The notes beneath the pieces are model-generated. The model saw nothing but the letters and a program-made list of their open reading frames with translations, was not told where the DNA came from and did not search any database. Both the position numbers and the translations under genes were made by a program. From Asaia bogorensis NBRC 16594 (GTDB lineage: Bacteria > Pseudomonadota > Alphaproteobacteria > Acetobacterales > Acetobacteraceae), in contig NZ_AP014690.1 of the NCBI RefSeq assembly GCF_001547995.1, positions 2,601,001-2,665,000 of the forward strand: a stretch of 64,000 bases of DNA, written 5' to 3'. This document shows, piece by piece, positions 1-64,000 of this stretch. Positions within the stretch are counted from its first letter, which is position 1. Each line of letters opens with the position of its first letter.

Positions 1-695
1 GCAATATGTGGGACAAACTGGCAAATGTGCAGGAGTCAATTCTCGCCAACTACCTGAAGAGCGAGTATCCGCAAACGGCTGCGGTTATCGTGAGTCGTTT
101 GCAGCCCGCGCATGCAGCACGTGTCCTCGCCTTGCTGCCTGAGGATTATGCGACAGATGTGATGATGCGTATCCTGCATATGGAAACGGTGCAGCGCGAA
201 GTGATTGAGAGTGTCGAGGCGACCCTGCGATCCGAATTCATCTCATCCCTCGGACGGTCATCCAAGCGGGACAGTTATGAACTCCTCGCCGAGGTATTCA
301 ATAATTTCGATCGCAAGACGGAGGGGCGCCTTACAGAGCTCATGGATCGTCAGAGCCATGAGGATATGGAGAAGGTCAAATCGTTGATGTTTACCTTTGA
401 GGACATCGCGCGTCTCTCACAGGAATCCCTCATGCGAGTTGTGACCGAGGTGGATCGGGATCGCCTCCCGGTTGCCCTGAAGGGAGCGACGGACAGCGAA
501 CGCAAACTCTTCCTCCAGTGCATGTCAAAACGGGCAGGCAATATCCTCTTGGAAGAAATTGCATCGCTAGGCCCCGTACGTGTCAAGGACGTGGAAGCTG
601 CACAGGCAGAAATCGTAACGACCATCAAGAATCTCGTGAACGCAGGGGAAATCGATATAAGCGATAACTCCGCAAGCGACGAATTCATCTCCTGA
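1..695 (+). CDS. fliG: Flagellar motor switch protein FliG (5' end outside window)
   Basis: FliG forms the rotor ring that meets the MotA stator and transmits torque. About 230 codons of the middle and C-terminal armadillo-like domains are present. The reading frame is open to the window edge, so the ATG at position 6 is only an internal methionine; roughly the first 100 residues of the usual 330-340 are missing. The EYPQT stretch near visible residue 20 corresponds to the FliG EHPQ motif, and the charged torque region lies near residues 145-165 (DRDRLPVALKGA). Its TGA overlaps the fliH ATG, which indicates translational coupling in a fliG-H-N-O-P operon. The identification is firm. Confidence 0.93.
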   Translation, partial: NMWDKLANVQESILANYLKSEYPQTAAVIVSRLQPAHAARVLALLPEDYATDVMMRILHMETVQREVIESVEATLRSEFISSLGRSSKRDSYELLAEVFNNFDRKTEGRLTELMDRQSHEDMEKVKSLMFTFEDIARLSQESLMRVVTEVDRDRLPVALKGATDSERKLFLQCMSKRAGNILLEEIASLGPVRVKDVEAAQAEIVTTIKNLVNAGEIDISDNSASDEFIS

Positions 696-1438
696 TGCGA
701 GACTTCGTTCCTTTTTCGCTCAAGTCCAGACGAGAGGACCACGCGAGTAACGCTGACACCGCCACCCTGCCGCTCGCCCGCCACCTCGTTGATTTTGATG
801 CCAAGCCAATGCCCCCGGCACCGCCTCCCGCCACCGATCAATCAGATTCGGCTCCGGCAGACGGGCAAGCGAAGCCTTTGGTGTCCTTGGCTCAGGACGA
901 GATTGATGCGTTGCAGCGTGCCGCTTACGACGCTGGTTTTGCAGCAGGCGCGGCTTCGGAGCAGGCCAGAGCCGAAGCCATCCTATCTTCTACACTGGCG
1001 GACATGATCCGTCAGAACGAAGATGTATGCGCCCGCCACTTCGGCCTGGCGCAAAAGGCGGGGGAAATTTTTGCCGAGGCGTTGGTCGACATCGTCAGCG
1101 CTCTGACCCGCCTCCCCCCGGAGCAATTAAATGGTATCCATCGCGATCTTTTGCAGGATGCAATCGATCTGATTTTGGGATCCGAAACAGTGGTTGAGGT
1201 GACTTGCACCGCAGATGACGAAGTCCGCCTCAGAAGCGCGATTAGCCAGCCTGACAAAATAAGGTTTGAGCCTTGTGCTGTTCCCGGGGATTCACGTATC
1301 AGAATCAGCACTGAGACCAACACGATCGTCCTCGACCCGGAAGAATGGCGCAGGAAGGCAATTGAGAAGGTGCTGACCTCACTCAACTCTTTGCAGCGTT
1401 CACCAACTGCCTCACCCAAGACGACAAACGGACCGTAA
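695..1438 (+). CDS. fliH: Flagellar assembly protein FliH
   Basis: This is probably FliH, the regulator of the FliI export ATPase in the flagellar type III secretion apparatus. The 247-residue product has a proline- and acid-rich N-terminus, an alanine/glutamate-rich helical stretch (about residues 65-115) and a globular C-terminal half typical of the family. Sequence conservation in FliH is weak, so the call leans on position between fliG and fliN and on the overlap of its ATG with the fliG stop. Its stop abuts the fliN start directly. An alternative would be another export-apparatus accessory protein, which I consider unlikely. Confidence 0.8.
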   Translation: MRDFVPFSLKSRREDHASNADTATLPLARHLVDFDAKPMPPAPPPATDQSDSAPADGQAKPLVSLAQDEIDALQRAAYDAGFAAGAASEQARAEAILSSTLADMIRQNEDVCARHFGLAQKAGEIFAEALVDIVSALTRLPPEQLNGIHRDLLQDAIDLILGSETVVEVTCTADDEVRLRSAISQPDKIRFEPCAVPGDSRIRISTETNTIVLDPEEWRRKAIEKVLTSLNSLQRSPTASPKTTNGP

Positions 1439-1792
1439 ATGATGAATGCAGATAACGGAATGATGGGGCTCGAGGATTTTGCCTCAGAGCCTCTCGATTC
1501 TTCAGGTTCCACAACCGAGACAGCAGCTGCCGGCAGCTCCACCGCGCCTCGGACCGAAGCCGTCTACGATATCCCGGTCAAGATTACCGCGGTGATCGGC
1601 ACTGCCACCATGCCGGTCAGCCAGCTCCTTAGGTTGGGGCGTGGCGCTGTGGTCGAGTTAAACAAGAAACTGGGCGAAGCTGTCGATATCTATGCCAATA
1701 ACCGTCTCATTGCGCGTGGCGAGCTGGTTGTCGTTGATGACAACAACATAGGCGTGACAATGACTGAAATTCTGTCGTCTTCGTCCTCCTGA
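1439..1792 (+). CDS. fliN: Flagellar motor switch protein FliN
   Basis: FliN builds the lower part of the cytoplasmic C ring and binds CheY-P and FliH. The C-terminal 80 residues form a SpoA (surface presentation of antigens) domain, recognisable from LLRLGRGAVVELNKKLGE and the NRLIARGELVVVDDN strand pair. The first 40 residues are Ser/Thr/Ala-rich and variable, as usual for FliN. At 117 residues it is close to normal length. The start codon directly follows the fliH stop; a second ATG one codon later is equally possible. Confidence 0.93.
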   Translation: MMNADNGMMGLEDFASEPLDSSGSTTETAAAGSSTAPRTEAVYDIPVKITAVIGTATMPVSQLLRLGRGAVVELNKKLGEAVDIYANNRLIARGELVVVDDNNIGVTMTEILSSSSS

Positions 1793-1829
1793 GTATGAAC
1801 ACCATGCTTGCTCAGGGCCAATGTAACGC

Positions 1830-2189
1830 ATGCAACGGGCAGCACGGATGAGCCTCCTGTCATGGGTGAGCTATGGTGCATCGTTTGCACTGGTAATATC
1901 GCTCATATTCCTGTTGCGATTTGTTGTGCGCTATCTCGAACCCCGCCTGGGCAGACGGAATACAACCAGAAGTTTACAGATTGTGGAAACACTGCCTCTT
2001 GATCCGAAAAGGCGACTGATCGTCTTTTCCTGTCGAGGGCGTGAAGGCCTTCTACTCACCGGGCTAAATGGAGATTCGTTCATCGGCTGGCTTGAGGGCG
2101 ATTGCGGCCCGAACGACGGTCTCGTCCAGGCTAATCCTGAACCTGCCTCGGGTTTCAGCCAGTATCTCTCCGTCGAGCGTAGCTCATGA
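1830..2189 (+). CDS. fliO: Flagellar biosynthesis protein FliO
   Basis: FliO assists assembly of the FliP ring in the flagellar export gate. The 119-residue protein has one N-terminal membrane segment (about residues 10-30) followed by a small cytoplasmic beta-rich domain containing LQIVETLPLDPKRRL, the recognisable FliO core. A methionine at residue 7 is an alternative start. It ends with an ATGA overlap with fliP. Family conservation is low, but order, topology and the core motif agree. Confidence 0.82.
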   Translation: MQRAARMSLLSWVSYGASFALVISLIFLLRFVVRYLEPRLGRRNTTRSLQIVETLPLDPKRRLIVFSCRGREGLLLTGLNGDSFIGWLEGDCGPNDGLVQANPEPASGFSQYLSVERSS

Positions 2190-3025
2190 ATAATTTTGTG
2201 ATTCATTCAACCGGGGCGATAAAATCCCGCGTAGTGAGCTCATGCAATACCAAAGCTACGACCTCTGGCAAGAGTCGAACCATCGGCCATTGTTTCACGC
2301 TTGTTGTCCTCACAGCCGTTCTGCTTTGTGCCCCTTGCATCGCGCACGCGCAGTCTCTTTCCATCGATCTTGGCGGTAGTGGCGGCAGCCCTGGGACAAC
2401 GAGCCGCCTGATCCAGCTTACTGCCCTCATCACCCTGCTGTCTCTGGCACCGAGCCTTCTTGTAATGGTGACTGCTTTCACGCGTATCGTGATCGTCCTG
2501 TCGCTGCTTCGGGGTGCAATCGGCGCGCAAGGTACCCCACCGAACACAATCATCATCGGCCTCTCGCTATTTCTTACGTTTTTCGTGATGCAGCCTACTT
2601 TTGAACGATCCTGGTCACAGGGGATCGCACCGATGATCAATGGGAGCATGTCGGAGATAGACGGCCTCAAGGCTGCAGCAGAGCCATTCCGCGGCTTCAT
2701 GGTTGCGCATGCCCGGCCTGGCGATCTCGCAACTTTCTATCATCTGGCCAATCTCACACCTGCCAAAACCGCTGCGGAAACCCCATGGCGGGTCCTGATG
2801 CCTGCTTTCATGATTGGTGAGTTGAGCAGAGGCTTCGAAATGGGCTTCCTTCTCTATCTGCCTTTCCTGATCATCGATATCGTCACATCAAGCGTGCTGA
2901 TGAGTCTCGGCATGATGATGCTGCCCCCTGCAACAATCTCGCTGCCATTCAAGCTCATCTTCTTTGTCATGATTGATGGGTGGCAGATGGTAGCGGGCGG
3001 CCTGGTACGCAGCTTCGGCTCCTGA
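2186..3025 (+). CDS. fliP: Flagellar export gate protein FliP
   Basis: FliP is the pentameric pore subunit of the flagellar type III export gate. The 279-residue product has a long N-terminal leader with a hydrophobic, signal-peptide-like segment ending near AHAQS (about residue 56). Family blocks follow: SLAPSLLVMVTAFTRIVIVL, a QPTF segment, and the C-terminal SLGMMMLPPATISLPFKL. The start overlaps the fliO stop by four bases. It is the last gene of this run; the other gate genes fliQ, fliR and flhB lie 20 kb away near 24 kb. Confidence 0.95.
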   Translation: MNNFVIHSTGAIKSRVVSSCNTKATTSGKSRTIGHCFTLVVLTAVLLCAPCIAHAQSLSIDLGGSGGSPGTTSRLIQLTALITLLSLAPSLLVMVTAFTRIVIVLSLLRGAIGAQGTPPNTIIIGLSLFLTFFVMQPTFERSWSQGIAPMINGSMSEIDGLKAAAEPFRGFMVAHARPGDLATFYHLANLTPAKTAAETPWRVLMPAFMIGELSRGFEMGFLLYLPFLIIDIVTSSVLMSLGMMMLPPATISLPFKLIFFVMIDGWQMVAGGLVRSFGS

Positions 3026-3521
3026 CAGGCGCGTTTCAACAATGACGCCATCAGCCAGCTATTCCCGCTTTAAACCGAAGCTTAGTCCAACCATTCACGC
3101 CTCAAGGGTTGAGACGCAAATGCCGTCGCATGCCTCAACCATGGAAGCCTTGACCGCACCCCTGCGCGCACCCCGATAAAGCTTAAAGGTACGGATTCCA
3201 TTCGTTACGATCTGTCGTCGGCCACGGCAATGAGTACAGAACGCTGCTGCGCGGAATTCTTCTCACGCTGTTACCTGTTTACCAATCTGAACAAAAATCT
3301 CGTCCAGAATGAAACATAACGGTGACGGAATATATTGACGTATAACATCCGGCATGAATGATTAACCTGAATCTAACGTTGCGGGAGCGGGCTTGCCCGC
3401 AAACGCGCCTCATGCCCCAGCGCCCACCTTCACGCCCGTCGGGAGTCTCCGCTCTAGCAAATTTTGTCGATAAATCTTTTCACCCATCCTTCCAGCCTCA
3501 TGCCTCCAAAAACGGAAAGCA
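3026..3521. other. Intergenic region between fliP and a chemoreceptor gene
   Basis: I see no convincing gene in these 496 bases; short open frames here lack family resemblance or a ribosome site. It contains a perfect 7-bp inverted repeat (3379-3402, TTGCGGG...CCCGCAA, 10-base loop) without a T tract. The receptor promoter must lie here, but I cannot assign it to a sigma factor. Confidence 0.5.
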
Positions 3522-5711
3522 GTGCCCGTGCGCAGAAAATCTCTTCATCATCCTGCCTTCAATCTCGCCAGCAAAATCGTTCTGGCCTGCGGCATTTGCT
3601 TCATAGCAATCCAGATCGTCGCCGTATCCATATCCGGGTTCATGATGAAGAAAGAGGTAGAGAAAAAGATCTACTCGCAAGCAATCCAGAAAAGTCAGAT
3701 ATTGGGCCAGAAGATCGCCCGATCAATAGCTGAGCAGAGCCTGGTTGTACGAGGCATTCAAAGCGCCATCGAAAGCGGCCATCAGACGGGCGTCTTGAAC
3801 AAGCAGTTCATTGTTGACCTTCTGGTTGAAGACATGCGGCGTTTTCCAGCGATTTTCGGCATGGATTTCAAGGAGATCCCGCATGGTTTCGATGGGACGC
3901 AGCTTCCGGGCGGTCCAGGAACAAACCCGGAGGGAATATTCTTCCCTTATGTCGTGCGTGACGGTCATGGAAATATTGCCGTGCGAACCCCTTCCGCCCA
4001 CTATAGCGATTTTTACAAGGCCATAATCAGAACAGGCAACCCGGACGGCCTTGAACCCTATATCGACCACGATTCCGGTGTTCCCATGGTCTCCCCGACC
4101 TTCCCTATCACGTTCAATGGCAAAAGAATCGCCGTCGTAGGGGCGGATATCCCCTTGGACTGGCTTGTCCCTATGCTCAAGGAAGTCCAGATCGCGCCGG
4201 GCACCAAGATCTCGCTTCTGTCCAGCCAAGGCTTCTGGGTCGTAAGCCCTACACCTGCCCAGATCATGCAGCACTTCCATGATGACGCCTCCAGAGCTTT
4301 CAGCAAGGCCCTCTCTGCGCACGATGTCACCATCATCCCCGGGTTTGACGGTGGGAGTGCAGACCGTATCCTGGTTCCTATCACGGTGGATGGTTTCGGC
4401 ACTTACTGGACCCTTGTGGTCGACCTCCCGGGTGAGGCCATCACGACACCGGTCTGGCATACAATTTTCACTCTCGTCATTCCGGGCATCGTGCTGATCG
4501 TCATTTCGCTCGTCCTGATGTGGCTCATCTTCCGCAAGCTTCTCAGCAACCCGCTAGGCAGCCTGATTCATGCTGTCTCTGAATTTGAAAACCGCCACTA
4601 TCGGGCACGTGTCTTCGGAACAGAGCGCCAGGATGAACTCGGTGCAATCGCACGCGGGCTGGACGCATTCCGCTCATCATTGCTGAAGGCGCAGGAAGCC
4701 GACTTGCTTCTGGAAGGGGAGCGACGTCGTAACGAAGAAGCGCAGCGGGTGCGGCATGAGCAGGATGAACGCAGGCTGGATGACATCAGAAAGGTCGTTG
4801 AGCAGATTGGAGGGGCGCTTTCAGCCCTTTCGAACGGCGATCTCGCCTCAGAACTGCGTCAGCCTCTTCCCGATGAGTTCGAGATTTTACGAACGGATTT
4901 CAACAGGTCGATCAGGGAACTCGCAAATACCATCTCAGGTATCTCGACTGCTGCACAGACCATCCGGGATGGAAGCGAAACCGTCCATGGCGGTGCCGAG
5001 AATCTGGCACAACGGACCGAACAGCAGGCGGCAGCTCTGGAGCAGACAACGGCTGCGATCAGTCAGATCGCGCGCAGTGCCTCTCATTCGGAAGAGCTGA
5101 TCACCAGCGCCCAGTCAATCGGCGAGGAAGCCTGCCATTCTGCCGCAGCTTCAGCCGATATCATGCGCCGCACACGTGACGCCATGTCGCGAATAGAGAA
5201 CAGCTCGTCCCAGATTGTCGACATCGTCTCGATCATCGAGAACATTGCTTTTCAAACCAATGTCCTTGCTCTGAATGCCAGCATCGAAGCGGCGCGGGCT
5301 GGCGACGCCGGTCGCGGTTTTGCCGTCGTGGCTGACGAAGTGAGAACTCTGGCGCAGCGATGCACCGAAGCGGCCAAAAGTGTGAGTGCGCTCGTAGGGA
5401 AAACATCAGACGAGATACATATCGGCGCCGAATGTGTGCATGAAACAGAACACGCGCTTGCCACGATTTCCGGTCTTGTCACAACGATGGGTGAAAGACT
5501 GACCACCATCGTTCGAAATGCGCGCGAACAGGCGGTAAGCCTGAAGGAGGTCAATTCGGCCATCGGGGTCATGGATCGTACGACACAGCAGAACGCCGGT
5601 ATCGCAGATGAGGCACGTTCTGCTTCCAGGAGCCTGTCGGATGAAACACACTCCATGCTTCACCTGATCCTGCGTTTTTCGCTCCCGGCAACGAGCGCGG
5701 CGACCTATTGA
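3522..5711 (+). CDS. Methyl-accepting chemotaxis protein with periplasmic Cache-type domain
   Basis: This is a transmembrane chemoreceptor that controls CheA. Layout: TM1 about residues 17-40; a roughly 270-residue periplasmic domain with double-Cache character; TM2 about 312-340; HAMP immediately after; a charged coiled linker; then the methyl-accepting signalling domain with the conserved hairpin tip (about 571-612, beginning [14 protein letters not shown]). The ligand is not evident. There is no C-terminal CheR/CheB-binding pentapeptide; the chain ends SAATY. GTG 3522 is the longest start, but GGAAAG at 3514-3519 is better spaced for GTG 3528. The gene stands alone between two long spacers. 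Confidence 0.92.
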
Positions 5712-5712
5712 A

Positions 5713-5763
5713 GGTCACACCCTCCTGCCTTGAGCGCGTCATGTTGGATCGAGGCAGGTGACC
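5713..5763 (+). terminator. Hairpin directly downstream of the first chemoreceptor gene
   Basis: An interrupted inverted repeat begins just after the stop codon: GGTCA and CCTGCCT on the left pair with AGGCAGG and TGACC on the right, across a loop of about 20 bases. There is no clear T tract, so it may stabilise the mRNA end rather than terminate intrinsically. Confidence 0.4.
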
Positions 5764-6298
5764 TCCTTACATGGTCAAAATATCGTCAGGCGCTTACCGC
5801 TCACACCTGGAGTGGACGCCCACAATCAGGTCGTGCCGGGACTACAGGGGGACAAGCGACGACTTCCCATGGCGGCTGGCCTCTGACAGTCGCCCCCCTC
5901 AGCCACCGACGGGAGGTCGTCGATCCTCGATCAGGTTTCCTCAGTTCCTGCACTGCACCAGCAACGCTCATTCAGACGACAGCATGAGACATGGGCACTT
6001 TCTGATGATGCGGCAGGAGAACGCGAAAAGCGCGGAAAGCCTCTCTCCGGCAGATAGTGCCTGCGACGTAATAACTCCCTGATATCATGACCCACTAGCC
6101 GACAATTTTCGGGATCTCATCATCGTACGCGATACGCTTAACTTGTTCTTAATGGCTTCGTGTGAGCGTAAAGTCTCTGATCTTTGCGGCCGAAGGATAA
6201 AGACGAGATCGAAAAGACACTTTGCCCGCTACTCATCATAAATGACTATCGAAACAATAATTTCATATAATTTACTTACGATCGCAGAGTAGGAAAAA
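5764..6298. other. Intergenic region upstream of the second chemoreceptor
   Basis: No gene is supported in these roughly 535 bases; two overlapping short frames around 5730-6080 have no recognisable protein character. The right end becomes AT-rich and carries a sigma-28-like promoter, listed separately. Confidence 0.5.
6169..6196 (+). promoter_or_regulatory. Candidate sigma-28 (FliA) promoter of the chemotaxis operon
   Basis: TAAA at 6169-6172 is followed, after 16 bases, by GCCGAAGG at 6189-6196. The sigma-28 consensus is TAAA, about 15 bases, GCCGATAA. It lies about 100 bases before the second receptor, the first gene of the che operon, a class of genes commonly read by the flagellar sigma factor. 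The last bases of the -10 deviate from consensus. Confidence 0.5.
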
Positions 6299-7858
6299 AT
6301 GAAAACCTGGCTGTATCGAGAAGCATCATTCCGGTCCAAAATTGGTACGGTCATGCTTTGCTCCGAAATCCTGCTCGCCGCGATCGTGCTCGGCGAAGTC
6401 GCTGCTTTTCTCGCCGGGGCCCTGACGTCAGTCGCCTTTTCTTTCCTGCTGCCACTCACACTGATCACAGCGGCAGCTGTTTTTGCAGGATGGCAGATAC
6501 TCAACCAGATAATCTCGGTGCCGGTGGAGGCAATCCTTAATATGGGGGAGGCCCTCCTCCGTGGAGACACACGCACGCGCACGCGCTACACTGGCTTCAG
6601 AGATGATAGCGGCTCCCTTGTGGATCTACTGGAGCGCCTTCACAACCAAACGCATGACGATGCTAACCGGGCGGCCGCCCACAAGCATATGAGCGAAGAG
6701 ATTGAAGAGCTGAAGCGCACCGCTGCCAACAGGCAGAAAAGCGTCGCGTCAGGGGCGGAGACCCTCGTATCTGCACTGAGAGCCGTTGCGCAGGGCAATC
6801 TGGATTGCCGCATTCCGGCCGAGGCGGCTGAGGGGGAATTCGCGCCGATCCGCGAGGCTTTCAACGAAGCGTGCCAAAGCTGGAAACATATCCTGCAAAC
6901 AATGGCAAAAAGCTCGGAATTCATTACGACCGGGGCTGCAGAGATTTCCACGGCCTCGGACGATCTCGCCAGAAGAACGGAGCGTCAGGCTGAGAATCTT
7001 GGCCAAGCGGCTGCCTCGGTACGTACGATCAGCAACGGCATTCAGACAACTGCCGATGTCTGTTCCGATTCAAGCCTCGAGACCAAGAAAACGCTCGACA
7101 AGGTCAAGCTCGCAACAGAAATCATGGCGGATGCCAATGCTGCAATGGTCGGCATTCAGAAATCCTCGACAGCAATAAGCGAGATCATTTCCGTCATCGA
7201 CGGAATTACATTCCAGACCAATGTTCTCGCGCTGAACGCTGGTGTCGAGGCTGCGCGAGCGGGCGACGCAGGACGCGGCTTTGCCGTGGTGGCGCAGGAA
7301 GTACGGTCACTTGCAGAGAAATCGGCCAAGTCAGCGAATGAGATCAAACGTCTCATATCTGTTTCCGCAGAGCAGGTCGACAAGGGCGTAACTCTCGTTC
7401 AGCGCACGAGTGAATATCTCAGCGATTTCTCCGAGAGCGTTTCGAACATAGCCCAGCGTATTGATGGCCTTACGGTCACAACGCGAGAGCAGGCAGCGCG
7501 TCTCGTCGAGGTCACGACGTCGATCAACGAAATGGACCAGGTAACCCAGCAAAACGCAGCCATGGTGGAAGAGGCTACAGCCGCCAGCCATAACCTGAGC
7601 GCCGAGACCCGCACTCTTTCAGAAACGCTCGGACGCTTCCACGTGGATACAAACGCGAAGTCGAAAACATCTCCTCCCAAACCGCCAATGGCCAGGCCGC
7701 CGGTCGTCAAACCAGCCGTCACAACGAGGACTGCTGTCGTCCCTCCGGTTGTGAAAAATCCGGCCCAGCCCCCTCCCCCCGCACCTGCCAAACAGGCGGC
7801 AGTTTCCAGGCCTGCTTTGCAAGTGACGTCTTCTGACCAGGGCTGGGAGGATTTCTGA
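6299..7858 (+). CDS. Methyl-accepting chemotaxis protein without periplasmic sensor, with C-terminal pentapeptide
   Basis: This chemoreceptor has two hydrophobic segments almost back to back (about residues 16-38 and 42-64), so there is essentially no periplasmic domain. A HAMP-like region and the methyl-accepting domain follow, with its tip at about 299-340 ([11 protein letters not shown]). After residue 450 a proline/valine-rich flexible tail leads to the last five residues GWEDF, which match the NWETF-type tether recruiting CheR and CheB. It heads the che operon; its stop overlaps the next start. The stimulus is probably read in the membrane or cytoplasm, which is inference. Confidence 0.93.
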
Positions 7859-8142
7859 TGTCCGTCATACCTGTGCCCCCGGAGACGATGCCTCATCAGA
7901 TCATGCTTCCTGCGCGCCTTGACACCAAGGCTGCCGCAGCGCTGCGCGAAGATCTCATTGCGGATGATGGCACTCCCCTGGATGGATCGGAAGTCACTTA
8001 TCTCGGAGGTCTTTGCCTCCAGATTCTCCTTGCTGGCAAACGCGAGATCATCAACCCATCTGAAAAGATGGCTGAAGCAATGGCACTCTTCGGTGTGCCT
8101 TTCCTCCTGCGGGAACCCCGCACAACATCCAGCGAGACCTAG
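7858..8142 (+). CDS. Small STAS-domain protein of the chemotaxis operon
   Basis: This 94-residue protein is probably a STAS-fold regulator, as seen from its MlaB/anti-anti-sigma-like pattern: MLPARLDTKAAAALREDL, then LDGSEVTYLGGLCLQILL and a final helix near EKMAEAMALFG. Such proteins occur between receptor and cheY genes in alphaproteobacterial che operons. The usual phosphorylatable serine region reads DGSEVTYLGG, so Ser43 or Thr46 could be modified; this is inference. Its start overlaps the receptor stop and cheY follows two bases later. Confidence 0.75.
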   Translation: MSVIPVPPETMPHQIMLPARLDTKAAAALREDLIADDGTPLDGSEVTYLGGLCLQILLAGKREIINPSEKMAEAMALFGVPFLLREPRTTSSET

Positions 8143-8144
8143 AC

Positions 8145-8528
8145 ATGAGCGATTCAAAGACTGTGCGCGTTCTGACGATTGATGATTCCCGAACGATGCA
8201 GAGTATGCTCCGGACAGCCCTGGAAGGCGCTGGATACGACGTTATTCAGGGGAATGATGGTGTGGAGGGTATCAGCGTTCTCGAAGCAGCGACCCCCGCG
8301 CCGGATGTCATCATTACCGACATCAACATGCCCCGTATGGATGGTTTCGGCGTGATCGAGACGGTGCGCGGGCTTGAACCGTTCCGTCACCTGCCGGTTA
8401 TCGTTCTCACAACTGAAAGCGACCAGGAAAAGAAGGCTCGTGCCCGAGCCGCCGGCGCAACCGGGTGGATCATAAAACCCTTCAACTCCGAAAGCCTTGT
8501 CTCCGCCATACGTCGCGTCACAGAGTAG
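8145..8528 (+). CDS. cheY: Chemotaxis response regulator CheY (first copy)
   Basis: This single-domain receiver accepts phosphate from CheA and acts at the flagellar switch or as a phosphate sink. Key residues are the acidic pair D13/D14, phospho-acceptor D59 (IITDINMPRMDG), T89/T90 and K111 (KPF). There is no output domain. It lies between the STAS gene and cheA. A second receiver sits after cheB, so which one reverses the motor cannot be decided from sequence. Confidence 0.93.
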   Translation: MSDSKTVRVLTIDDSRTMQSMLRTALEGAGYDVIQGNDGVEGISVLEAATPAPDVIITDINMPRMDGFGVIETVRGLEPFRHLPVIVLTTESDQEKKARARAAGATGWIIKPFNSESLVSAIRRVTE

Positions 8529-8543
8529 AGAAGCAGGATCAGC

Positions 8544-10865
8544 ATGAGCTCAGACATGGACGAAATCCTGGAGATTTTCTTTCAGGAATGCGAAGAGCAG
8601 CTGCAGGAGCTGGAAACAGGGTTGTCTGCGCTCGATGCAGATCGTGCGGAGGCGGATACAGTCAATGCGGTGTTCCGTGCCGTGCACTCCATCAAAGGCG
8701 GTGCCGCTTCGTTCGGCCTTCAGAATCTGGTCCGCTTCGCTCATGTGTATGAGAACTCGCTTGACGGTGTGAGGTCGGACCGGATCGCCCCCACACGCGA
8801 CGTCATTGCCGTATTCCTCAAAAGCATGGATGTTCTGAGCGACCTCGTCGTCGAGGCCCGCGGAGGCGTGGCAGTCGATGCCGTTCGCATTGACGAGAAC
8901 CTGGGCGAACTCCAGCGTGTCAATGCCTCCGGGGCCGGCCATACCGAGGCGAGCCAGGCCACAGATGCAGGGGCCGTCGAGGACAGCTTCTGCCCCGTCC
9001 CTATGGAATTCGAGCCTGTCGCCTTCAGCTTCGACGACGATTTCAGCGTTGAGGCTGTAGAAAGTGAAATACCGGCCAGATGGTGCGTTTCTTTCCGCCC
9101 CCATGATGAGATGTATCACTGCGGTGACGATGCGCGGAATATCCTGACCGCGCTATCGAATCTTGCGAAAAGCAAGAGCGAAACGGCATTGATCACTTGC
9201 AAGACAGACTCTTTACCTGATCTCGATGCGATAGATGCTGAAAAATCCTATCTCAGTTGGGAGATCCTGTTGCCTCTTACGGTCGAAGAGGCAGCAATAC
9301 GCGATGTTTTCGATTGGGTCGTTGACAGCTGCACATTTACGATCAGTCAGGACGACAAAAATTCTATCCCGACGGAGGCGCCCAAGGCGTACCCGGAGGC
9401 TGATATAACTCCTGATTCGGATGAGGGTGCGATTGTCAGCGTTGAGGAGCAGCCCGCTCAGCCCTCAGGCGCCGATCTCGCAATCATCCCGCAAGTACAT
9501 GCGGATGATGAGCAGGCACCCCAGTTACCGGCGGTCGACATCCGTCCTCCAGCAGAGAAAATTCTTGAAGCTCTTGCATCGACTGCGCAAACGCTGAGGG
9601 AAGAAGAGCCTTCCACCGCTGCGGTGAGTGGGACACGCAAGACCGAGACAGCATCCATCCGTGTCGATCTTTCGCGCGTGGACGATCTTATGGATCTCGT
9701 AGGTGAACTGGTCATCGCCCAAGCTGCGGTGCAATCACTTTGCCAGAAGAGCGCCGTATCCGGCCATCATGAGCTGATACAGAGCATTGAAGGCATGCAA
9801 ACCCTTACCAGGGACATACAGGATGCCGTGATGTCTGTGCGCGCCCAGCCGGTGCGGAGCGTCTTCCAGCGGATGCAACGCGTCGTGCGCGAGGCTAGCG
9901 CCATGACGCGCAAGGCTGTCAATCTCGAGCTGGAGGGAGAGGACACCGAAGTTGATCGCACCCTGATCGAAAAGCTGGCGGCACCGCTCACGCATATGCT
10001 GCGAAACGCCGTCGATCACGGCATAGAGTCTATCGAAGATCGCTTGGCCGCGGGCAAACCATCCGAGGGAAATATCACACTCTCCGCCGAGCACCGCTCG
10101 GGACGCATTCTGATCACGATCAAGGATGACGGCGCGGGCGTCAATCGCCAGCGTGTATTCGAGACGGCGGTGAAGCGGGGGATCATCCCACACGACGCAA
10201 CCCTGAGCGAAGACGAGATCAACAACCTTATCTTTACCCCAGGCTTCTCAACGGCCTCAGAAGTCTCGGATCTCTCGGGTCGAGGGGTTGGAATGGACGT
10301 GGTCAAGCAGGCTATCATGAGCCTTGGTGGCCGCGTAGTGATCAGCAGTGTGCCAGGCAAAGGGACAACCTTCAGTCTCAGCCTTCCCCTCACCCTTGCC
10401 ATTCTCGACGGTATGCTTATCAACGCCGCCGAAACAACAATGGTCATCCCGATTTCAGCCGTCTCTGAAGCTATCATCGTTAGTGAAGGCGATGTTTACG
10501 CATTGCCAGATGGTACAAGTATCATCTCGAAGCGCGGTGAATGTATCCCGCTTTTGCCACTCGCAGCGACTCTCGGTCTTGCCGCGCCGAGCAAGCAGGA
10601 GACGCTCGAAGGCGCTGTCGTGCTTGTGGTCGAAAATGAGTCGGGCAGCCGCGCAGCACTCATTGTTGATGAAATCTGCGGTCAGACGCAGGTCGTCATC
10701 AAGAGCATGGAAAAGAACTATCGCCATATTTTCGGTGTGTCGGCCGCAACAATTCTCGGGGATGGAAGCGTTGCGCTCATTCTGGACGTTTCGGCCCTCA
10801 TCGCAGCAGCACTCAGCCAGACAGACAACAAATCGATGCTCGGATTGTCCGAGCTGGTAGCCTAG
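8544..10865 (+). CDS. cheA: Chemotaxis histidine kinase CheA
   Basis: CheA autophosphorylates in receptor arrays and phosphorylates CheY and CheB. The P1 Hpt domain carries H48 in AVHSIKGGAASFG. A long variable stretch (about residues 130-270) includes a beta-rich segment in the P2 position. Dimerisation helices begin near residue 375 (SIRVDLSRVDDLMDLVGEL). The ATPase domain has the N box (LRNAVDHGIE), G1 (DDGAG) and G2 (GRGVGMDVVK); a CheW-like regulatory domain ends the chain. At 773 residues it is somewhat longer than enteric CheA because of the linker. cheW follows. Confidence 0.96.
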   Translation: MSSDMDEILEIFFQECEEQLQELETGLSALDADRAEADTVNAVFRAVHSIKGGAASFGLQNLVRFAHVYENSLDGVRSDRIAPTRDVIAVFLKSMDVLSDLVVEARGGVAVDAVRIDENLGELQRVNASGAGHTEASQATDAGAVEDSFCPVPMEFEPVAFSFDDDFSVEAVESEIPARWCVSFRPHDEMYHCGDDARNILTALSNLAKSKSETALITCKTDSLPDLDAIDAEKSYLSWEILLPLTVEEAAIRDVFDWVVDSCTFTISQDDKNSIPTEAPKAYPEADITPDSDEGAIVSVEEQPAQPSGADLAIIPQVHADDEQAPQLPAVDIRPPAEKILEALASTAQTLREEEPSTAAVSGTRKTETASIRVDLSRVDDLMDLVGELVIAQAAVQSLCQKSAVSGHHELIQSIEGMQTLTRDIQDAVMSVRAQPVRSVFQRMQRVVREASAMTRKAVNLELEGEDTEVDRTLIEKLAAPLTHMLRNAVDHGIESIEDRLAAGKPSEGNITLSAEHRSGRILITIKDDGAGVNRQRVFETAVKRGIIPHDATLSEDEINNLIFTPGFSTASEVSDLSGRGVGMDVVKQAIMSLGGRVVISSVPGKGTTFSLSLPLTLAILDGMLINAAETTMVIPISAVSEAIIVSEGDVYALPDGTSIISKRGECIPLLPLAATLGLAAPSKQETLEGAVVLVVENESGSRAALIVDEICGQTQVVIKSMEKNYRHIFGVSAATILGDGSVALILDVSALIAAALSQTDNKSMLGLSELVA

Positions 10866-10904
10866 ATCTTCACAAACATGCTCAGTATCAATCAGGAACC
10901 TCCG

Positions 10905-11375
10905 ATGACCGAACAACTGACAACCATTGAAGGGCCCGGTGTCTCGTCGATCAAGATGATCGTTTTTGCAGTCGGTGCACAGGAATACTGCATACCCATC
11001 CTTAGCGTACGCGAAATCAGAGGTTTCGAAAAAACCACAACCCTGCCCTTTGCCCCCGCTTACGTATGCGGTGCGATCAACTTGCGCGGCATTATCCTGA
11101 CCGTTATCGATCTCGCAGCCTACCTAAACATTGCTCCGGAACTGGAGAATGCCCGGCGTGTCGTTGTCATTGTCGAATCAAGAGGCGGTGTGGTTTATGG
11201 CCTTCTGGTGGACCGGGTTATCGATCTCGCCGATATCAAATCGACTGATATCCAGCCGACCTCCGATGAGGGGGGATGCTTGCACGGTCTGGTGCTGGTC
11301 GATAACCGGATGATTGGAATTCTGAAACTTGATACGGTCGTCAAACAGCTTGTTGGCGAATCCCCCAAAGAATGA
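10905..11375 (+). CDS. cheW: Chemotaxis coupling protein CheW
   Basis: CheW bridges receptors and CheA. The 156-residue product has the two SH3-like subdomains, seen as FAVGAQEYCIPILSVREI, then GAINLRGIILTVIDL and GLLVDRVIDL. I chose ATG 10905 because AGGA at 10894-10897 lies seven bases upstream; an in-frame ATG at 10878 lacks such a site. The stop overlaps the cheR start in an ATGA junction. Confidence 0.94.
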   Translation: MTEQLTTIEGPGVSSIKMIVFAVGAQEYCIPILSVREIRGFEKTTTLPFAPAYVCGAINLRGIILTVIDLAAYLNIAPELENARRVVVIVESRGGVVYGLLVDRVIDLADIKSTDIQPTSDEGGCLHGLVLVDNRMIGILKLDTVVKQLVGESPKE

Positions 11376-12211
11376 CCGCCTCCATCACCCTTACTGCCCC
11401 TGAATATACAGACACCGATTTTCGACGTCTGCAGGGAATTGCACAAGAGCAAGCTGGTATCTGCCTGCCAGACACCAAGAAGGCGCTCGTCTATGCACGT
11501 GTGTCGCGACGCGTGCGCGAAATGCAGATGGGCAGCTTCGAGGCGTATCTGCAGTTTGCCACCAGCCCCGCAGGCACGGTCGAACTCGAAAAGCTGATCT
11601 GCGCTCTTACAACGAACGTAACGGGCTTCTTTCGTGAGCGGAATCACTTCGATCATTTGCGCACCGAAGTCATGCCTTCCCTGATTCCCATGCTTCGTCA
11701 GGGAAAGAAGATACGTATGTGGTCAGCGGCCTGCTCGACAGGGCAGGAGCCGTGGAGCATCGCCATGACGACGCTCGGAAGCTTCCCGGAAATAGGGTCC
11801 TTTGATTTCCGCATTCTGGCGACAGACATCAACAGCGAAGTCGTGGCCCGTGCCGCCGAAGGCATTTACGCTCGCGACGAACTCGAGGGGATTCCGGAAC
11901 GGGAACGTTCTCTCTATCTTGAGGATCACGGCGGTTCGGCAAGCATGAGCGCCTCGTTGCGCGCCCTTCCAAGCTTCCGCGTCCTTAATCTGAATGCTGG
12001 ATGGCCTTTCCGCGGCAGCTTTTCAGTCATCTTCTGCCGCAACGTTGTCATCTATTTCGATGATACGACGCGCGAAGCATTGTGGGCTCGTCTTGCCGAA
12101 CGCCTCGAGCCGGGTGGCTTTCTTTATGTCGGTCATTCGGAACGCGTCGCCAATGCTGCACAGTGCGGATTGATCAATATTGCACCGACCATATACAAAA
12201 AGGAGGGCTAG
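11372..12211 (+). CDS. cheR: Chemoreceptor methyltransferase CheR
   Basis: CheR uses S-adenosylmethionine to methylate receptor glutamates during adaptation. The N-terminal helical domain covers about residues 1-85; the Rossmann domain has WSAACSTGQEPWSIA for cofactor binding and FCRNVVIYFD near residue 225. A beta-subdomain that binds receptor pentapeptides is expected, consistent with the GWEDF tail of the receptor at the head of the operon. Length (279 residues) is typical. It overlaps cheW by four bases and cheB begins three bases after it. Confidence 0.95.
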   Translation: MTASITLTAPEYTDTDFRRLQGIAQEQAGICLPDTKKALVYARVSRRVREMQMGSFEAYLQFATSPAGTVELEKLICALTTNVTGFFRERNHFDHLRTEVMPSLIPMLRQGKKIRMWSAACSTGQEPWSIAMTTLGSFPEIGSFDFRILATDINSEVVARAAEGIYARDELEGIPERERSLYLEDHGGSASMSASLRALPSFRVLNLNAGWPFRGSFSVIFCRNVVIYFDDTTREALWARLAERLEPGGFLYVGHSERVANAAQCGLINIAPTIYKKEG

Positions 12212-12216
12212 GTTTG
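12199..12216 (+). promoter_or_regulatory. Strong ribosome binding site and TTG start deciding the cheB start
   Basis: AAGGAGG at 12200-12206 is a near-perfect Shine-Dalgarno sequence, placed inside the last codons of cheR and followed after seven bases by TTG. The strong site probably compensates for the weak start codon. Confidence 0.75.
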
Positions 12217-13254
12217 TCCCCCCCGGTGAAAGTACTTGTAGTTGACGACTCCCGGACGGCGCGCGCGATGATACGCCATGCTTTTCAGGGGCATCCTGAT
12301 CTGCTGATCACAGGCGAAGCCTCCAATCCCCTCGAAGCCAAGGATATGATTATTAAGGACCAGCCTGATGTCATCACGCTTGATATCGAAATGCCGAATA
12401 TCAACGGATTACAGTTCCTGGACAAGATCATGCGGTTGCGACCGATCCCGGTCGTCATGGTCTCGAGCCTGACACAGCGGAATGCCGAACTGGCACTTAC
12501 TGCCTTGCAGATGGGTGCCTTCGACTGTTTTCCCAAGGCAATGTCATCCGCACCCGGAGTCAACGCCTATGCCGGCCTGCCAGGGATCGTCCGCCAGGCG
12601 GCAAAGTCCAAGCCGGAAACACGCGCCAAAGAGACGAAGCTGCCAGCATCGACACCTGAGCGCCTTGTCTGGTCTCAGGATTTTGCCGTTGTCGCCATAG
12701 GCTCATCGACCGGAGGCGTCGAGGCGCTTGAGGAGGTCTTGAGCGGGTTCCCTCCTGACAGCCCACCCATTGTCATATGTCAGCATATGCCAGCATTTTT
12801 CACAGCAAGTTTCGCTGCCCGTCTCGATAAGAAAATAGAGGCGCTATCGATACGCGAAGCGCAGGATCGCGAAGTCCTGCGAAGGGGCGATGTCCGAATT
12901 GCGCCCGGTGGCTCTCATCATGTGACGGTTACCCTCAACGCTCAAACCGTCACAACACGACTGCATACGGGTCCCGCCGTCAACGGACATACTCCATCTG
13001 TCGACGTGCTGTTCGACTCGGTTACGGAACAGGTGGGCAAGGCGGCGCTCGGCATCATTCTGACAGGTATGGGGCAGGATGGTGCAGAAGGGTTGCTAGC
13101 GATGCGCCGTTCAGGGGCATGGACAATTGCGCAGGACAAAGCGACCTCGGTGGTGTACGGAATGCCCCGCGTCGCTGCTGAAATCGGGGCAGCGGCGCAG
13201 ATCGTGCCGCTCAATCAGATCAGCCACGCCGCGATGACCGCTCGGGTACGTTAA
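12214..13254 (+). CDS. cheB: Protein-glutamate methylesterase/deamidase CheB (TTG start)
   Basis: CheB removes receptor methyl groups and deamidates glutamines. The receiver domain has phospho-acceptor D57; the C-terminal esterase has the catalytic serine region GSSTGG (S164/S165), H191 (CQHMP) and an aspartate near 289 (GMGQDGAEG). No ATG or GTG fits the receiver N-terminus. TTG at 12214 lies seven bases after AAGGAGG (12200-12206) and gives a normal 346-residue protein. The upstream open frame that continues to 12082 lies inside cheR and is not translated in my view. Confidence 0.93.
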   Translation: MSPPVKVLVVDDSRTARAMIRHAFQGHPDLLITGEASNPLEAKDMIIKDQPDVITLDIEMPNINGLQFLDKIMRLRPIPVVMVSSLTQRNAELALTALQMGAFDCFPKAMSSAPGVNAYAGLPGIVRQAAKSKPETRAKETKLPASTPERLVWSQDFAVVAIGSSTGGVEALEEVLSGFPPDSPPIVICQHMPAFFTASFAARLDKKIEALSIREAQDREVLRRGDVRIAPGGSHHVTVTLNAQTVTTRLHTGPAVNGHTPSVDVLFDSVTEQVGKAALGIILTGMGQDGAEGLLAMRRSGAWTIAQDKATSVVYGMPRVAAEIGAAAQIVPLNQISHAAMTARVR

Positions 13255-13333
13255 CACCATGATCCGCTTTATTCGCCAATTATCAAAACCTGTCACATTA
13301 CCTTCTCTCAGCGTGAAGCCCTAAGGACCCGAT

Positions 13334-13723
13334 ATGCCCGCAGCCTCTCAAATTCGAGCTCTGATTGTCGATGACCAGGCTTCTATCCGTCAGGTTCTAG
13401 CCAACAATCTTGCCCAGCTTGGTTTCACGCAAGTGGCCCAGCGCAAGGACGGCAAGGAGGCACTTGAGTATCTGGGGCAGAATCCTACCCACCTGGTGAT
13501 CTCAGATTTCAACATGCCTGTCATGGACGGCCTCGCATTGCTTCGCGCAGTGCGAGAAAATCCCAAGACACAGAAAACAGCTTTTGTCATTCTCACGAGC
13601 GAAGCGAGTCGTGATCTCGTACAAGAGGCAATCAAAGCGGGCGTGAACAATTTCCTCGCAAAGCCCTATACCGTCGCCAAGCTACGCGAAGTACTGGAGA
13701 AGGTCTTCGGACCTATCACCTGA
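13334..13723 (+). CDS. cheY: Chemotaxis response regulator CheY (second copy)
   Basis: This is a second single-domain receiver of 129 residues with D13/D14, phospho-acceptor D58 (VISDFNMPVMDG), T88 and K110 (KPY). The block after the acceptor (FNMPVMDGLALL, then LTSEASRDLVQEAIKAG) resembles motor-binding CheY proteins more than the first copy does; this is an impression only. An 80-base gap separates it from cheB. Its TGA overlaps the cheD ATG. Confidence 0.92.
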   Translation: MPAASQIRALIVDDQASIRQVLANNLAQLGFTQVAQRKDGKEALEYLGQNPTHLVISDFNMPVMDGLALLRAVRENPKTQKTAFVILTSEASRDLVQEAIKAGVNNFLAKPYTVAKLREVLEKVFGPIT

Positions 13724-14283
13724 TGCAACAGCAAATGCTTACCCAAACGGTCATTCAGGGTGATGTCGTTGTTGCCGGGGGGGCTGACACTCTGCTTACC
13801 ACCCTGCTGGGATCGTGCATCTCCGTATGCATGTACGATCCACTTGCCGGGATAGGTGGCATGAACCACTTTCTCCTTCCTACAGGAGAAGGATGCGACA
13901 ATAGCACAGCCCTTCGTTTTGGGGTGAATGCTATGGAAAAGCTGATAAACGGCATCCTGACTTCTGGCGGCAAGAGAGACCGCCTTTTGTGCAAGGCATT
14001 TGGAGGCGCCGCGATCGTGCCTTCCTTAGGCAAGATCGGTCAGGAAAACAGCCTCTTTGTGGTGGGATACCTCGCGAACGAGAGAATATCCTGCGTCGCG
14101 CAAAGTCTGGGTGGCACACGGGCGAGACGCATACGCTTTTGGCCAGCCACCGGGCGCGCGCAGCAAAATCTTGTCGAGGACGGCCGCGCAATCGGTGTTC
14201 AGGAGCAGGCCTATAACAAGAAAGAAGCCGCTTTCGAAAGAAAGTGGAAAACTGACGACAAGACCCATGTCGAGCTATTTTGA
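13723..14283 (+). CDS. cheD: Chemoreceptor glutamine deamidase CheD
   Basis: CheD deamidates specific receptor glutamines. The catalytic cysteine (C32 in LGSCISVC) and histidine (H49 in GGMNHFLLP) are present in their standard setting. The C-terminal 25 residues are charged and poorly conserved. At 186 residues the length is normal. It is coupled to cheY by an ATGA overlap. Confidence 0.93.
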   Translation: MQQQMLTQTVIQGDVVVAGGADTLLTTLLGSCISVCMYDPLAGIGGMNHFLLPTGEGCDNSTALRFGVNAMEKLINGILTSGGKRDRLLCKAFGGAAIVPSLGKIGQENSLFVVGYLANERISCVAQSLGGTRARRIRFWPATGRAQQNLVEDGRAIGVQEQAYNKKEAAFERKWKTDDKTHVELF

Positions 14284-14397
14284 AAGATCGCCGATCGTCC
14301 AGGTGCTGACGCGACACCCCCTCCAGTCGCAGCAAATGAGGTTCAGAGTTTTTACGCGCCTGCCAATCTACGGGAAATACCTCCCAGCTTAAGCTAT

Positions 14398-14760
14398 TTG
14401 GGATTCATGCAATCGATGAACACCGAGCCTCGCGAATTCATATCCAATATCGTTGCACAACTGGTTATCACACATGGCGATCTGCTGAGTGTGCAGGCAG
14501 CTATCGAGAGATCCGCGCTTAATATGAGTTTTCATGAAAGCGAGATCAGAAATTTGCAGAAGCTCGATCACGCGACTCAGTTTGTCGACGCAATCACTAT
14601 CATACTACGCAACTTCATGCACACTGCGTGCCGTGATGATGACACACAGCTGAATCTCGAAGATCTTCTCAAAGATGTCCAACTTGGAAGCGTGCAGGGT
14701 CTCTTTACAGGCAGGAATGCCCCTCCACCAGCCGCCGCCGGCGAAATAGATTTCTTCTGA
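14398..14760 (+). CDS. Small chemotaxis-operon protein with CheZ-type DxxxQ motif (possible CheY phosphatase)
   Basis: This 120-residue, mostly helical protein is not a standard named family member to my reading. A helix at residues 50-75 contains LDHATQ, i.e. D57-x-x-x-Q61, the arrangement of the CheZ phosphatase motif (D143-x-x-x-Q147 in E. coli). The chain ends GEIDFF after a proline/alanine linker, like the acidic-aromatic CheY-binding tail of CheZ; rhizobial CheT proteins sit in a comparable genomic place. ATG 14398 is the longest start; methionines at codons 4 and 7 are alternatives. It follows cheD by 114 bases. Function is inference. Confidence 0.6.
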   Translation: MGFMQSMNTEPREFISNIVAQLVITHGDLLSVQAAIERSALNMSFHESEIRNLQKLDHATQFVDAITIILRNFMHTACRDDDTQLNLEDLLKDVQLGSVQGLFTGRNAPPPAAAGEIDFF

Positions 14761-14799
14761 GAGTTATCTCTGGTCTGATCAGTGTGCTCGGGCTGTTGA

Positions 14800-15162
14800 T
14801 CAGCCCGTCACTCCTGTTAATCCGTCAAGCACATCCCGGGAAATATCAATAAGGGGAAATAGAGTCAGCTCCTCGTTCAGGATAGCCTGAATCCCGTATT
14901 TCTGAGCTTTGTCCGCAAGGTTTACAATCAACGCCCGTTCATCATCCGGTGTATGGCCGCTGTCAATAATATTCGCCTTCATGATAAGCGACCATAATTT
15001 CTGGTGTCGGTCGAGCGCTTTGGCGCGCAAGCTCGCGTCTGCCTCTGCATTTTGCAACTCTTCGATCATCATCGTGAAAGCGACCACCTCCGCTTCTCTA
15101 CCGGACAGGCTTGTCTCTGCGACTGCTTTATAGGCACGTAATCCAGGGTGCATGGCGTTCAT
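14800..15162 (-). CDS. flaF: Flagellar biosynthesis regulator FlaF
   Basis: FlaF is an alphaproteobacterial factor that works with FlbT in flagellin synthesis and secretion. The 120-residue helical product has the family pattern: AYKAVAETSLSGREAEVVAF near the start, ALDRHQKLWSLIM in the middle and LIVNLADKAQKYG towards the end. It faces the preceding gene tail to tail and precedes the flagellins. No FlbT gene is visible in this window. Confidence 0.82.
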   Translation of the reverse strand: MNAMHPGLRAYKAVAETSLSGREAEVVAFTMMIEELQNAEADASLRAKALDRHQKLWSLIMKANIIDSGHTPDDERALIVNLADKAQKYGIQAILNEELTLFPLIDISRDVLDGLTGVTG

Positions 15163-15243
15163 TTTTCAGCCCTTGCGGCAGGTCGGTGGTGATTAAATCT
15201 ACTATCTCAGTCGGGCTGAACATCAAGACCCTATGCGCACGAT

Positions 15244-16152
15244 CTACTCTTTCGGAACAGGTGGATGCTCTGAGCCTACACTTGGGAGCCATGAGAGTGT
15301 GCCCACACTACCCGCATGACCAGCCACGCTGTCAGGACCACTCCGGTTAAGGTGGAAATTACGTACACCAGCCAGATACTGCGACACCGTGTTGACCCGC
15401 TCGGGAAACATGTATCCCATGATCGCTGATATCTTCCGCGGGCTCATGCTGTTTGCAATCGACACGAGCACGTGGATATCCATGATGTTGAAAACCGCAG
15501 CGGCCTCTCTCGGCGGCATTTCCTCGTAGATCTTCACGAGACGCGAGGTCTCTGCGACCATCATCTCTTTATGCTGTGCCTGTTTTTCAGCAAGTTCGGC
15601 CATCGAATTATCAATGGCGCGCATCTTTTCCTCAAGAACGATACGCGCCGAGTCCAGAACGTGTTTCTGCTCCTCCAGCTTGCGACGTTCATCCTCTATG
15701 GATCCCTGGTGCGACAGCAGACGCTTTACCAGCTCAGCCTGGGCCTGATCTGTGGTCGGTGTATCTGTTACGTCCGTAGCACCACCCGACACACAGGATA
15801 TGCCGATACAGGATGCAGCAGGACCATCGTTCTTCAGGAAGGCTGCGTCGACCGGAATTGCATCGTCGTCAGCCCGGATCCCTTCCGATGTCACAGGGAT
15901 GGTCTTCCACCCTTCCGTGTTCGCCGAAGCCGCAGATACCGAAGGCTGCTCATTATGAGATTTGGGAGGTGGTGCCTGAAGCTTGGCAGTCAGATTTGCT
16001 GTATCGGTGTTTTCAGGCTGGGTGCCGCGGTCATCTTCACCCATACGACTGGCGAGCGCATGCACATTCATCGCAAGCGCTAGTGTCATAAAGATGGTCG
16101 ACACATGGAGTAGACGCCCAAGTGGAATTCGCGGCATGACCAAGAAACCCAA
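15244..16152 (-). CDS. motE: MotE-like flagellar protein with MgtE N-terminal-type domain
   Basis: In Sinorhizobium, MotE is a periplasmic chaperone for MotC. This 302-residue protein has an N-terminal hydrophobic segment (about residues 10-32), a low-complexity region to residue 140, a long coiled coil (about 145-205) and a C-terminal MgtE_N-like helical domain (LVKIYEEMPPREAAAVFNIM, then SPRKISAIMGYM). This architecture matches MotE/FlaE-type proteins. The last 35 residues are unstructured. It is read away from the flagellins and towards flaF, which lies 81 bases downstream. Confidence 0.75.
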   Translation of the reverse strand: MGFLVMPRIPLGRLLHVSTIFMTLALAMNVHALASRMGEDDRGTQPENTDTANLTAKLQAPPPKSHNEQPSVSAASANTEGWKTIPVTSEGIRADDDAIPVDAAFLKNDGPAASCIGISCVSGGATDVTDTPTTDQAQAELVKRLLSHQGSIEDERRKLEEQKHVLDSARIVLEEKMRAIDNSMAELAEKQAQHKEMMVAETSRLVKIYEEMPPREAAAVFNIMDIHVLVSIANSMSPRKISAIMGYMFPERVNTVSQYLAGVRNFHLNRSGPDSVAGHAGSVGTLSWLPSVGSEHPPVPKE

Positions 16153-16493
16153 AATTCAAATAGACAGATAAGAAAAAATAATCCGATATATACACTAACT
16201 ACTGAGCTACATTAGTTTATATATTTAAATTTAACCTGCGATGATACATTGCCCGCTAAAGGTCAAAATATCGATAACATTCGTATCACGTAATAGTTAT
16301 GCCTGCCCGATTTGGCAAGCACTTTCATCACGAAGAGTTGCCACACTCACCTTGCCCGTCTCTTACCTGGCAAAGCGAGGGTTGAGACTGGGCACCCGCG
16401 AGGAGGTCGCGCTCCAACAAGGATCGTGATACGAGACCCGCTGTATCGGCGCCTCGTGGTGGACGGCCCCACGCAACGACGGGCTCAAGACAG
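16153..16493. other. Spacer between motE and the flagellin cassette
   Basis: There is no supportable gene. The left 100 bases are AT-rich and presumably hold the motE promoter on the minus strand. The remainder has mixed composition with short open frames only. Confidence 0.45.
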
Positions 16494-16970
16494 CTAATCC
16501 CAGATCGGAGCCCTCACCGCACCACAAGTCTTGGTCGTCTCACGTGCTGCACATCCAGCCCCTTGAGCCAGCATTCTGACGGGAGCAGTCGAACCAAGCA
16601 TCAATTCTAGCTTCAGACCATGCAGTGTAACCATGATGATGGCCTCAATAGCGCGCCGAACCGGTCCCTTCGCGATGTGGTGGGAGCCGCCTTTCACAAG
16701 ATATGCCAATCGGCAGGAAACCCTATCACCTCAATACCGGTGATCGAGGCACCTTGCTGCACTATATTGAAATCGACAACGCGCTTCATCGAAGCCTGTC
16801 CGACAAACCACCAGTCACCTCTGTTTAGTGTAGCGTCTGTCATCCGATCCAACGTGATGGCTGTACGGGTATCATCTGGGTTCTTCCATTCTGGTAATCT
16901 TCTCTTATCCATTTCGGGTTTTATGATGCTTGCGTGGCCCGATATCTGGGCGAGCACCAGGAGAAATTCG
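16494..16970 (-). pseudogene. Frameshifted minus-strand coding remnant, faintly CsgG/HfaB-like
   Basis: Read on the minus strand, two consecutive frames look protein-like and join across a frameshift near 16705. The first contains GDWWFVGQASMKRVVDFNI and GASITGIEVIGFPADWHIL; the second contains HHIAKGPVRRAIEAIIMVTL. The order resembles the C-terminal part of CsgG-family secretion lipoproteins (a beta segment, then a helix with PVxxAIE), but this is pattern recognition only. It has no start of its own and lies in the 5' region of the first flagellin gene. It could equally be an unknown gene fragment. Confidence 0.25.
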
Positions 16971-17954
16971 ATGAGCCTTTCAATCAACACCAATGCCTCG
17001 GCGATGGTCGCCGTTCAGACCCTGAACGCCACCCAGACGGCCCTGAGCAACGCTGAAAACACCATCTCGACCGGCCGCAAGGTCTCGAGCGCTGCCGACA
17101 ACGCCGCTGCCTACGGCATCGCGCAGCAGATGCAGGGCAACGTCTCTGGCCAGTCCGCTGTGAATGACGGCCTCTCCTTCGCCGCACAGACGGTCAGCTC
17201 GACCAGCACCGCCGTCAACCAGATCATCAGCGTGCTCAACAGCGTCCAGAACGCAGTGACCACCCTTGGCAACAACCAGGGCAGCCCGGCCGCTCTCGAC
17301 CAGATCGGCACGCAGATCACCGGCCTGCTCCAGCAGATCGATACCATCGCACGTAACGCAACCTTCAACGGCGTGAACCTGATCTCGGGCAGCACAAGCG
17401 ACGGCCTGGGGATCACGTCCAGCAACCTCAGCTACATCACCGGCCTTCAGGGCGACCAGACGACCGTCACAGGCTTCAACGCCGCCATCGCTTCCTACAT
17501 GGGCGGAAGCAGCGTCGCTGGCGCACCGGCCGTTTCCTCCTCGTTCTTCCAGAGCGGCATCGCCGGCACAAGCCTGACCGACGCACTGGGCCTCACCACG
17601 GGCAGCGGCACGAGCGGTGCAAACCCGACCACCAACGTGTTCGAGTCCACAGGTGGCGTACTCGGCGGCAACAAGAGCGTTTCCGACATGATCTCGCAGG
17701 TTCAGGCCGCCATCAAGGCCATGACCTTCGTGACCTCCACCCTGGGCGCAAACACCAACGTCATCAACAACATGAGCACCTACGGCTCAAGCATCTCCGA
17801 CAACCTCACCAACGGTATCGGCTCCCTGACCGACGCAGACATGTCCGCAGCCAGCGCCAAGCTGACCTCGCTTCAGACCAAGCAGTCCCTCGCCATCAAG
17901 TCGCTTACCATCGCCAACTCACAGTCACAGAACATCCTCTCTCTCTTCCAGTAA
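16971..17954 (+). CDS. Flagellin (copy 1)
   Basis: This is the structural subunit of the flagellar filament, 327 residues. The conserved N-terminal helix (SLSINTNASAMVAVQTLN, then ENTISTGRKVSSAADNAAAY) and C-terminal helix (QSLAIKSLTIANSQSQNILS) form the polymer core; a Ser/Thr/Gly-rich middle (about residues 145-230) would be the surface-exposed, potentially glycosylated part. ATG 16971 is supported by AGGAGA at 16959-16964; the open frame reaching back to 16620 is spurious. GCCCGATAT at 16937-16945 resembles a sigma-28 -10 element, but no matching -35 is seen. Confidence 0.95.
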   Translation: MSLSINTNASAMVAVQTLNATQTALSNAENTISTGRKVSSAADNAAAYGIAQQMQGNVSGQSAVNDGLSFAAQTVSSTSTAVNQIISVLNSVQNAVTTLGNNQGSPAALDQIGTQITGLLQQIDTIARNATFNGVNLISGSTSDGLGITSSNLSYITGLQGDQTTVTGFNAAIASYMGGSSVAGAPAVSSSFFQSGIAGTSLTDALGLTTGSGTSGANPTTNVFESTGGVLGGNKSVSDMISQVQAAIKAMTFVTSTLGANTNVINNMSTYGSSISDNLTNGIGSLTDADMSAASAKLTSLQTKQSLAIKSLTIANSQSQNILSLFQ

Positions 17955-17962
17955 AATAAAAA

Positions 17963-17992
17963 AGGCCCCTCGCCTCCAACGGCAAGGGGCCT
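17963..17992 (-). terminator. Hairpin with minus-strand T tract after flagellin copy 1
   Basis: AGGCCCCT (17963-17970) pairs with AGGGGCCT (17985-17992), with an inner GCC/GGC. The run of A on the plus strand at 17953-17963 becomes a T tract only on the minus strand. It is therefore an intrinsic terminator for the glycosyltransferase operon and, for flagellin mRNA, only a 3' stabilising hairpin. Confidence 0.75.
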
Positions 17993-18015
17993 GCCCTGAC
18001 GGCACATCTAAAAAA

Positions 18016-18744
18016 TCAACGTTGTGTCTGCACAGTGCTATTGGCCACATCGTTCTTGGCAAGAACGAGAGGTGGAAAAGCAACCCAGGCCTGCATCTTG
18101 TCGTAGCAAGCCGCCATCATATCATCGATGCCAGTATTTTCCTTGTTCTTCTCCAGACCAGGATAAAATGTCTGCATCGGCCGCAATGGCAGAACATGTG
18201 CCAGCATTTTGGAAATACCGCCGGGTGAGATGGAATAACCAATCAGCCCGTGAGCGCGCAGCAACCCAAACAGCAATGACTGCCCCGATTTTTTTCTGAA
18301 ATCCTCTTTGTATTTCAGAAGATTTTCGTGATCAAAGCGCGACGTGCAATAAAATCCTGTCTCCGCATTTCTAAATGTGAGGTGGGCATCTGTGTTGTAT
18401 CCCCACAACACTAGATCCCAATCTTCAGGCAGCGTGGCCAAGAGGTCAGTGCTTTTTTCATCGAAACTCTCGCTAATGATCGCATCATCTTCGAAAACTG
18501 TGCATCCCTGCCCTTCTTGCAGGGCGTTCGTCCATATCGTGAGATGAGACATGGCGCAGCCAAGCGCTCCAACGCTGTATTGCAAAGCGGGATCCAGGAT
18601 CTTCTGTGCAATAAGCACTGCGCGATCGAGCCTCAGACCGTCGATTGCCTCAAAAACCCGTACATCTGCGAAGGTAGGATTGTCGCGGCGAAAGGCCTCC
18701 AGTCGTTCAGGCGTGCGTGCGAGTGTGATAAGCCATTTGTTCAT
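18016..18744 (-). CDS. Family 25 glycosyltransferase (candidate flagellin modification)
   Basis: This is a LPS-type GT25 glycosyltransferase of 242 residues. The N-terminus WLITLARTPERLEAFRRDNP, the GALGCAMSHLTIW block, the acidic TVFEDDAI motif and LPEDWDLVLWG are characteristic. I start at the methionine of MNKWLITLAR (18744) because family similarity begins there; the open frame extends five codons further. It lies opposite to and between two identical flagellin genes, downstream of a larger glycosyltransferase fusion on the same strand. A role in decorating flagellin is inferred from position; LPS is the alternative. Confidence 0.8.
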   Translation of the reverse strand: MNKWLITLARTPERLEAFRRDNPTFADVRVFEAIDGLRLDRAVLIAQKILDPALQYSVGALGCAMSHLTIWTNALQEGQGCTVFEDDAIISESFDEKSTDLLATLPEDWDLVLWGYNTDAHLTFRNAETGFYCTSRFDHENLLKYKEDFRKKSGQSLLFGLLRAHGLIGYSISPGGISKMLAHVLPLRPMQTFYPGLEKNKENTGIDDMMAACYDKMQAWVAFPPLVLAKNDVANSTVQTQR

Positions 18745-18882
18745 ACGTTCCGTTTCCACACGCTCTCAATCTGATGAACAGAAACTTCTTGAATCACGAA
18801 AACATAACCGCGAGTCGGTGAAAGACGTGGGCCGCGAAAGCGCATCTCCACCTGCGGTGCCCGAAGTCAGCTCTATCGTTAT

Positions 18883-21210
18883 CTAGCCCGTTGCCGGACG
18901 ATAGCGCACGACCTCAGTAAGGCCCGGAGAACCCTTGATTATCAACCTAGCCAATGTTTCGGTTGTGAAGCCAAAAGGCGCAAGTGAAAAATCGAGGCGA
19001 CCACCTCGGATATGTTTGCCATCAACTTTGTCTTCGTTGATGACGGGATAGTCAGGCAGCATATAATTAACCAGAATTATTTCTCGGTATCGCGAGATAT
19101 TACTGATCGCCTTGATGATCGACTGATTTGAGAGATGTTGCAATACATCTTTCACGATAACCAAATCCCCGTCAGCAACGGGAACCTGCTCGACAAGATT
19201 GATTACGCCGAAATGCACATTCGTTAGATTGGAGTAAGTACGTTTATTTACAGCAATAACTTCGTACACAAGATCCATCGCGACGAACATTGTGTCCGGG
19301 CAACGCCGTGCGATTTCGGCCCCCACTCGGAAATCTCCACAGCCAATATCTAGCACTGTCCGGAATTTATTGCGTATAATATAGTGACATATAAAGTTTA
19401 TATAATCACTACATTTATCAGGATCTGACCCAACCCCCGAATATACTTTACCGGAACTTCCCCAATCATTGTTTCTGTAAATCTGCTGAAATACAGATTG
19501 CAATCCATGATCTCCCGTCGATACGAGAGGGAATGCAGCGCACCTATCGCGTAGCTCAGCAAGGTGTTCGATATGGCCCTTGCTAAGAATCGCACGGCAG
19601 GCGAGCGAATAGGTATCAAACCGCGACCAGATATTGGCTTCGTCTATTTCTTTGAGGACTGGCCACGACATACTTTCCCACAGATGGAAAACGTATGCGT
19701 CCGGAAAAGCGACAGCCTGCTCGAAAAGCGAGGAAAGCCCTGCTCGGTCCCAGGAAGGTACAAAGAAAGCTTCCGGAGCAAGAATGGCCCCCAGACCAGG
19801 TCGCGCTGCATTCAGAAGGTGGGGCATCTTTGTCGAAGAATGCGCCCAGTACCGGGAGTCGAAATGCTTGTAGCTGTCCCACCATGCAGCCATGAACGGG
19901 GCGTCTGGTGGGGAGAGTATAACTGAATTGCCCAGACTTTCGGCTTCCACCCTTGGATCTGTTGAGATGAGCTCGCGAGCCATAACAGTTTGCGTCGCGG
20001 AGAAGAGGGGTTCCAGACTTTTGAGGGTGATCGTATCCAGGTCGAGATAAATTCCACCGTATGCCCGCAAGACACTCATTCTGATGATATCTGACTGATG
20101 AGCAGGATGCATGACCGGATTACCAAAAATACGCTGCGGCGCAGGTACGATCACAATATCCGCTATATGCTTTACTGCCTCCCAATAGGGCCCTTCACGT
20201 TCGGCGATGCACCAGAGGACAATCCTGAACCCCGGATGATGAGTCGCTGCGGAAAGCACAGCCATATAATGACTGAAGCCGAAAGGCCTGATACCAGGCG
20301 GCTTTTTCTCGGAGAAGTAATTCACGTCATCAAAGACGACTTTTTCAGGGGTGGTCTCGACAAAATGAATGAGCTTGGGAAAAGCTTCAGCTTCATTCGA
20401 ACAGATAGGACGACATGCACTTTTGCTCAGGCAATCATCGAAAAGCTGCCTGACATTGATATACGCATAGTCAAATGACTCATCGACAGCTCCAACAGAC
20501 TTGAAAACGTCTTCTGGTAGCCGGCCAACAACCAGCGGGGGGAATGAGACATGCGCAGCCATAGCACCATGTTCGATCAAACTCGAAAAGAGGGTGCTAA
20601 GAGAGACGCCCCTCATCTCGCGCCCCGCCAGCTTGCTTCTGTAGCTATATTCTCGGATTGGCAGCGAATTCATCAGGATCGATGCGCCACGTGGCGAAAC
20701 CGTATATCCGGACATTCCCTCGATCGCGCTCAGTTTCAAGAGCAACGCAGGGGTTTTACGCTCTCCCAGAGGACCTGTAGGGCCGGTTGATGGATGGTCG
20801 TCACATTTGAGGATACAGTCACCCATCTGACTGGGCATTTTGACAATCATCAGGCCGTTGTAATCAACGCCCCAAACAATCAGGTCCCAATCCTCGGGAA
20901 GCGTCTGCAAGAGCGCGTTCGCCAGTTCCTCAAAATTATCTGGTATCGATGATTTATCGCTGAAGATTGTGCGCGGCACACCGTCAGCAACACACTGACT
21001 CCACTGAATGACATGGGAAAAGATTTCGGCCACCTGATCGTCCGACGCCCGGATATTAACATCCAGAAGGCCGTTCTCCACCATATAACTGCGATCGAGT
21101 GCGAGCACGTCAAATGACGGTACCACTTCCAGATTGTCAGCCGCAGGATTTCTTTTTCTGAACTTTCTCAGTGTTTCAGCATCTGCTTTGGAGATCACGC
21201 GAAGAACCAT
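18883..21210 (-). CDS. Three-domain GT25-like / DxD glycosyltransferase / SAM methyltransferase fusion
   Basis: This 775-residue fusion has three parts. Residues 1-240 align along their length with the neighbouring GT25 protein (shared LPEDWDL and GYTVSPRG-type blocks), but the catalytic EDD is replaced by SDK (TIFSDKSS), so this part is probably inactive or only structural. Residues 280-560 form a sugar transferase with a DxD motif in YGGIYLDLDTI (DLD at 390-392). Residues 575-775 are a class I methyltransferase with VLDIGCGD (619-626). I start at MVLRVIS (21210) from the paralogy; the open frame continues to 21348. The likely job is building and methylating a flagellin glycan, which is inference. 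Confidence 0.8.
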   Translation of the reverse strand: MVLRVISKADAETLRKFRKRNPAADNLEVVPSFDVLALDRSYMVENGLLDVNIRASDDQVAEIFSHVIQWSQCVADGVPRTIFSDKSSIPDNFEELANALLQTLPEDWDLIVWGVDYNGLMIVKMPSQMGDCILKCDDHPSTGPTGPLGERKTPALLLKLSAIEGMSGYTVSPRGASILMNSLPIREYSYRSKLAGREMRGVSLSTLFSSLIEHGAMAAHVSFPPLVVGRLPEDVFKSVGAVDESFDYAYINVRQLFDDCLSKSACRPICSNEAEAFPKLIHFVETTPEKVVFDDVNYFSEKKPPGIRPFGFSHYMAVLSAATHHPGFRIVLWCIAEREGPYWEAVKHIADIVIVPAPQRIFGNPVMHPAHQSDIIRMSVLRAYGGIYLDLDTITLKSLEPLFSATQTVMARELISTDPRVEAESLGNSVILSPPDAPFMAAWWDSYKHFDSRYWAHSSTKMPHLLNAARPGLGAILAPEAFFVPSWDRAGLSSLFEQAVAFPDAYVFHLWESMSWPVLKEIDEANIWSRFDTYSLACRAILSKGHIEHLAELRDRCAAFPLVSTGDHGLQSVFQQIYRNNDWGSSGKVYSGVGSDPDKCSDYINFICHYIIRNKFRTVLDIGCGDFRVGAEIARRCPDTMFVAMDLVYEVIAVNKRTYSNLTNVHFGVINLVEQVPVADGDLVIVKDVLQHLSNQSIIKAISNISRYREIILVNYMLPDYPVINEDKVDGKHIRGGRLDFSLAPFGFTTETLARLIIKGSPGLTEVVRYRPATG

Positions 21211-21549
21211 CGTCCTGCTTCCGTATCGACTCGTACTGTGAAAGTGCTGTCTGGCCATTGCCACATGGATCTCAAGACAGTCGGATTTGTCTTTGTATGA
21301 CCGAGGATCACAGCCGAGACAACACTCCTCCACTCGAGCGCGCGCCATGTCTTGATGTTGGTTTCCCCTGAGATCGTTAATGAGACGTATCGGTCATCGC
21401 TGTTTGCTGTATCGTTTGTGGTCTGATCAAGCGTGATGGCTGTACGGGTATCATCTGGGTTCTTCCATTCTGGTAATCTTCTCTTATCCATTTCGGGTTT
21501 TATGATGCTTGCGTGGCCCGATATCTGGGCGAGCACCAGGAGAAATTCG
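21211..21549 (-). other. 5' region of flagellin copy 2 with minus-strand coding-like remnant
   Basis: Between the fusion gene and the second flagellin the minus strand holds an open frame of 125 codons (21195-21572) containing DDRYVSLTISGETN and KTWRALEWRSVVSAVILG. It corresponds in position to the remnant upstream of the first flagellin and shares the repeat-encoded stretch RRLPEWKNPDDTRTAITLD. I do not recognise it. It overlaps the flagellin leader, so expression is doubtful. Confidence 0.25.
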
Positions 21550-22533
21550 ATGAGCCTTTCAATCAACACCAATGCCTCGGCGATGGTCGCCGTTCAGACC
21601 CTGAACGCCACCCAGACGGCCCTGAGCAACGCTGAAAACACCATCTCGACCGGCCGCAAGGTCTCGAGCGCTGCCGACAACGCCGCTGCCTACGGCATCG
21701 CGCAGCAGATGCAGGGCAACGTCTCTGGCCAGTCCGCTGTGAATGACGGCCTCTCCTTCGCCGCACAGACGGTCAGCTCGACCAGCACCGCCGTCAACCA
21801 GATCATCAGCGTGCTCAACAGCGTCCAGAACGCAGTGACCACCCTTGGCAACAACCAGGGCAGCCCGGCCGCTCTCGACCAGATCGGCACGCAGATCACC
21901 GGCCTGCTCCAGCAGATCGATACCATCGCACGTAACGCAACCTTCAACGGCGTGAACCTGATCTCGGGCAGCACAAGCGACGGCCTGGGGATCACGTCCA
22001 GCAACCTCAGCTACATCACCGGCCTTCAGGGCGACCAGACGACCGTCACAGGCTTCAACGCCGCCATCGCTTCCTACATGGGCGGAAGCAGCGTCGCTGG
22101 CGCACCGGCCGTTTCCTCCTCGTTCTTCCAGAGCGGCATCGCCGGCACAAGCCTGACCGACGCACTGGGCCTCACCACGGGCAGCGGCACGAGCGGTGCA
22201 AACCCGACCACCAACGTGTTCGAGTCCACAGGTGGCGTACTCGGCGGCAACAAGAGCGTTTCCGACATGATCTCGCAGGTTCAGGCCGCCATCAAGGCCA
22301 TGACCTTCGTGACCTCCACCCTGGGCGCAAACACCAACGTCATCAACAACATGAGCACCTACGGCTCAAGCATCTCCGACAACCTCACCAACGGTATCGG
22401 CTCCCTGACCGACGCAGACATGTCCGCAGCCAGCGCCAAGCTGACCTCGCTTCAGACCAAGCAGTCCCTCGCCATCAAGTCGCTTACCATCGCCAACTCA
22501 CAGTCACAGAACATCCTCTCTCTCTTCCAGTAA
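21550..22533 (+). CDS. Flagellin (copy 2, identical protein to copy 1)
   Basis: This second flagellin gene encodes the same 327 residues as the one at 16971. It shares the same 118-base leader including AGGAGA and the promoter-like GCCCGATAT, now at 21516-21524. The frame open from 21433 is an upstream extension without its own ribosome site. Complete identity suggests either a recent duplication or continuing gene conversion, while upstream bases have already diverged. Confidence 0.95.
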   Translation: MSLSINTNASAMVAVQTLNATQTALSNAENTISTGRKVSSAADNAAAYGIAQQMQGNVSGQSAVNDGLSFAAQTVSSTSTAVNQIISVLNSVQNAVTTLGNNQGSPAALDQIGTQITGLLQQIDTIARNATFNGVNLISGSTSDGLGITSSNLSYITGLQGDQTTVTGFNAAIASYMGGSSVAGAPAVSSSFFQSGIAGTSLTDALGLTTGSGTSGANPTTNVFESTGGVLGGNKSVSDMISQVQAAIKAMTFVTSTLGANTNVINNMSTYGSSISDNLTNGIGSLTDADMSAASAKLTSLQTKQSLAIKSLTIANSQSQNILSLFQ

Positions 22534-22541
22534 AATAAAAA

Positions 22542-22571
22542 AGGCCCCTCGCCTCCAACGGCAAGGGGCCT
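22542..22571 (-). terminator. Hairpin with minus-strand T tract after flagellin copy 2
   Basis: This is the same hairpin as at 17963-17992. Here the minus-strand gene it would terminate is the secreted protein ending at 22597. Confidence 0.7.
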
Positions 22572-22596
22572 GTTCATCCCATGGGTAGCTAGAGCC

Positions 22597-23280
22597 TTAC
22601 TCAACCGGACCGTTGAGTATACGCGCCGCCACGATGACCGAACCCCCTTCGGTTTCAGCGCCGGTCCGGAACATCCTCCATTTTCCAAGAGAAAAAACCC
22701 ACGTGCCGGTAAAACTGGCCACTTGGGCATGTGGTTTACAAACGCCATCAGGTTGTGATTCCTCCTGCCTGTTGCACTGCATGGCATCGGATTCCGTCAA
22801 CGGAATATAGACGTTGGTATTGAGCTGCGCAGTACGGCCGTGAATCTGAATTGATCCGTCTATCCCGCTTTTCTGTCCCTGTTGACCATTGTTCGAAACG
22901 TCGTCAGGCGTGCCGCGTGTTATGATATCTATATATTTTGTCTCGTTATCAGAACACACCTCGATTGAGGCCGATCCGATCACCCTGTTTTTTGCTTCCT
23001 GCCCGACATAATCGACAATTGCCTGCACCTCGGCGATCCGAACAACTCCAGAGGGACAACGTATGCTGTCTCCATTCCCGGGCAACACTGTACCAGCGTA
23101 AGCCGGAGCCGACATTCCTGTTAACCCCGTCGCCAGACACGGTACCGTAGCGCACAAGACCGCGCGCGCAGAGAGGAACAAGCCTCGCGGTGAAACCACT
23201 TTCATATCCTTCGTGAAGGTTCGTTCGATGGTTGGGCCACGATACCCGAAAAGTCGCACAGCTGAAGCATGACACGACAA
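22597..23280 (-). CDS. Secreted protein of unknown function
   Basis: I do not recognise this family. The longest frame has 227 residues; a signal peptide is evident (hydrophobic SARAVLCATVPCLATGLTG, cleavage likely after APAYA near residue 62), which favours starting at the internal MKVVSPRG methionine (23202). The mature part is beta-rich with four cysteines, a Gln/Gly-rich middle (NNGQQGQKSG) and a C-terminal block SFTGTWVFSLGKWRMFRTGAE. It lies between flagellin copy 2 and fliE on the opposite strand, so a surface or flagellum-related role is possible, not shown. Confidence 0.6.
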   Translation of the reverse strand: MSCHASAVRLFGYRGPTIERTFTKDMKVVSPRGLFLSARAVLCATVPCLATGLTGMSAPAYAGTVLPGNGDSIRCPSGVVRIAEVQAIVDYVGQEAKNRVIGSASIEVCSDNETKYIDIITRGTPDDVSNNGQQGQKSGIDGSIQIHGRTAQLNTNVYIPLTESDAMQCNRQEESQPDGVCKPHAQVASFTGTWVFSLGKWRMFRTGAETEGGSVIVAARILNGPVE

Positions 23281-23432
23281 ATTTCCTCAAAAAGCCCGAC
23301 GCCGGAAAAGTGATGTCACAGTGGGCGCACCGATAACGCTGCCGAAAGATATTGCTGTCATGATCGGTTCACGTTACGAACGACCTTGGCAACAATCTGC
23401 CCTCCCTGCGGCAGATGATTCGGTAGAGGCTC

Positions 23433-23768
23433 ATGATCAGCGACGTCACCACCCGTAGTTTCGACGCCATGAACGCGTATGGAGAAGTTCAGCGTAGCCT
23501 GCAATCCGCAACGGGCCCGGCCAAACAAGCTGACACCTCCAGCATTGGTACCGGAAGTTTTAGTGACGCACTCAGTGGTGCGCTGCAAGATGCGGTGCAT
23601 ACCGGAAAAGTTGCCGAAACCCAGACCGCGGCTGGTCTCTCAGGACATGGGGATATGACTGAGATCGCGACATCTGTCGCTGAGGCAAAATTGACGCTGC
23701 AGACCGTAACCGCAGTTCGTGATCGCTTTGTGCAAGCCTATCAAGATGTAATGAAAATGTCGATCTGA
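23433..23768 (+). CDS. fliE: Flagellar hook-basal body protein FliE
   Basis: FliE joins the MS ring to the rod. The 111-residue protein has the family's C-terminal helices: ATSVAEAKLTLQTVTAVRDRFVQAYQDVMKMSI. The N-terminal half is variable. It begins a compact fliE-Q-R-flhB run; fliQ starts 12 bases downstream. Confidence 0.88.
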   Translation: MISDVTTRSFDAMNAYGEVQRSLQSATGPAKQADTSSIGTGSFSDALSGALQDAVHTGKVAETQTAAGLSGHGDMTEIATSVAEAKLTLQTVTAVRDRFVQAYQDVMKMSI

Positions 23769-23780
23769 ACGCAGAACGGC

Positions 23781-24056
23781 ATGCAACATACGGTAGACAT
23801 TCATGAGATCCTGCAGGAATCCCTGTTCGTAGCGGTCAAGATGGGTGCCCCGTCGCTTCTCGCCTCGCTGGCAGCAGGCATCCTGATCTCGCTTTTCCAG
23901 GCAGTTACCCAGGTCAACGAAGCAACACTATCTTTTGTACCCAAATTTGTCGCTGCAATGCTTGCCCTTATGCTGACAAGCTCGTTTATTTACGCGACCC
24001 TGCATAATTATGCGATGCAGATTTTCGATCAGATGGTCATCGCTGGCGGATCATGA
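23781..24056 (+). CDS. fliQ: Flagellar export gate protein FliQ
   Basis: FliQ is a two-helix membrane subunit of the flagellar type III gate. The 91 residues contain both hydrophobic segments (about 18-40 and 55-78) and the hallmark LISLFQAVTQVNEATLSFVPK between them. Length and position before fliR are standard. Confidence 0.94.
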   Translation: MQHTVDIHEILQESLFVAVKMGAPSLLASLAAGILISLFQAVTQVNEATLSFVPKFVAAMLALMLTSSFIYATLHNYAMQIFDQMVIAGGS

Positions 24057-24109
24057 ACAGAGCAATGTCGACACGGCGGGCGTTGTTCGGAATAATGCGG
24101 AAAAGGTAG

Positions 24110-24895
24110 ATGTTGGCTCTTCCATCCCCCGATGTGGTAGCCGTCTATCTGATGATCCTGTGCCGTGTCAGTACACTTGTCATGGTAGCGCCAGGGCTGG
24201 GTGAGTCCACATCACCCATGACAGTGCGCGCAGGTATAGCTGTCACGATCTCTTTCCTGCTTGTCCCGCTGCTGGAGCCTGTGCTCACCCCCGTGGTGAC
24301 GCCAGCCCTCAAGAGCCCGGCTCTCCTGATCGTCATGATTGCTCAGGAATTGCTTATAGGAACTTTCATCGGATGGATGGCGCGACTGATCGCGATGTCA
24401 CTCATCATCGCTATGCAGTTCATTGCCACTTTCACGGGTCTGGCGAGTGTTTTACAACCCGACCCTGACTTGGGCGCCTCGAGCACCGCCATCAGTCATA
24501 TGGCCTCTTTCCTCATCCCGGTACTTTTTCTGACGACAGGATTGTATATCCTGCCCCTCGCCGCGCTCACAGGCTCTTACAAAGTGTTCTTGCCGGGCCA
24601 ATTCCCTTTTCTGAATGATATGGCGCAGGCTGCTGTCATGAGCGTATCATTGAGCTTCAGGCTTGGCCTCCAATACGCTGCTCCGTTCGTTCTTGTCGGC
24701 ACCCTGTGGCCTGCGCTTCTCGGCGTACTGAACCGACTAATGCCTGCTATTCAGGTTTACGGAATTGCCATGCCTGCCCAGCTTCTGGGCGGCGTATTCC
24801 TGATCGCTCTCCTGATTCAGGTCATCACTGGCGTCTGGCAGGAACGTATGCAGGAAACACTTCTTCAGCTTCCTGGCATCCATGCATTCCAATAA
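24110..24895 (+). CDS. fliR: Flagellar export gate protein FliR
   Basis: FliR is the single-copy polytopic subunit of the export gate. The 261 residues contain about six hydrophobic segments and family blocks such as RVSTLVMVAPGLGESTSP near the N-terminus and APFVLVGTLWPALLGVLNRLMPAIQ in the C-terminal half. It lies 53 bases after fliQ and 35 before flhB. Confidence 0.93.
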   Translation: MLALPSPDVVAVYLMILCRVSTLVMVAPGLGESTSPMTVRAGIAVTISFLLVPLLEPVLTPVVTPALKSPALLIVMIAQELLIGTFIGWMARLIAMSLIIAMQFIATFTGLASVLQPDPDLGASSTAISHMASFLIPVLFLTTGLYILPLAALTGSYKVFLPGQFPFLNDMAQAAVMSVSLSFRLGLQYAAPFVLVGTLWPALLGVLNRLMPAIQVYGIAMPAQLLGGVFLIALLIQVITGVWQERMQETLLQLPGIHAFQ

Positions 24896-24930
24896 CCTAG
24901 CCCACCCAACTCGTACTTCGCGCCCAGTCT

Positions 24931-26004
24931 ATGGCTGAGGAAGGAAGCAGCGAAGATCGCACACAGGCCCCTACCCCGCGCCGCCTTGCCAAAGCAAGGG
25001 AAGAGGGAAATGTTGCCCAGTCGCGTGAAACACAGATGCTGCTGGTGCTGGGAATATTCCTTGCGGTATTCTCAATGACCGGGGCGACTTCGGGATATCG
25101 CTTTATCACCCATATGCATGGATTGCTGGAGCACTTCTCCACCCCGATCGACGATACAGCAACGATCGGGCGTATCGTCCATCAAGCGTTTGCTGAAGGA
25201 ATCCTCCTGATCGCTCCGTTCGGTGGGGCATGCATGGCAGCTGTCATAGGTTTCGGTCTCTTCCAGACACAGTTCCTGTTTAGGCCTCAGGCGCTTGCTC
25301 CCGACCTCAAACGGCTGTCTCCTGCCGCCGGGGTCAAACGTGTGTTCAGTGCCCGAAATCTCGTCGAACTCCTCAAGAGCCTGGCGAAATTTTTGGTGTT
25401 TGGTGTTGTGTTATACAACGTAGCACGCGGAACGCTGCATATCGCCCCTGAAGCGGAGAGATGGACTATTCGTCGGCTGACACAGGAGCTCGTTTCCTGG
25501 TTTGTCTACGCCACCCTCGTTATCCTCATTGTTCAGGTTTTAATCGCTGTACTCGATGAATTATGGACGCGATACAGTCGCCTCCAGAAGCTACGGATGA
25601 GTCACCAGGATATAAAGGACGAGACGAAGCAGGAAGACGGTGATCCCAAGATCAAGGCCAAAAGACATCAATTGAGGATGCGTCGCGCCCGACAACGCAT
25701 GCTCCAATCGGTGAAAACGGCAACCGTTGTTGTCACCAACCCCACTCATTACGCGGTAGCCCTTGCATATGAGAACGATTCCACGGCCGCACCCAAAATC
25801 GTAGCCAAAGGCACCGACGAACTGGCGGCACGCATTCGTGCCGCAGCAGATGACGCCCGTGTGCCAATCGTCAACAACCCCCCTCTCGCACGCGGGCTCT
25901 ACACATTGCCGCTGGATACCGAAATACCGCCAGAGTTTTTCAAACCGGTCGCGGCCATCATCGCCTATGTCATCAAGTTGAAGACACCAGGTTCGAGGCG
26001 ATAA
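24931..26004 (+). CDS. flhB: Flagellar export switch protein FlhB
   Basis: FlhB switches export from hook to filament substrates after self-cleavage. The N-terminus SEDRTQAPTPRRLAKAREEG is diagnostic; four membrane segments follow to about residue 215, then the cytoplasmic domain with the autocleavage site NPTH at 270-273 (VVVTNPTHYAVAL). At 357 residues the length is normal. It is the last flagellar gene before the decayed island. Confidence 0.96.
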   Translation: MAEEGSSEDRTQAPTPRRLAKAREEGNVAQSRETQMLLVLGIFLAVFSMTGATSGYRFITHMHGLLEHFSTPIDDTATIGRIVHQAFAEGILLIAPFGGACMAAVIGFGLFQTQFLFRPQALAPDLKRLSPAAGVKRVFSARNLVELLKSLAKFLVFGVVLYNVARGTLHIAPEAERWTIRRLTQELVSWFVYATLVILIVQVLIAVLDELWTRYSRLQKLRMSHQDIKDETKQEDGDPKIKAKRHQLRMRRARQRMLQSVKTATVVVTNPTHYAVALAYENDSTAAPKIVAKGTDELAARIRAAADDARVPIVNNPPLARGLYTLPLDTEIPPEFFKPVAAIIAYVIKLKTPGSRR

Positions 26005-26366
26005 ACACTGCTATTTGCATGCGCTCAGATAGTATCATCGGTCGTTAGGACCTCTCGGTAATTTTTGCGACGCTGCTCGGCTTCCCGACCAGGCTAGGCC
26101 AGGCCAGGCCAATTCATCACCGTCCATATTCTGGAAACTGCCTGATCGTCCACAGGTCGACACGGGGCACCGCTCATACATGTTCAATCGACGAAATAAT
26201 AGAGCGGTGATCGAACATCGCGAGGTAGAGGTAGACCCCATTTTTTGGATAGGGGCGTAAGCTATAGACCGGCCTAGGAGAGGAGGGTTTTATGAGTAAG
26301 GTTACGAGGAAACAATATTCGGCAGTGTTCAGCCCCTAGTAAACTACTGTTCAGCTTTCATTTCCT
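26005..26366. other. Spacer between flhB and the decayed island
   Basis: No gene is supported. A short imperfect tandem AGGCC repeat lies at about 26089-26111. The right side is AT-rich. The junction with the accessory region probably falls here, but I see no defined attachment site. Confidence 0.45.
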
Positions 26367-26904
26367 TTACATTTCCACTATAAAGTCAGCCGGCTTCAGT
26401 CGATCAAGCACGCATATGTATTTTCGAAACAGGTAATGGCGTTGGTCTTTCTCTGGGACGTAATCAGCCATGCCACGCGAACGAGCCCGCCCGACAAGTG
26501 AATAAGCTTGGCAGGGCGGCACCCTAATCAAGATCGTGTCGTCAGATGCCCGTGCCAAACTGGTGATGACCTTATCGATGGCTGCTGCAGCCGCATCACT
26601 GCCTAGTTCCAGACATTGAGCCTCGCCCTCCGCCTCTACCCAAGAGGCGGCGTCGATCTCTGACCAGTCCGGTTCGTCCGTCAGACCGGCATGAAACTTC
26701 AGGATGGCTTCTAGCAGGCACCGTGCCGGGATAGATGGCGCGCAGGAAAGCGCGTAGCCGCAGGGTCCGATATGCCGACGCCTCCTTCGCAACCGAAATC
26801 CCAATGTGAAGAGGGGAGCGTCCGTTGACCTCGAATGAGGCAAACCTCTCACTCAAGCCACCGTGTCCGGCAAACAGATCAACGATGCCCAAAGTGGCTG
26901 ACAA
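26367..26904 (-). pseudogene. C5 cytosine DNA methyltransferase, frameshifted and truncated
   Basis: This is the N-terminal half of a DNA (cytosine-5) methyltransferase in two minus-strand frames. The first frame (from 26904) begins with motif I, IVDLFAGHGGLSERF. The second continues with DEPDWSEIDAASWVEAEGE and the catalytic PCQ loop (RVPPCQAYSLVGRARSRG), then stops at FIVEM where the family continues with the ENV motif and a target-recognition domain. The frameshift is near 26720-26740. It is divergent from vsr, its usual partner. No active methylase can be made from this locus. Confidence 0.85.
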
Positions 26905-26971
26905 GACAGGAACCTCTCGAATTCAAACGAACAGCTGCATAATAGGTTCTCAGCTTGAAGCCAGAAGGCAA

Positions 26972-27415
26972 ATGATAGAAGTCGTCAGCAAAGCAACAAG
27001 ATCCCGGATGATTGCCGGAATCCGGGGGAAGGATACAAAGCCAGAGCTGACTTTGCGCCAATCCCTACACGCATTGGGCTCTCGCTATCGGCTTCACGCC
27101 AAAGGAGTTCGTGGGAAACCGGACCTGATTCTGCCGAAATACAAGACAACTATCTTCGTACATGGCTGCTTCTGGCATTATCATCGTGGCTGTAGATACG
27201 CTACCACTCCGTCGACACGACCTAAATTCTGGATTTCCAAGTTCGAGGCAAATGTGGCGCGGGACAAAGCCGTTCGTTTGACATTGTTGAAAAAAGGATG
27301 GCGGGTCGCGACGGTTAAGGAATGCGCTCTTGGAACTGAGGTCAGTCTGACGACCGCAAGAGGTGTCTTGATTGCTTGGCGTCGGAACGGGGGGCGTGAG
27401 CTCGAGATAGGCTGA
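26972..27415 (+). CDS. vsr: Very short patch repair endonuclease Vsr
   Basis: Vsr nicks DNA 5' of the T in T:G mismatches that arise by deamination of 5-methylcytosine. The 147-residue protein has RSRMIAGIRGKDTKPEL at the start, the catalytic-aspartate block GKPDLILPKYKTTIFVHGCFWH and KKGWRVATVKECAL near the end, all standard. ATG 26972 is preceded by AGAAGG and starts where family similarity begins; the open frame reaches back to 26825 over the methylase start. The gene appears intact although its partner methylase is broken. Confidence 0.92.
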   Translation: MIEVVSKATRSRMIAGIRGKDTKPELTLRQSLHALGSRYRLHAKGVRGKPDLILPKYKTTIFVHGCFWHYHRGCRYATTPSTRPKFWISKFEANVARDKAVRLTLLKKGWRVATVKECALGTEVSLTTARGVLIAWRRNGGRELEIG

Positions 27416-27548
27416 GTTGATATCCGAATGGCTACCCCTTCGAAGCGCCATGCGGCGGGGGAACAACACAACCAGAGTTGTTCCGATTCAGAACGGCACC
27501 AATGAAACGAATGATCAGACATATGCGATGCATCGGGTCTTGCAACGA

Positions 27549-28099
27549 TCAAACGCAGCTATCGAAATTGAGAGAATAGCGAGCGTAGCGGTTCTCTCCG
27601 GTCTTGGTGAATGCCCCGAGCACGACTAGTTCCGCCAGATCACGCGCGGCTGTGGCGGAGGTTCTCCGGTGATTGCGCGATAGTTCTGGGCCCTCAAACC
27701 ACCTCGAAAGCCGTCTATCCCTTCAGCCAGCATCCGGAGTACGGCTCTCTCCTGGCGAGGATTGAGCTGTCCTCTCAGACCATCAAGGAACCGCGCCTTT
27801 TCCACGACGAAACTGATCGTGGCAATTGTCCGGGATTGTGCCTCGAGAACGATACTTGCGAACCATGCCATCCAGCTCTCGATGTAATTGGATGTACTCA
27901 CTCGGTGCAGCTCATCGTAATACGCTTCTTTATGAGTATTGATGGTCGCGGCCAGTCCCATCACCACCGAGATTTCGAGACTTCGCGCCAGTGCTTTTTC
28001 TGCAAGAGCACGACCAAGACGACCATTCCCATCCTCAAAAGGATGAATGGTTTCGAGCCAGAGGTGAGCGATCCCGGCCCGTTCCAACGTATGATCGAT
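27549..28099 (-). pseudogene. Fic-family protein, N-terminally truncated and frameshifted
   Basis: Fic proteins usually transfer AMP to target proteins. Only the part from just before the catalytic motif survives: HLWLETIHPFEDGNGRLGRAL includes the full HPFxDGNGR signature. A winged-helix-like tail follows, which shifts frame near 27660 (after NYRAITG) and resumes as AARDLAELVVLGAFTKTGEN up to a stop at 27549. Upstream of 28099 the frame is closed, so the N-terminal Fic helices are missing. The motif is intact, but the protein is almost surely non-functional. Confidence 0.82.
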
Positions 28100-28368
28100 A
28101 CCCTACCACCTATCGATCACTATAAGCACATTTTATGATTGATAGGAGAGCTATCAATCGCTCATTCTCCCCAACATCGCCTGAAGAACTCTGACAACGC
28201 TTCATCCAATCATGCCGGGCAAATTACAACCCACGAGCACCTTCGAAATCAGCTCTTGCCTTCCCAGATCGTTTGTCCAAGAATGGGAATAGAAAGAAAC
28301 AGGAAGAAGCGCGCAGACAGCGAGATACCTAAAATCATTTGAAATAGTGATGTGAACTTCCCAGAGTA
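28100..28368. other. AT-rich island spacer
   Basis: No gene is supported. A short inverted repeat (GATTGATAG...CTATCAATC, 28137-28159) is visible near the fic break point and might mark an old insertion end. Confidence 0.35.
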
Positions 28369-28399
28369 TTGAGGTTCGAGTCCCATAGTTCGCACCACA
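28369..28399 (+). other. tRNA-3'-end-like sequence, candidate attachment site
   Basis: GGTTCGAGTCCC followed by ATAGTTCGCACCA looks like the T-loop and CCA end of a tRNA gene, but no tRNA body precedes it and the T stem does not pair properly. An integrase N-terminus begins 90 bases downstream, the usual layout of an att site left by an integrated element. Suggestive only. Confidence 0.35.
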
Positions 28400-28487
28400 T
28401 AACACATTGAAATGATTGTGTTTTTCAGGTTCCCGCAACCTGAACCCGGTGTTTTGCTACTTTCGGGTGTACCATCATGGCCTTGCA

Positions 28488-28778
28488 ATGCTGGTTCGAC
28501 GCCCTGCCGGATATGCTTTCAGACGTGTCATTCCGACGTATCTGCGTGAGCTGATGAGACGACGCGAGCTCTGGGTCACGCTCGACACGAACGACAAATC
28601 GCTTGCAAAAAGCCGGGCCTGTGCACCTTCTCTGGCCACGGGCAGGCTGTATTCAGGGGTGCATCGCCTGACGAAGGAGCTCTTTCAGGACATCAATGAT
28701 TCACTGAGAGAGAGCGTCGATGACCCAGAAGCTCTGGTGATGGGTGGTGTGGACATCGACCCGTGTGCGTCCACCTGA
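28488..28778 (+). pseudogene. Tyrosine recombinase (integrase) N-terminal fragment
   Basis: The 96 codons from ATG 28488 begin VRRPAGYAFRRVIPTYLRELM and continue WVTLDTNDKSLAKSRACA. This is the N-terminal module (DUF6538-type) of tyrosine recombinases common in Acetobacteraceae and related bacteria. The catalytic domain with its R-H-R-Y residues is absent, so this is a stub. From about codon 47 the sequence loses family resemblance, which places the break there. It lies beside the tRNA-like sequence. Confidence 0.6.
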
Positions 28779-29113
28779 AGACCGCCATGTGCGGAATCCC
28801 TGACCTGTCCTCCCGAGATTGTGGTGTGGGTCTCGGTCCATGCCCGCAGACCGCTGACCCGTCCCTGGATTCCGTAAATCCAGACCTTGCGACCGAAAAT
28901 CTCGACATCCATGCCGGGTGCATCCCCTCCGATAAACAGGGGAAAAACAGACGCTCATTCCGGGGGGGGAGCGAGGCCGTCACACATCCTGTGCAGTGCT
29001 GAGCCTGCACCCAGGATATCCCGTAAACATTTAATTCTGTTACGATAATGGGAGGATGGCGAAACCGGGTGCAGACGTACCGAAAAGCTGTCCCGCAATG
29101 ACAGGACGGGAAT
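28685..29113 (-). other. Unrecognised minus-strand coding-like fragment
   Basis: One minus-strand frame (28685-28912) reads VEIFGRKVWIYGIQGRVSGL followed by TETHTTISGGQVRDSAHGGL, which looks like a real but truncated protein. It overlaps the integrase stub's end and has no plausible start. I cannot name it. Confidence 0.25.
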
Positions 29114-29278
29114 ATGGGAAAATATGGCTATGCGAGAGTAAGCACATCGCGACAACAGACAGACAATCAGGTGAGCGACCTGCTCCGTGAGGGCGTGAGC
29201 GAAGACAGCATCGTGACCGAGACCATCTCGGGGGCGACCTCTCCTCATGGAAGACACGACCAGCGCCCTGGAAACTAG
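29114..29278 (+). pseudogene. Serine recombinase N-terminal stub
   Basis: The 54 codons begin GKYGYARVSTSRQQTDNQ, the N-terminal signature of resolvase/invertase-type serine recombinases, with the catalytic serine in the YARVST motif. The frame ends after TETISGATSPHGRHDQ, about a quarter of a normal 180-200-residue resolvase. The rest has been lost, so it is inactive. Confidence 0.75.
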
Positions 29279-29593
29279 TGCAGAAGCTTCATCTGAAAGC
29301 TTTTCATCCGCAAGGTATTCTAATGTTCTACGAGAGACACTCTCTCGGCTTTTTTGATATTTTTCGGTAACTGTGAGTGCGCAATGTTCAGCTCGCGCTT
29401 TTATAGTCTCTGCGCTCGCGGTGCTCTCGGCGAGCTTCCCGGCAAAACTCTTTAAGACTGCCTGTTCAGACAAACCTTGAGCTTCAATATTGTATTTTCT
29501 GTTTCTTAACCAAGCCTCAGGAATTTCCAGCGAGCCAGATATCAAGCGGGAAATTGATTCTCTTATTGGTCTGGATGGCCACAACGTCAACAT
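29279..29593 (-). other. Unrecognised helical coding fragment, minus strand
   Basis: The minus-strand frame starting at 29593 (212 codons down to 28955) has a plausible, helix-rich first 105 residues (SRLISGSLEIPEAWLRN, then KSFAGKLAESTASAETIKAR). It then runs into the antisense of the serine-recombinase stub, so only the first part is likely genuine. I do not recognise it. It looks like a gene cut by the recombinase-bearing element. Confidence 0.3.
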
Positions 29594-29881
29594 CGTCGCA
29601 GAGACTGGGTACCCTGAAAAAATGCAGCTAAAGCGCTCGCACTAGAACCATAAGTCATGAGATCGCCCGCAATACCCGATTTGATTGGCTCGCTAGTCTT
29701 AAAACGTTCCTGCATAGATGGTGAAACTTATAAGCATCACATCATGATGCATTACAGCCGCACATTGGGAAATATGGCGGTATTGCAAACCGCAGAAAAT
29801 AGCCAAGAACGAACCGCCACAAAACCCCACTAAAACCAACAACGGCTTACTCGATAATTTACATAAGGTATGGATAGAGTT

Positions 29882-31342
29882 TCACCCCTTTACCGTAAGA
29901 ATTGGTTTCATCTCAGCAACGGCCGAAGCCATTCCTGAGCTCTGCACTGTATTAAATGCGGGCAAAATTGGCTTATAAGAGTCAGGAGCCTCTTCCATAA
30001 GCTCTTTATCAAGCTCACGTCTGATGTCTCCACGCAACCCTATCGGATTGACCTTGGACACCACTCTTAGTCTCTCCGTTGACGTCACTCCTCTCGCTTT
30101 TCCGCGCGACAGAAGACGCCCAGCTCCATGTGGTGCAGAGTTGAGAGCTTCAGCCAGGCTCCCACCCTTCATGATAAATGAGCTACTCCCCATACTGCCG
30201 GGTATAATGACAGGATGACCCTCTATAAAAGAGTCATTCTTTTCAGAAGGAGACGATCCTTTCCTATGAATGTAGTCACCTCCATTTTCGAAAAGCATAT
30301 TGTGCGAGAGATCATAGACTAGATGGCTATCAAAATCTTGGCCCGTGATTTCTCTCAACGTTCTGAGAGCCATATACTGCATGCACATACGATTAATGAC
30401 ACCAAAGTTGCTAGCAAGCCCCAATGCATTGAGATATTCGCGCGCATGATGAGCATATTTGCCGTCTAGTGGGAGAGGGTAGAAATCATGCTTCGGGCGT
30501 TCTAGGTTGGACGGGTAAAGCCTGCGTGCAAGATCCATGTAATAATCACCGACCATTCCGCCAGCGAACAATGATCCCGAATGTATCATTACGCCAATTG
30601 TACCGGGTCTGATGCCCCACTCATATGCGGTTCGCGTATCCATGACCTTCGAGACTTCTTGAAACTCAACAAAATGGTTTCCACCGCCAATCGAGCCCAA
30701 AGCACTATCTCTAGATTCACCCCCAGAACCTCGAATAAAATCATCAAACATCCAATTGTTCTGAGTATTCCAAGAACCTCCGTTATGCGTTCTATTGAAC
30801 TCGCATTCCAGAATCTCCGCGTCGATTACAGAAAATAGCCCTTTCATCGGCGTTTTGTTGTCTAGGCCTAGGATACCATATCGCATGACGGCTTCTCTTT
30901 GACGCTCGTCGAACACCACATCTCTTCCACCGGCAAAAAACACATGACGCAACCTGTCGTCGAGTTCCCGACCAAGAGACCTGAATTTATCCGCAGAAAT
31001 ATCGGTCGCTACAAAGCGCATCGAACAGTTGATGTCGCGACCTATAGCCTTGGGTATAATAAAGCCTCGCGCATCGAGGACAGTCCCCACCGGGATGCCA
31101 GATCCTTTGTGAAAGTCAGGAGTCAACACGACCCGCTTCAATGAGCAACTTTCTGGAAGAAAGTCTGCTTTCCGGAGAAGCTCTACGGTATCATGAATCT
31201 GTGCAATGCCGACAGATTCACGCAGAGACGCCCTATCAATAGGAACATCCTGGTTTGCGAACAGTACGATGTCCAAACCATTATCTGTAGATATACGTAC
31301 TCTATTCTCATCAATACGATGAGTTTGAACAAATTTTTTCAT
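29882..31342 (-). CDS. rtcB: RtcB-family RNA ligase
   Basis: RtcB joins RNA ends carrying 3'-phosphate or 2',3'-cyclic phosphate to 5'-OH ends, using GTP and Mn2+. This intact 486-residue protein has all the active-site blocks: TPDFHKGSGIPVG, GRDINCSM (metal-binding Cys), SIGGGNHFVE, MIHSGS, YDLSHNMLFE, the guanylylated histidine region IHRKGSS, IPGSMGSSSFI and APHGAGRLLSRG. Codon use and composition are more AT-rich than the flanking chromosome, so it probably came with the island. No RtcA, archease or RtcR gene is adjacent. The target could be tRNA or rRNA cut by toxins or phage defences. Confidence 0.93.
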   Translation of the reverse strand: MKKFVQTHRIDENRVRISTDNGLDIVLFANQDVPIDRASLRESVGIAQIHDTVELLRKADFLPESCSLKRVVLTPDFHKGSGIPVGTVLDARGFIIPKAIGRDINCSMRFVATDISADKFRSLGRELDDRLRHVFFAGGRDVVFDERQREAVMRYGILGLDNKTPMKGLFSVIDAEILECEFNRTHNGGSWNTQNNWMFDDFIRGSGGESRDSALGSIGGGNHFVEFQEVSKVMDTRTAYEWGIRPGTIGVMIHSGSLFAGGMVGDYYMDLARRLYPSNLERPKHDFYPLPLDGKYAHHAREYLNALGLASNFGVINRMCMQYMALRTLREITGQDFDSHLVYDLSHNMLFENGGDYIHRKGSSPSEKNDSFIEGHPVIIPGSMGSSSFIMKGGSLAEALNSAPHGAGRLLSRGKARGVTSTERLRVVSKVNPIGLRGDIRRELDKELMEEAPDSYKPILPAFNTVQSSGMASAVAEMKPILTVKG

Positions 31343-31633
31343 TTATATCTCGATACAAAACCGGGTAGCAGCCGCGGTAATGCGAGATAATTGACTTATT
31401 TTAGGCTCCGCTTCTGCCTGCGTCAATCCTTCTCACGATCATGGACGAAAAAAGAGTCTCTGGACTTAAAAAATCCCGCACGCCTGCCGGGCGGGAACGT
31501 TCGAACTTGGAAAGAAGGGGCAGAACTCACAAGATGTGAATCTCATTCCGTCTTTCGCTTATATGATAACGCAGATTATGCTATAATCACACGCAGCATT
31601 ACTCAAGTAACACCTTTGTCTCTCAGTGCCCTG
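31343..31633. other. rtcB upstream region
   Basis: No gene is supported. AGCAGCCGCGGTAAT at 31366-31380 equals the 16S rRNA 530-loop sequence (see findings). A hairpin at 31474-31496 (TCCCGC...GCGGGA) follows an A run, so on the minus strand it would be followed by T residues and could be a terminator for something upstream of rtcB. Confidence 0.4.
31474..31496 (-). terminator. Terminator-like hairpin with minus-strand T tract
   Basis: TCCCG and CGGGA ends pair around an 11-13-base loop; six A residues immediately before it on the plus strand give a T run after the hairpin on the minus strand. It would separate rtcB from any transcript entering from the right. Confidence 0.4.
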
Positions 31634-31989
31634 TCAGGGTGTGTTCCGAAGCTTTATGGTTTTGTATCCCAGAATTCGGACTACTAGCTTGTTGAAAAGA
31701 GAGTTATCGGCGTTCCAGGCGTTAGTCCGGGACCCAATAGGCCCCATTTGATCGTGATCCAGTCTGCTGTGGCCACCCTGCAGATGACGGCTCTGAGCGG
31801 CTTGGCCGTTTCCGCGTATCGGCTGGTGACGCGGCCCGCCGCAGAGCGCGTGGCGGGCTTTGACTTCCCGTTGGACCGCCTTGGTCAGCGGTTCCCCCGC
31901 CAACCATGCAACATCGGCAAACGCAGCTAACATCCCGCGCATCGCAAGGCTTAGTCAGGCCCCATTCGCGTTTGATGCTTGGACAGAGC
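31634..31989 (-). other. Unrecognised degenerate segment, right edge of the decayed island
   Basis: A 102-codon minus-strand frame (31634-31942) includes LAAFADVAWLAGEPLTKAVQ but shows no family I can name. GCTTGTTGAAAAGAG at 31687-31701 resembles insertion-sequence ends in general terms only. GC content rises here towards chromosomal values, so the island boundary is probably close. Confidence 0.25.
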
Positions 31990-32385
31990 CTACCCGAAAG
32001 CCAGCGCCCAGAGCGTAAGAAGCAGGCCCAGAAGCGAGATCATGAAAACCACGGTTCGTACAACAGGGACACCAGCGGCATAAAGCGGCAGATAGATCAC
32101 TCGTGCTGCCAGATAGATGCAGCTACCCCATTGCGTCTTCCATCCCGCATGACCTGCAAGCAAAGCCGCCAGCAGCGTCGCAAGGAAGAGGGGCAGCGTC
32201 TCGAAAAGATTGGCCTGCGCGCGCGCCAGACGTGCCGGTACAGGCTGCAATTCCGGCATCTTGCCGTCTCGTGCGCCCATGTTCCATTCCGTGCCATACT
32301 GGCGCGTCTTGGCGGCTCCTGCCCATAATATGTTCACCAGTGCCAGCAGAACCAGCCCCGCAATGACATAGAATTCGATACGCAT
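31990..32385 (-). CDS. MAPEG-family membrane protein
   Basis: Membrane-associated eicosanoid/glutathione-metabolism family, 131 residues with four hydrophobic segments. The signature RARQANLFETLPLF-like block is present (RLARAQANLFETLPLFLA), followed by AARVIYLPLYAAGVPVVRTVVF. Bacterial members may conjugate glutathione or reduce peroxides; the substrate is unknown. It lies 89 bases downstream of a catalase-like gene on the same strand, suggesting a shared peroxide-related transcript. Confidence 0.82.
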   Translation of the reverse strand: MRIEFYVIAGLVLLALVNILWAGAAKTRQYGTEWNMGARDGKMPELQPVPARLARAQANLFETLPLFLATLLAALLAGHAGWKTQWGSCIYLAARVIYLPLYAAGVPVVRTVVFMISLLGLLLTLWALAFG

Positions 32386-32474
32386 GATCAGGGGTCTTTC
32401 CTTCAGTTGGTAGCTTCACCGCGCAGGACAGAAGAGCGGGAAGCCCACACATGTTGAATGGCCTGTCTAAGAAT

Positions 32475-33566
32475 TCAGGCGGGGATTTGCTCGATGCTGA
32501 CCGGCTGGATTTCGGTTTGTCCGTTTTCACCGTGTCGAAAGGCAGATAGCGCTTTGTAGACCTGCATCCTCGCGCGCATGACCGAACCCAGTGGACGATG
32601 CGCACTGAGCCCCTGTGACGGGCGGAAAACCAGATGATCCTCAAAAAAGGCCGCGCGTTGGGCACTGAAGGCGTTCTGTACGGGAAAGCTCAGCCTGCCT
32701 ACTGACCGAAAGGGTGCCTCATCGGCCGACCAGATGACGGAGGCATCCTCGATAGGTTGCGTCTCGGCGTTGTTCCAGAGCTGAACGCGAATGTCGAACA
32801 CCACCTCTCGCCCACCGAAATAGGTGACCGTCTCATGCCGGAACCCGTCCTCATCATGATGGGGGTCGAGCCGCCATGACTGCAGGGCCTCGAGGTCCGG
32901 CATTATCGGAAATGCCGCGATCTTTGCGACATAGGCACCATAACGCAGGGGGGCCTGACTGTAATATGGCTCGGAAAGCGGGTGGGAGTAGGGATGGCCC
33001 AGAAAATCCGCCATGGGGCTTTGCGCACCCACATGACCAAGGGCATGATTCAAACCACGCGCCACAGACGAGACCGCGCTCTTCACCCCTTCAGGCAAAG
33101 CGGCGGCCTTGCCGATCACCCCACCATCACGCAGGAAGCCTGCGGCCGTGCCCGATGGGAAAGTCGGGCCTGACGCCAGGATGAAATCCTGCGTCTCGGT
33201 GTCATGACCGGGCAGTTTCTCCCCTTCCACCCCAAATAATTTGAGCGAAAGACCACGATGAATGGAGACGCGGTCGCCCAGTGTCTCACCCGCCCCCTGT
33301 GCAAAACGCGCCGCAACGGGATACTGGCCCGGCGTCGCAAAAACGCCCTGGGCGAGTTCAGCTGGCAGATGCGTTGCAACATCGAGTGTGCCAACGGCCA
33401 GCGCCGTCGGTTTGGCATGGCTGGCACGCACCATGCGGCCCTCGCGTTTGCCGACCAAACGGCTCTGCTCCATCATGCCATCAATGATGCCCTGAATGAC
33501 ATGCTGCTCGTCTTCCTCCGGCGTTTCGACATCCGGGGAAAAGCGCAAAGGCGGGTTGAGCATCAT
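32475..33566 (-). CDS. Catalase-family haem protein (SrpA-like)
   Basis: This 363-residue protein aligns with the core of haem catalases: SHAKPTALAVGTLDV corresponds to the distal-histidine strand, FATPGQYPVAARFAQGAGE to the VRFSTV block and RGLSLKLFGVEGEKL to the RGFALKF block. It is shorter than classical catalase (about 480 residues) and lacks an obvious proximal RxxxY, fitting the SrpA-like or catalase-related peroxidase group. No signal peptide is seen. It is divergent from the TonB-dependent receptor across about 250 bases. Confidence 0.82.
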   Translation of the reverse strand: MMLNPPLRFSPDVETPEEDEQHVIQGIIDGMMEQSRLVGKREGRMVRASHAKPTALAVGTLDVATHLPAELAQGVFATPGQYPVAARFAQGAGETLGDRVSIHRGLSLKLFGVEGEKLPGHDTETQDFILASGPTFPSGTAAGFLRDGGVIGKAAALPEGVKSAVSSVARGLNHALGHVGAQSPMADFLGHPYSHPLSEPYYSQAPLRYGAYVAKIAAFPIMPDLEALQSWRLDPHHDEDGFRHETVTYFGGREVVFDIRVQLWNNAETQPIEDASVIWSADEAPFRSVGRLSFPVQNAFSAQRAAFFEDHLVFRPSQGLSAHRPLGSVMRARMQVYKALSAFRHGENGQTEIQPVSIEQIPA

Positions 33567-33818
33567 CTGAAGTTCCTGCAGTGCCAGTCTGCTCCTCCAA
33601 CAGGCAGAACTTGCACAAGTTGCAAGCAGAAAATAATGCCTGCCACTCGGTTAAGCCCTGCCGGGCAAGATCCCTGCAGGGTGCGCGGCTGGACTGCCAA
33701 CCCTTAACAGAAAGTTATGGGTTGGGTGTCGTTCCGAAATCGACACGAGAGCAGCGGGTTGCCCATATTGGTTCGATATCGCAATGTTGCGATTGTTACC
33801 GGCCCCAGGAGCAGCGTC

Positions 33819-36746
33819 ATGACATCAAGGCATCACATTCGCAACGCGCTTCTGGCTTTCACTATCCTGTCCGTCCCCCATGAATTGAGCGGGGGCCTTG
33901 TCGACACGGCACAGGCTCAGATCACGCCGCTTGCGCCGCAGGGTGCGCCTCCCGGGACAGTTTCAGGCACGCGAGCCAAGGCGGGTTCGGCCAAGTCACC
34001 CGCCATCGCGCAAAAGAGGGCAGACAAGGCCAGCAATCGCCCATCCGGCAATCGTGAGGTCCTGACTGTCACCGGTAGCCATATCGCCAATAGCCGTATC
34101 AAATCGCCCACGCCGGTCAGCACGCTCAGCGCGCAGGAGATACGCAACCAGTCCCCCACGAACAATCTGGCCGATCTGGTCAACCAGCTTCCGCAGTTTG
34201 CCGGCAGCACCACACCGCAAAACTCCACCCTGGCTCTCAGCTCGGGTCTGGCCGGTATCAATGCGCTGAACCTGCGCAACCTCGGCGCCGTACGCTCGCT
34301 GGTCCTAATTGATGGGCGGCGCACCGCGCCGTCTGCCATTACGGGTATTGTCGATATCAATACCCTGCCCCAGCAACTCGTTAAGCGCGTAGATGTCGTC
34401 ACCGGGGGCGCCTCGGCGCAGTACGGGTCCGATGCGGTGGCGGGCGTGACCAATTTCGTTCTCGACAAGACCTATACCGGGCTCAAGGTCGATGCCGATT
34501 CAGGCATTTCCAATTACGGCGATGGCCAGAACGAGCACGCTGCCATTGCCGGCGGCTTCGGGTTCGCCAAGGGCAAGGGCCATGTCCTTCTCAGTGGCGA
34601 TTACGCCCATCAGGACGGTATTTTCAAGATCACGCGCGGCTGGAATCAGAATGGCGAACGGATTATTGCCAACCCCGCCTATGTCGCCGGAAACGGTCAG
34701 CCCTATTATATCCGCGTGGGCAATGCAGGCACGAATAACGCCCTGCCCGGCGGCATCATCAACGCCTCGACAGGCGCTGTGGCCAACAGCCTGCGCGGCG
34801 TCTATTTCGGTCAGGGCGGCAGCGTCAATCATTACAATTACGGCTCACCCTCCACTTCCAGCGTGTCGGTCGGTGGGGATGAAGGTCTTGCCAATAATAA
34901 CGTCAATCTCGGCCTGCAACCGGAGAGCGACCGCAAGAACCTCTATGGGCGCCTGAGCTATGACGTTGCCTCATGGATGACCCTCTATGCCGAGGGTGCC
35001 TATAACCAGAGCAACTACATTTATAACGCCGGGCCGCAATACCTGACCTCCATTGCGATCAAGAGCACCAACCCGTATCTGATCGACGCGCTGGGCGCGG
35101 ATGCCCTCAGGAACGTGACGGGCGTCACCGTGGGCACAACCGCGCTCGACATGCCCTATCGCCAGATCACCAACACGCGCGATGTGCAGCGTTACACCTT
35201 CGGTGGAGAAGGCAATTTCACGCTTTTTGGGCACAAGGCCTCATGGACGGCCTATGCTCAATATGGCGTCACGCATTCGCATGAGCAGATCAACAATGTG
35301 ATGAATACAGCCCGAATTGCCAACGCGACAGATGCCGTGCGCAATGCCTCTGGACAGATTGTCTGTCGATCCAGCCTGACGGATCCGGGTAATGGCTGCG
35401 CGCCCATCGACTGGCTCGGTACAGGCGTCATGTCACAGGCCGCCATCAGCTATGTGCTCGGCAACCCATGGCGCGAGCAGCGTTTTCAGGAGATCGTTTC
35501 CGGCGTCAATCTCTCCACCATTCCGTTTGCCACATGGGCCGGTGACGTGAATGTGGCAATCGGCGGCGAATATCGCGATGAGCGCGCCTCAGGCTATGTG
35601 CCGACGGAATATCAGAAGGGCTGGTCGGTCGGTAACTACCTGCCCACATTCGGCAATTACAACGTCAAGGAAGCCTATGTCGAAACCGCCGTGCCTCTTG
35701 CACGCGGGCTGGCCGCCAATGGCGCGGTACGCGCGACCGACTATTCCACATCGGGTTATGTCACGACATGGAAGATCGGCGGCACGTGGCAGCCGATACG
35801 CGATATTCTCTTTCGCGCCACGCAGTCCCATGACATCCGCGCGCCGAACATCAACGAACTCTATAACGCTGGCACGTCGCAAACGACCACAGTGCTCGAC
35901 CCGGCCACGGGCAAGACCGACACGGTTTTGTCCACCACGACAGGCAACCCCAACCTGAAGCCGGAGACAGCCAATACAACCGTGGTGGGTGCCGTCATCA
36001 CGCCCCGCTACGTACCGGGGCTGGCCCTCTCCATCGACTGGTTTCACACCAAGATCAAACACGCTATCCAGCAATTCTACCCGCAATCGATCATCGACGA
36101 GTGTTATCAGGGCTACACGACTTTCTGTTCCGCCATTCGCCCCGACCCGAGCGGTACGCGTGACCTGTTGATCAGCGCCTCGCCCTTCAACTTCGCCAAG
36201 CTCGAAACCAGCGGCATCGATATCGACGCTTCCTATACTTTCCCGCTGCGTCGCATCCTGCCCAAGGCAGGAGGCGCCTTCACACTGCATGGTCAGGCCA
36301 GCAATTACCTCAAATACGTTTCTGACTCGGGTGTAGGCTATGTGGTCGATACGGCAGGTGACATCACCAACGGACCACCAAAATGGATCTATCGTTTCTC
36401 GGCCACCTATAGCGCGGAGAGCTACAGCATCACAGCAGTGGCACGCGGTATCAGCGCGGGAAATTACTCGAACAGTTATGTGCAGTGCACGACAACCTGC
36501 GGCGTGTATAATGCCAATTACCCATCGATCAACAATAACCGGGTGGCAGGAACCTTCTATTTCGACATGAACTTTACCTACAAACTTCCTGTTCAGAATA
36601 TTGGCCAGATGCAGATTTTCCTGAACGTCACCAATCTGGGCAACGCCCCGCCGATCCTGCTGCCCACCAGCGGACTGGCTGCGGATTCCACCTATAGCAG
36701 CCTGCTGGGGCGGACCTATCGCGGCGGCATACGCATGGAATTCTGA
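33819..36746 (+). CDS. TonB-dependent outer-membrane receptor
   Basis: This TonB-dependent transporter has 975 residues. An N-terminal signal peptide (hydrophobic NALLAFTILSV, cleavage near AQAQ) is followed by a plug domain (about residues 80-220: TPVSTLSAQEIRNQ, LVLIDGRR, VDVVTGGASAQYGSDAVAGV) and a 22-strand barrel ending RTYRGGIRMEF with the terminal aromatic residue. ATG 33819 is chosen because AGGAG (33807-33811) lies seven bases upstream; the frame is open to 33717. There is no secretin/STN extension. The ligand is not evident; the neighbours suggest peptides or peptidoglycan fragments, which is inference. Its stop overlaps the next start. Confidence 0.93.
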   Translation: MTSRHHIRNALLAFTILSVPHELSGGLVDTAQAQITPLAPQGAPPGTVSGTRAKAGSAKSPAIAQKRADKASNRPSGNREVLTVTGSHIANSRIKSPTPVSTLSAQEIRNQSPTNNLADLVNQLPQFAGSTTPQNSTLALSSGLAGINALNLRNLGAVRSLVLIDGRRTAPSAITGIVDINTLPQQLVKRVDVVTGGASAQYGSDAVAGVTNFVLDKTYTGLKVDADSGISNYGDGQNEHAAIAGGFGFAKGKGHVLLSGDYAHQDGIFKITRGWNQNGERIIANPAYVAGNGQPYYIRVGNAGTNNALPGGIINASTGAVANSLRGVYFGQGGSVNHYNYGSPSTSSVSVGGDEGLANNNVNLGLQPESDRKNLYGRLSYDVASWMTLYAEGAYNQSNYIYNAGPQYLTSIAIKSTNPYLIDALGADALRNVTGVTVGTTALDMPYRQITNTRDVQRYTFGGEGNFTLFGHKASWTAYAQYGVTHSHEQINNVMNTARIANATDAVRNASGQIVCRSSLTDPGNGCAPIDWLGTGVMSQAAISYVLGNPWREQRFQEIVSGVNLSTIPFATWAGDVNVAIGGEYRDERASGYVPTEYQKGWSVGNYLPTFGNYNVKEAYVETAVPLARGLAANGAVRATDYSTSGYVTTWKIGGTWQPIRDILFRATQSHDIRAPNINELYNAGTSQTTTVLDPATGKTDTVLSTTTGNPNLKPETANTTVVGAVITPRYVPGLALSIDWFHTKIKHAIQQFYPQSIIDECYQGYTTFCSAIRPDPSGTRDLLISASPFNFAKLETSGIDIDASYTFPLRRILPKAGGAFTLHGQASNYLKYVSDSGVGYVVDTAGDITNGPPKWIYRFSATYSAESYSITAVARGISAGNYSNSYVQCTTTCGVYNANYPSINNNRVAGTFYFDMNFTYKLPVQNIGQMQIFLNVTNLGNAPPILLPTSGLAADSTYSSLLGRTYRGGIRMEF

Positions 36747-38275
36747 TGCTCATGCGCCCTGCCCTCCTGTTTCTCGCCTCCCTCGCCTCGGCGCTCGGGC
36801 TCTCCGCCTGTGTGCCTGCCCCCGGCCACGACAGGCTGGCCGCCCGCCTCGCCCCCCTGCTGGGCCCCATGGAGGCCCGAGGTGCCCGTTGGGGCATCCT
36901 GATCACTGACGAGACAGGGCGCGTGCTCTACGCGCGTCATGAAAGGCAGCGCTTCGTTCCAGCCTCAAACGCCAAGCTTTTCACGACAGCTGCTGCGCTC
37001 GTCGCCTATGACACACTCACACGCCCGCCCTATCAGCTCGATACGGCCCTGTTTTTGGCACCACGTAACAACGGAGCGCCCGATCTTATCCTGCGCGGCG
37101 CGGCAGATCCGTTTCTCTCCGCCGCGCCGGATTGCGCGCAGCAATGCCTGACCGAACTTGCCGATTCCGCCGCCAGAGCTGGCCTCAAACACGTTCATGC
37201 CGTGATCGGTGACGACACCTTGTTTGCCGATACGCGCTGGGGCGATGGCTGGAGCTGGAACAATCTCTCCACCCGCTATGGCACAGCCATTTCAGCCCTG
37301 ACGCTTGACGATAATGTTGCCTCTCTGGTCGTGACGCCCGGCCCAGTCGAGGGCGCACCCGCCACCGTGTCGGCCATCACCCCGACCTATCGCGTCGTGA
37401 ACCATGTCGTGACACGTCGTGATGCGGCCGAGGCACCGGCGATAACGCTCCTCCCCGACAATGACACGGAGCGCGGTTCCGGCACCCTCACAGGCGCCAT
37501 CAAGCCGGGTCCCACTCCCCTGACTGTGCACTCTGGCATCATCGACCCGGCGCAACTTGCCGCAAGGCAACTGGCGGACATGCTGGTCGCCCGTGGGGTG
37601 CGCGTTGATGAAACGAAAGTCCGTCATCGCCCAGAGGGTGAGGACGCAGCCCCACTGGACCTCCCGTTTGTCCGTCTGGGTGTCATGCCGCAAAGACCGC
37701 TTGCCATCGATATCAGGCATATCCTCAAGGACAGTCAGAACCTTCACGCCGAACTTCTTCTGCGCCGGCTCGGCCTTCTGGCCGGTCAGGGAACGGTTCA
37801 GGCCGGGCTGGAGGAACGCGAGAAGCTTCTGGCCTCGATCGGTGTGGATTTCAGCCGCGTTTCGCTGGCCGATGGCTCTGGCATGTCGCCCTATGACCGT
37901 GCCACTCCACGCGATATTGTCTCGCTGCTGCTCTGGGCGCAACACCAGCGCTGGGGCGGCGAATGGGCCGATGATCTGCCTCTTGCCGCGACCGATGGCA
38001 CGTTGTCTCATCGCTTTGAGGGCACCGTCGTCGCAGGCAGGCTCCACGCCAAAACCGGCACGCTCAACGGCACCCACGCCCTTTCCGGCTATCTCGTTAC
38101 GGCCAGCGGACGCAAGCTTGTGGTGTCGATCCTGCTCAATGACGTGCCGGAACCCCTCTCCGTCGCAACCGCACCTGCAAAACCGCTGAGCGACGTGGCC
38201 CCAGGCCCGGCGGCCAGTGAGCGTCCCACCGACGCCATCGACCGCGTGGTTGAAGCGCTTGCTGCCGTGGAGTGA
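36746..38275 (+). CDS. dacB: D-alanyl-D-alanine carboxypeptidase/endopeptidase (PBP4/DacB type), lipoprotein
   Basis: This penicillin-binding protein trims or cleaves peptidoglycan stem peptides in the periplasm. The motifs of family S13 are present: SxxK as SNAK (PASNAKLFTTAA), SxN-type in DGSGMSPYDRATP and KTG in HAKTGTLNG. The start LLFLASLASALGLSAC gives a lipobox with Cys near residue 25, so it is probably a lipoprotein. It is 509 residues long. The ATG overlaps the receptor's TGA, so the two are translationally coupled, an unusual pairing for DacB. Confidence 0.9.
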   Translation: MLMRPALLFLASLASALGLSACVPAPGHDRLAARLAPLLGPMEARGARWGILITDETGRVLYARHERQRFVPASNAKLFTTAAALVAYDTLTRPPYQLDTALFLAPRNNGAPDLILRGAADPFLSAAPDCAQQCLTELADSAARAGLKHVHAVIGDDTLFADTRWGDGWSWNNLSTRYGTAISALTLDDNVASLVVTPGPVEGAPATVSAITPTYRVVNHVVTRRDAAEAPAITLLPDNDTERGSGTLTGAIKPGPTPLTVHSGIIDPAQLAARQLADMLVARGVRVDETKVRHRPEGEDAAPLDLPFVRLGVMPQRPLAIDIRHILKDSQNLHAELLLRRLGLLAGQGTVQAGLEEREKLLASIGVDFSRVSLADGSGMSPYDRATPRDIVSLLLWAQHQRWGGEWADDLPLAATDGTLSHRFEGTVVAGRLHAKTGTLNGTHALSGYLVTASGRKLVVSILLNDVPEPLSVATAPAKPLSDVAPGPAASERPTDAIDRVVEALAAVE

Positions 38276-38287
38276 TTGCCGCGTTCT

Positions 38288-39178
38288 CTAGAGCCGCGCC
38301 ATCTCGCGTGTGAATTCCTGACGCAGGATCTGGATGAAACTGCGGGCGATGCGTCGCAGGGCATGATCTTCGCGATACACGGCAGAACAAGTTATCGTCA
38401 TGGGTGGATCAAGGCGACGCGCTGTGGGCAGGCTCGAATCATGCAGGGCGGTGAAAGCGTCCACAATCGCCCATCCTGCGCCGAGCCTTGCCAGTTCTGC
38501 CGCCATGTAGTGCGTGCGCACCCTGATGGCAGGAGACACCTCCCAGCCTGCCTTTTTCCAGGCACTGCTCAGCGCCCATGATGTCGGGTCATGATCGGCC
38601 AGCCCGATCCAGCGCGCCGGGTCAATCGTCTCAAGCCGTACCGGTCCCTCTGCTGCCGTACTGTCGAGCAGCACCAGAGGTATCTCGGCCAGTGCCTCAC
38701 AGATCAGCCCTGGCTCTTCGGTCACGCCGAAGATAATCCCGAAATCGAGATCGCGCTTGCGCAGGCCCGCAATGATCTCGGCTCCATGAAGCGTATCCAC
38801 ACTGAGCATGTTATCGCCCGATTTCTCGCGATAGCGATTGATCACGCGTGGCACTACGCTGAGCCCAAGGCTCGGCACGCAGCCAATCGACAACTCATGC
38901 CCTCCTCTGCCGGTGCGCAGGTTTTCGGCCAGACGGGAGAGATCGGCGAACTGATCGAACAGGGCTGTAATGCGCGGCAGCATGATCTGTGCCTCACGCG
39001 TGGGCACAAGACGGCCTTTCACGCGATCGAACAGCGCAAAACCAAGAGACTGCTCAGCATAGCGCAGCGCCTTGCTGGCAGCGGGTTGCGACACGTTCAA
39101 CGCCTCGGCGGCCTGACGCAGCGAGCCCGTTCGCATGACGTAATACACCAGTTCGATGGAGCGCAGGCGCAGTGCCAT
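38288..39178 (-). CDS. LysR-family transcriptional regulator
   Basis: This 296-residue LysR regulator has an N-terminal winged helix-turn-helix (RTGSLRQAAEALNVSQPAASKAL) and a C-terminal periplasmic-binding-protein-like effector domain from about residue 92. It starts two bases after the stop of the serine hydrolase gene on the same strand, so the two are cotranscribed, and it probably controls the surrounding hydrolase, oxidase and acylase genes. It is convergent with dacB. Confidence 0.92.
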   Translation of the reverse strand: MALRLRSIELVYYVMRTGSLRQAAEALNVSQPAASKALRYAEQSLGFALFDRVKGRLVPTREAQIMLPRITALFDQFADLSRLAENLRTGRGGHELSIGCVPSLGLSVVPRVINRYREKSGDNMLSVDTLHGAEIIAGLRKRDLDFGIIFGVTEEPGLICEALAEIPLVLLDSTAAEGPVRLETIDPARWIGLADHDPTSWALSSAWKKAGWEVSPAIRVRTHYMAAELARLGAGWAIVDAFTALHDSSLPTARRLDPPMTITCSAVYREDHALRRIARSFIQILRQEFTREMARL

Positions 39179-39180
39179 GA

Positions 39181-40362
39181 TCAGCCCTGCACCTTGCCCG
39201 TTCTGTCGATGCCGAGCGCACGGGCGGCCTCGGTTGCAATTGCACGCCGAAGCGCCACCACACTGTGACCACCTGAGGGATGCACACGATTGGTGAGGAT
39301 CGGCACATAGCTGTCGCTCACCGGATCAATCCAGAGAGACGTGCCGGTAAAACCCGTATGCCCGAAGGAGCGGGGCGAAAACAAATCACCGCGCGGTGTG
39401 GAGTAATGGGTGGCAATATCCCAGCCCAGACCGCGCAGATCGGTCTTGCCGGAAGGCTGCTGCGGCGTCGTCATCATTTCCAGTGTCTCACGACGCAACG
39501 GGAACGTGCTGGCACGACCGGCCAGCCGGTCCAGCAGGGCCTGAGCATACAGACACATGTCATGCGCATCGGAAAAAAGCCCGGCATGCCCTGCCACACC
39601 GCCCATGCGACGTGCCGTCGGATCATGCACCACGCCACGCAGCATGATGCCTTTTTCGTCGTACTGGGTCGGGGCGATCAGGGCACCCAGCGCCGGGTCG
39701 GGCCCATATCCGCTATGGGTCATGCCCATAGGCCCGAGGATAAAGCGGGCGACATAGGTATCGAGCGCGAGGCCGCTCAGCTTTTCCACCACCAGCCCAA
39801 GCGTGATGTAGTTCACATCGCTATAGACAAAGGCATTGCCCGGTATGGTAGCGGGGCGGATGGCCATGACGCGTCTCACCGCCTCCTCCTTGCCCTGCCA
39901 AGGCTGACTCAGATCGATATCGGGAGGCAGGCCGGAATAATGGGTCAGCAGCAGGCGTATGGTCAGAGCGCCTTTTCCACCGGCCTCGAAACCCGGCAAC
40001 ACGGATGAGACAGGCTGGTCGAGGCTGAGTCTTTTCTGCTCGACAAGCTGCATGATCGCGAGCGCCGTCATAGTCGGTTTGGTCAGGGAGGCCATATCGA
40101 AGCACGTATCCCAGCTTTCGGCCTCACGATGGGGAACCAGCGCACGCGCACCATAGACAAAACGGTGAACAATGGCCCCCTGATGCCCGATAGCCAGCAC
40201 GATACCGGGGCACTGACCGGCTTTGACAGCATCCCGCGCCAGGCGGTCGACCCCGGCAAAGGCAGAGGGCGCCTCACAGCCAGCAAGACCGAACAACGCC
40301 ACGCCCCCGCACAGCAATGCACGGCGGGGCAGAACCATTTTTGTCTCAGGCTTCGTGATCAT
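39181..40362 (-). CDS. Serine hydrolase, class C beta-lactamase fold
   Basis: This 393-residue exported hydrolase has the beta-lactamase/D-peptidase triad of motifs: SLTK (DMASLTKPTMTALAIM), YSDVNY as the YxN element, and HTGFTGTS as the third motif. The N-terminus PRRALLCGGVALFGLAGC carries a lipobox, so it is likely a lipoprotein. Substrates in this family include D-amino-acid peptides, esters and beta-lactams, so specificity is open. The context (D-amino-acid dehydrogenase-like gene divergent, DacB nearby) favours a D-aminopeptidase or esterase role. Confidence 0.87.
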   Translation of the reverse strand: MITKPETKMVLPRRALLCGGVALFGLAGCEAPSAFAGVDRLARDAVKAGQCPGIVLAIGHQGAIVHRFVYGARALVPHREAESWDTCFDMASLTKPTMTALAIMQLVEQKRLSLDQPVSSVLPGFEAGGKGALTIRLLLTHYSGLPPDIDLSQPWQGKEEAVRRVMAIRPATIPGNAFVYSDVNYITLGLVVEKLSGLALDTYVARFILGPMGMTHSGYGPDPALGALIAPTQYDEKGIMLRGVVHDPTARRMGGVAGHAGLFSDAHDMCLYAQALLDRLAGRASTFPLRRETLEMMTTPQQPSGKTDLRGLGWDIATHYSTPRGDLFSPRSFGHTGFTGTSLWIDPVSDSYVPILTNRVHPSGGHSVVALRRAIATEAARALGIDRTGKVQG

Positions 40363-40622
40363 GTCGCATCCGGTATGACGATCCAGTTCGGTTGCGCAAC
40401 ATCACCACACCCTGCGGCATCGTGATAGCCCCGGAATACGGCACAAGCCCTGCCCGTGAGACACGCCGACAGGGCAGATTACTTGCACTCTCAGCCACTT
40501 GGATCGAATGACGTGCGCCGGGCCATAACCTGAGGTTAAGGGGACACATTATCTTCCCAATGGATGACCCGACCCACGCCCCCTAGGCTTGACCTGTTAC
40601 ACGAGAAACAAAGGCAGGGCCC

Positions 40623-41825
40623 GTGGCGCAGCGTCAGTCCGTTACTGTTATCGGGGCCGGTGTCATCGGCCTTTCAACCGCTTTTGCCCTTTGGCGCGAC
40701 GGGCATCATGTCACCCTTGTCGAACGTCACGACACCCCCGCCAGCGGTGCCAGCCGGGCCAATGGGGGCCAACTCAGCTATCGTTATGTATCCCCACTGG
40801 CCAGCCCATCGGCCCCGCGCGAGGCACTGTCATGGCTGGGGCGCCCCGGCTCGCCTGTAGCCTTGCACCCCAATGCCAGCCCGGCACAATGGGTCTGGCT
40901 CGCGCAGTTCCTGCGGGCCTGCACTCCGGACAGGTTCCGGATGGGTGGCCAGGCCTTGCTCACTTTGGCCCTCGAAAGCCAGAGCGAACTCGCGACATGG
41001 CGCAGCGCGGGTCTGGGCGGTTTCGACTGGGAGAGGCCGGGGAAACTCATTCTGTTTCGCGATCCACGCAGCATGCAGCGCAATGTGGCCAATCTGGCCG
41101 ATCCGCAGAATCAGCGCGTCCTGTCGCCTGATGCATGCCTCGAACTCGAACCGGCTTTTGCTGCACTCCGGCCCCGGCTGGCTGGTGGTCTCTTCACGAA
41201 GGGCGAGGAGGTGGCCGATTGTCATGCCTTCTGCCTGAAACTGATCGAGACCATGCGCCAGTCCGAACGCTTCCGGCAGGTTCAGGGCGAGGCCAGCCTG
41301 TCACGACAGGGCACACGCTGCATCGTACATGTCGATAACAGGGCATTACCCTCGCGTCTGGTCGTGCTGGCAGCAGGGCTGGGGTCAAGAGCACTGGCAC
41401 GCCAGATCGGGCTTACCCTGCCGCTCTATCCCTTGCAGGGTTACTCACTCACCCTTACGCCCGCGCCGGGTCATCTGCCTGCCGTCAGCGTCACCGATTA
41501 TGACCGGCGCGTGGTCTATGCCCGCCACGGTACAAGACTACGCATCGCTGCAATGGTCGATATCGGTCAGGCAGGCCCGCGGGCCGATGCGAACAGGATT
41601 GCGCAGCTGCGTCACCTCGCGCAGGAAGCCCTGCCCGGCGCAGGCCCTTATGAACAGGCCGAAAGCTGGATTGGCCAGCGCCCCGCCACGCCGGATAGTG
41701 TGCCGATCATCGAACGCGGCCCGTGCGAAAACCTGTTGCTCAATGTCGGTCACGGGGCGCTCGGCTTTACCCTGGCCGCCGGATCGGCCCGCCGGATTGC
41801 AAGGCTCGCTGCCCAGACCACGTGA
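40623..41825 (+). CDS. FAD-dependent D-amino-acid dehydrogenase-like oxidoreductase (DadA family)
   Basis: This oxidoreductase of the DAO/DadA fold, 400 residues, has an N-terminal FAD-binding Rossmann motif (VTVIGAGVIGLSTAFAL), the SGASRANGGQLSY block typical of DadA, and a C-terminal NVGHGALGFTLAAGSARRIA segment that closes the FAD site. The likely reaction is oxidative deamination of D-amino acids with electrons entering the respiratory chain. The start is GTG 40623. The penicillin-acylase-like gene follows 72 bases later. Confidence 0.87.
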   Translation: MAQRQSVTVIGAGVIGLSTAFALWRDGHHVTLVERHDTPASGASRANGGQLSYRYVSPLASPSAPREALSWLGRPGSPVALHPNASPAQWVWLAQFLRACTPDRFRMGGQALLTLALESQSELATWRSAGLGGFDWERPGKLILFRDPRSMQRNVANLADPQNQRVLSPDACLELEPAFAALRPRLAGGLFTKGEEVADCHAFCLKLIETMRQSERFRQVQGEASLSRQGTRCIVHVDNRALPSRLVVLAAGLGSRALARQIGLTLPLYPLQGYSLTLTPAPGHLPAVSVTDYDRRVVYARHGTRLRIAAMVDIGQAGPRADANRIAQLRHLAQEALPGAGPYEQAESWIGQRPATPDSVPIIERGPCENLLLNVGHGALGFTLAAGSARRIARLAAQTT

Positions 41826-41897
41826 TACGTGGTGCTACGCCCTCGCTCCCATAACCCTCGCTTTCGACCAATAACATCCTTGGAAAGGACAAGCGCC

Positions 41898-44315
41898 ATG
41901 CCCTCTTCCCCCCTCACAGGTCGGCGCGCCCTGCTGCAGGCCAGCGCCTGTGCGGCTCTGGCTGCCTGCCTGCCACGCCATGCCCGTGCGAGCGCAAAAA
42001 CTGCCTCCATGCAGGGTCTCGAAGGATTGAAAGCCCCGGTCACGGTTATCGAGGATCAGTGGGGTGTCCCGCACGTGCGTGCCGAGACGTTAGGGGATGC
42101 TTTCTTTGCCAATGGCTATCTGATTGCCCGGGATCGCCTTTGGCAGCTCGATTTTGGGTACCGGCAATCGATCGGTCGGCTGGCAGAGGTTTTCGGCCCC
42201 GATTTCCTACCTTCCGATCAGGCCAACAGACTGTTTCTGTTTCAGGGTGATTGTCAGGCCGAATGGGCGCAATACGACCCGGCCATACGCGAGGCCGCAG
42301 GCGCCTATGTTGCCGGGATCAACGCCTTTATCCGCCCCCTGACCGACGAGGAGACGCTCCCGCCAGAATTCGCGCTTTATCACTATCGCCCTCTGGAATG
42401 GTCGCTGGATGACCTGATCCGCATGAGGGCCGAGCCCACAGGCAACACCGCGCTTGAAATCAGACGGGCGCGTCTTGCGGCAAGGGGCGAGGCACTCCTC
42501 GGTCTTGATGGCCTCATCACCCCCCGCGAACCCGACAGCCCGCTCGTTGTCCCGCAGGGGCTGGACACAAGCGCCGTGTCACATGACGATCTTGGTGCGC
42601 TGGGCGTGCTGCAAAAGCGCCTGCCCCTTGGGGCCATTCATGCCGCAACCCTGCATGGCGATATGGGCCATCGCCGCGCCAATGAGGGCAGCAATGCCTG
42701 GTGCATCGCCCCGCATCGCACGGTGACGGGACGTCCCATCCTGGCCAATGACCCGCACCTCTCCTTCGGCGTGCCGGGCCCTCGTTATGTGATCCATCTC
42801 ACAGCCCCGGGTCTGGATGTGATCGGGGCAGGTACGCCGGGGATGCCCGGCATCATGCAGGGCCATAATGCCGATATTGCCTTCGGGCGTACCAATTTCC
42901 ATATCGATCAGGAGGATCTGTTCGTTCTGAACACCCATCCCGATCATCCTGACCGCTACTGGCATGACGGGGCATGGCGGGAGATGACACACAGGCGCGA
43001 GACCATCGCCATACGCGGTGCCGCCCCTCGGGAAATCGTGCTGCGCTACGCCGCGCAGGGGCCGGTGATTGCACAGGATCTCTCCCGGCGACGTGCCATT
43101 GCGGTATCCGCCACATGGCTGGCACCGGGGGCCAACGCCCTGCTGGGTAATATCGGCATCAATCTTGCCAGGGACTGGCCCCAGTTCCGCGAGGCTTTGC
43201 GCCATCACACAAGCCCTACCAATTTCACCTATGCAGATCGGCACGGTAATATCGGCTGGCAGGCTGCTGGCGGGCTCCCCCGCCGCCGCCCGCATCATGA
43301 TGGCCTCATGCCTGCCCCCGGCGATGGAAGTTTCGACTGGCTGGGATTACGCCCGCTGGAGGATCTGCCCCACCAGTTCAATCCGGCCAAGGGCTGGTTC
43401 AGCACCTCCAATGAAATGAACCTGCCAGAGCCGCCGGGTTTCACCATCAGCCATGAATGGAGCCCGCCCTATCGCCACGAACGGGTCGAGCAGGTGCTCG
43501 ATGCCACCCCTCGGGCCAGCCTCGCGGACAGCATCGCTCTGCAGCACGACACGCTTTCACTTCTGGCGCTGCGAATGGTCGCGCTGCTACCGGAGCATGA
43601 CACGCGTGATACGCTCTCCCGGTCCGCGCTGCCCCTGTTGAAAAACTGGGATGGTCATGTGACGGCCAGCAGTGCTGCCGCAGCGCTTTACGAAGTCTGG
43701 GTGACCCGGCTTGGCAAGGCTCTGCACGAGCGCTTCATCCCCTCCGCACTCAACGATCTTCTCGCAGCCGAACTCAGCCCCGTGACGCAGCTTGGTCTAC
43801 TGGAAAACGCCCGGAATTTCGGTGGCACGTCACCGGAGCAGCACCGCGAGGCGTTCATGCTGGAACAACTCGACCGGGCCTATGCCGAATGTGTCTCACT
43901 GATGGGGCCATTGCCCGTTGCCTGGCAATGGGGGCGCCTGCATAGTTTGACCCTGCATCATGCTCTGGAAAACGACCCGGCCATCGCCGCCAGATTTCCC
44001 TCGCCGGGTGGTCCTGCCTTTGGTTCGGGCGGTGACCACTACACCGTCATGGCGCGTTGGTACGATCCTGGCCATGTGAAGGACAACCCCTATGCCGTAA
44101 CGGGTGGGGCGAGCTTCCTGATGGTTTGCGATGTAGGCGCATGGGATAATTCACTCTTTCTCAACTTCCCCGGACAATCAGGCGATCCGGCCTCGCCCCA
44201 TTATGCCGATCTGTTTTCGCCCTGGTACAAGGGCGAGATGCAGCGCTTGCCATTTTCCCCTGCCCAGGTGGATCGCCTTGGCGTCAAACGCGCGCTTCTG
44301 ACGCCCAGAGGGTAA
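41898..44315 (+). CDS. Penicillin acylase-family amidase (Ntn hydrolase), exported
   Basis: This N-terminal-nucleophile hydrolase cleaves amide bonds such as N-acyl amino acids, acyl-homoserine lactones or penicillins. The alpha part begins VTVIEDQWGVPHVRAET; the autocatalytic cut should fall in ANEGSNAWCIAP, releasing S265 as nucleophile; DPHLSFGVPGPRYVIHL and GTNFHIDQED-like blocks follow. The twin-arginine leader (TGRRALLQASACAALAAC) suggests Tat export. ATG 41898 is preceded by GGAAAGGA; the open frame extends to 41829. It could be a quorum-quenching acylase or provide amino acids to DadA. Confidence 0.9.
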   Translation: MPSSPLTGRRALLQASACAALAACLPRHARASAKTASMQGLEGLKAPVTVIEDQWGVPHVRAETLGDAFFANGYLIARDRLWQLDFGYRQSIGRLAEVFGPDFLPSDQANRLFLFQGDCQAEWAQYDPAIREAAGAYVAGINAFIRPLTDEETLPPEFALYHYRPLEWSLDDLIRMRAEPTGNTALEIRRARLAARGEALLGLDGLITPREPDSPLVVPQGLDTSAVSHDDLGALGVLQKRLPLGAIHAATLHGDMGHRRANEGSNAWCIAPHRTVTGRPILANDPHLSFGVPGPRYVIHLTAPGLDVIGAGTPGMPGIMQGHNADIAFGRTNFHIDQEDLFVLNTHPDHPDRYWHDGAWREMTHRRETIAIRGAAPREIVLRYAAQGPVIAQDLSRRRAIAVSATWLAPGANALLGNIGINLARDWPQFREALRHHTSPTNFTYADRHGNIGWQAAGGLPRRRPHHDGLMPAPGDGSFDWLGLRPLEDLPHQFNPAKGWFSTSNEMNLPEPPGFTISHEWSPPYRHERVEQVLDATPRASLADSIALQHDTLSLLALRMVALLPEHDTRDTLSRSALPLLKNWDGHVTASSAAAALYEVWVTRLGKALHERFIPSALNDLLAAELSPVTQLGLLENARNFGGTSPEQHREAFMLEQLDRAYAECVSLMGPLPVAWQWGRLHSLTLHHALENDPAIAARFPSPGGPAFGSGGDHYTVMARWYDPGHVKDNPYAVTGGASFLMVCDVGAWDNSLFLNFPGQSGDPASPHYADLFSPWYKGEMQRLPFSPAQVDRLGVKRALLTPRG

Positions 44316-44346
44316 GATTTGCTCCGAGCCATGCAGGCCGGGCTTT

Positions 44347-45048
44347 TCAGAGGCGTGAGAGCCACGAGGTTGGCAGGCGCGGATAGGGCCAGTTTCTGGC
44401 CTGGAAATAGGCAGCCAGTCGTTCATCGATGCGGTCTGTCGTCTGCTGTGCCTCCTGCGCCAATCCCTGACGCAGGGTTCCAGGCACACCCAGCAACGGC
44501 CCTGCCATATGCACGGCTGTCCCCGCTGCCGAGGCAGCCGATGCGACACCAATACCTGCCCCCGGCATGGCCCCCGTGGTGCTGGTCGTGACAAAACTCA
44601 GCAAAGGCGTGTGTCGACTGCCCACCTCCGCCAGAACGGTCCTGACCTGAAGCTCTGCCTTGCCCGCACCATAGCCGATCAGCAGGCGCGCCACGGTGCT
44701 GCCGGGCCGGATTTTCGTCAGCGTGCAGGTCAGGGTCATATCGGCAGGCTGTCCCGATGCCACCACAGCGAGATGGCGGGCAGACAGCATTTTCTGCAAA
44801 TCGTTCATCAGTGCCACGCGGGTTGTCGCCACGGCTGTATCATGACGCCGGGCACGATCGGCCTTGCGAGGCGATACGCTTTGATCATCGATCACAAGGG
44901 CAATCTGATGGGGTGGCAGGAGGGAAGGATCACTGGCCGTGACTTCGGACGCCACATGCGTTCCGGCGCAGCCAGCCAGCAGGAGAAGGGGCAGCAGGAT
45001 GGCGAGCCATTCCTGCAGCGTCCTGAGACACATCTTTACGGTATTCAT
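44347..45048 (-). CDS. DUF4410-like lipoprotein
   Basis: This is a 233-residue lipoprotein: the leader WLAILLPLLLLAGCAGT has a clear lipobox with Cys near residue 27. The mature part (VALMNDLQKMLSARH, then LTKIRPGSTVARLLIGYGAGKAEL and a glycine/alanine-rich hydrophobic segment) fits DUF4410 proteins of unknown role. Start at MNTVKM (45048), since the upstream frame overlaps the divergent araC promoter. It is convergent with the acylase gene. Confidence 0.75.
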   Translation of the reverse strand: MNTVKMCLRTLQEWLAILLPLLLLAGCAGTHVASEVTASDPSLLPPHQIALVIDDQSVSPRKADRARRHDTAVATTRVALMNDLQKMLSARHLAVVASGQPADMTLTCTLTKIRPGSTVARLLIGYGAGKAELQVRTVLAEVGSRHTPLLSFVTTSTTGAMPGAGIGVASAASAAGTAVHMAGPLLGVPGTLRQGLAQEAQQTTDRIDERLAAYFQARNWPYPRLPTSWLSRL

Positions 45049-45120
45049 GCAGCCAGTATCGCCAGCGCGTCTCTGGCCCGCTAACATGATTAGGGCATAT
45101 ACCAACAGGATCGGGCCATA

Positions 45121-45897
45121 ATGGGTATAAACGCACCCCTGCTGATCGACCGTATCGGAAGCGAGGCTGATCTGTTTCTTGACCGCGATCGTGATCGCAC
45201 CGAGAGTATTGCCCTTCATCGGCACCCGCACGGTGAACTTGGCCTGATAAGGCGGGGGCATATTGTTACGGCTACCGAACAGGCGCGATGGATGATCCCC
45301 GCCGGTCAGGCCTACTGGGTTCCACCTTACATGACCCATGGTGGCGACATGGCCGGGGTCGATGGGTGCCGGCTCTATATCTCCGCTTCTCTCGCCCAGG
45401 CGCTCATGCCGAGCGAACCTGCTGCCCTGACCGCGACACCTCTGATGGAAGCGCTGATGTCACGTTGGGAGCGCGATCTGCAGGCCCCCTGCCTCGTACG
45501 CCCGATTGACCATCATCTTCTGGCCGTCATGCGTGATGAAATCGAGACCAATCTTGCGAGCCCCGTGCTTTTGCCCATGCCACGTCATGCCCTGACACGC
45601 GCTGTGCTATCGGACTGGGCCCGCCATTGTGAGGAAAAACTGTCGCTCGATGACCTTGCATCGAAATGTGGTCTGTCCCGTCGAAGCTTCACGCGTCGTT
45701 TCCATGCCGAAACAGGCTTGTCGCCAGGGGCGTGGATGCAGATCGCCCGCATCATACGAGGCTGTCAGCTTTTGGCAGCCGGATTACCAGTTACCGAAAT
45801 CGCACTCATGCTTGGTTATGAAAGCGTGACGAGTTTTGTCACGTTGTGTCGGGCCCATACCGGGCTCAATCCGACAACACTCAGGCAGAAAATCTGA
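45121..45897 (+). CDS. AraC-family transcriptional regulator
   Basis: This 258-residue regulator has an N-terminal cupin-like sensing domain (ALHRHPHGELGLIRRG, PAGQAYWVPPYMTHGG) and a C-terminal pair of helix-turn-helix motifs (LSLDDLASKCGLSRRSFTRRF; LPVTEIALMLGYESVTSF). Its divergent neighbour is the lipoprotein gene. The target is unknown. Confidence 0.9.
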   Translation: MGINAPLLIDRIGSEADLFLDRDRDRTESIALHRHPHGELGLIRRGHIVTATEQARWMIPAGQAYWVPPYMTHGGDMAGVDGCRLYISASLAQALMPSEPAALTATPLMEALMSRWERDLQAPCLVRPIDHHLLAVMRDEIETNLASPVLLPMPRHALTRAVLSDWARHCEEKLSLDDLASKCGLSRRSFTRRFHAETGLSPGAWMQIARIIRGCQLLAAGLPVTEIALMLGYESVTSFVTLCRAHTGLNPTTLRQKI

Positions 45898-45923
45898 AAG
45901 GCAACCTGCCGTGACTTGGATCA

Positions 45924-45972
45924 GGGGGAGAGTGCTCTCCCCCGCCCATATCCCGTCCTATCAATACGGGAT
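45924..45972. terminator. Two hairpins between convergent genes
   Basis: GGGGGAGAG (45924-45932) pairs with CTCTCCCCC (45935-45943), and ATCCCGT (45950-45956) pairs with ACGGGAT (45966-45972). They lie between the ends of the araC gene and the opposing DUF3309 gene and could end transcription from both sides. T tracts are lacking. Confidence 0.45.
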
Positions 45973-45978
45973 GACCTG

Positions 45979-46140
45979 TCAGAGGCGACCCATAAGGATA
46001 AGAATCAGCAGAACAAGAACAATCAGTCCTACACCGCCGCCAGCGCCATAACCGGTCCAGGGCGTGCCATACCAGCCGCCATAGCCACCGAATGTGCCGA
46101 GCAGAAGAAGAACGATGATAATGATGACAATGAGATTCAT
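45979..46140 (-). CDS. DUF3309 small membrane protein
   Basis: The 53 residues comprise a hydrophobic helix (LIVIIIIVLLLLGTFGG), a Gly/Tyr/Trp-rich loop (YGGWYGTPWTGYGAGGG) and a second helix (LIVLVLLILILMG), the pattern of DUF3309 proteins. Start taken at MNLIV; the frame extends 17 codons further without a ribosome site. Function unknown. Confidence 0.75.
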   Translation of the reverse strand: MNLIVIIIIVLLLLGTFGGYGGWYGTPWTGYGAGGGVGLIVLVLLILILMGRL

Positions 46141-46645
46141 GGCGAGCCCCTGTGATCGGTAGCCTTGATTGCGCCACCGTAATCCTATCACGCCCCAAAG
46201 GCGGGCAAGTTCGCCCTATGACCCCCAGCGGCTCATATTTTAGGTTTGCCGGGTATTCCTGCCACAGCTGTTACATGGTGACTGGAAGAGAACCATATCG
46301 CGCGCAGCGCATGCCAAACTGCTTCTCCAAATCATGACAGTGCTGGTTTACCTGTTTCATAGCCGCAATCGGCCCGTTCGTTAACGCCCCCCCCCCGCGA
46401 CACGACTCCCCTTCCCGGAATGAGCCTTCTGCTGATCCACGTACCCACATTGGTGAGGCTGTGCATCGGCCCGCATCCGGATGGGTATCGCTGACCACGG
46501 CTCGCCCTCGCTCCCGGGCTTCGCCCAGGCGGCCCGTATCCTGCGGTGTTTCTCCTATGAAATTCCTATACGGCATGAGGTCTCTTCCTCTGTCATCCCT
46601 ACGCCCCTCAGCCGGATAATGCCCCCTCACTCTGGGAGCTTTCCT
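46141..46645. other. Upstream region of the kdp operon
   Basis: No gene is supported; a 153-codon minus-strand frame across 46271-46732 covers the small kdp genes and looks like a shadow. A run of ten C residues lies at 46387-46396. The KdpE-controlled promoter should be here, but I cannot point to a specific site. Confidence 0.45.
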
Positions 46646-46729
46646 ATGCTGGACAGTCTTTACTGCGCGCTTGGCCTCATGGGTTTTGCGCTGTGCCTCG
46701 GTTTCATTTCGGTCTGCAAGAGGATCTGA
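46646..46729 (+). CDS. 27-residue membrane peptide at the head of the kdp operon
   Basis: This tiny ORF encodes one hydrophobic helix (LYCALGLMGFALCLGFI) with a positively charged end (CKRI). GGGAG lies about five bases upstream of the ATG, and its TGA sits one base before the kdpF ATG. Similar short hydrophobic ORFs occur before kdpF in other proteobacteria. A Kdp accessory peptide is plausible but unproven. Confidence 0.55.
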   Translation: MLDSLYCALGLMGFALCLGFISVCKRI

Positions 46730-46730
46730 C

Positions 46731-46820
46731 ATGACGCCCGATTTCGTTCTGGCGGGCCTCGTGACCCTTGGCTTGCTGGCTTATGTCACCGCCGTCCTTA
46801 TCCGCCCCGAAAGGTTCTGA
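46731..46820 (+). CDS. kdpF: Potassium-transporting ATPase small subunit KdpF
   Basis: KdpF is a 29-residue one-helix peptide that stabilises the KdpABC complex. The sequence ([20 protein letters not shown], then RPERF) has the standard helix and the terminal PERF-like ending of KdpF. It starts one base after the preceding small ORF and ends two bases before kdpA. Confidence 0.88.
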
Positions 46821-46822
46821 TC

Positions 46823-48529
46823 ATGACCCTCTCAGGCTGGATCACCCTTGCGGTGTTCTTTCTGTGCGTGGTGGCCATTACGCGCCCGCTGGGTGGCTTT
46901 CTCCAACGTGTGCTCGAAGGTGAAAAGCATCTTTTCCAGCGGCCTTTCGGCGGGCTGGAACGCCTCATGTATCGCCTTGCAGGCGTTGACCCGAAGCGCG
47001 AGCAATCCTGGTCGCATTATGCGCTGGCCGTCATCCTGTTCAAGATTTTCTGCTTTGTCGCCGTCTATGCCCTGCTGCGCCTTCAGGGAATCCTGCCGTT
47101 CAATCCGGCGGGTCTGGGTGCGGTATCACCCGACCTGGCCTATAATACGGCTGTCAGCTTCCTGACCAACACCAACTGGCAGAGCTACGGTGGTGAGACC
47201 ACGCTGAGCCCGCTCAGCCAGATGCTGGCCCTCACGGTTCAGAACTTCGTTTCCGCTGCTGCGGGCATCGCCATTGCAGCCGCCATCATGCGCGGCTTCG
47301 TGCGACGCAGCGCCTCCACAATCGGCAATTTCTGGGTCGATCTGGTGCGCGTCACGCTTTATGTGCTGCTGCCCGCCTGCATGTTGCTCACCCTGTTCTT
47401 CATGCTGGAAGGTGTTCCGCAAACACTGACAGGATCGGCCTCCATCTTCACGCTCGAAGGCGTGAAACAGACGATCGCGCTGGGGCCTGTGGCGACTCAG
47501 GAAGCCATCAAGATGCTCGGCACGAATGGCGGCGGCTATTTCAACGTCAATTCTGCTCATCCTTTCGAAAACCCGAATGCCCTGACCAATTTCGTCCAGA
47601 TGCTTTGCATCTTCGCGCTGGGAGCCGGGCTTACCAACATGTTTGGTCGCATGATCGGGCAGGAAAAGCAGGGCTGGGCCATTTTTTCAGCCATGTCGGC
47701 GCTTTTTCTCATCGGCGCGGGCGTTCTCTACTGGTCGGAAGCCCACGCCAATCCGCTCTTTGCGCCGCTGGGCCTGGATGGCACGCTGGGGAATATGGAA
47801 GGCAAGGAAACGCGCTTTGGCATTGCGGCCTCCGCGTTTTTTGCCACGGTCACGACCGATGCTTCCTGCGGGGCGGTCAATGCCATGCATGAGAGTTTTC
47901 TCCCGCTCGGCGGCATGGTGCCGCTCATCAACATGATGCTGGGTGAAGTGATTTTCGGCGGCGTCGGTTCGGGGCTGTACGGGTTTCTGCTTTTTGCGCT
48001 CATTGCTGTTTTCATGGCGGGCCTGATGGTCGGGCGCACCCCCGAATATCTGGGCAAGAAAATCGAGGCGCGCGAAATCAAGATGACCATGCTGGCCGTG
48101 CTTTGCCTGCCGCTTGTCATGCTGGGCTTCACGGCGCTTGCCGTCGTGCTGCCAGCAGGCCTTTCGGCACTAGCTGCCAGCGGCCCGCATGGTTTTTCCG
48201 AAGCGCTTTATGCCTACACCTCGGCCGCCGCCAATAATGGCAGTGCCTTTGCAGGGCTGACAGCGAACAGTTTCTGGAACATCACGCTGGGCATCGGCAT
48301 GATGATCGGGCGGTTTTTCGTGATCATTCCGGCACTCGCCATTGCCGGCTCCATGGCTACCAAAAAAGTGGCTGCCCCCACACCAGGCACTTTCCCGACC
48401 GATAACGGCCTCTTCATTGCACTTGTCGCCGGGGTGATCGTGATCGTTGGCGGCCTCACCTTCCTCCCTGCCCTCGCTCTCGGCCCGATTGTCGAGCATC
48501 TCGCCATGCTCCACGGCACGACCTACTGA
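46823..48529 (+). CDS. kdpA: Potassium-transporting ATPase KdpA
   Basis: KdpA is the ion-binding, channel-like subunit of the high-affinity K+ pump. The 568 residues form about ten membrane segments with the four selectivity-filter-like regions, including [41 protein letters not shown] and [11 protein letters not shown]. Length is typical. Confidence 0.97.
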
Positions 48530-48543
48530 AAGGCGCCCATACA

Positions 48544-50661
48544 ATGATCTCCTTTCCCTCGCCCGCGCCTGGGTCCCATGCCGAGGCACCATCGAAGCGC
48601 CCGCCCTCACGCCCGAAATCGGGTGTGCTGAATGCGGCGCTCGTGCTTCCCGCACTGGCTGAAAGCCTGCGCAAGCTCGACCCGCGTATCATGATCCGCA
48701 ACCCGGTCATGTTCGTCGTCGAGATTGTCACCTGCCTTACAACCGTGCTGCTTTTGCGCGACCTCATCAAAGGTGTCTCCCATACCGGGTTTGCCCTGCA
48801 GATCACGCTCTGGCTGTGGTTCACGCTGCTTTTCGCCAATTTTGCCGAAGCCATCGCCGAAGGGCGTGGCAAGGCGCAGGCCGACTCACTGCGTCGCACC
48901 CGCACGGAGACGCGTGGCAAGCGCCTTCTGCCCAGTGATACAGGCGCTTTCGGTCCTGCCGGGCTGTATGAGGAAATTCCCGCCCCCGAGCTGGTTGTGG
49001 GCGATGTGGTCCTGGTCGAGGCGGGCGATTTCATCCCGAGCGACGGGGAGGTGATTGAAGGCATTGCTTCGGTTGACGAGTCAGCCATTACGGGTGAGTC
49101 AGCCCCCGTCATTCGCGAAAGTGGCGGCGATCGATCGGCCGTCACAGGCGGCACACGTGTGCTGTCGGACTGGGTGATCGTGCGCATCACGGCAGCCCAG
49201 GGCTCGACCTTTCTTGATCGCATGATCTCTCTCGTGGAGGGCGCGCAGCGACAGAAAACACCCAATGAGATTGCCCTGACCATCCTTCTGGCTGGCATGA
49301 CGCTCATCTTCATCATCGCCGTGGCGACCATTCCGTCGTTTGCGCATTACGCTGGCGGCTCGATTTCGGTCATGGTGCTCGTGGCCCTGTTCGTCACGCT
49401 CATTCCCACCACCATCGGGGCGCTTCTCTCGGCAATCGGCATAGCCGGCATGGACAGGCTGATCCGCTTCAATGTGCTCGCAATGTCGGGCCGTGCAGTC
49501 GAAGCAGCGGGCGATGTGGATACGCTTCTGCTCGACAAGACCGGCACCATCACAATCGGCGACCGTCAGGCCTGCGCCTTCATGCCCGTGCCGGGCGTGA
49601 CCGAGCAACAGCTTGGCGATGCGGCACAACTGGCCTCGCTGGCCGACGAAACGCCGGAAGGCCGCTCCATTGTCGTGCTGGCCAAGATGCGTTTCGGGTT
49701 GCGTGGACGCGAACTCAATGCCTCAGGTGCCCAGTTCGTCCCGTTTACGGCACAGACCCGCATGAGCGGCGTCAATATCGGCACAAGGCAGATACGCAAG
49801 GGCGCGGTTGAGAGCGTGCTTGAAGCAGCTGGGCCAAACGCGCCCTCCGCCGCCCAGATACGCAGTATCGCCGATGGTATCGCCCGTCAGGGTGGCACCC
49901 CGCTTGCGGTCATGGATGACACGCATCTGCTGGGTGTGGTGCATCTCAAGGATGTGGTGAAAGGCGGCATACGCGAACGCTTCGCCGAGTTGCGTCGCAT
50001 GGGCATACGCACGGTCATGATTACGGGTGACAACCCCCTGACCGCCGCCGCCATCGCCGCCGAATCCGGCGTGGATGACTTTCTGGCCCAGGCCACACCG
50101 GAAGCCAAGCTGGCCCTGATCCGCAGCGAACAGGCTTCGGGCAAGCTCGTGGCCATGTGCGGCGATGGTACGAACGACGCCCCCGCCCTTGCTCAGGCCG
50201 ATGTGGGCGTTGCCATGAATACCGGCACTGTCGCCGCCCGCGAGGCTGGCAACATGGTCGATCTCGACAGCGACCCGACAAAACTGATCGAGATCGTCGG
50301 TATCGGCAAGCAGCTGCTCATGACCCGCGGTGCGCTCACGACCTTCTCGATCGCCAATGACGTGGCCAAGTATTTCGCCATCATTCCAGCGATGTTCGTC
50401 GGGTTCTATCCTGCGCTGTCCAGCCTCAACATCATGCATCTGGCCACCCCGGAAAGCGCCGTGCTTTCAGCGATCATCTTCAACGCCCTGATTATTATCG
50501 CGCTCATCCCGCTTGCATTGCGTGGCGTGGCGTATCGCCCGGTGGGTGCTGCGGCGCTGCTGCGGCGCAACCTGCTTATCTACGGTGTTGGCGGACTCAT
50601 CGTACCGTTCATCGGCATCAAGCTGATCGATCTGCTCATCACCCATATCGGTCTGGCCTGA
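48544..50661 (+). CDS. kdpB: Potassium-transporting P-type ATPase KdpB
   Basis: KdpB is the ATP-hydrolysing subunit (705 residues). The TGES motif ([11 protein letters not shown]), the phosphorylated aspartate in [21 protein letters not shown] and the hinge motif [20 protein letters not shown] are present, as is the GES-serine used for inhibitory phosphorylation in E. coli. It follows kdpA by 14 bases. Confidence 0.97.
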
Positions 50662-50671
50662 GGAGGCCATC

Positions 50672-51292
50672 ATGGTTTTGTCCCAGCTGCGTCCTGCGCT
50701 CGTTCTTTTTCTGCTTCTTTCTGCCCTCACCGGTCTGGCCTACCCTCTTGGGATGACCGTCCTGTCAGGCCTGATCCTGCCCGATAAGGCGGCGGGCAGC
50801 CTGATCCACGACAAGGGACATGTTGTCGGCTCTGCCCTGATCGGCCAGAATTTCACCTCCCCGCGCTATTTCCACGGTCGCCCTTCGGCCACAATGGGGC
50901 CAGATCCAAAGGACCCCGGCAAGACAATTCCGATGCCCTATAACGGGGCAGCCTCTCTGGCTTCCAATGCCGGCCCGACATCCCGGGCCCTCATCGAGCG
51001 CGTCACCCGGAGCGCCGCCGCATTGCGTGCCGAAAATCCTGAGGCCATGGCACGGGGCTGGCATATCCCGATTGACCTCGTCACCACATCGGCCAGTGGC
51101 CTCGACCCTGACATCTCACCCGAGGCAGCGCTGTTTCAGGTCCTGCGCGTAGCGGAGGCACGGGGCCTTGATGAAGCCCGTATCCGTCATCTGGTGCTGC
51201 AGCAGACAAGCCAGCCCTTTCTTGGCTTCCTCGGCGAGCCCCATGTGAATGTTCTGGCACTCAACCGGGCGCTCGATAGAATGGACCAATAG
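50672..51292 (+). CDS. kdpC: Potassium-transporting ATPase KdpC
   Basis: KdpC is the chaperone-like subunit with one membrane helix (about residues 10-30) and a periplasmic domain. Family blocks: GSALIGQNFTSPRYFHGRPSA, SGLDPDISPEAALFQV and NVLALNRALD near the end. GGAGG lies seven bases before ATG 50672. Length 206 is normal. Confidence 0.96.
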   Translation: MVLSQLRPALVLFLLLSALTGLAYPLGMTVLSGLILPDKAAGSLIHDKGHVVGSALIGQNFTSPRYFHGRPSATMGPDPKDPGKTIPMPYNGAASLASNAGPTSRALIERVTRSAAALRAENPEAMARGWHIPIDLVTTSASGLDPDISPEAALFQVLRVAEARGLDEARIRHLVLQQTSQPFLGFLGEPHVNVLALNRALDRMDQ

Positions 51293-51395
51293 CCGGTACA
51301 GCCTGCACAGATGCCAGATCGCGGTACCTGTGCAAGCCATGACAATCATCAGATTTATGAACAGGCGCAGCCGCCAGACCGGGCCAGGGAACGCG

Positions 51396-54128
51396 ATGAC
51401 GAGACAGGATTATGACCGCCCCGACCCTGACGCCCTGCTGCGTCAGGGCTGCGGCGAAAGACGCCGGGGCCGGCTGAAAATCTTTCTCGGCGCAGCGCCA
51501 GGTGTCGGCAAGACATTCGAAATGCTGAGCAGCGCCCGGCATCTGATGCAGGAGGGGGTCGACCTGGCAATCGGCGTGGTGGAAACGCATGGCCGTGCTG
51601 AAACACAGGCGCTTGTCGAGGGCCTGCCTGTGATCGCGGCCGGTTCCGTCGCCTATCGCGGTCAGATCCTGCGCGAGATGGATCTCGATGCCATTCTCGC
51701 CCGGCGCCCCACCCTCGCTCTTGTCGATGAACTGGCACACAGCAACGCGCCCGGCTCCCGCCATCCGAAGCGGTGGATGGATGTCGAGGAGCTGCTCAAT
51801 GCGGGGATCGATGTTTTCACCACCGTCAATATCCAGCACCTTGAAAGCCTGAATGATATCGTCGCCTCGATCACCCGGGTGCGGGTGCGCGAGACCGTGC
51901 CCGACCATGTGATTGAAAGCGCCGATGAGCTCGAACTGGTTGATCTGACACCGGGCGACCTGCTGCAGCGCATGCGCGATGGAAAGATCTACGCCCCCCA
52001 CACGGCAGGCCGGGCCCTGCTGCATTATTTCTCGCCCGGCAACCTGACCGCCCTGCGCGAACTGGCCTTGCGCCAGACAGCCCAGCAGGTGGACGCACAG
52101 CTGGTCGATCACATGAAGGCCAACGCCATAGCCGGGCCCTGGGCGGCCGGTGAACGCGTGATGGTTTGCCTGACCTTGCAGGATGGCGATGCGGGTCTTG
52201 TGCGCTACGGCAAGAGACTGGCCGACCGGCTTCATGCGCCCTGGATCGTTCTGCATGTGGAAACCAGCCGCGACCTGACCGAGGAGGCCCGCGCGCGCAT
52301 GGCCTCACAGATGCATCTCGCCCAGTCGCTCGGTGCAGAGACGGTAACTGTGCCCGGGCATGATATTGCCCTTGATGCCTTGGCCTATGCCCGCGCCCAG
52401 AATGTGACGCAGATCGTCGCGGCGCATCCGGCGGGCACGGGTTGGCTCGGTCGGCTGAGGCAGCTTATCGGTCGATCAACAACTGAACGGCTGATTCAGC
52501 GCTCGGAGAATTTTCCGGTTCATGTCGTCCCCCGTTCAGGCGAGGCGATGGACCACCGGATCTACGAAAATGTCCCCCCGCGCCTTTCCCCCTATCTGGC
52601 GAGCACGGCCATCGTCCTCTGTGCTTTGGGGCTGGCTCTGCTGCTTCGGCAGGGTTTCGAGGTCAGTAATGTGTCACTGGCCTTTCTGACCGCCATATTG
52701 GGTGTGGCCGTGGCCTACGGGCTTGGCCCGTCGCTCTGGGCATCCATTTTCGGCATGCTGTGCTTCAACTTCTTTTTCCTGCCGCCGCTTTATACCCTGA
52801 CCATTGCAGCCCCCGATAATGTCGTTGCGCTGTTCTTCTTTTTTGCCACGGCACTGATTGCAGGCAATCTGGGCGCCCGCGTGCGCAGTCAGGCTGTTGT
52901 GGCGCGCCACCGTGCGGAGATTACCCAGTCACTCTATCGTTTCAGCCGCACCATCACCGGCATGTCCACGCTCGACGACCTGCTCTGCTCTGTCACCCGG
53001 CAGATTGCGACCCTGCTCGATTGTCATGTCGCGCTGCTCATGCCCGATGGCGGCAGGCTGGCCGTGCAGGCGCAATCGGACACAGCCCACCCCCCGGGAG
53101 AGGACGATCTGGCGGCGGCAAGCTGGGCTTGGAAGCATAGCCGTCTGGCTGGGCGCGGGTCTGACAGCCTTCCCGGCGTGCAATGGCTGTTCATTCCCCT
53201 GCGCACCGCACGTGGGCCCGTGGCTGTGATCGGCCTGTACCGCGAGAAGCAGGGCCAGCTGCTCGATGCCGAACAGCAGGGCCTGCTGGACGCACTGGCG
53301 GACCAGACGGCCTCGGCCATCGAGAGCCTGTTGTTGACCCGCGATCTCGACAGGGTGAGGCTGGAAGCCGAGACGGACAGGCTGCGCGGGGCCCTTCTGA
53401 CCTCCATTTCCCATGATCTACGCACTCCCCTCGCCTCCATTTTGGGAGCGGCATCGAGCCTGCGCGATTACGGTGAGGTACTGGGAGAGGAAGGGAGAGG
53501 CGAGCTTCTCTCGACCCTGACGGATGAGGCCGAACGCCTGAACCGCTTCGTTGGCAATCTGCTCGACATGACACGCATCGAGGCCGGCGCCCTCCCCCTG
53601 CGCCATGACAGTGTGGACTGTGCCGAGGTGGCGGCGACAGCCCTTGCTCGCGCGGCGAAACTGCTGGAGCAGCATCACGTCACCCTTGATGCCGCATCGA
53701 CCCTCCCCATGCTCGATCTCGATGCTGTGCTGCTGGAGCAATCTCTGTTCAATATCCTCGACAATGCAGCAAAATATACTCCCGCAGGAACTGCGATCAC
53801 CCTGCGTCTTACCATGCGCCATTCAAGGCTCGTGATCGCGATTGAGGATGAAGGGCCGGGATTTGGTGATCGTGATCCAGCAGAGATTTTTGGCAAGTTT
53901 ACACGCTTTGCCGCTGCCGATACGACCCGCGCAGGGACTGGCCTCGGCCTCGCCATTGCCCGTGGTTTTGTCGAGGCAATGGGCGGCGATATTCAGGCAG
54001 CAAACCGTACAGACAGGCAAGGAGCGGTTTTTACCCTGCGCTTTCCGCTGCCAGCCTCGCAGGCGATGCGCCAGATTGTGCACGACAGGACCGGTCCGGA
54101 AACCCGTGACGAAAGAAAGCCCCTGTGA
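51396..54128 (+). CDS. kdpD: Sensor histidine kinase KdpD
   Basis: KdpD senses K+ limitation and ionic stress and controls KdpE. Layout: N-terminal KdpD domain with Walker A GAAPGVGKT (residues 32-40); a universal-stress-like domain; four membrane segments near 395-500; a GAF domain; then the kinase with H673 in SISHDLRTP and ATPase boxes (DNAAKYTP, GTGLGLAIARG). I start at ATG 51396 with AGGGA upstream; in-frame ATGs at 51339 and 51357 are alternatives, and the open frame overlaps kdpC. 910 residues. Confidence 0.95.
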   Translation: MTRQDYDRPDPDALLRQGCGERRRGRLKIFLGAAPGVGKTFEMLSSARHLMQEGVDLAIGVVETHGRAETQALVEGLPVIAAGSVAYRGQILREMDLDAILARRPTLALVDELAHSNAPGSRHPKRWMDVEELLNAGIDVFTTVNIQHLESLNDIVASITRVRVRETVPDHVIESADELELVDLTPGDLLQRMRDGKIYAPHTAGRALLHYFSPGNLTALRELALRQTAQQVDAQLVDHMKANAIAGPWAAGERVMVCLTLQDGDAGLVRYGKRLADRLHAPWIVLHVETSRDLTEEARARMASQMHLAQSLGAETVTVPGHDIALDALAYARAQNVTQIVAAHPAGTGWLGRLRQLIGRSTTERLIQRSENFPVHVVPRSGEAMDHRIYENVPPRLSPYLASTAIVLCALGLALLLRQGFEVSNVSLAFLTAILGVAVAYGLGPSLWASIFGMLCFNFFFLPPLYTLTIAAPDNVVALFFFFATALIAGNLGARVRSQAVVARHRAEITQSLYRFSRTITGMSTLDDLLCSVTRQIATLLDCHVALLMPDGGRLAVQAQSDTAHPPGEDDLAAASWAWKHSRLAGRGSDSLPGVQWLFIPLRTARGPVAVIGLYREKQGQLLDAEQQGLLDALADQTASAIESLLLTRDLDRVRLEAETDRLRGALLTSISHDLRTPLASILGAASSLRDYGEVLGEEGRGELLSTLTDEAERLNRFVGNLLDMTRIEAGALPLRHDSVDCAEVAATALARAAKLLEQHHVTLDAASTLPMLDLDAVLLEQSLFNILDNAAKYTPAGTAITLRLTMRHSRLVIAIEDEGPGFGDRDPAEIFGKFTRFAAADTTRAGTGLGLAIARGFVEAMGGDIQAANRTDRQGAVFTLRFPLPASQAMRQIVHDRTGPETRDERKPL

Positions 54129-54254
54129 GGAGTTGGCCCCCAACGAAACTGTTTCCCTGCGGGCTGTCCTATCGCAGGGTGGGTCCGATGCCCATCGACC
54201 GCGCCAAAGACGCGGCCCCATGCCCTATCCGATCCTGCTCGAAGTCCCTGCGCC

Positions 54255-54941
<687 letters not shown>

Positions 54942-55317
54942 AAGCGAAATTCACCTCGCTTGGAGCAGTATCGCAATCGTAACGGCGACAGGCTATCGTA
55001 AAGAAAATTTTGTCTTTCACCGCCACTTTTCGAATTTACGAAATTAACCAAAAATATCAATCATCACAGCGGATATGAAATTTCCATCTGATTATGTTGC
55101 ACCGAATACTTGCTGCCGCAGCAAGGTCTCAAGACAGACATCTTTCTGCCATTAATCTGTCGTTAATTGCGAATTGACTCTCATAACAAATTTGTGATCA
55201 AGTAACCGGGCGCTGGAGGAATGTAACGCCGCCAGGGCAGGAAGAAACGGGATCATGATGCGTGACGGAGCAGTAACGTTCCTGCCATGCCTCATGACGA
55301 AATCATTCGAGGGTGAC
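54942..55317. other. Promoter region of the levan operon
   Basis: There is no gene in these 376 bases. The left two thirds are distinctly AT-rich compared with both flanks. TTGACT at 55174-55179 resembles a -35 hexamer, but no good -10 lies at the right distance. No terminator after kdpE is evident. Confidence 0.45.
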
Positions 55318-57057
55318 ATGGCAAACAGGTTCCGAAAGAGAGCGATGCTCAATCTGTTGCTGGCCGGATCGATGGTCGCAACATTCACCAGCCAGGCGGC
55401 TTTTGCCCAGCTTAACCCCGACGCCCTGCGTGAGGCGTTCCGCGTTGCGCCCCGCCCCGGCATGATGCCGCATGGCGCAAAACTGTATCCGGGCAGTTCG
55501 CTGAATGGCGTGCCCGGCTTCCCGTTGCCCACCATCCATACCCAGAAAGCCTACGACCCGCAGGACAGCTTCACGGCGCGATGGACGCGTGCCGATGCCA
55601 TGCAGATCAAGGCCCATTCCGACACCTCGGCCGGTGCAGGCAAGAATTCGCTTCCCGAGCAGCTCGTCATGCCTGATGTCCCCGCCGATTTTCCGGCAAC
55701 CAACCCTGATGTGTGGGTCTGGGACACCTGGACGCTCATCGACAAGAAAGCCAATCAGTTCAGCTATAACGGTTGGGAAGTTATTTTCTGCCTGACCGCC
55801 GACAAGAACGCCGGTTATGGCTTCGATGACCGGCACACCCATGCCCGTATCGGCTATTTCTACCGCCGCGCAGGCATCCCGGCGAGCCGTCGCCCGACCA
55901 ACGGGGGCTGGATCTATGGTGGACACCTGATCCCTGAAGGGGCGCAGGAACAGGTTTTTGCCGGCACAACCTATACCATCACCGCCGAATGGTCCGGCTC
56001 GATGCGTCTGCTCGACCCCACGAGCAACAAGGTATCGCTGTTCTATACCGATATGGCATTCAACCGGAACGCAGCGGGTCAGGATATCACCCCCTCACAG
56101 GCGGTGATCACCCAGAGCCTTGGCCAGATCCATGCCGATTTCAACCATGTCTGGTTTACGGGCTTCACGCAGCACACGCCGCTTCTGCGCCCCGACGGCG
56201 TTCTCTATCAGAATGGCGCGCAGAACCCGTATTACAACTTCCGCGATCCGTTCACTTTCGAGGACCCCCAGCACCCGGGCACCAACTATATGGTGTTTGA
56301 GGGCAACACGCCCGGTGAGCGTGGGCTCGCCAACTGCACGGCGGAGGATCTGGGTTATCGCGCCAATGACCCGCACGCCGAGACCGTTCAGCAGGTGCTG
56401 AACACGGGTGCATATTACCAGAAGGCCGCTATTGGTTTGGCAGTCGCCGAGAATGGCTCCCTGTCGAAGTGGAAGTTCCTGTCACCGCTGATCGAAGCCA
56501 ATTGCGTGAACGATCAGACCGAACGTCCGCAGATGTATATCAAGGACGGAAAGTACTACATCTTCACCATCAGCCATCGCACGACCTATGCGGCCGGTGT
56601 GGACGGTCCTGACGGTGTCTATGGCTTCGTCGGCAATGGCATCCGCAGTGATTTCCAGCCCATGAACTACGGAAGCGGGCTGATGCTCGGCAACCCGACC
56701 AACCTGAATATTGCGGCTGGCACCGACTATGATGCCAACCCGGACCAGAACCCGCGCGCCTTCCAGTCCTACTCGCATTACGTCATGCCGGGCGGGCTCG
56801 TGGAATCCTTCATCGACACGGTTGAAGGACGTCGTGGCGGTGCGCTGTCACCGACCGTCAAGGTTCGCATCCGTGGCGATGCGTCGATTGTCGACACACG
56901 CTATGGCAATAATGGCCTTGGAGGTTACGGCGATATTTCGGCCAATCGTGCCGATATCAATATCGTCGGTTTCATTCAGGATCTGATCAGCCAGCAAAAG
57001 CAGATCGGCCCGGATGTGAATGCCCGCATGAATGCCTTTCTGACCACACAACAATAA
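55318..57057 (+). CDS. lsdA: Levansucrase LsdA (GH68)
   Basis: Levansucrase splits sucrose and polymerises fructose into levan or fructo-oligosaccharides outside the cell. From ATG 55318 the protein has 579 residues with a signal peptide ending near FAQL (residue 31). The catalytic residues are nucleophile D136 (VWVWDTW), transition-state stabiliser D310 (NFRDPF) and acid/base E402 (TERPQMY); C340 and C396 match the disulfide of G. diazotrophicus LsdA. All are offset by one from the published D135, D309, E401 and C339-C395. The frame is open to 55255, and ATG 55294 is a possible earlier start. Export is by the type II system encoded downstream in that species. Confidence 0.96.
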   Translation: MANRFRKRAMLNLLLAGSMVATFTSQAAFAQLNPDALREAFRVAPRPGMMPHGAKLYPGSSLNGVPGFPLPTIHTQKAYDPQDSFTARWTRADAMQIKAHSDTSAGAGKNSLPEQLVMPDVPADFPATNPDVWVWDTWTLIDKKANQFSYNGWEVIFCLTADKNAGYGFDDRHTHARIGYFYRRAGIPASRRPTNGGWIYGGHLIPEGAQEQVFAGTTYTITAEWSGSMRLLDPTSNKVSLFYTDMAFNRNAAGQDITPSQAVITQSLGQIHADFNHVWFTGFTQHTPLLRPDGVLYQNGAQNPYYNFRDPFTFEDPQHPGTNYMVFEGNTPGERGLANCTAEDLGYRANDPHAETVQQVLNTGAYYQKAAIGLAVAENGSLSKWKFLSPLIEANCVNDQTERPQMYIKDGKYYIFTISHRTTYAAGVDGPDGVYGFVGNGIRSDFQPMNYGSGLMLGNPTNLNIAAGTDYDANPDQNPRAFQSYSHYVMPGGLVESFIDTVEGRRGGALSPTVKVRIRGDASIVDTRYGNNGLGGYGDISANRADINIVGFIQDLISQQKQIGPDVNARMNAFLTTQQ

Positions 57058-57064
57058 GCGTCTG

Positions 57065-57103
57065 GTGATCGGCCTGCCCCGTGCAGGCCGATCACTTTCC
57101 TTT
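57065..57103 (+). terminator. Perfect 13-bp hairpin between levansucrase and levanase genes
   Basis: GTGATCGGCCTGC (57065-57077) pairs perfectly with GCAGGCCGATCAC (57083-57095) around a 5-base loop, followed by TTTCCTTT. It should act as a partial terminator or mRNA processing/stability element that lowers levanase relative to levansucrase expression, as an intergenic dyad is thought to do in the G. diazotrophicus lsdA-lsdB operon. Confidence 0.8.
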
Positions 57104-57124
57104 GGGTATCCTCAGCTTCGGGTG

Positions 57125-58765
57125 ATGATGTCACAGCGCCATAAACGGTTTTTTTCTTGCGCAAGACTTTGCGCGCTCTCCGGGCTCATCGCGCCTCTGA
57201 CGGCCATGACTGCCTGTCCTGCCGCTGCGCAGGAGTCAAACCCGACACGCAGCAGTTCCAATACCACGATCGAGACACCGCAATGGCGTCCCGCGCTGCA
57301 TTTTTCTCCTCGCGCGCACTGGATGAATGACCCCAACGGCCCGTTCTGGCTGGATGGGACGTGGCATCTTTTTTATCAGTATAATCCGGATGGCATGGTG
57401 TGGGGTCATACCTCATGGGGCCATGCGACCAGTCATGACCTTCTGCACTGGCATGAGGAACCCGTTGCGCTCGCCGCTTCGCCCGGGCGGGACATGTTTT
57501 CAGGGTCAGTCGTGGTGGATCGGGATAATCGCTCCGGTTTGGGCAAAAACCACATTCCGCCGCTGATTGCGCTCTATACCACTGTTTTCTCACAGGATCC
57601 GGCGCACCCTGACGGTACGCAGGCACAGTCACTTGCCTATAGCCTCGATCGCGGCGCAACCTGGGAGCGCCACGAGCGCAACCCGATACTCACATTGTCT
57701 CCCGACTCACGACAATTCCGTGATCCGTCAGTGGTGTGGTACGCGCCGGGGCAATACTGGGTCATGACGACCGTCGTCGCCGATGCGCAGCTGGTCAAGC
57801 TCTATCGTTCCCGCGATCTGAAGCACTGGGATTTTTTGAGCGACTTCCAGCCGAACGGTTATCGCAAGCCCGGCATGCTGTGGGAGATGCCCACGCTTGT
57901 CGCGCTCGATCTGGATGGAAATCGTAAGGACACCCGCTGGGTCATGATCGTCAGCGTCAATCCCTGGAGTATCGCCGGGGGATCCGGGGTGGAATATTTC
58001 ACAGGCCGCTTTGACGGCACGAAATTCACCGCCGATCCTCTCCCTCCTGAAGGGGCCGATCCATCGGCCTATCACTGGCTCGATCATGGAGCCGATAATT
58101 ATGCGGCCATACGCATTGCCAACACGCCAGGACTGTCGCCCCGCCTGATAAGCTGGATGAGCAACTGGGATTATGCTGACAAGCTTCCCACCGCCCCTTG
58201 GCGCGGCCAGATGACCTTGCCGGTTGCGCTCTCGCTCAGGACACTGCGTGGCAAGCCGCATCTCTATCAGGTTCCGGCACCCGAATACGACGCGCTCACC
58301 GCCCGTTCTCCCTCCCGCAGCTGGGCAGGTCATGCGCTGGCCGCCAGTGGAGTCTGGCCTCTGCCCGTGCAGCACAAGGTGGAGGATATTTCATTGATCC
58401 TGCACAGCGACGGCAAGGGGCAGGCAGGCATCACGGTGCGTCAATCTGGAGATAGTCGGGAAGGGACGCGTATCAGCTATGATTTTGCCCGTCATTTGCT
58501 GTCGCTGGATCGCTCCCATTCCGGAGCGACCGATTTTTCAGGCAAGTTCAGCCCGATCCACATTGCCTCATTGCTCCCGCACAATAACACAATCACTTTG
58601 CACCTCGTGGTAGACCGTTCCTCTGTCGAGATTTTCGCCAATGACGGTGAGTTAAGGATGACGGATCTGATCTTCCCCCATGAAGGCAGCACGCACATCT
58701 CGCTGTTTGCGCAGGATGCCCCGGCACTGGTCGAGACTCTGCATGTAACCGGGCTCGATCATTGA
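57125..58765 (+). CDS. lsdB: Exolevanase LsdB (GH32)
   Basis: Exolevanase releases fructose from levan ends. From ATG 57125 (or 57128) the protein has 546 residues. It has a signal peptide to about residue 36 (AAAQE), a five-bladed propeller with nucleophile D69 (HWMNDPNGPFW), D200 (QFRDPSVVW) and acid/base E254 (WEMPTLV, in place of the usual WECP), and a C-terminal beta-sandwich with VVDRSSVEIFANDGELRMTD. The longer frame beginning at 57065 would start inside the hairpin and is rejected. It pairs with levansucrase for making and recycling levan. Confidence 0.94.
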   Translation: MMSQRHKRFFSCARLCALSGLIAPLTAMTACPAAAQESNPTRSSSNTTIETPQWRPALHFSPRAHWMNDPNGPFWLDGTWHLFYQYNPDGMVWGHTSWGHATSHDLLHWHEEPVALAASPGRDMFSGSVVVDRDNRSGLGKNHIPPLIALYTTVFSQDPAHPDGTQAQSLAYSLDRGATWERHERNPILTLSPDSRQFRDPSVVWYAPGQYWVMTTVVADAQLVKLYRSRDLKHWDFLSDFQPNGYRKPGMLWEMPTLVALDLDGNRKDTRWVMIVSVNPWSIAGGSGVEYFTGRFDGTKFTADPLPPEGADPSAYHWLDHGADNYAAIRIANTPGLSPRLISWMSNWDYADKLPTAPWRGQMTLPVALSLRTLRGKPHLYQVPAPEYDALTARSPSRSWAGHALAASGVWPLPVQHKVEDISLILHSDGKGQAGITVRQSGDSREGTRISYDFARHLLSLDRSHSGATDFSGKFSPIHIASLLPHNNTITLHLVVDRSSVEIFANDGELRMTDLIFPHEGSTHISLFAQDAPALVETLHVTGLDH

Positions 58766-58773
58766 ACGGACGC

Positions 58774-59184
58774 TCAATGACCGCCATTCTGAAACAGAAG
58801 GCGTGCCGCACCCAGCACGCGCTGCTGATACGCCAGATTGAGCGCGATGGTATGCGAATGGTAATTACCGACCGCCCTCATGAGATCACCATGAGATTCA
58901 TTGAGATAGAGGCGCATGATAGCGCCCGCTGCACTGATATTGTAACAGGGCTCGGTCAGCAGATTGCGGTAAACGCTTTGCGGCGTAGCATGGGTAAACT
59001 GCGCAATAGGCCCGAGCCACAGCGTGTTGACCTGCATTACCCCGAGGTCGTCCGTTCCGTTACTGTTATGACGCACCATGCCGTTGCGACCATTTTCCAC
59101 CCCCAGAATTGCGGGGAGAACCCTGGGTGGTAAATGGTACAGGGAAGCAACAAAAATCATGCAGCTCGCATACGCAACGGCCAT
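58774..59184 (-). CDS. Lytic transglycosylase (SLT domain), small
   Basis: This muramidase-like enzyme cleaves peptidoglycan glycan strands to make room for envelope machines. The 136 residues begin with a hydrophobic segment, then YHLPPRVLPAILGVENGRNG with the catalytic glutamate (VEN), DDLGVMQVN and AVGNYHSHT, the SLT signature blocks. It resembles the small transglycosylases linked to secretion and pilus systems. It lies head to head with gspG, so it probably opens the wall for the type II secretion apparatus. Confidence 0.85.
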   Translation of the reverse strand: MAVAYASCMIFVASLYHLPPRVLPAILGVENGRNGMVRHNSNGTDDLGVMQVNTLWLGPIAQFTHATPQSVYRNLLTEPCYNISAAGAIMRLYLNESHGDLMRAVGNYHSHTIALNLAYQQRVLGAARLLFQNGGH

Positions 59185-59237
59185 ATTGCGCTACACTCCT
59201 CCCTTATTCAGGGCTTTTCATATCGGACATATTATTG

Positions 59238-59762
59238 ATGCGCCTTTTTGATACGCTAGCACAGCCCCATTGCGCCAAAACATGCGAATGGCCCGTCCGG
59301 ACCACGCAGCGCCCCGACCAGACCGAAGGCAACGATATCGGCGTTCCCTCCGATACCGACGAGGCCGGGTTCACGCTGCTCGAATTGCTGGTGGTGATTG
59401 CCATTCTCGGTTTGCTGATCGGTCTCGTCGCGCCCGCCGCATTGCGTCAGCTGGGTGGCGCACGCAATTCCGTCGCTCATCAATCCATTCAGCGGCTAGG
59501 CGAGGTTCTGGATCTGTATCGTCTCGACACAGGAAGCTACCCCAGCACTGAAGACGGGCTGCACGCGCTGATCGAACGCCCGCAGGACGCCGAGAACTGG
59601 AACGGGCCTTACCTCAAGGATAATGCTGACCCCAAGGACCCGTGGCACCACCCTTATATCTACAGCAACCCCTCGGAACGACCGGGCCATGATTATGACC
59701 TCTGCTCAAAGGGCGCTCATGAAGCGACGAGCGATCGTGCTGCCATGATCTGCAATCCCTGA
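59238..59762 (+). CDS. gspG: Type II secretion major pseudopilin GspG (LsdG)
   Basis: This is the major pseudopilin of the type II secretion system. After an unusually long leader of about 43 residues comes the prepilin peptidase site EAG/FTLLELLVV and its hydrophobic helix, then DLYRLDTGSYPSTEDGLHAL and the calcium-site region GHDYDLCSKG. I start at ATG 59238; the frame is open to 59109 across the promoter region. First gene of the G-O-E-F-H-I order typical of the levansucrase secretion operon in Gluconacetobacter. Confidence 0.93.
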   Translation: MRLFDTLAQPHCAKTCEWPVRTTQRPDQTEGNDIGVPSDTDEAGFTLLELLVVIAILGLLIGLVAPAALRQLGGARNSVAHQSIQRLGEVLDLYRLDTGSYPSTEDGLHALIERPQDAENWNGPYLKDNADPKDPWHHPYIYSNPSERPGHDYDLCSKGAHEATSDRAAMICNP

Positions 59763-59770
59763 GCGCCCCC

Positions 59771-60550
59771 ATGAATTTCGCGCTTCCTCTCCATACAGGC
59801 CTCGTCATCGCCTCGCCGTTCATCGGGTCTTTTCTCGGCGTGCTTGCCTGGCGGCTGCCAGAGGGGCGCTCACCTTTCTTTACCCGGTCACGCTGCCCGA
59901 ACTGCGATTGCGTGCTTGGCGCCCGCGATCTCATACCGCTGGTCAGCTACGCCATACAGCGTGGCAAATGCCGCTATTGCCAGTCGGCTATCGATGCGTT
60001 CCACCCGGCAATGGAAGTCGCGGCCCTGATCGTTGCGGGAGCCGCTGACTGGGCCGTGCATATGGCGCCGGATCGTCTCGACCTGACTCATCTCATGATT
60101 CAGGGATGCCTGTTTGGCTGGTGGCTGCTGTTGCTCGCAGCCATCGATTTGCGCAGCACAACCCTGCCGGATTACCTGACTCTCCCCTTGCTCGGTATCG
60201 GGCTCGCCTTCGCAGCGCAGCATGGTCGCGCCGACTTTCACCTGCACAGTCTGGCTGCGTTGCTGGGCTGGGCCGCATTTGGCGGCGTCGCGCTGCTTTA
60301 TCGCAAGTTGCGGGCGCGGGACGGGCTTGGCGGTGGCGATGCCAAGCTGCTTGCCGCAGGAGGCGGATGGCTGGGACCATTCATCCTGCCCGAGATCGTG
60401 TTTGTGGGCGCTGTCGTCACACTGGCCGGCGCATGGCTTACGCGAAAAGCCAGCCTGAGCGCACAGACGCGTATCCCCTTCGGCCCGGGGCTCGCCTTTG
60501 CCCTCTGGGGCGGCTGGTTGCTCGAGATCATCGGGCAGTCCTATGGCTGA
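59771..60550 (+). CDS. gspO: Prepilin peptidase GspO (LsdO)
   Basis: This membrane aspartyl protease cleaves and N-methylates pseudopilins. The 259 residues contain the cytoplasmic zinc-binding CPNC...CRYC pair (about residues 43-75) and the two catalytic aspartates in AIDLRSTTLPD and LGGGDAKLLA, between several membrane segments. It lies nine bases after gspG and overlaps gspE by eight bases. Confidence 0.95.
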   Translation: MNFALPLHTGLVIASPFIGSFLGVLAWRLPEGRSPFFTRSRCPNCDCVLGARDLIPLVSYAIQRGKCRYCQSAIDAFHPAMEVAALIVAGAADWAVHMAPDRLDLTHLMIQGCLFGWWLLLLAAIDLRSTTLPDYLTLPLLGIGLAFAAQHGRADFHLHSLAALLGWAAFGGVALLYRKLRARDGLGGGDAKLLAAGGGWLGPFILPEIVFVGAVVTLAGAWLTRKASLSAQTRIPFGPGLAFALWGGWLLEIIGQSYG

Positions 60551-62240
60551 GCGTCAGCATGACGGCCATCTCGAGGCGTTAGCTGCCCTGCTGGTCGACA
60601 GAGGATATTGCGACCATCGAGGGCTGGACCGCGCTGCACGTGCCGCAGAGCAGAGCGGTGGTCGCCTCGACCAGATCCTGCTGCAACTGGGTCTGGTGTC
60701 AGAAGCGCTCATGGCCAGAACCTATGCTGAGTTGCTCGATATTCCTCTTGCAGGTGCTGACCATTATCCGGCCGATCCGGTGCTGACCGGGCAGCTCAAG
60801 ACACGTTTCCTGCGTGATGCGCATGTTGTGCCGCTCTCGTTGGAGGGAAACACGCTGGCTCTCGCCATGCGCGACCCGCTGGACAGTTTCACGCCTGCGG
60901 CCCTGCAGGCGGCGACGGGACTGACCATCGCAACCCATGCAGCCCTCCCGGTTGAACTCGAAGCCGCGCTCGACCGCCTCTACCCGGATGAAAGCCGCGA
61001 GGCAGAACCCGAACAGGCAGAGGGCAATGCTCTTGAAGACGACGCCGAACGGCTGAAGGATCTGGCGTCAGAAGCACCCGTGATCCGTCTGGTCAACCAG
61101 ATCATCAATCGTGCGGTCGAGACCAGGGCTTCGGATATCCATATCGAGCCCTTCGAGGACAGGCTGCGCGTGCGCTATCGCTATGACGGCATCCTGCATG
61201 AGGCGGAAATACTGGCGGCCCAGCTTGTGCCCGCCGTGCTCTCACGCGTGAAGATCATGGCGCGCCTTGATATTGCCGAACGACGCCTGCCCCAGGATGG
61301 ACGGATCAAGCTTGCCGTGCGCGGGCATGAAGTCGATTTTCGTGTATCCACCATTCCGTCCCTCTATGGCGAGACGCTGGTCCTGCGCGTTCTCGATCGG
61401 TCGGGCGCGGTCTTCGATTACACCACGCTGGGCCTGCAACCCGGCATTGTCAGGGGCTTGCGCAAGCTTCTCGAGCGGCCCAATGGCATCGTTCTGGTTA
61501 CCGGGCCAACCGGATCGGGAAAAACCACAACACTCTATACGGGCCTGTCCGATCTCAACGCCGTCACGCGCAAGATCGTCACGATTGAGGATCCGATCGA
61601 GTATCAGCTTGGCGGCATCAATCAGGTGCAGGTCAAACCGCAGATCGGTCTGGATTTCGCCGCCCTGCTGCGCGCCATTTTGCGTCAGGATCCCGATGTG
61701 ATCATGGTAGGCGAGATACGCGACCGGGAGACCGCCCAGATTGCCGTGCAGGCGGCTCTGACAGGGCATCTGGTTCTGTCCACACTGCACACGAATTCAG
61801 CATCCGCCGCCATCATACGCCTGCGCGACATGGGGGTAGAGGACTACCTCATGACCGCAGTGCTGCGTGGCGTTCTGGCCCAGCGCCTCGTGCGTCGCCT
61901 CTGCCCTCTGTGCAAGACGCCCTACACGCCACCTGCGGCGCTGGTTCAGGAATTGCAGCTCGATCGTTTCACCTCGGGGGAGCCGATCACCCTTCATCAC
62001 GCGGCGGGTTGCGCCTCCTGCCGCCATACAGGCTTTAAGGGCAGGCTCGCAATCGCAGAACTCCTCGAACCCGATGAGGCCATTGAAAAACTCGTTTTCG
62101 AGAAAGCCGATCATCTCGCAATAGAGCGTGCAGCCGTCGCAGCGGGCATGGAAACCCTCTTTGATTCCGGGCTTCGTGCGGCCGTGGATGGCCAGACCAC
62201 CATTGAGGAAGTCATGCGTAGCGTGCGCGCTGTCGGTTGA
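60543..62240 (+). CDS. gspE: Type II secretion ATPase GspE (LsdE)
   Basis: This hexameric ATPase drives pseudopilus assembly. The 565 residues comprise an N-terminal GspE_N domain (to about 150) and the ATPase core with Walker A GPTGSGKTTTLY, the Asp box and Walker B (RQDPDVIMVGEIRD), a His box and the four-cysteine zinc element (CPLCKTPY ... CASCRHTG). I start at ATG 60543 because family similarity begins with MAERQHDGH; the frame is open to 60498 inside gspO. Confidence 0.96.
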   Translation: MAERQHDGHLEALAALLVDRGYCDHRGLDRAARAAEQSGGRLDQILLQLGLVSEALMARTYAELLDIPLAGADHYPADPVLTGQLKTRFLRDAHVVPLSLEGNTLALAMRDPLDSFTPAALQAATGLTIATHAALPVELEAALDRLYPDESREAEPEQAEGNALEDDAERLKDLASEAPVIRLVNQIINRAVETRASDIHIEPFEDRLRVRYRYDGILHEAEILAAQLVPAVLSRVKIMARLDIAERRLPQDGRIKLAVRGHEVDFRVSTIPSLYGETLVLRVLDRSGAVFDYTTLGLQPGIVRGLRKLLERPNGIVLVTGPTGSGKTTTLYTGLSDLNAVTRKIVTIEDPIEYQLGGINQVQVKPQIGLDFAALLRAILRQDPDVIMVGEIRDRETAQIAVQAALTGHLVLSTLHTNSASAAIIRLRDMGVEDYLMTAVLRGVLAQRLVRRLCPLCKTPYTPPAALVQELQLDRFTSGEPITLHHAAGCASCRHTGFKGRLAIAELLEPDEAIEKLVFEKADHLAIERAAVAAGMETLFDSGLRAAVDGQTTIEEVMRSVRAVG

Positions 62241-62262
62241 GAGTGGCGAACGCAGCCCCCTC

Positions 62263-63528
62263 ATGACGGAATTCCTCTACAGAGTCATTGACCGGCAGGG
62301 CACCCCGCAGCAGGGCACCCTCGTGGCCGACACGCAGGAAGACGCTGTCGCGAAACTGCGACGCCAGGGCTACATGCCCATCCATGTCGATGTTGCGGAG
62401 AAAGGCATAAAAGGGCGCACGAGGTTTGCGCGCGCGTCTGGCACGGGTGCCATTCCGCGCTCTGGCGCGCAGGGCCTTAGCCTGAAGCGACACGGCGTAA
62501 CGCGCGGTGAACTGGCCAATTTGACACGCGAACTCGCTGTCATGCTCGATGCAGGGCAGGATATGGATCGTGCCCTGCGTTTTCTGATCGAGACCACGTC
62601 ATCCCCCCGCATAGGCAGCGTCCTGAAGAGTGTTCGGGACAGGGTCCGTGACGGGCAGGCGCTTCATTCGGCACTTACCACGAGCCGGGGTGGTTTCCCC
62701 CCGCTCTATATCGGCATGGTGCGGGCGGCTGAGGCCACGGGAGATCTGGCCCCCACCATGGAACGGCTCGCCGGGCTACTCGAACGCGAACGCGCGCTGA
62801 TCAGCACCGTCCAATCGGCCATGATCTATCCCGCCATCCTCACCCTGACGGCTATCGGATCTGTCACATTACTGCTCACGAAGGTCCTGCCGCAATTCAC
62901 GCCGCTTTTTGAGCAGAATGGCGCGACCCTACCGGCCTCCACGCGCCTTCTGACGAAGGCAGGCGCTGCAATCGGTCATTACGGCTTCGCCATGCTGGTT
63001 ATCGTATTGCTGACTGGTATGGGCCTGCGTCTGGCCATGCAACGCCCGGCCCTGCGTCGCCCTGTCGACCGCCTGCTGCTTCGTATGCCAGGGCTCGGCC
63101 GTCTGGTCTCGGAAATTCTGGCCGCGCGGTTTGCCTGTATTCTCGGCACTCTACTGGTCAATGGCGTTGCCCTGCTTCCGGCACTGGGGATCGTGCGGGA
63201 TGCGCTGGGCAATCAGGCCGCCAGCGCCGCCATCGAGACAGCCGCCGAAAGCGCACGTTCGGGCGCGGGGCTGTCAGCAACACTGGGCGCCGCTGGCATT
63301 TTTCCGACAAGGTTGATCCATCTGCTTCAACTGGGTGAGGAAACCGCACGCCTCGGCCCCATGGCGCTCAGGGCCGCTGATATTCACGAAGATCAGGCCC
63401 GCATTGCCATTCAGCGCCTTGTTGCCCTTCTGGTCCCGGCCATCACCATCGTCATGGGTCTGATGGTGGCAGGCATCGTCTCCTCGCTTCTCCTCGCCAT
63501 GCTGAGCCTTAATGACCTTGCCCAGTAG
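62263..63528 (+). CDS. gspF: Type II secretion inner-membrane protein GspF (LsdF)
   Basis: This polytopic platform protein connects the ATPase with the pseudopilus. The 421 residues have the N-terminal FLYRVIDRQGTPQQGTLVAD block, two homologous cytoplasmic repeats (ELAVMLDAGQDMDRAL; LLVNGVALLPALGIVRDAL) and three membrane segments. I start at ATG 62263, since the frame that extends to 62128 lies within gspE. It overlaps gspH by 17 bases. Confidence 0.94.
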   Translation: MTEFLYRVIDRQGTPQQGTLVADTQEDAVAKLRRQGYMPIHVDVAEKGIKGRTRFARASGTGAIPRSGAQGLSLKRHGVTRGELANLTRELAVMLDAGQDMDRALRFLIETTSSPRIGSVLKSVRDRVRDGQALHSALTTSRGGFPPLYIGMVRAAEATGDLAPTMERLAGLLERERALISTVQSAMIYPAILTLTAIGSVTLLLTKVLPQFTPLFEQNGATLPASTRLLTKAGAAIGHYGFAMLVIVLLTGMGLRLAMQRPALRRPVDRLLLRMPGLGRLVSEILAARFACILGTLLVNGVALLPALGIVRDALGNQAASAAIETAAESARSGAGLSATLGAAGIFPTRLIHLLQLGEETARLGPMALRAADIHEDQARIAIQRLVALLVPAITIVMGLMVAGIVSSLLLAMLSLNDLAQ

Positions 63529-63940
63529 AGCGCAGGCCGAGTCCGGCTTTACCCTGATCGAGATGCTGGTCGTGCTGGTCATTCTGGGCATGATTGGCGC
63601 CATTGTGGTCCGACACGGCGCCTCGCATCCTGCACGGCTCGAACTGCGTAACGCGGCGCGACAGATCGCCGCCCTGATGCGCGAGACCCATGCCCGCGCG
63701 CTCTATACGGGGCGTGCCCAGGAACTCGATATCAACCCGCTTTCCGGAAGCTACGTCACCACCCCGGCAACTGTGGGAACCCTGCCCGCCATTACGATCA
63801 CGCCAGATACGAGGAGCGTGTTCCGCTTCTACCCGGATGGCAGCGCATCGGGTCCTGTGCTCGGGCTCAGCCGGGGGGCGAGCCGCATGACACTGGGCGT
63901 CAACTGGCTGACCGGTGCCATCGAAAGCCACGGCGGATGA
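63512..63940 (+). CDS. gspH: Type II secretion minor pseudopilin GspH (LsdH)
   Basis: This minor pseudopilin has 142 residues: a short leader, cleavage site ESG/FTLIEMLVVLVIL, a hydrophobic helix and a beta-rich C-terminal domain with the NAARQIAALMRETHARAL helix and VFRFYPDGSASG. It starts inside the last codons of gspF and ends overlapping the next pseudopilin gene, so the operon is tightly coupled. Confidence 0.88.
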   Translation: MTLPSRAQAESGFTLIEMLVVLVILGMIGAIVVRHGASHPARLELRNAARQIAALMRETHARALYTGRAQELDINPLSGSYVTTPATVGTLPAITITPDTRSVFRFYPDGSASGPVLGLSRGASRMTLGVNWLTGAIESHGG

Positions 63941-64000
63941 TGGAGGTAAAGGGCACGCATCCTGCTTCCGAAGGCGGCTTCACGCTCATTGAGGTGCTGA
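63937..64000 (+). CDS. gspI: Type II secretion minor pseudopilin, probably GspI (3' end outside window)
   Basis: Only about 21 codons are present. They encode a leader and the prepilin site EGG/FTLIEVL, so the product is a pseudopilin. Its place after gspH suggests GspI, but GspJ cannot be excluded from this fragment. ATG 63937 and the next codon, ATG 63940, are both possible starts; both overlap the gspH stop. Confidence 0.7.
   Translation, partial: MMEVKGTHPASEGGFTLIEVL

Follow-up and report, generated by a model that had tools for sequence, protein, structure and literature searches.

Identical flagellin genes bracket a variable, putatively glycan-modifying cassette in the flagellar locus of Asaia

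A 64,000-nucleotide stretch of the genome of the acetic acid bacterium Asaia bogorensis NBRC 16594 (NZ_AP014690.1, positions 2,601,001 to 2,665,000; here called the window) carries two identical flagellin genes in direct repeat, with a short segment of sugar-transfer genes between them. The layout is conserved in other Asaia species, where the bracketing flagellins evolve in concert and the bracketed content differs. We consider it probable that the locus is an old flagellin duplication that holds a variable flagellin-glycan cassette and is homogenized by gene conversion, that is, a stable modification slot.

Results

Architecture of the locus

An earlier note on this DNA, made from the letters alone, had described identical direct repeats, each composed of a flagellin gene with a 118-bp leader and a 3' hairpin, on both sides of opposite-strand glycosyltransferase genes, and both the arrangement and the make-up of the repeats were borne out. 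When aligned base by base, the two copies were identical at 1141 of 1141 positions with no mismatch, and the identity stopped precisely at the boundaries given in Table 1, the spacing of the copies being 4579 bp; weak similarity extends over a 36-column stretch immediately upstream of the repeat. A search of the genome, which is a single contig of 3.2 Mb, returned two matches to the repeat only, and no match to a third flagellin was found at the search cut-off. The inter-repeat segment of 3438 bp has a G+C content of 0.501, below that of its surroundings (0.574 for the window), and its glycosyltransferase genes lie inside the flagellar locus and adjoin flagellin.

Table 1. Features of the flagellin-bracketed slot and its flanks (window coordinates)
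Feature	Coordinates	Strand	Evidence or remark
FlaF, left flank	14800..15162	-	PF07309 4.9e-19
Left flank gene	15244..16152	-	Sub-threshold MgtE_N match (Pfam); present in 6/9 Asaia genomes
Direct repeat copy 1 (leader, flagellin, hairpin)	16853..17993	+	1141/1141 identical to copy 2
Leader element TGGTAATCTTCTCTTATCCATTT, probable promoter or control element, upstream of flagellin 1	16892..16914	+	Copy 2 at 21471-21493
Flagellin gene 1, 327 aa	16971..17954	+	Flagellin_N 1.3e-24, Flagellin_C 1.6e-10 (Pfam)
GC-rich hairpin 3' of flagellin 1, judged by eye a probable terminator and lying between convergent genes	17963..17992	.	Copy 2 at 22542-22571
GT25 glycosyltransferase with E-D-D stretch	18016..18759	-	PF01755 2.3e-17; alignment
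Fusion: GT25-like N part, GT32-like middle (Gly_transf_sug, D-L-D), C-terminal methyltransferase (Methyltransf_25)	18883..21210	-	Pfam, alignment
Direct repeat copy 2	21432..22572	+	Same alignment; genome search
Flagellin gene 2, 327 aa, identical to gene 1	21550..22533	+	Repeat alignment, genome search
Right flank gene, unassigned in Pfam and NCBIfam	22597..23280	-	3' end duplicated beside cassette in G007
FliE, first gene right of slot	23433..23768	+	PF02049 1.9e-19

The left flank gene at 15244..16152 is one that we take to be MotE-like. An element similar to that in the leader was found, at about equal distance, in the eight leaders examined from related genera and in both copies of two further Asaia genomes, W19 and G007. 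A distance comparison indicated some 450-470 bp of extra DNA upstream of flagellin 1; an open reading frame within it has no Pfam family, and beyond the window's genome and A. lannensis the extra DNA gave matches for its outer parts and the leader only.

Genes of the cassette

Open reading frames of 80 aa or more were considered in the segment, and two of these, both on the minus strand, were judged credible genes and were the only ones run against Pfam. The longest frame of the fusion gene reaches 21348, and similarity to its W19 counterpart begins near 21228. Over its N-terminal third the fusion is GT25-like, with 28% identity to the neighboring GT25; this part is without the E-D-D stretch found in the other aligned GT25 proteins. 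No transposase was seen among the segment frames and no inverted repeats of at least 20 bp in 15000-24500, which argues against a transposable element, the form that the earlier note had considered for a mobile cassette.

The closest named match to the window's genome was A. lannensis, with the fusion at 98%, and dN/dS values against it were 0.195 for the fusion, 0.165 for the GT25 and 0.170 for the left flank gene; with dN well below dS, both cassette genes appear to be constrained. Between the window and W19, dS was saturated for the fusion, the GT25 and FliE. That the fusion entered the window's clade by recent horizontal transfer was considered and is not favored, given that it is 72% identical to the W19 protein, about as close as the flank genes are to theirs (69% and 73%).

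The slot across Asaia

Both flank genes are present in six of nine Asaia genomes. The bracket layout was found in four of the six; in the assemblies of the other two, G001 and G006, the slot is not resolved. The cassette contigs of A. lannensis and W19 end in flagellin-unit sequence on both sides; the G007 cassette contig has such sequence at one end and duplicated right-flank sequence at the other. The content varies between these related species, with conserved flanks: three genomes carry the GT25 and the fusion, and G007 carries a five-gene set. The comparison with related genomes that the earlier note had called for upholds the layout, and its description of a segment coding only on the opposite strand holds for the segment in the window and fails as a general rule, since the G007 cassette uses both strands.

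A flagellin match was absent in five of the nine Asaia genomes searched, yet G001 and G006, which carry both flank genes, are among the five; draft Asaia assemblies evidently lose flagellin, and users of such drafts should take care. Draft contig ends may also carry a blended consensus, and the flagellin identity in A. lannensis may be assembler-made, because the overlaps there measure exactly 91 bp. That the W19 cassette is tandemly amplified was considered and rejected: contig C213 equals C170 at 100% over 3075 bp with only 13 bases beyond, and is more likely a redundant contig, which was left out of the evidence.

Homologous recombination between long identical direct repeats is expected to delete the DNA between them, and the inter-repeat segment is self-contained. 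The earlier note had proposed a one-way or population-level switch between glycosylated and bare filaments. In such a switch the 1.1-kb repeats would recombine and 4579 bp would be lost to leave one flagellin and no cassette enzymes, as bet-hedging or a one-way surface change. The genomes do not support this, and we regard such a switch as quite unlikely. A single flagellin joining both flanks was found in none of the six Asaia genomes with flank genes (four with a cassette, two not resolving the slot; one genome per species), the cassette genes look constrained, and the loss would be irreversible without new DNA. With two such copies able to recombine, deletion of the cassette has to be possible; it was not seen as a lasting state.

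In addition, a gene for an FlmG-like TPR-glycosyltransferase lies about 39 kb upstream of the slot, outside the cassette, so that filaments would not necessarily be bare once the cassette was lost, since this enzyme could still act on them. The protein has TPR matches and a sub-threshold Glyco_transf_9 match, with no NCBIfam model at the cut-off. A match at 49% or more was present in all six Asaia genomes with the flanks and in none of the three without them, although in G001 and G006 it is split in two pieces, in G006 with a stop. A search with PF01973 (MptE-like/Maf-type) gave no match in the nine Asaia genomes, and among 14 controls it matched in four archaea only, making it the wrong model for bacterial Maf.

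Concerted evolution of the flagellin copies

Given that the bracket occurs in several species, the two copies could be compared within and between genomes. The flagellins of W19 and G007 are 88-92% identical to the window's copies (8-12% of sites differ), and within each of these genomes the copies are more than 99% alike, differing at 3 of 458 bases in W19 and 1 of 262 in G007. In four two-species comparisons with both copies of each, species-specific sites numbered 19 of 271, 21 of 256, 48 of 458 and 37 of 222, and copy-specific sites were zero in all four; differences confined to a single copy numbered 1, 1, 3 and 0, and the first comparison has one more site, of mixed type. The W19 hairpin likewise has another sequence than the window's, yet is the same in both W19 copies. 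The paralogs are thus closer within than between species, and the duplication is the older event, an orthologous cassette being bracketed in diverged species.

On this site pattern the flagellin copies evolve in concert, alike within a genome and differing between species without a copy-specific site. The pattern points to gene conversion as the probable mechanism of homogenization and is in keeping with the earlier proposal that conversion keeps the flagellins identical. The 100% identity in the window's genome might, taken by itself, denote a recent duplication or a repeat wrongly expanded in assembly. We hold either to be very improbable. W19 and G007 have the bracket too, with two distinct flanks and with flagellins that have diverged from the window's while the two copies within each genome are nearly alike. 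An artefact is unlikely because the window's genome is a single contig and related drafts break at flagellin, the left flank being distinct from the right, as a real repeat predicts.

Flagellin as the probable target of the cassette

GT25 enzymes are best known from lipopolysaccharide (LPS), and the Pfam name says likewise. On a dosage reading, the two identical genes would be kept just to supply more flagellin, a protein in high demand, and the sugar genes lying between would be incidental or have their role in LPS. Concerted evolution of tandem flagellins has been reported in Alteromonadales, as far as the available text of that study goes (PMC6053082). Several observations nonetheless make an explanation by dosage unlikely: the slot holds unlike sets of sugar enzymes in different clades, a second GT25 is present in five of the six Asaia genomes with flank genes (G006 is the exception) and in none of the three without them, and GT25 relatives are flagellum-linked in other genera. 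Counted by eye, 22 non-Asaia genomes of three genera among 397 searched have a relative of the G007 GT25 at 48% or above, a cut-off picked afterwards; all 22 have a full-length flagellin match, and in 16 the two genes share a contig and lie no more than about 31 kb apart. The position of the cassette and these linked relatives suggest that its enzymes act on flagellin, in agreement with the flagellin modification that the earlier note had put forward.

In six of nine loci from related genera (G375, G387, G180, G322, G068 and G340) there is no cassette and flagellin is the immediate neighbor of the right flank gene. In G220 and G130 flagellin has a GT25 at a distance of 5 kb or less and is not adjoined by a right flank gene, and in G276 two unlike flagellins are adjacent. 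A single flagellin is therefore the probable ancestral state, not a certain one, because these three of the nine loci lack the simple order.

Discussion

We propose that in the Asaia lineage a single flagellin gene gave rise to two copies, with genes for sugar transfer coming to lie between them, and that gene conversion has kept both copies alike as species diverged, so that one filament protein would be made from two genes. The GT25 and the GT32-like/methyltransferase fusion would most likely extend and methylate a flagellin glycan, perhaps built onto a first sugar from the FlmG-like enzyme, and the cassette would have come to differ in content from one Asaia clade to another by replacement or rebuilding. 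As to the route of replacement, the identical flagellins could be kept as homology arms, such that incoming flagellin-cassette-flagellin DNA, recombining within conserved flagellin sequence, would swap the glycan genes and with them the sugar coat of the filament, and flagellin would never be lost. This is possible, though we lean against it; if true, it would be a simple way to change a surface structure with the flagellin gene unaltered.

Flagellin-flanked glycosylation islands are already known from Geobacillus, where, in the available parts of the report, as many as three flagellin genes flank islands of 13.4-30.4 kb, and methyl, acetyl and formyl groups add to the diversity of the glycans (PMC5109656). 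The Asaia locus resembles these in having variable glycan genes beside flagellin in the flagellar locus, at a G+C content below that of the genome. In Geobacillus, however, the flagellins are distinct, FlaA1/FlaA2 are highly variable, and some islands include sugar-biosynthesis genes (PMC5109656), whereas in Asaia identical direct-repeat flagellins enclose 3.4 kb; what is new here is the identical arms. The flagellin ornamentation loci of Enterobacteriaceae contain GT2, GT25 or GT41 enzymes inferred to decorate flagellin, GT25 in some Pantoea, and the accessible portion of that study, in whose text the string 'duplicat' does not occur, describes no identical duplicated flagellins (PMC4875605).

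The Asaia FlmG-like protein is likened by domain layout to Caulobacter FlmG, an enzyme with TPR and glycosyltransferase domains that takes part in flagellin O-glycosylation in an alphaproteobacterium; a GT25/GT32/methyltransferase cassette does not figure in what we had of that account (PMC7591256). As in Asaia, Alteromonadales flagellin paralogs are closer within than between species, but those copies are tandem, with no intervening cassette in the sections available (PMC6053082). Campylobacter jejuni also has two highly similar flagellin genes per genome, flaA and flaB, which are 95% identical rather than 100%, and the text at hand mentions no cassette between them (PMC4009794). We found no earlier description of the Asaia layout in the open-access papers searched. 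The locus unites a flagellin glycosylation island and concerted flagellin evolution in one compact arrangement, in a genus used, according to the excerpt available, in mosquito paratransgenesis work (PMC12502724).

Repeat pair and intervening segment

The window occupies positions 2601001-2665000 of its host genome, a single contig of 3,198,265 bases. An earlier note had placed two identical flagellin genes in 1141-base direct repeats, and base-by-base alignment bore this out, the copies being identical over 1141 bases with the boundaries exact; in a whole-genome search they were the sole matches, both as DNA and as flagellin protein. The 3438 bp between them, at 50% G+C against 57% for the window and 62% for flagellin, encode a GT25 protein and a fusion protein, both on the minus strand. 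A stretch of ~450-470 bp separates the left flank gene from flagellin 1 in the window and in A. lannensis; it is lacking in W19 and G007 (further Asaia genomes), and the family search assigned it to no family. Farther along the window, inspection by eye suggests a Vsr-type endonuclease ORF beside the apparent start of a broken cytosine methyltransferase gene.

Coordinates of the flagellin locus and of related genes (window positions unless a contig is named)
Feature	Position	Strand	Remark
Repeat copies	16853-17993; 21432-22572		
Flagellins 1 and 2	16971-17954; 21550-22533	+	
GT25	18016-18759	-	cassette
Fusion	18883-21210	-	cassette
DNA upstream of flagellin 1	16330-16850		
Vsr-like ORF	26596-27415		
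First TPR-glycosyltransferase-like gene	G000:C1:2577152-2578609		L121; upstream, same contig as window
Second TPR-glycosyltransferase-like gene	G000:C1:2562704-2563720		L121; upstream, same contig as window

Layout and content of the cassette across Asaia

Nine Asaia genomes were searched for the flank genes and flagellin, and a protein search found relatives of the fusion in A. lannensis NBRC 102526 (98%) and Asaia sp. W19 (NZ_PNQZ, 72%), which places the window's genome in Asaia. The PNQZ records (L026, L027) are titled Asaia sp. W19; PMC8156966 has PNQZ00000000.1 as strain W12. Both flank genes were present in six of the nine (G000, the window's genome, G001, G004, G006, G007 and G008), and these searches found neither flank gene nor flagellin in G002, G003 and G005. 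An Asaia isolate with its flagellar region lost is reported in PMC6317953; we do not claim that G002, G003 and G005 are without flagella, because the nine Asaia genomes listed in Table 4 of PMC8156966 are all recorded there as having them.

Four of the nine genomes gave flagellin matches; the eight matches outside the window's genome all lay at contig ends, as expected of a collapsed repeat. A single 3577-bp contig of A. lannensis carries GT25 and the fusion and ends in the leader and the flagellin 3' end, while the left and right flanks are on separate contigs, each terminating in the flagellin unit; W19 has the same arrangement. The G007 cassette contig (7710 bp) has the flagellin 5' end at one end and, at the other, a 190-bp, 97% copy of sequence adjoining the right flank gene, and therefore the duplicated unit there seems to extend into that gene. 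The bracketed layout was thus seen in four of the six genomes with flank genes; the contigs of G001 and G006 break before flagellin. A GT25 of 70% identity lies on a G001 contig whose end is at a fitting distance. W19 contig C213 (L012) lies within C170 (L005) at 100% save for 13 bases; it may be redundant, or it may represent one more flagellin with part of a cassette.

The window, A. lannensis and W19 have GT25 and the fusion in common. The G007 cassette, with genes on both strands, encodes a GT25 (34% identical to that of the window), an FkbM methyltransferase, a DUF3431 protein, a GT2 and a protein of 702 aa for which Pfam gave no confident match. An unplaced 3.9-kb piece of W19 (C207, L107) carries relatives of three of these: the 702-aa protein, which in W19 has a Hydrolase match, the GT2, and the FkbM gene at its start.

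Switch or maintained slot

Recombination between long direct repeats is well established in general, and the window's repeats could undergo it. The earlier note had proposed on this basis a switch by deletion of the cassette, which the comparison did not support: none of the six Asaia genomes with both flanks, one per species, shows one flagellin joining them (four have the cassette, two break), and dN/dS between the window and A. lannensis was 0.195 (fusion) and 0.165 (GT25), similar to the 0.170 of the left flank gene, which is constraint and not decay. Therefore, we give an evolved deletion switch a low rating, and rate highest a maintained glycan slot with clade-variable content.

Comparison of the flagellin copies

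Left and right flagellin copies were compared for two species at a time, with sites classed as species- or copy-specific. Species-specific sites numbered 19/271, 21/256, 48/458 and 37/222 (the 271- and 458-base stretches partly overlap), and copy-specific sites were zero in every comparison; differences confined to a single copy numbered 1, 1, 3 and 0, with one mixed site in the first. W19 against G007 gave 23/256 species-specific and no copy-specific sites. This is the pattern of concerted evolution. The two copies differ at 3/458 bases in W19 and 1/262 in G007, so their contig ends were assembled apart. The A. lannensis overlaps are exactly 91 bp on both sides, probably the assembler's word length, and its 4/91 species-specific sites are for that reason weak. 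The 3' hairpin of W19 differs from that of the window, yet the two copies within each genome match.

In the DNA immediately 5' of the repeat, the left copy of A. lannensis is nearer to the window's right copy than to the window's left copy, with 13/91 sites at which one of the four sequences is odd; a moved conversion boundary would give this pattern, subject to the same caution over 91-bp assembly. Separate duplication in each species is unlikely, since species that have diverged carry one orthologous cassette within the bracket.

Cassette enzymes and their likely target

The E-D-D stretch of the window GT25 recurs in all four of the GT25 proteins aligned with it. Three regions make up the fusion. 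The first third is GT25-like and 28% identical to the neighbouring GT25, with S-D-K or G-D-K in place of E-D-D in the three genomes having the protein; the middle scores above the cut-off of Gly_transf_sug and contains D-L-D; and the C-terminal region is a methyltransferase, in which D-I-G-C-G occurs. We take these motifs to be catalytic, and it is possible that the first part of the fusion serves in substrate binding only. A TcdA_TcdB glycosyltransferase match, below cut-off and spanning 23 residues around D-L-D, we read as a common sugar-binding motif only.

Among 397 family genomes searched, 22 from three genera other than Asaia had relatives of the G007 GT25 at >=48% (a cut-off picked afterwards); among the matches listed, and counted by eye, 22/22 have a full-length flagellin match and 16/22 have both on one contig within ~31 kb, same-genus genomes not being independent. 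All nine Asaia genomes have one GT25 at ~35-38% to this query, and a second is present in five of the six with flank genes (absent in G006) and in none of the three without. The genomic association suggests that flagellin is the likely target of the cassette enzymes. Flagellin is among the proteins that A. bogorensis releases, according to PMC12502724.

Beyond the window, ~39 kb upstream of flagellin 1, a gene encodes a protein with TPR repeats and a Glyco_transf_9 match below threshold, similar in domain layout to Caulobacter FlmG as described in PMC7591256. This gene, the first TPR gene in the table, was matched at >=49% on the left flank gene's contig in all six Asaia genomes with flanks, though split in two in G001 and in G006, the latter with a stop, and in none of the three without (best 30-32%). 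Given that this FlmG-like protein lies outside the cassette, cassette loss would more likely shorten the glycan than bare the filament.

Relation to known systems and origin of the slot

Published accounts cover Geobacillus flagellin glycosylation islands with flagellin genes on their flanks (PMC5109656), GT25 in flagellin loci in Pantoea (PMC4875605), concertedly evolving flagellins in Alteromonadales (PMC6053082) and two 95%-identical flagellins in Campylobacter (PMC4009794). The open-access literature searched contained no description of a variable glycan cassette set between identical, directly repeated flagellins, and none of this locus for acetic acid bacteria. The new aspect is the identical flagellins as direct repeats, flagellin-flanked islands and concerted flagellins being already known.

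Nine flagellin loci from related genera were fetched for comparison. In six, from two genera (G375, G387, G180 and G322; G068 and G340), the right flank gene and then fliE-fliQ-fliR-flhB come after flagellin, with no cassette. G220 and G130 have flagellin without an adjoining right flank gene and a GT25 <5 kb away, and G276 has two unlike flagellins adjacent; with three of nine deviating, the ancestral state was probably, though not certainly, one flagellin and no cassette. The left/right similarity in W19 and G007 starts at a leader element that is similar, and at about equal distance, in eight leaders from related genera. The slot may have arisen by tandem duplication and insertion, or alternatively a circle with flagellin and cassette could have integrated by a single crossover. 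The G220 locus (L118) also has two adjacent TPR-rich genes and a GT25 ~10 kb or less from flagellin; the one of the pair that was tested gives TPR matches only.
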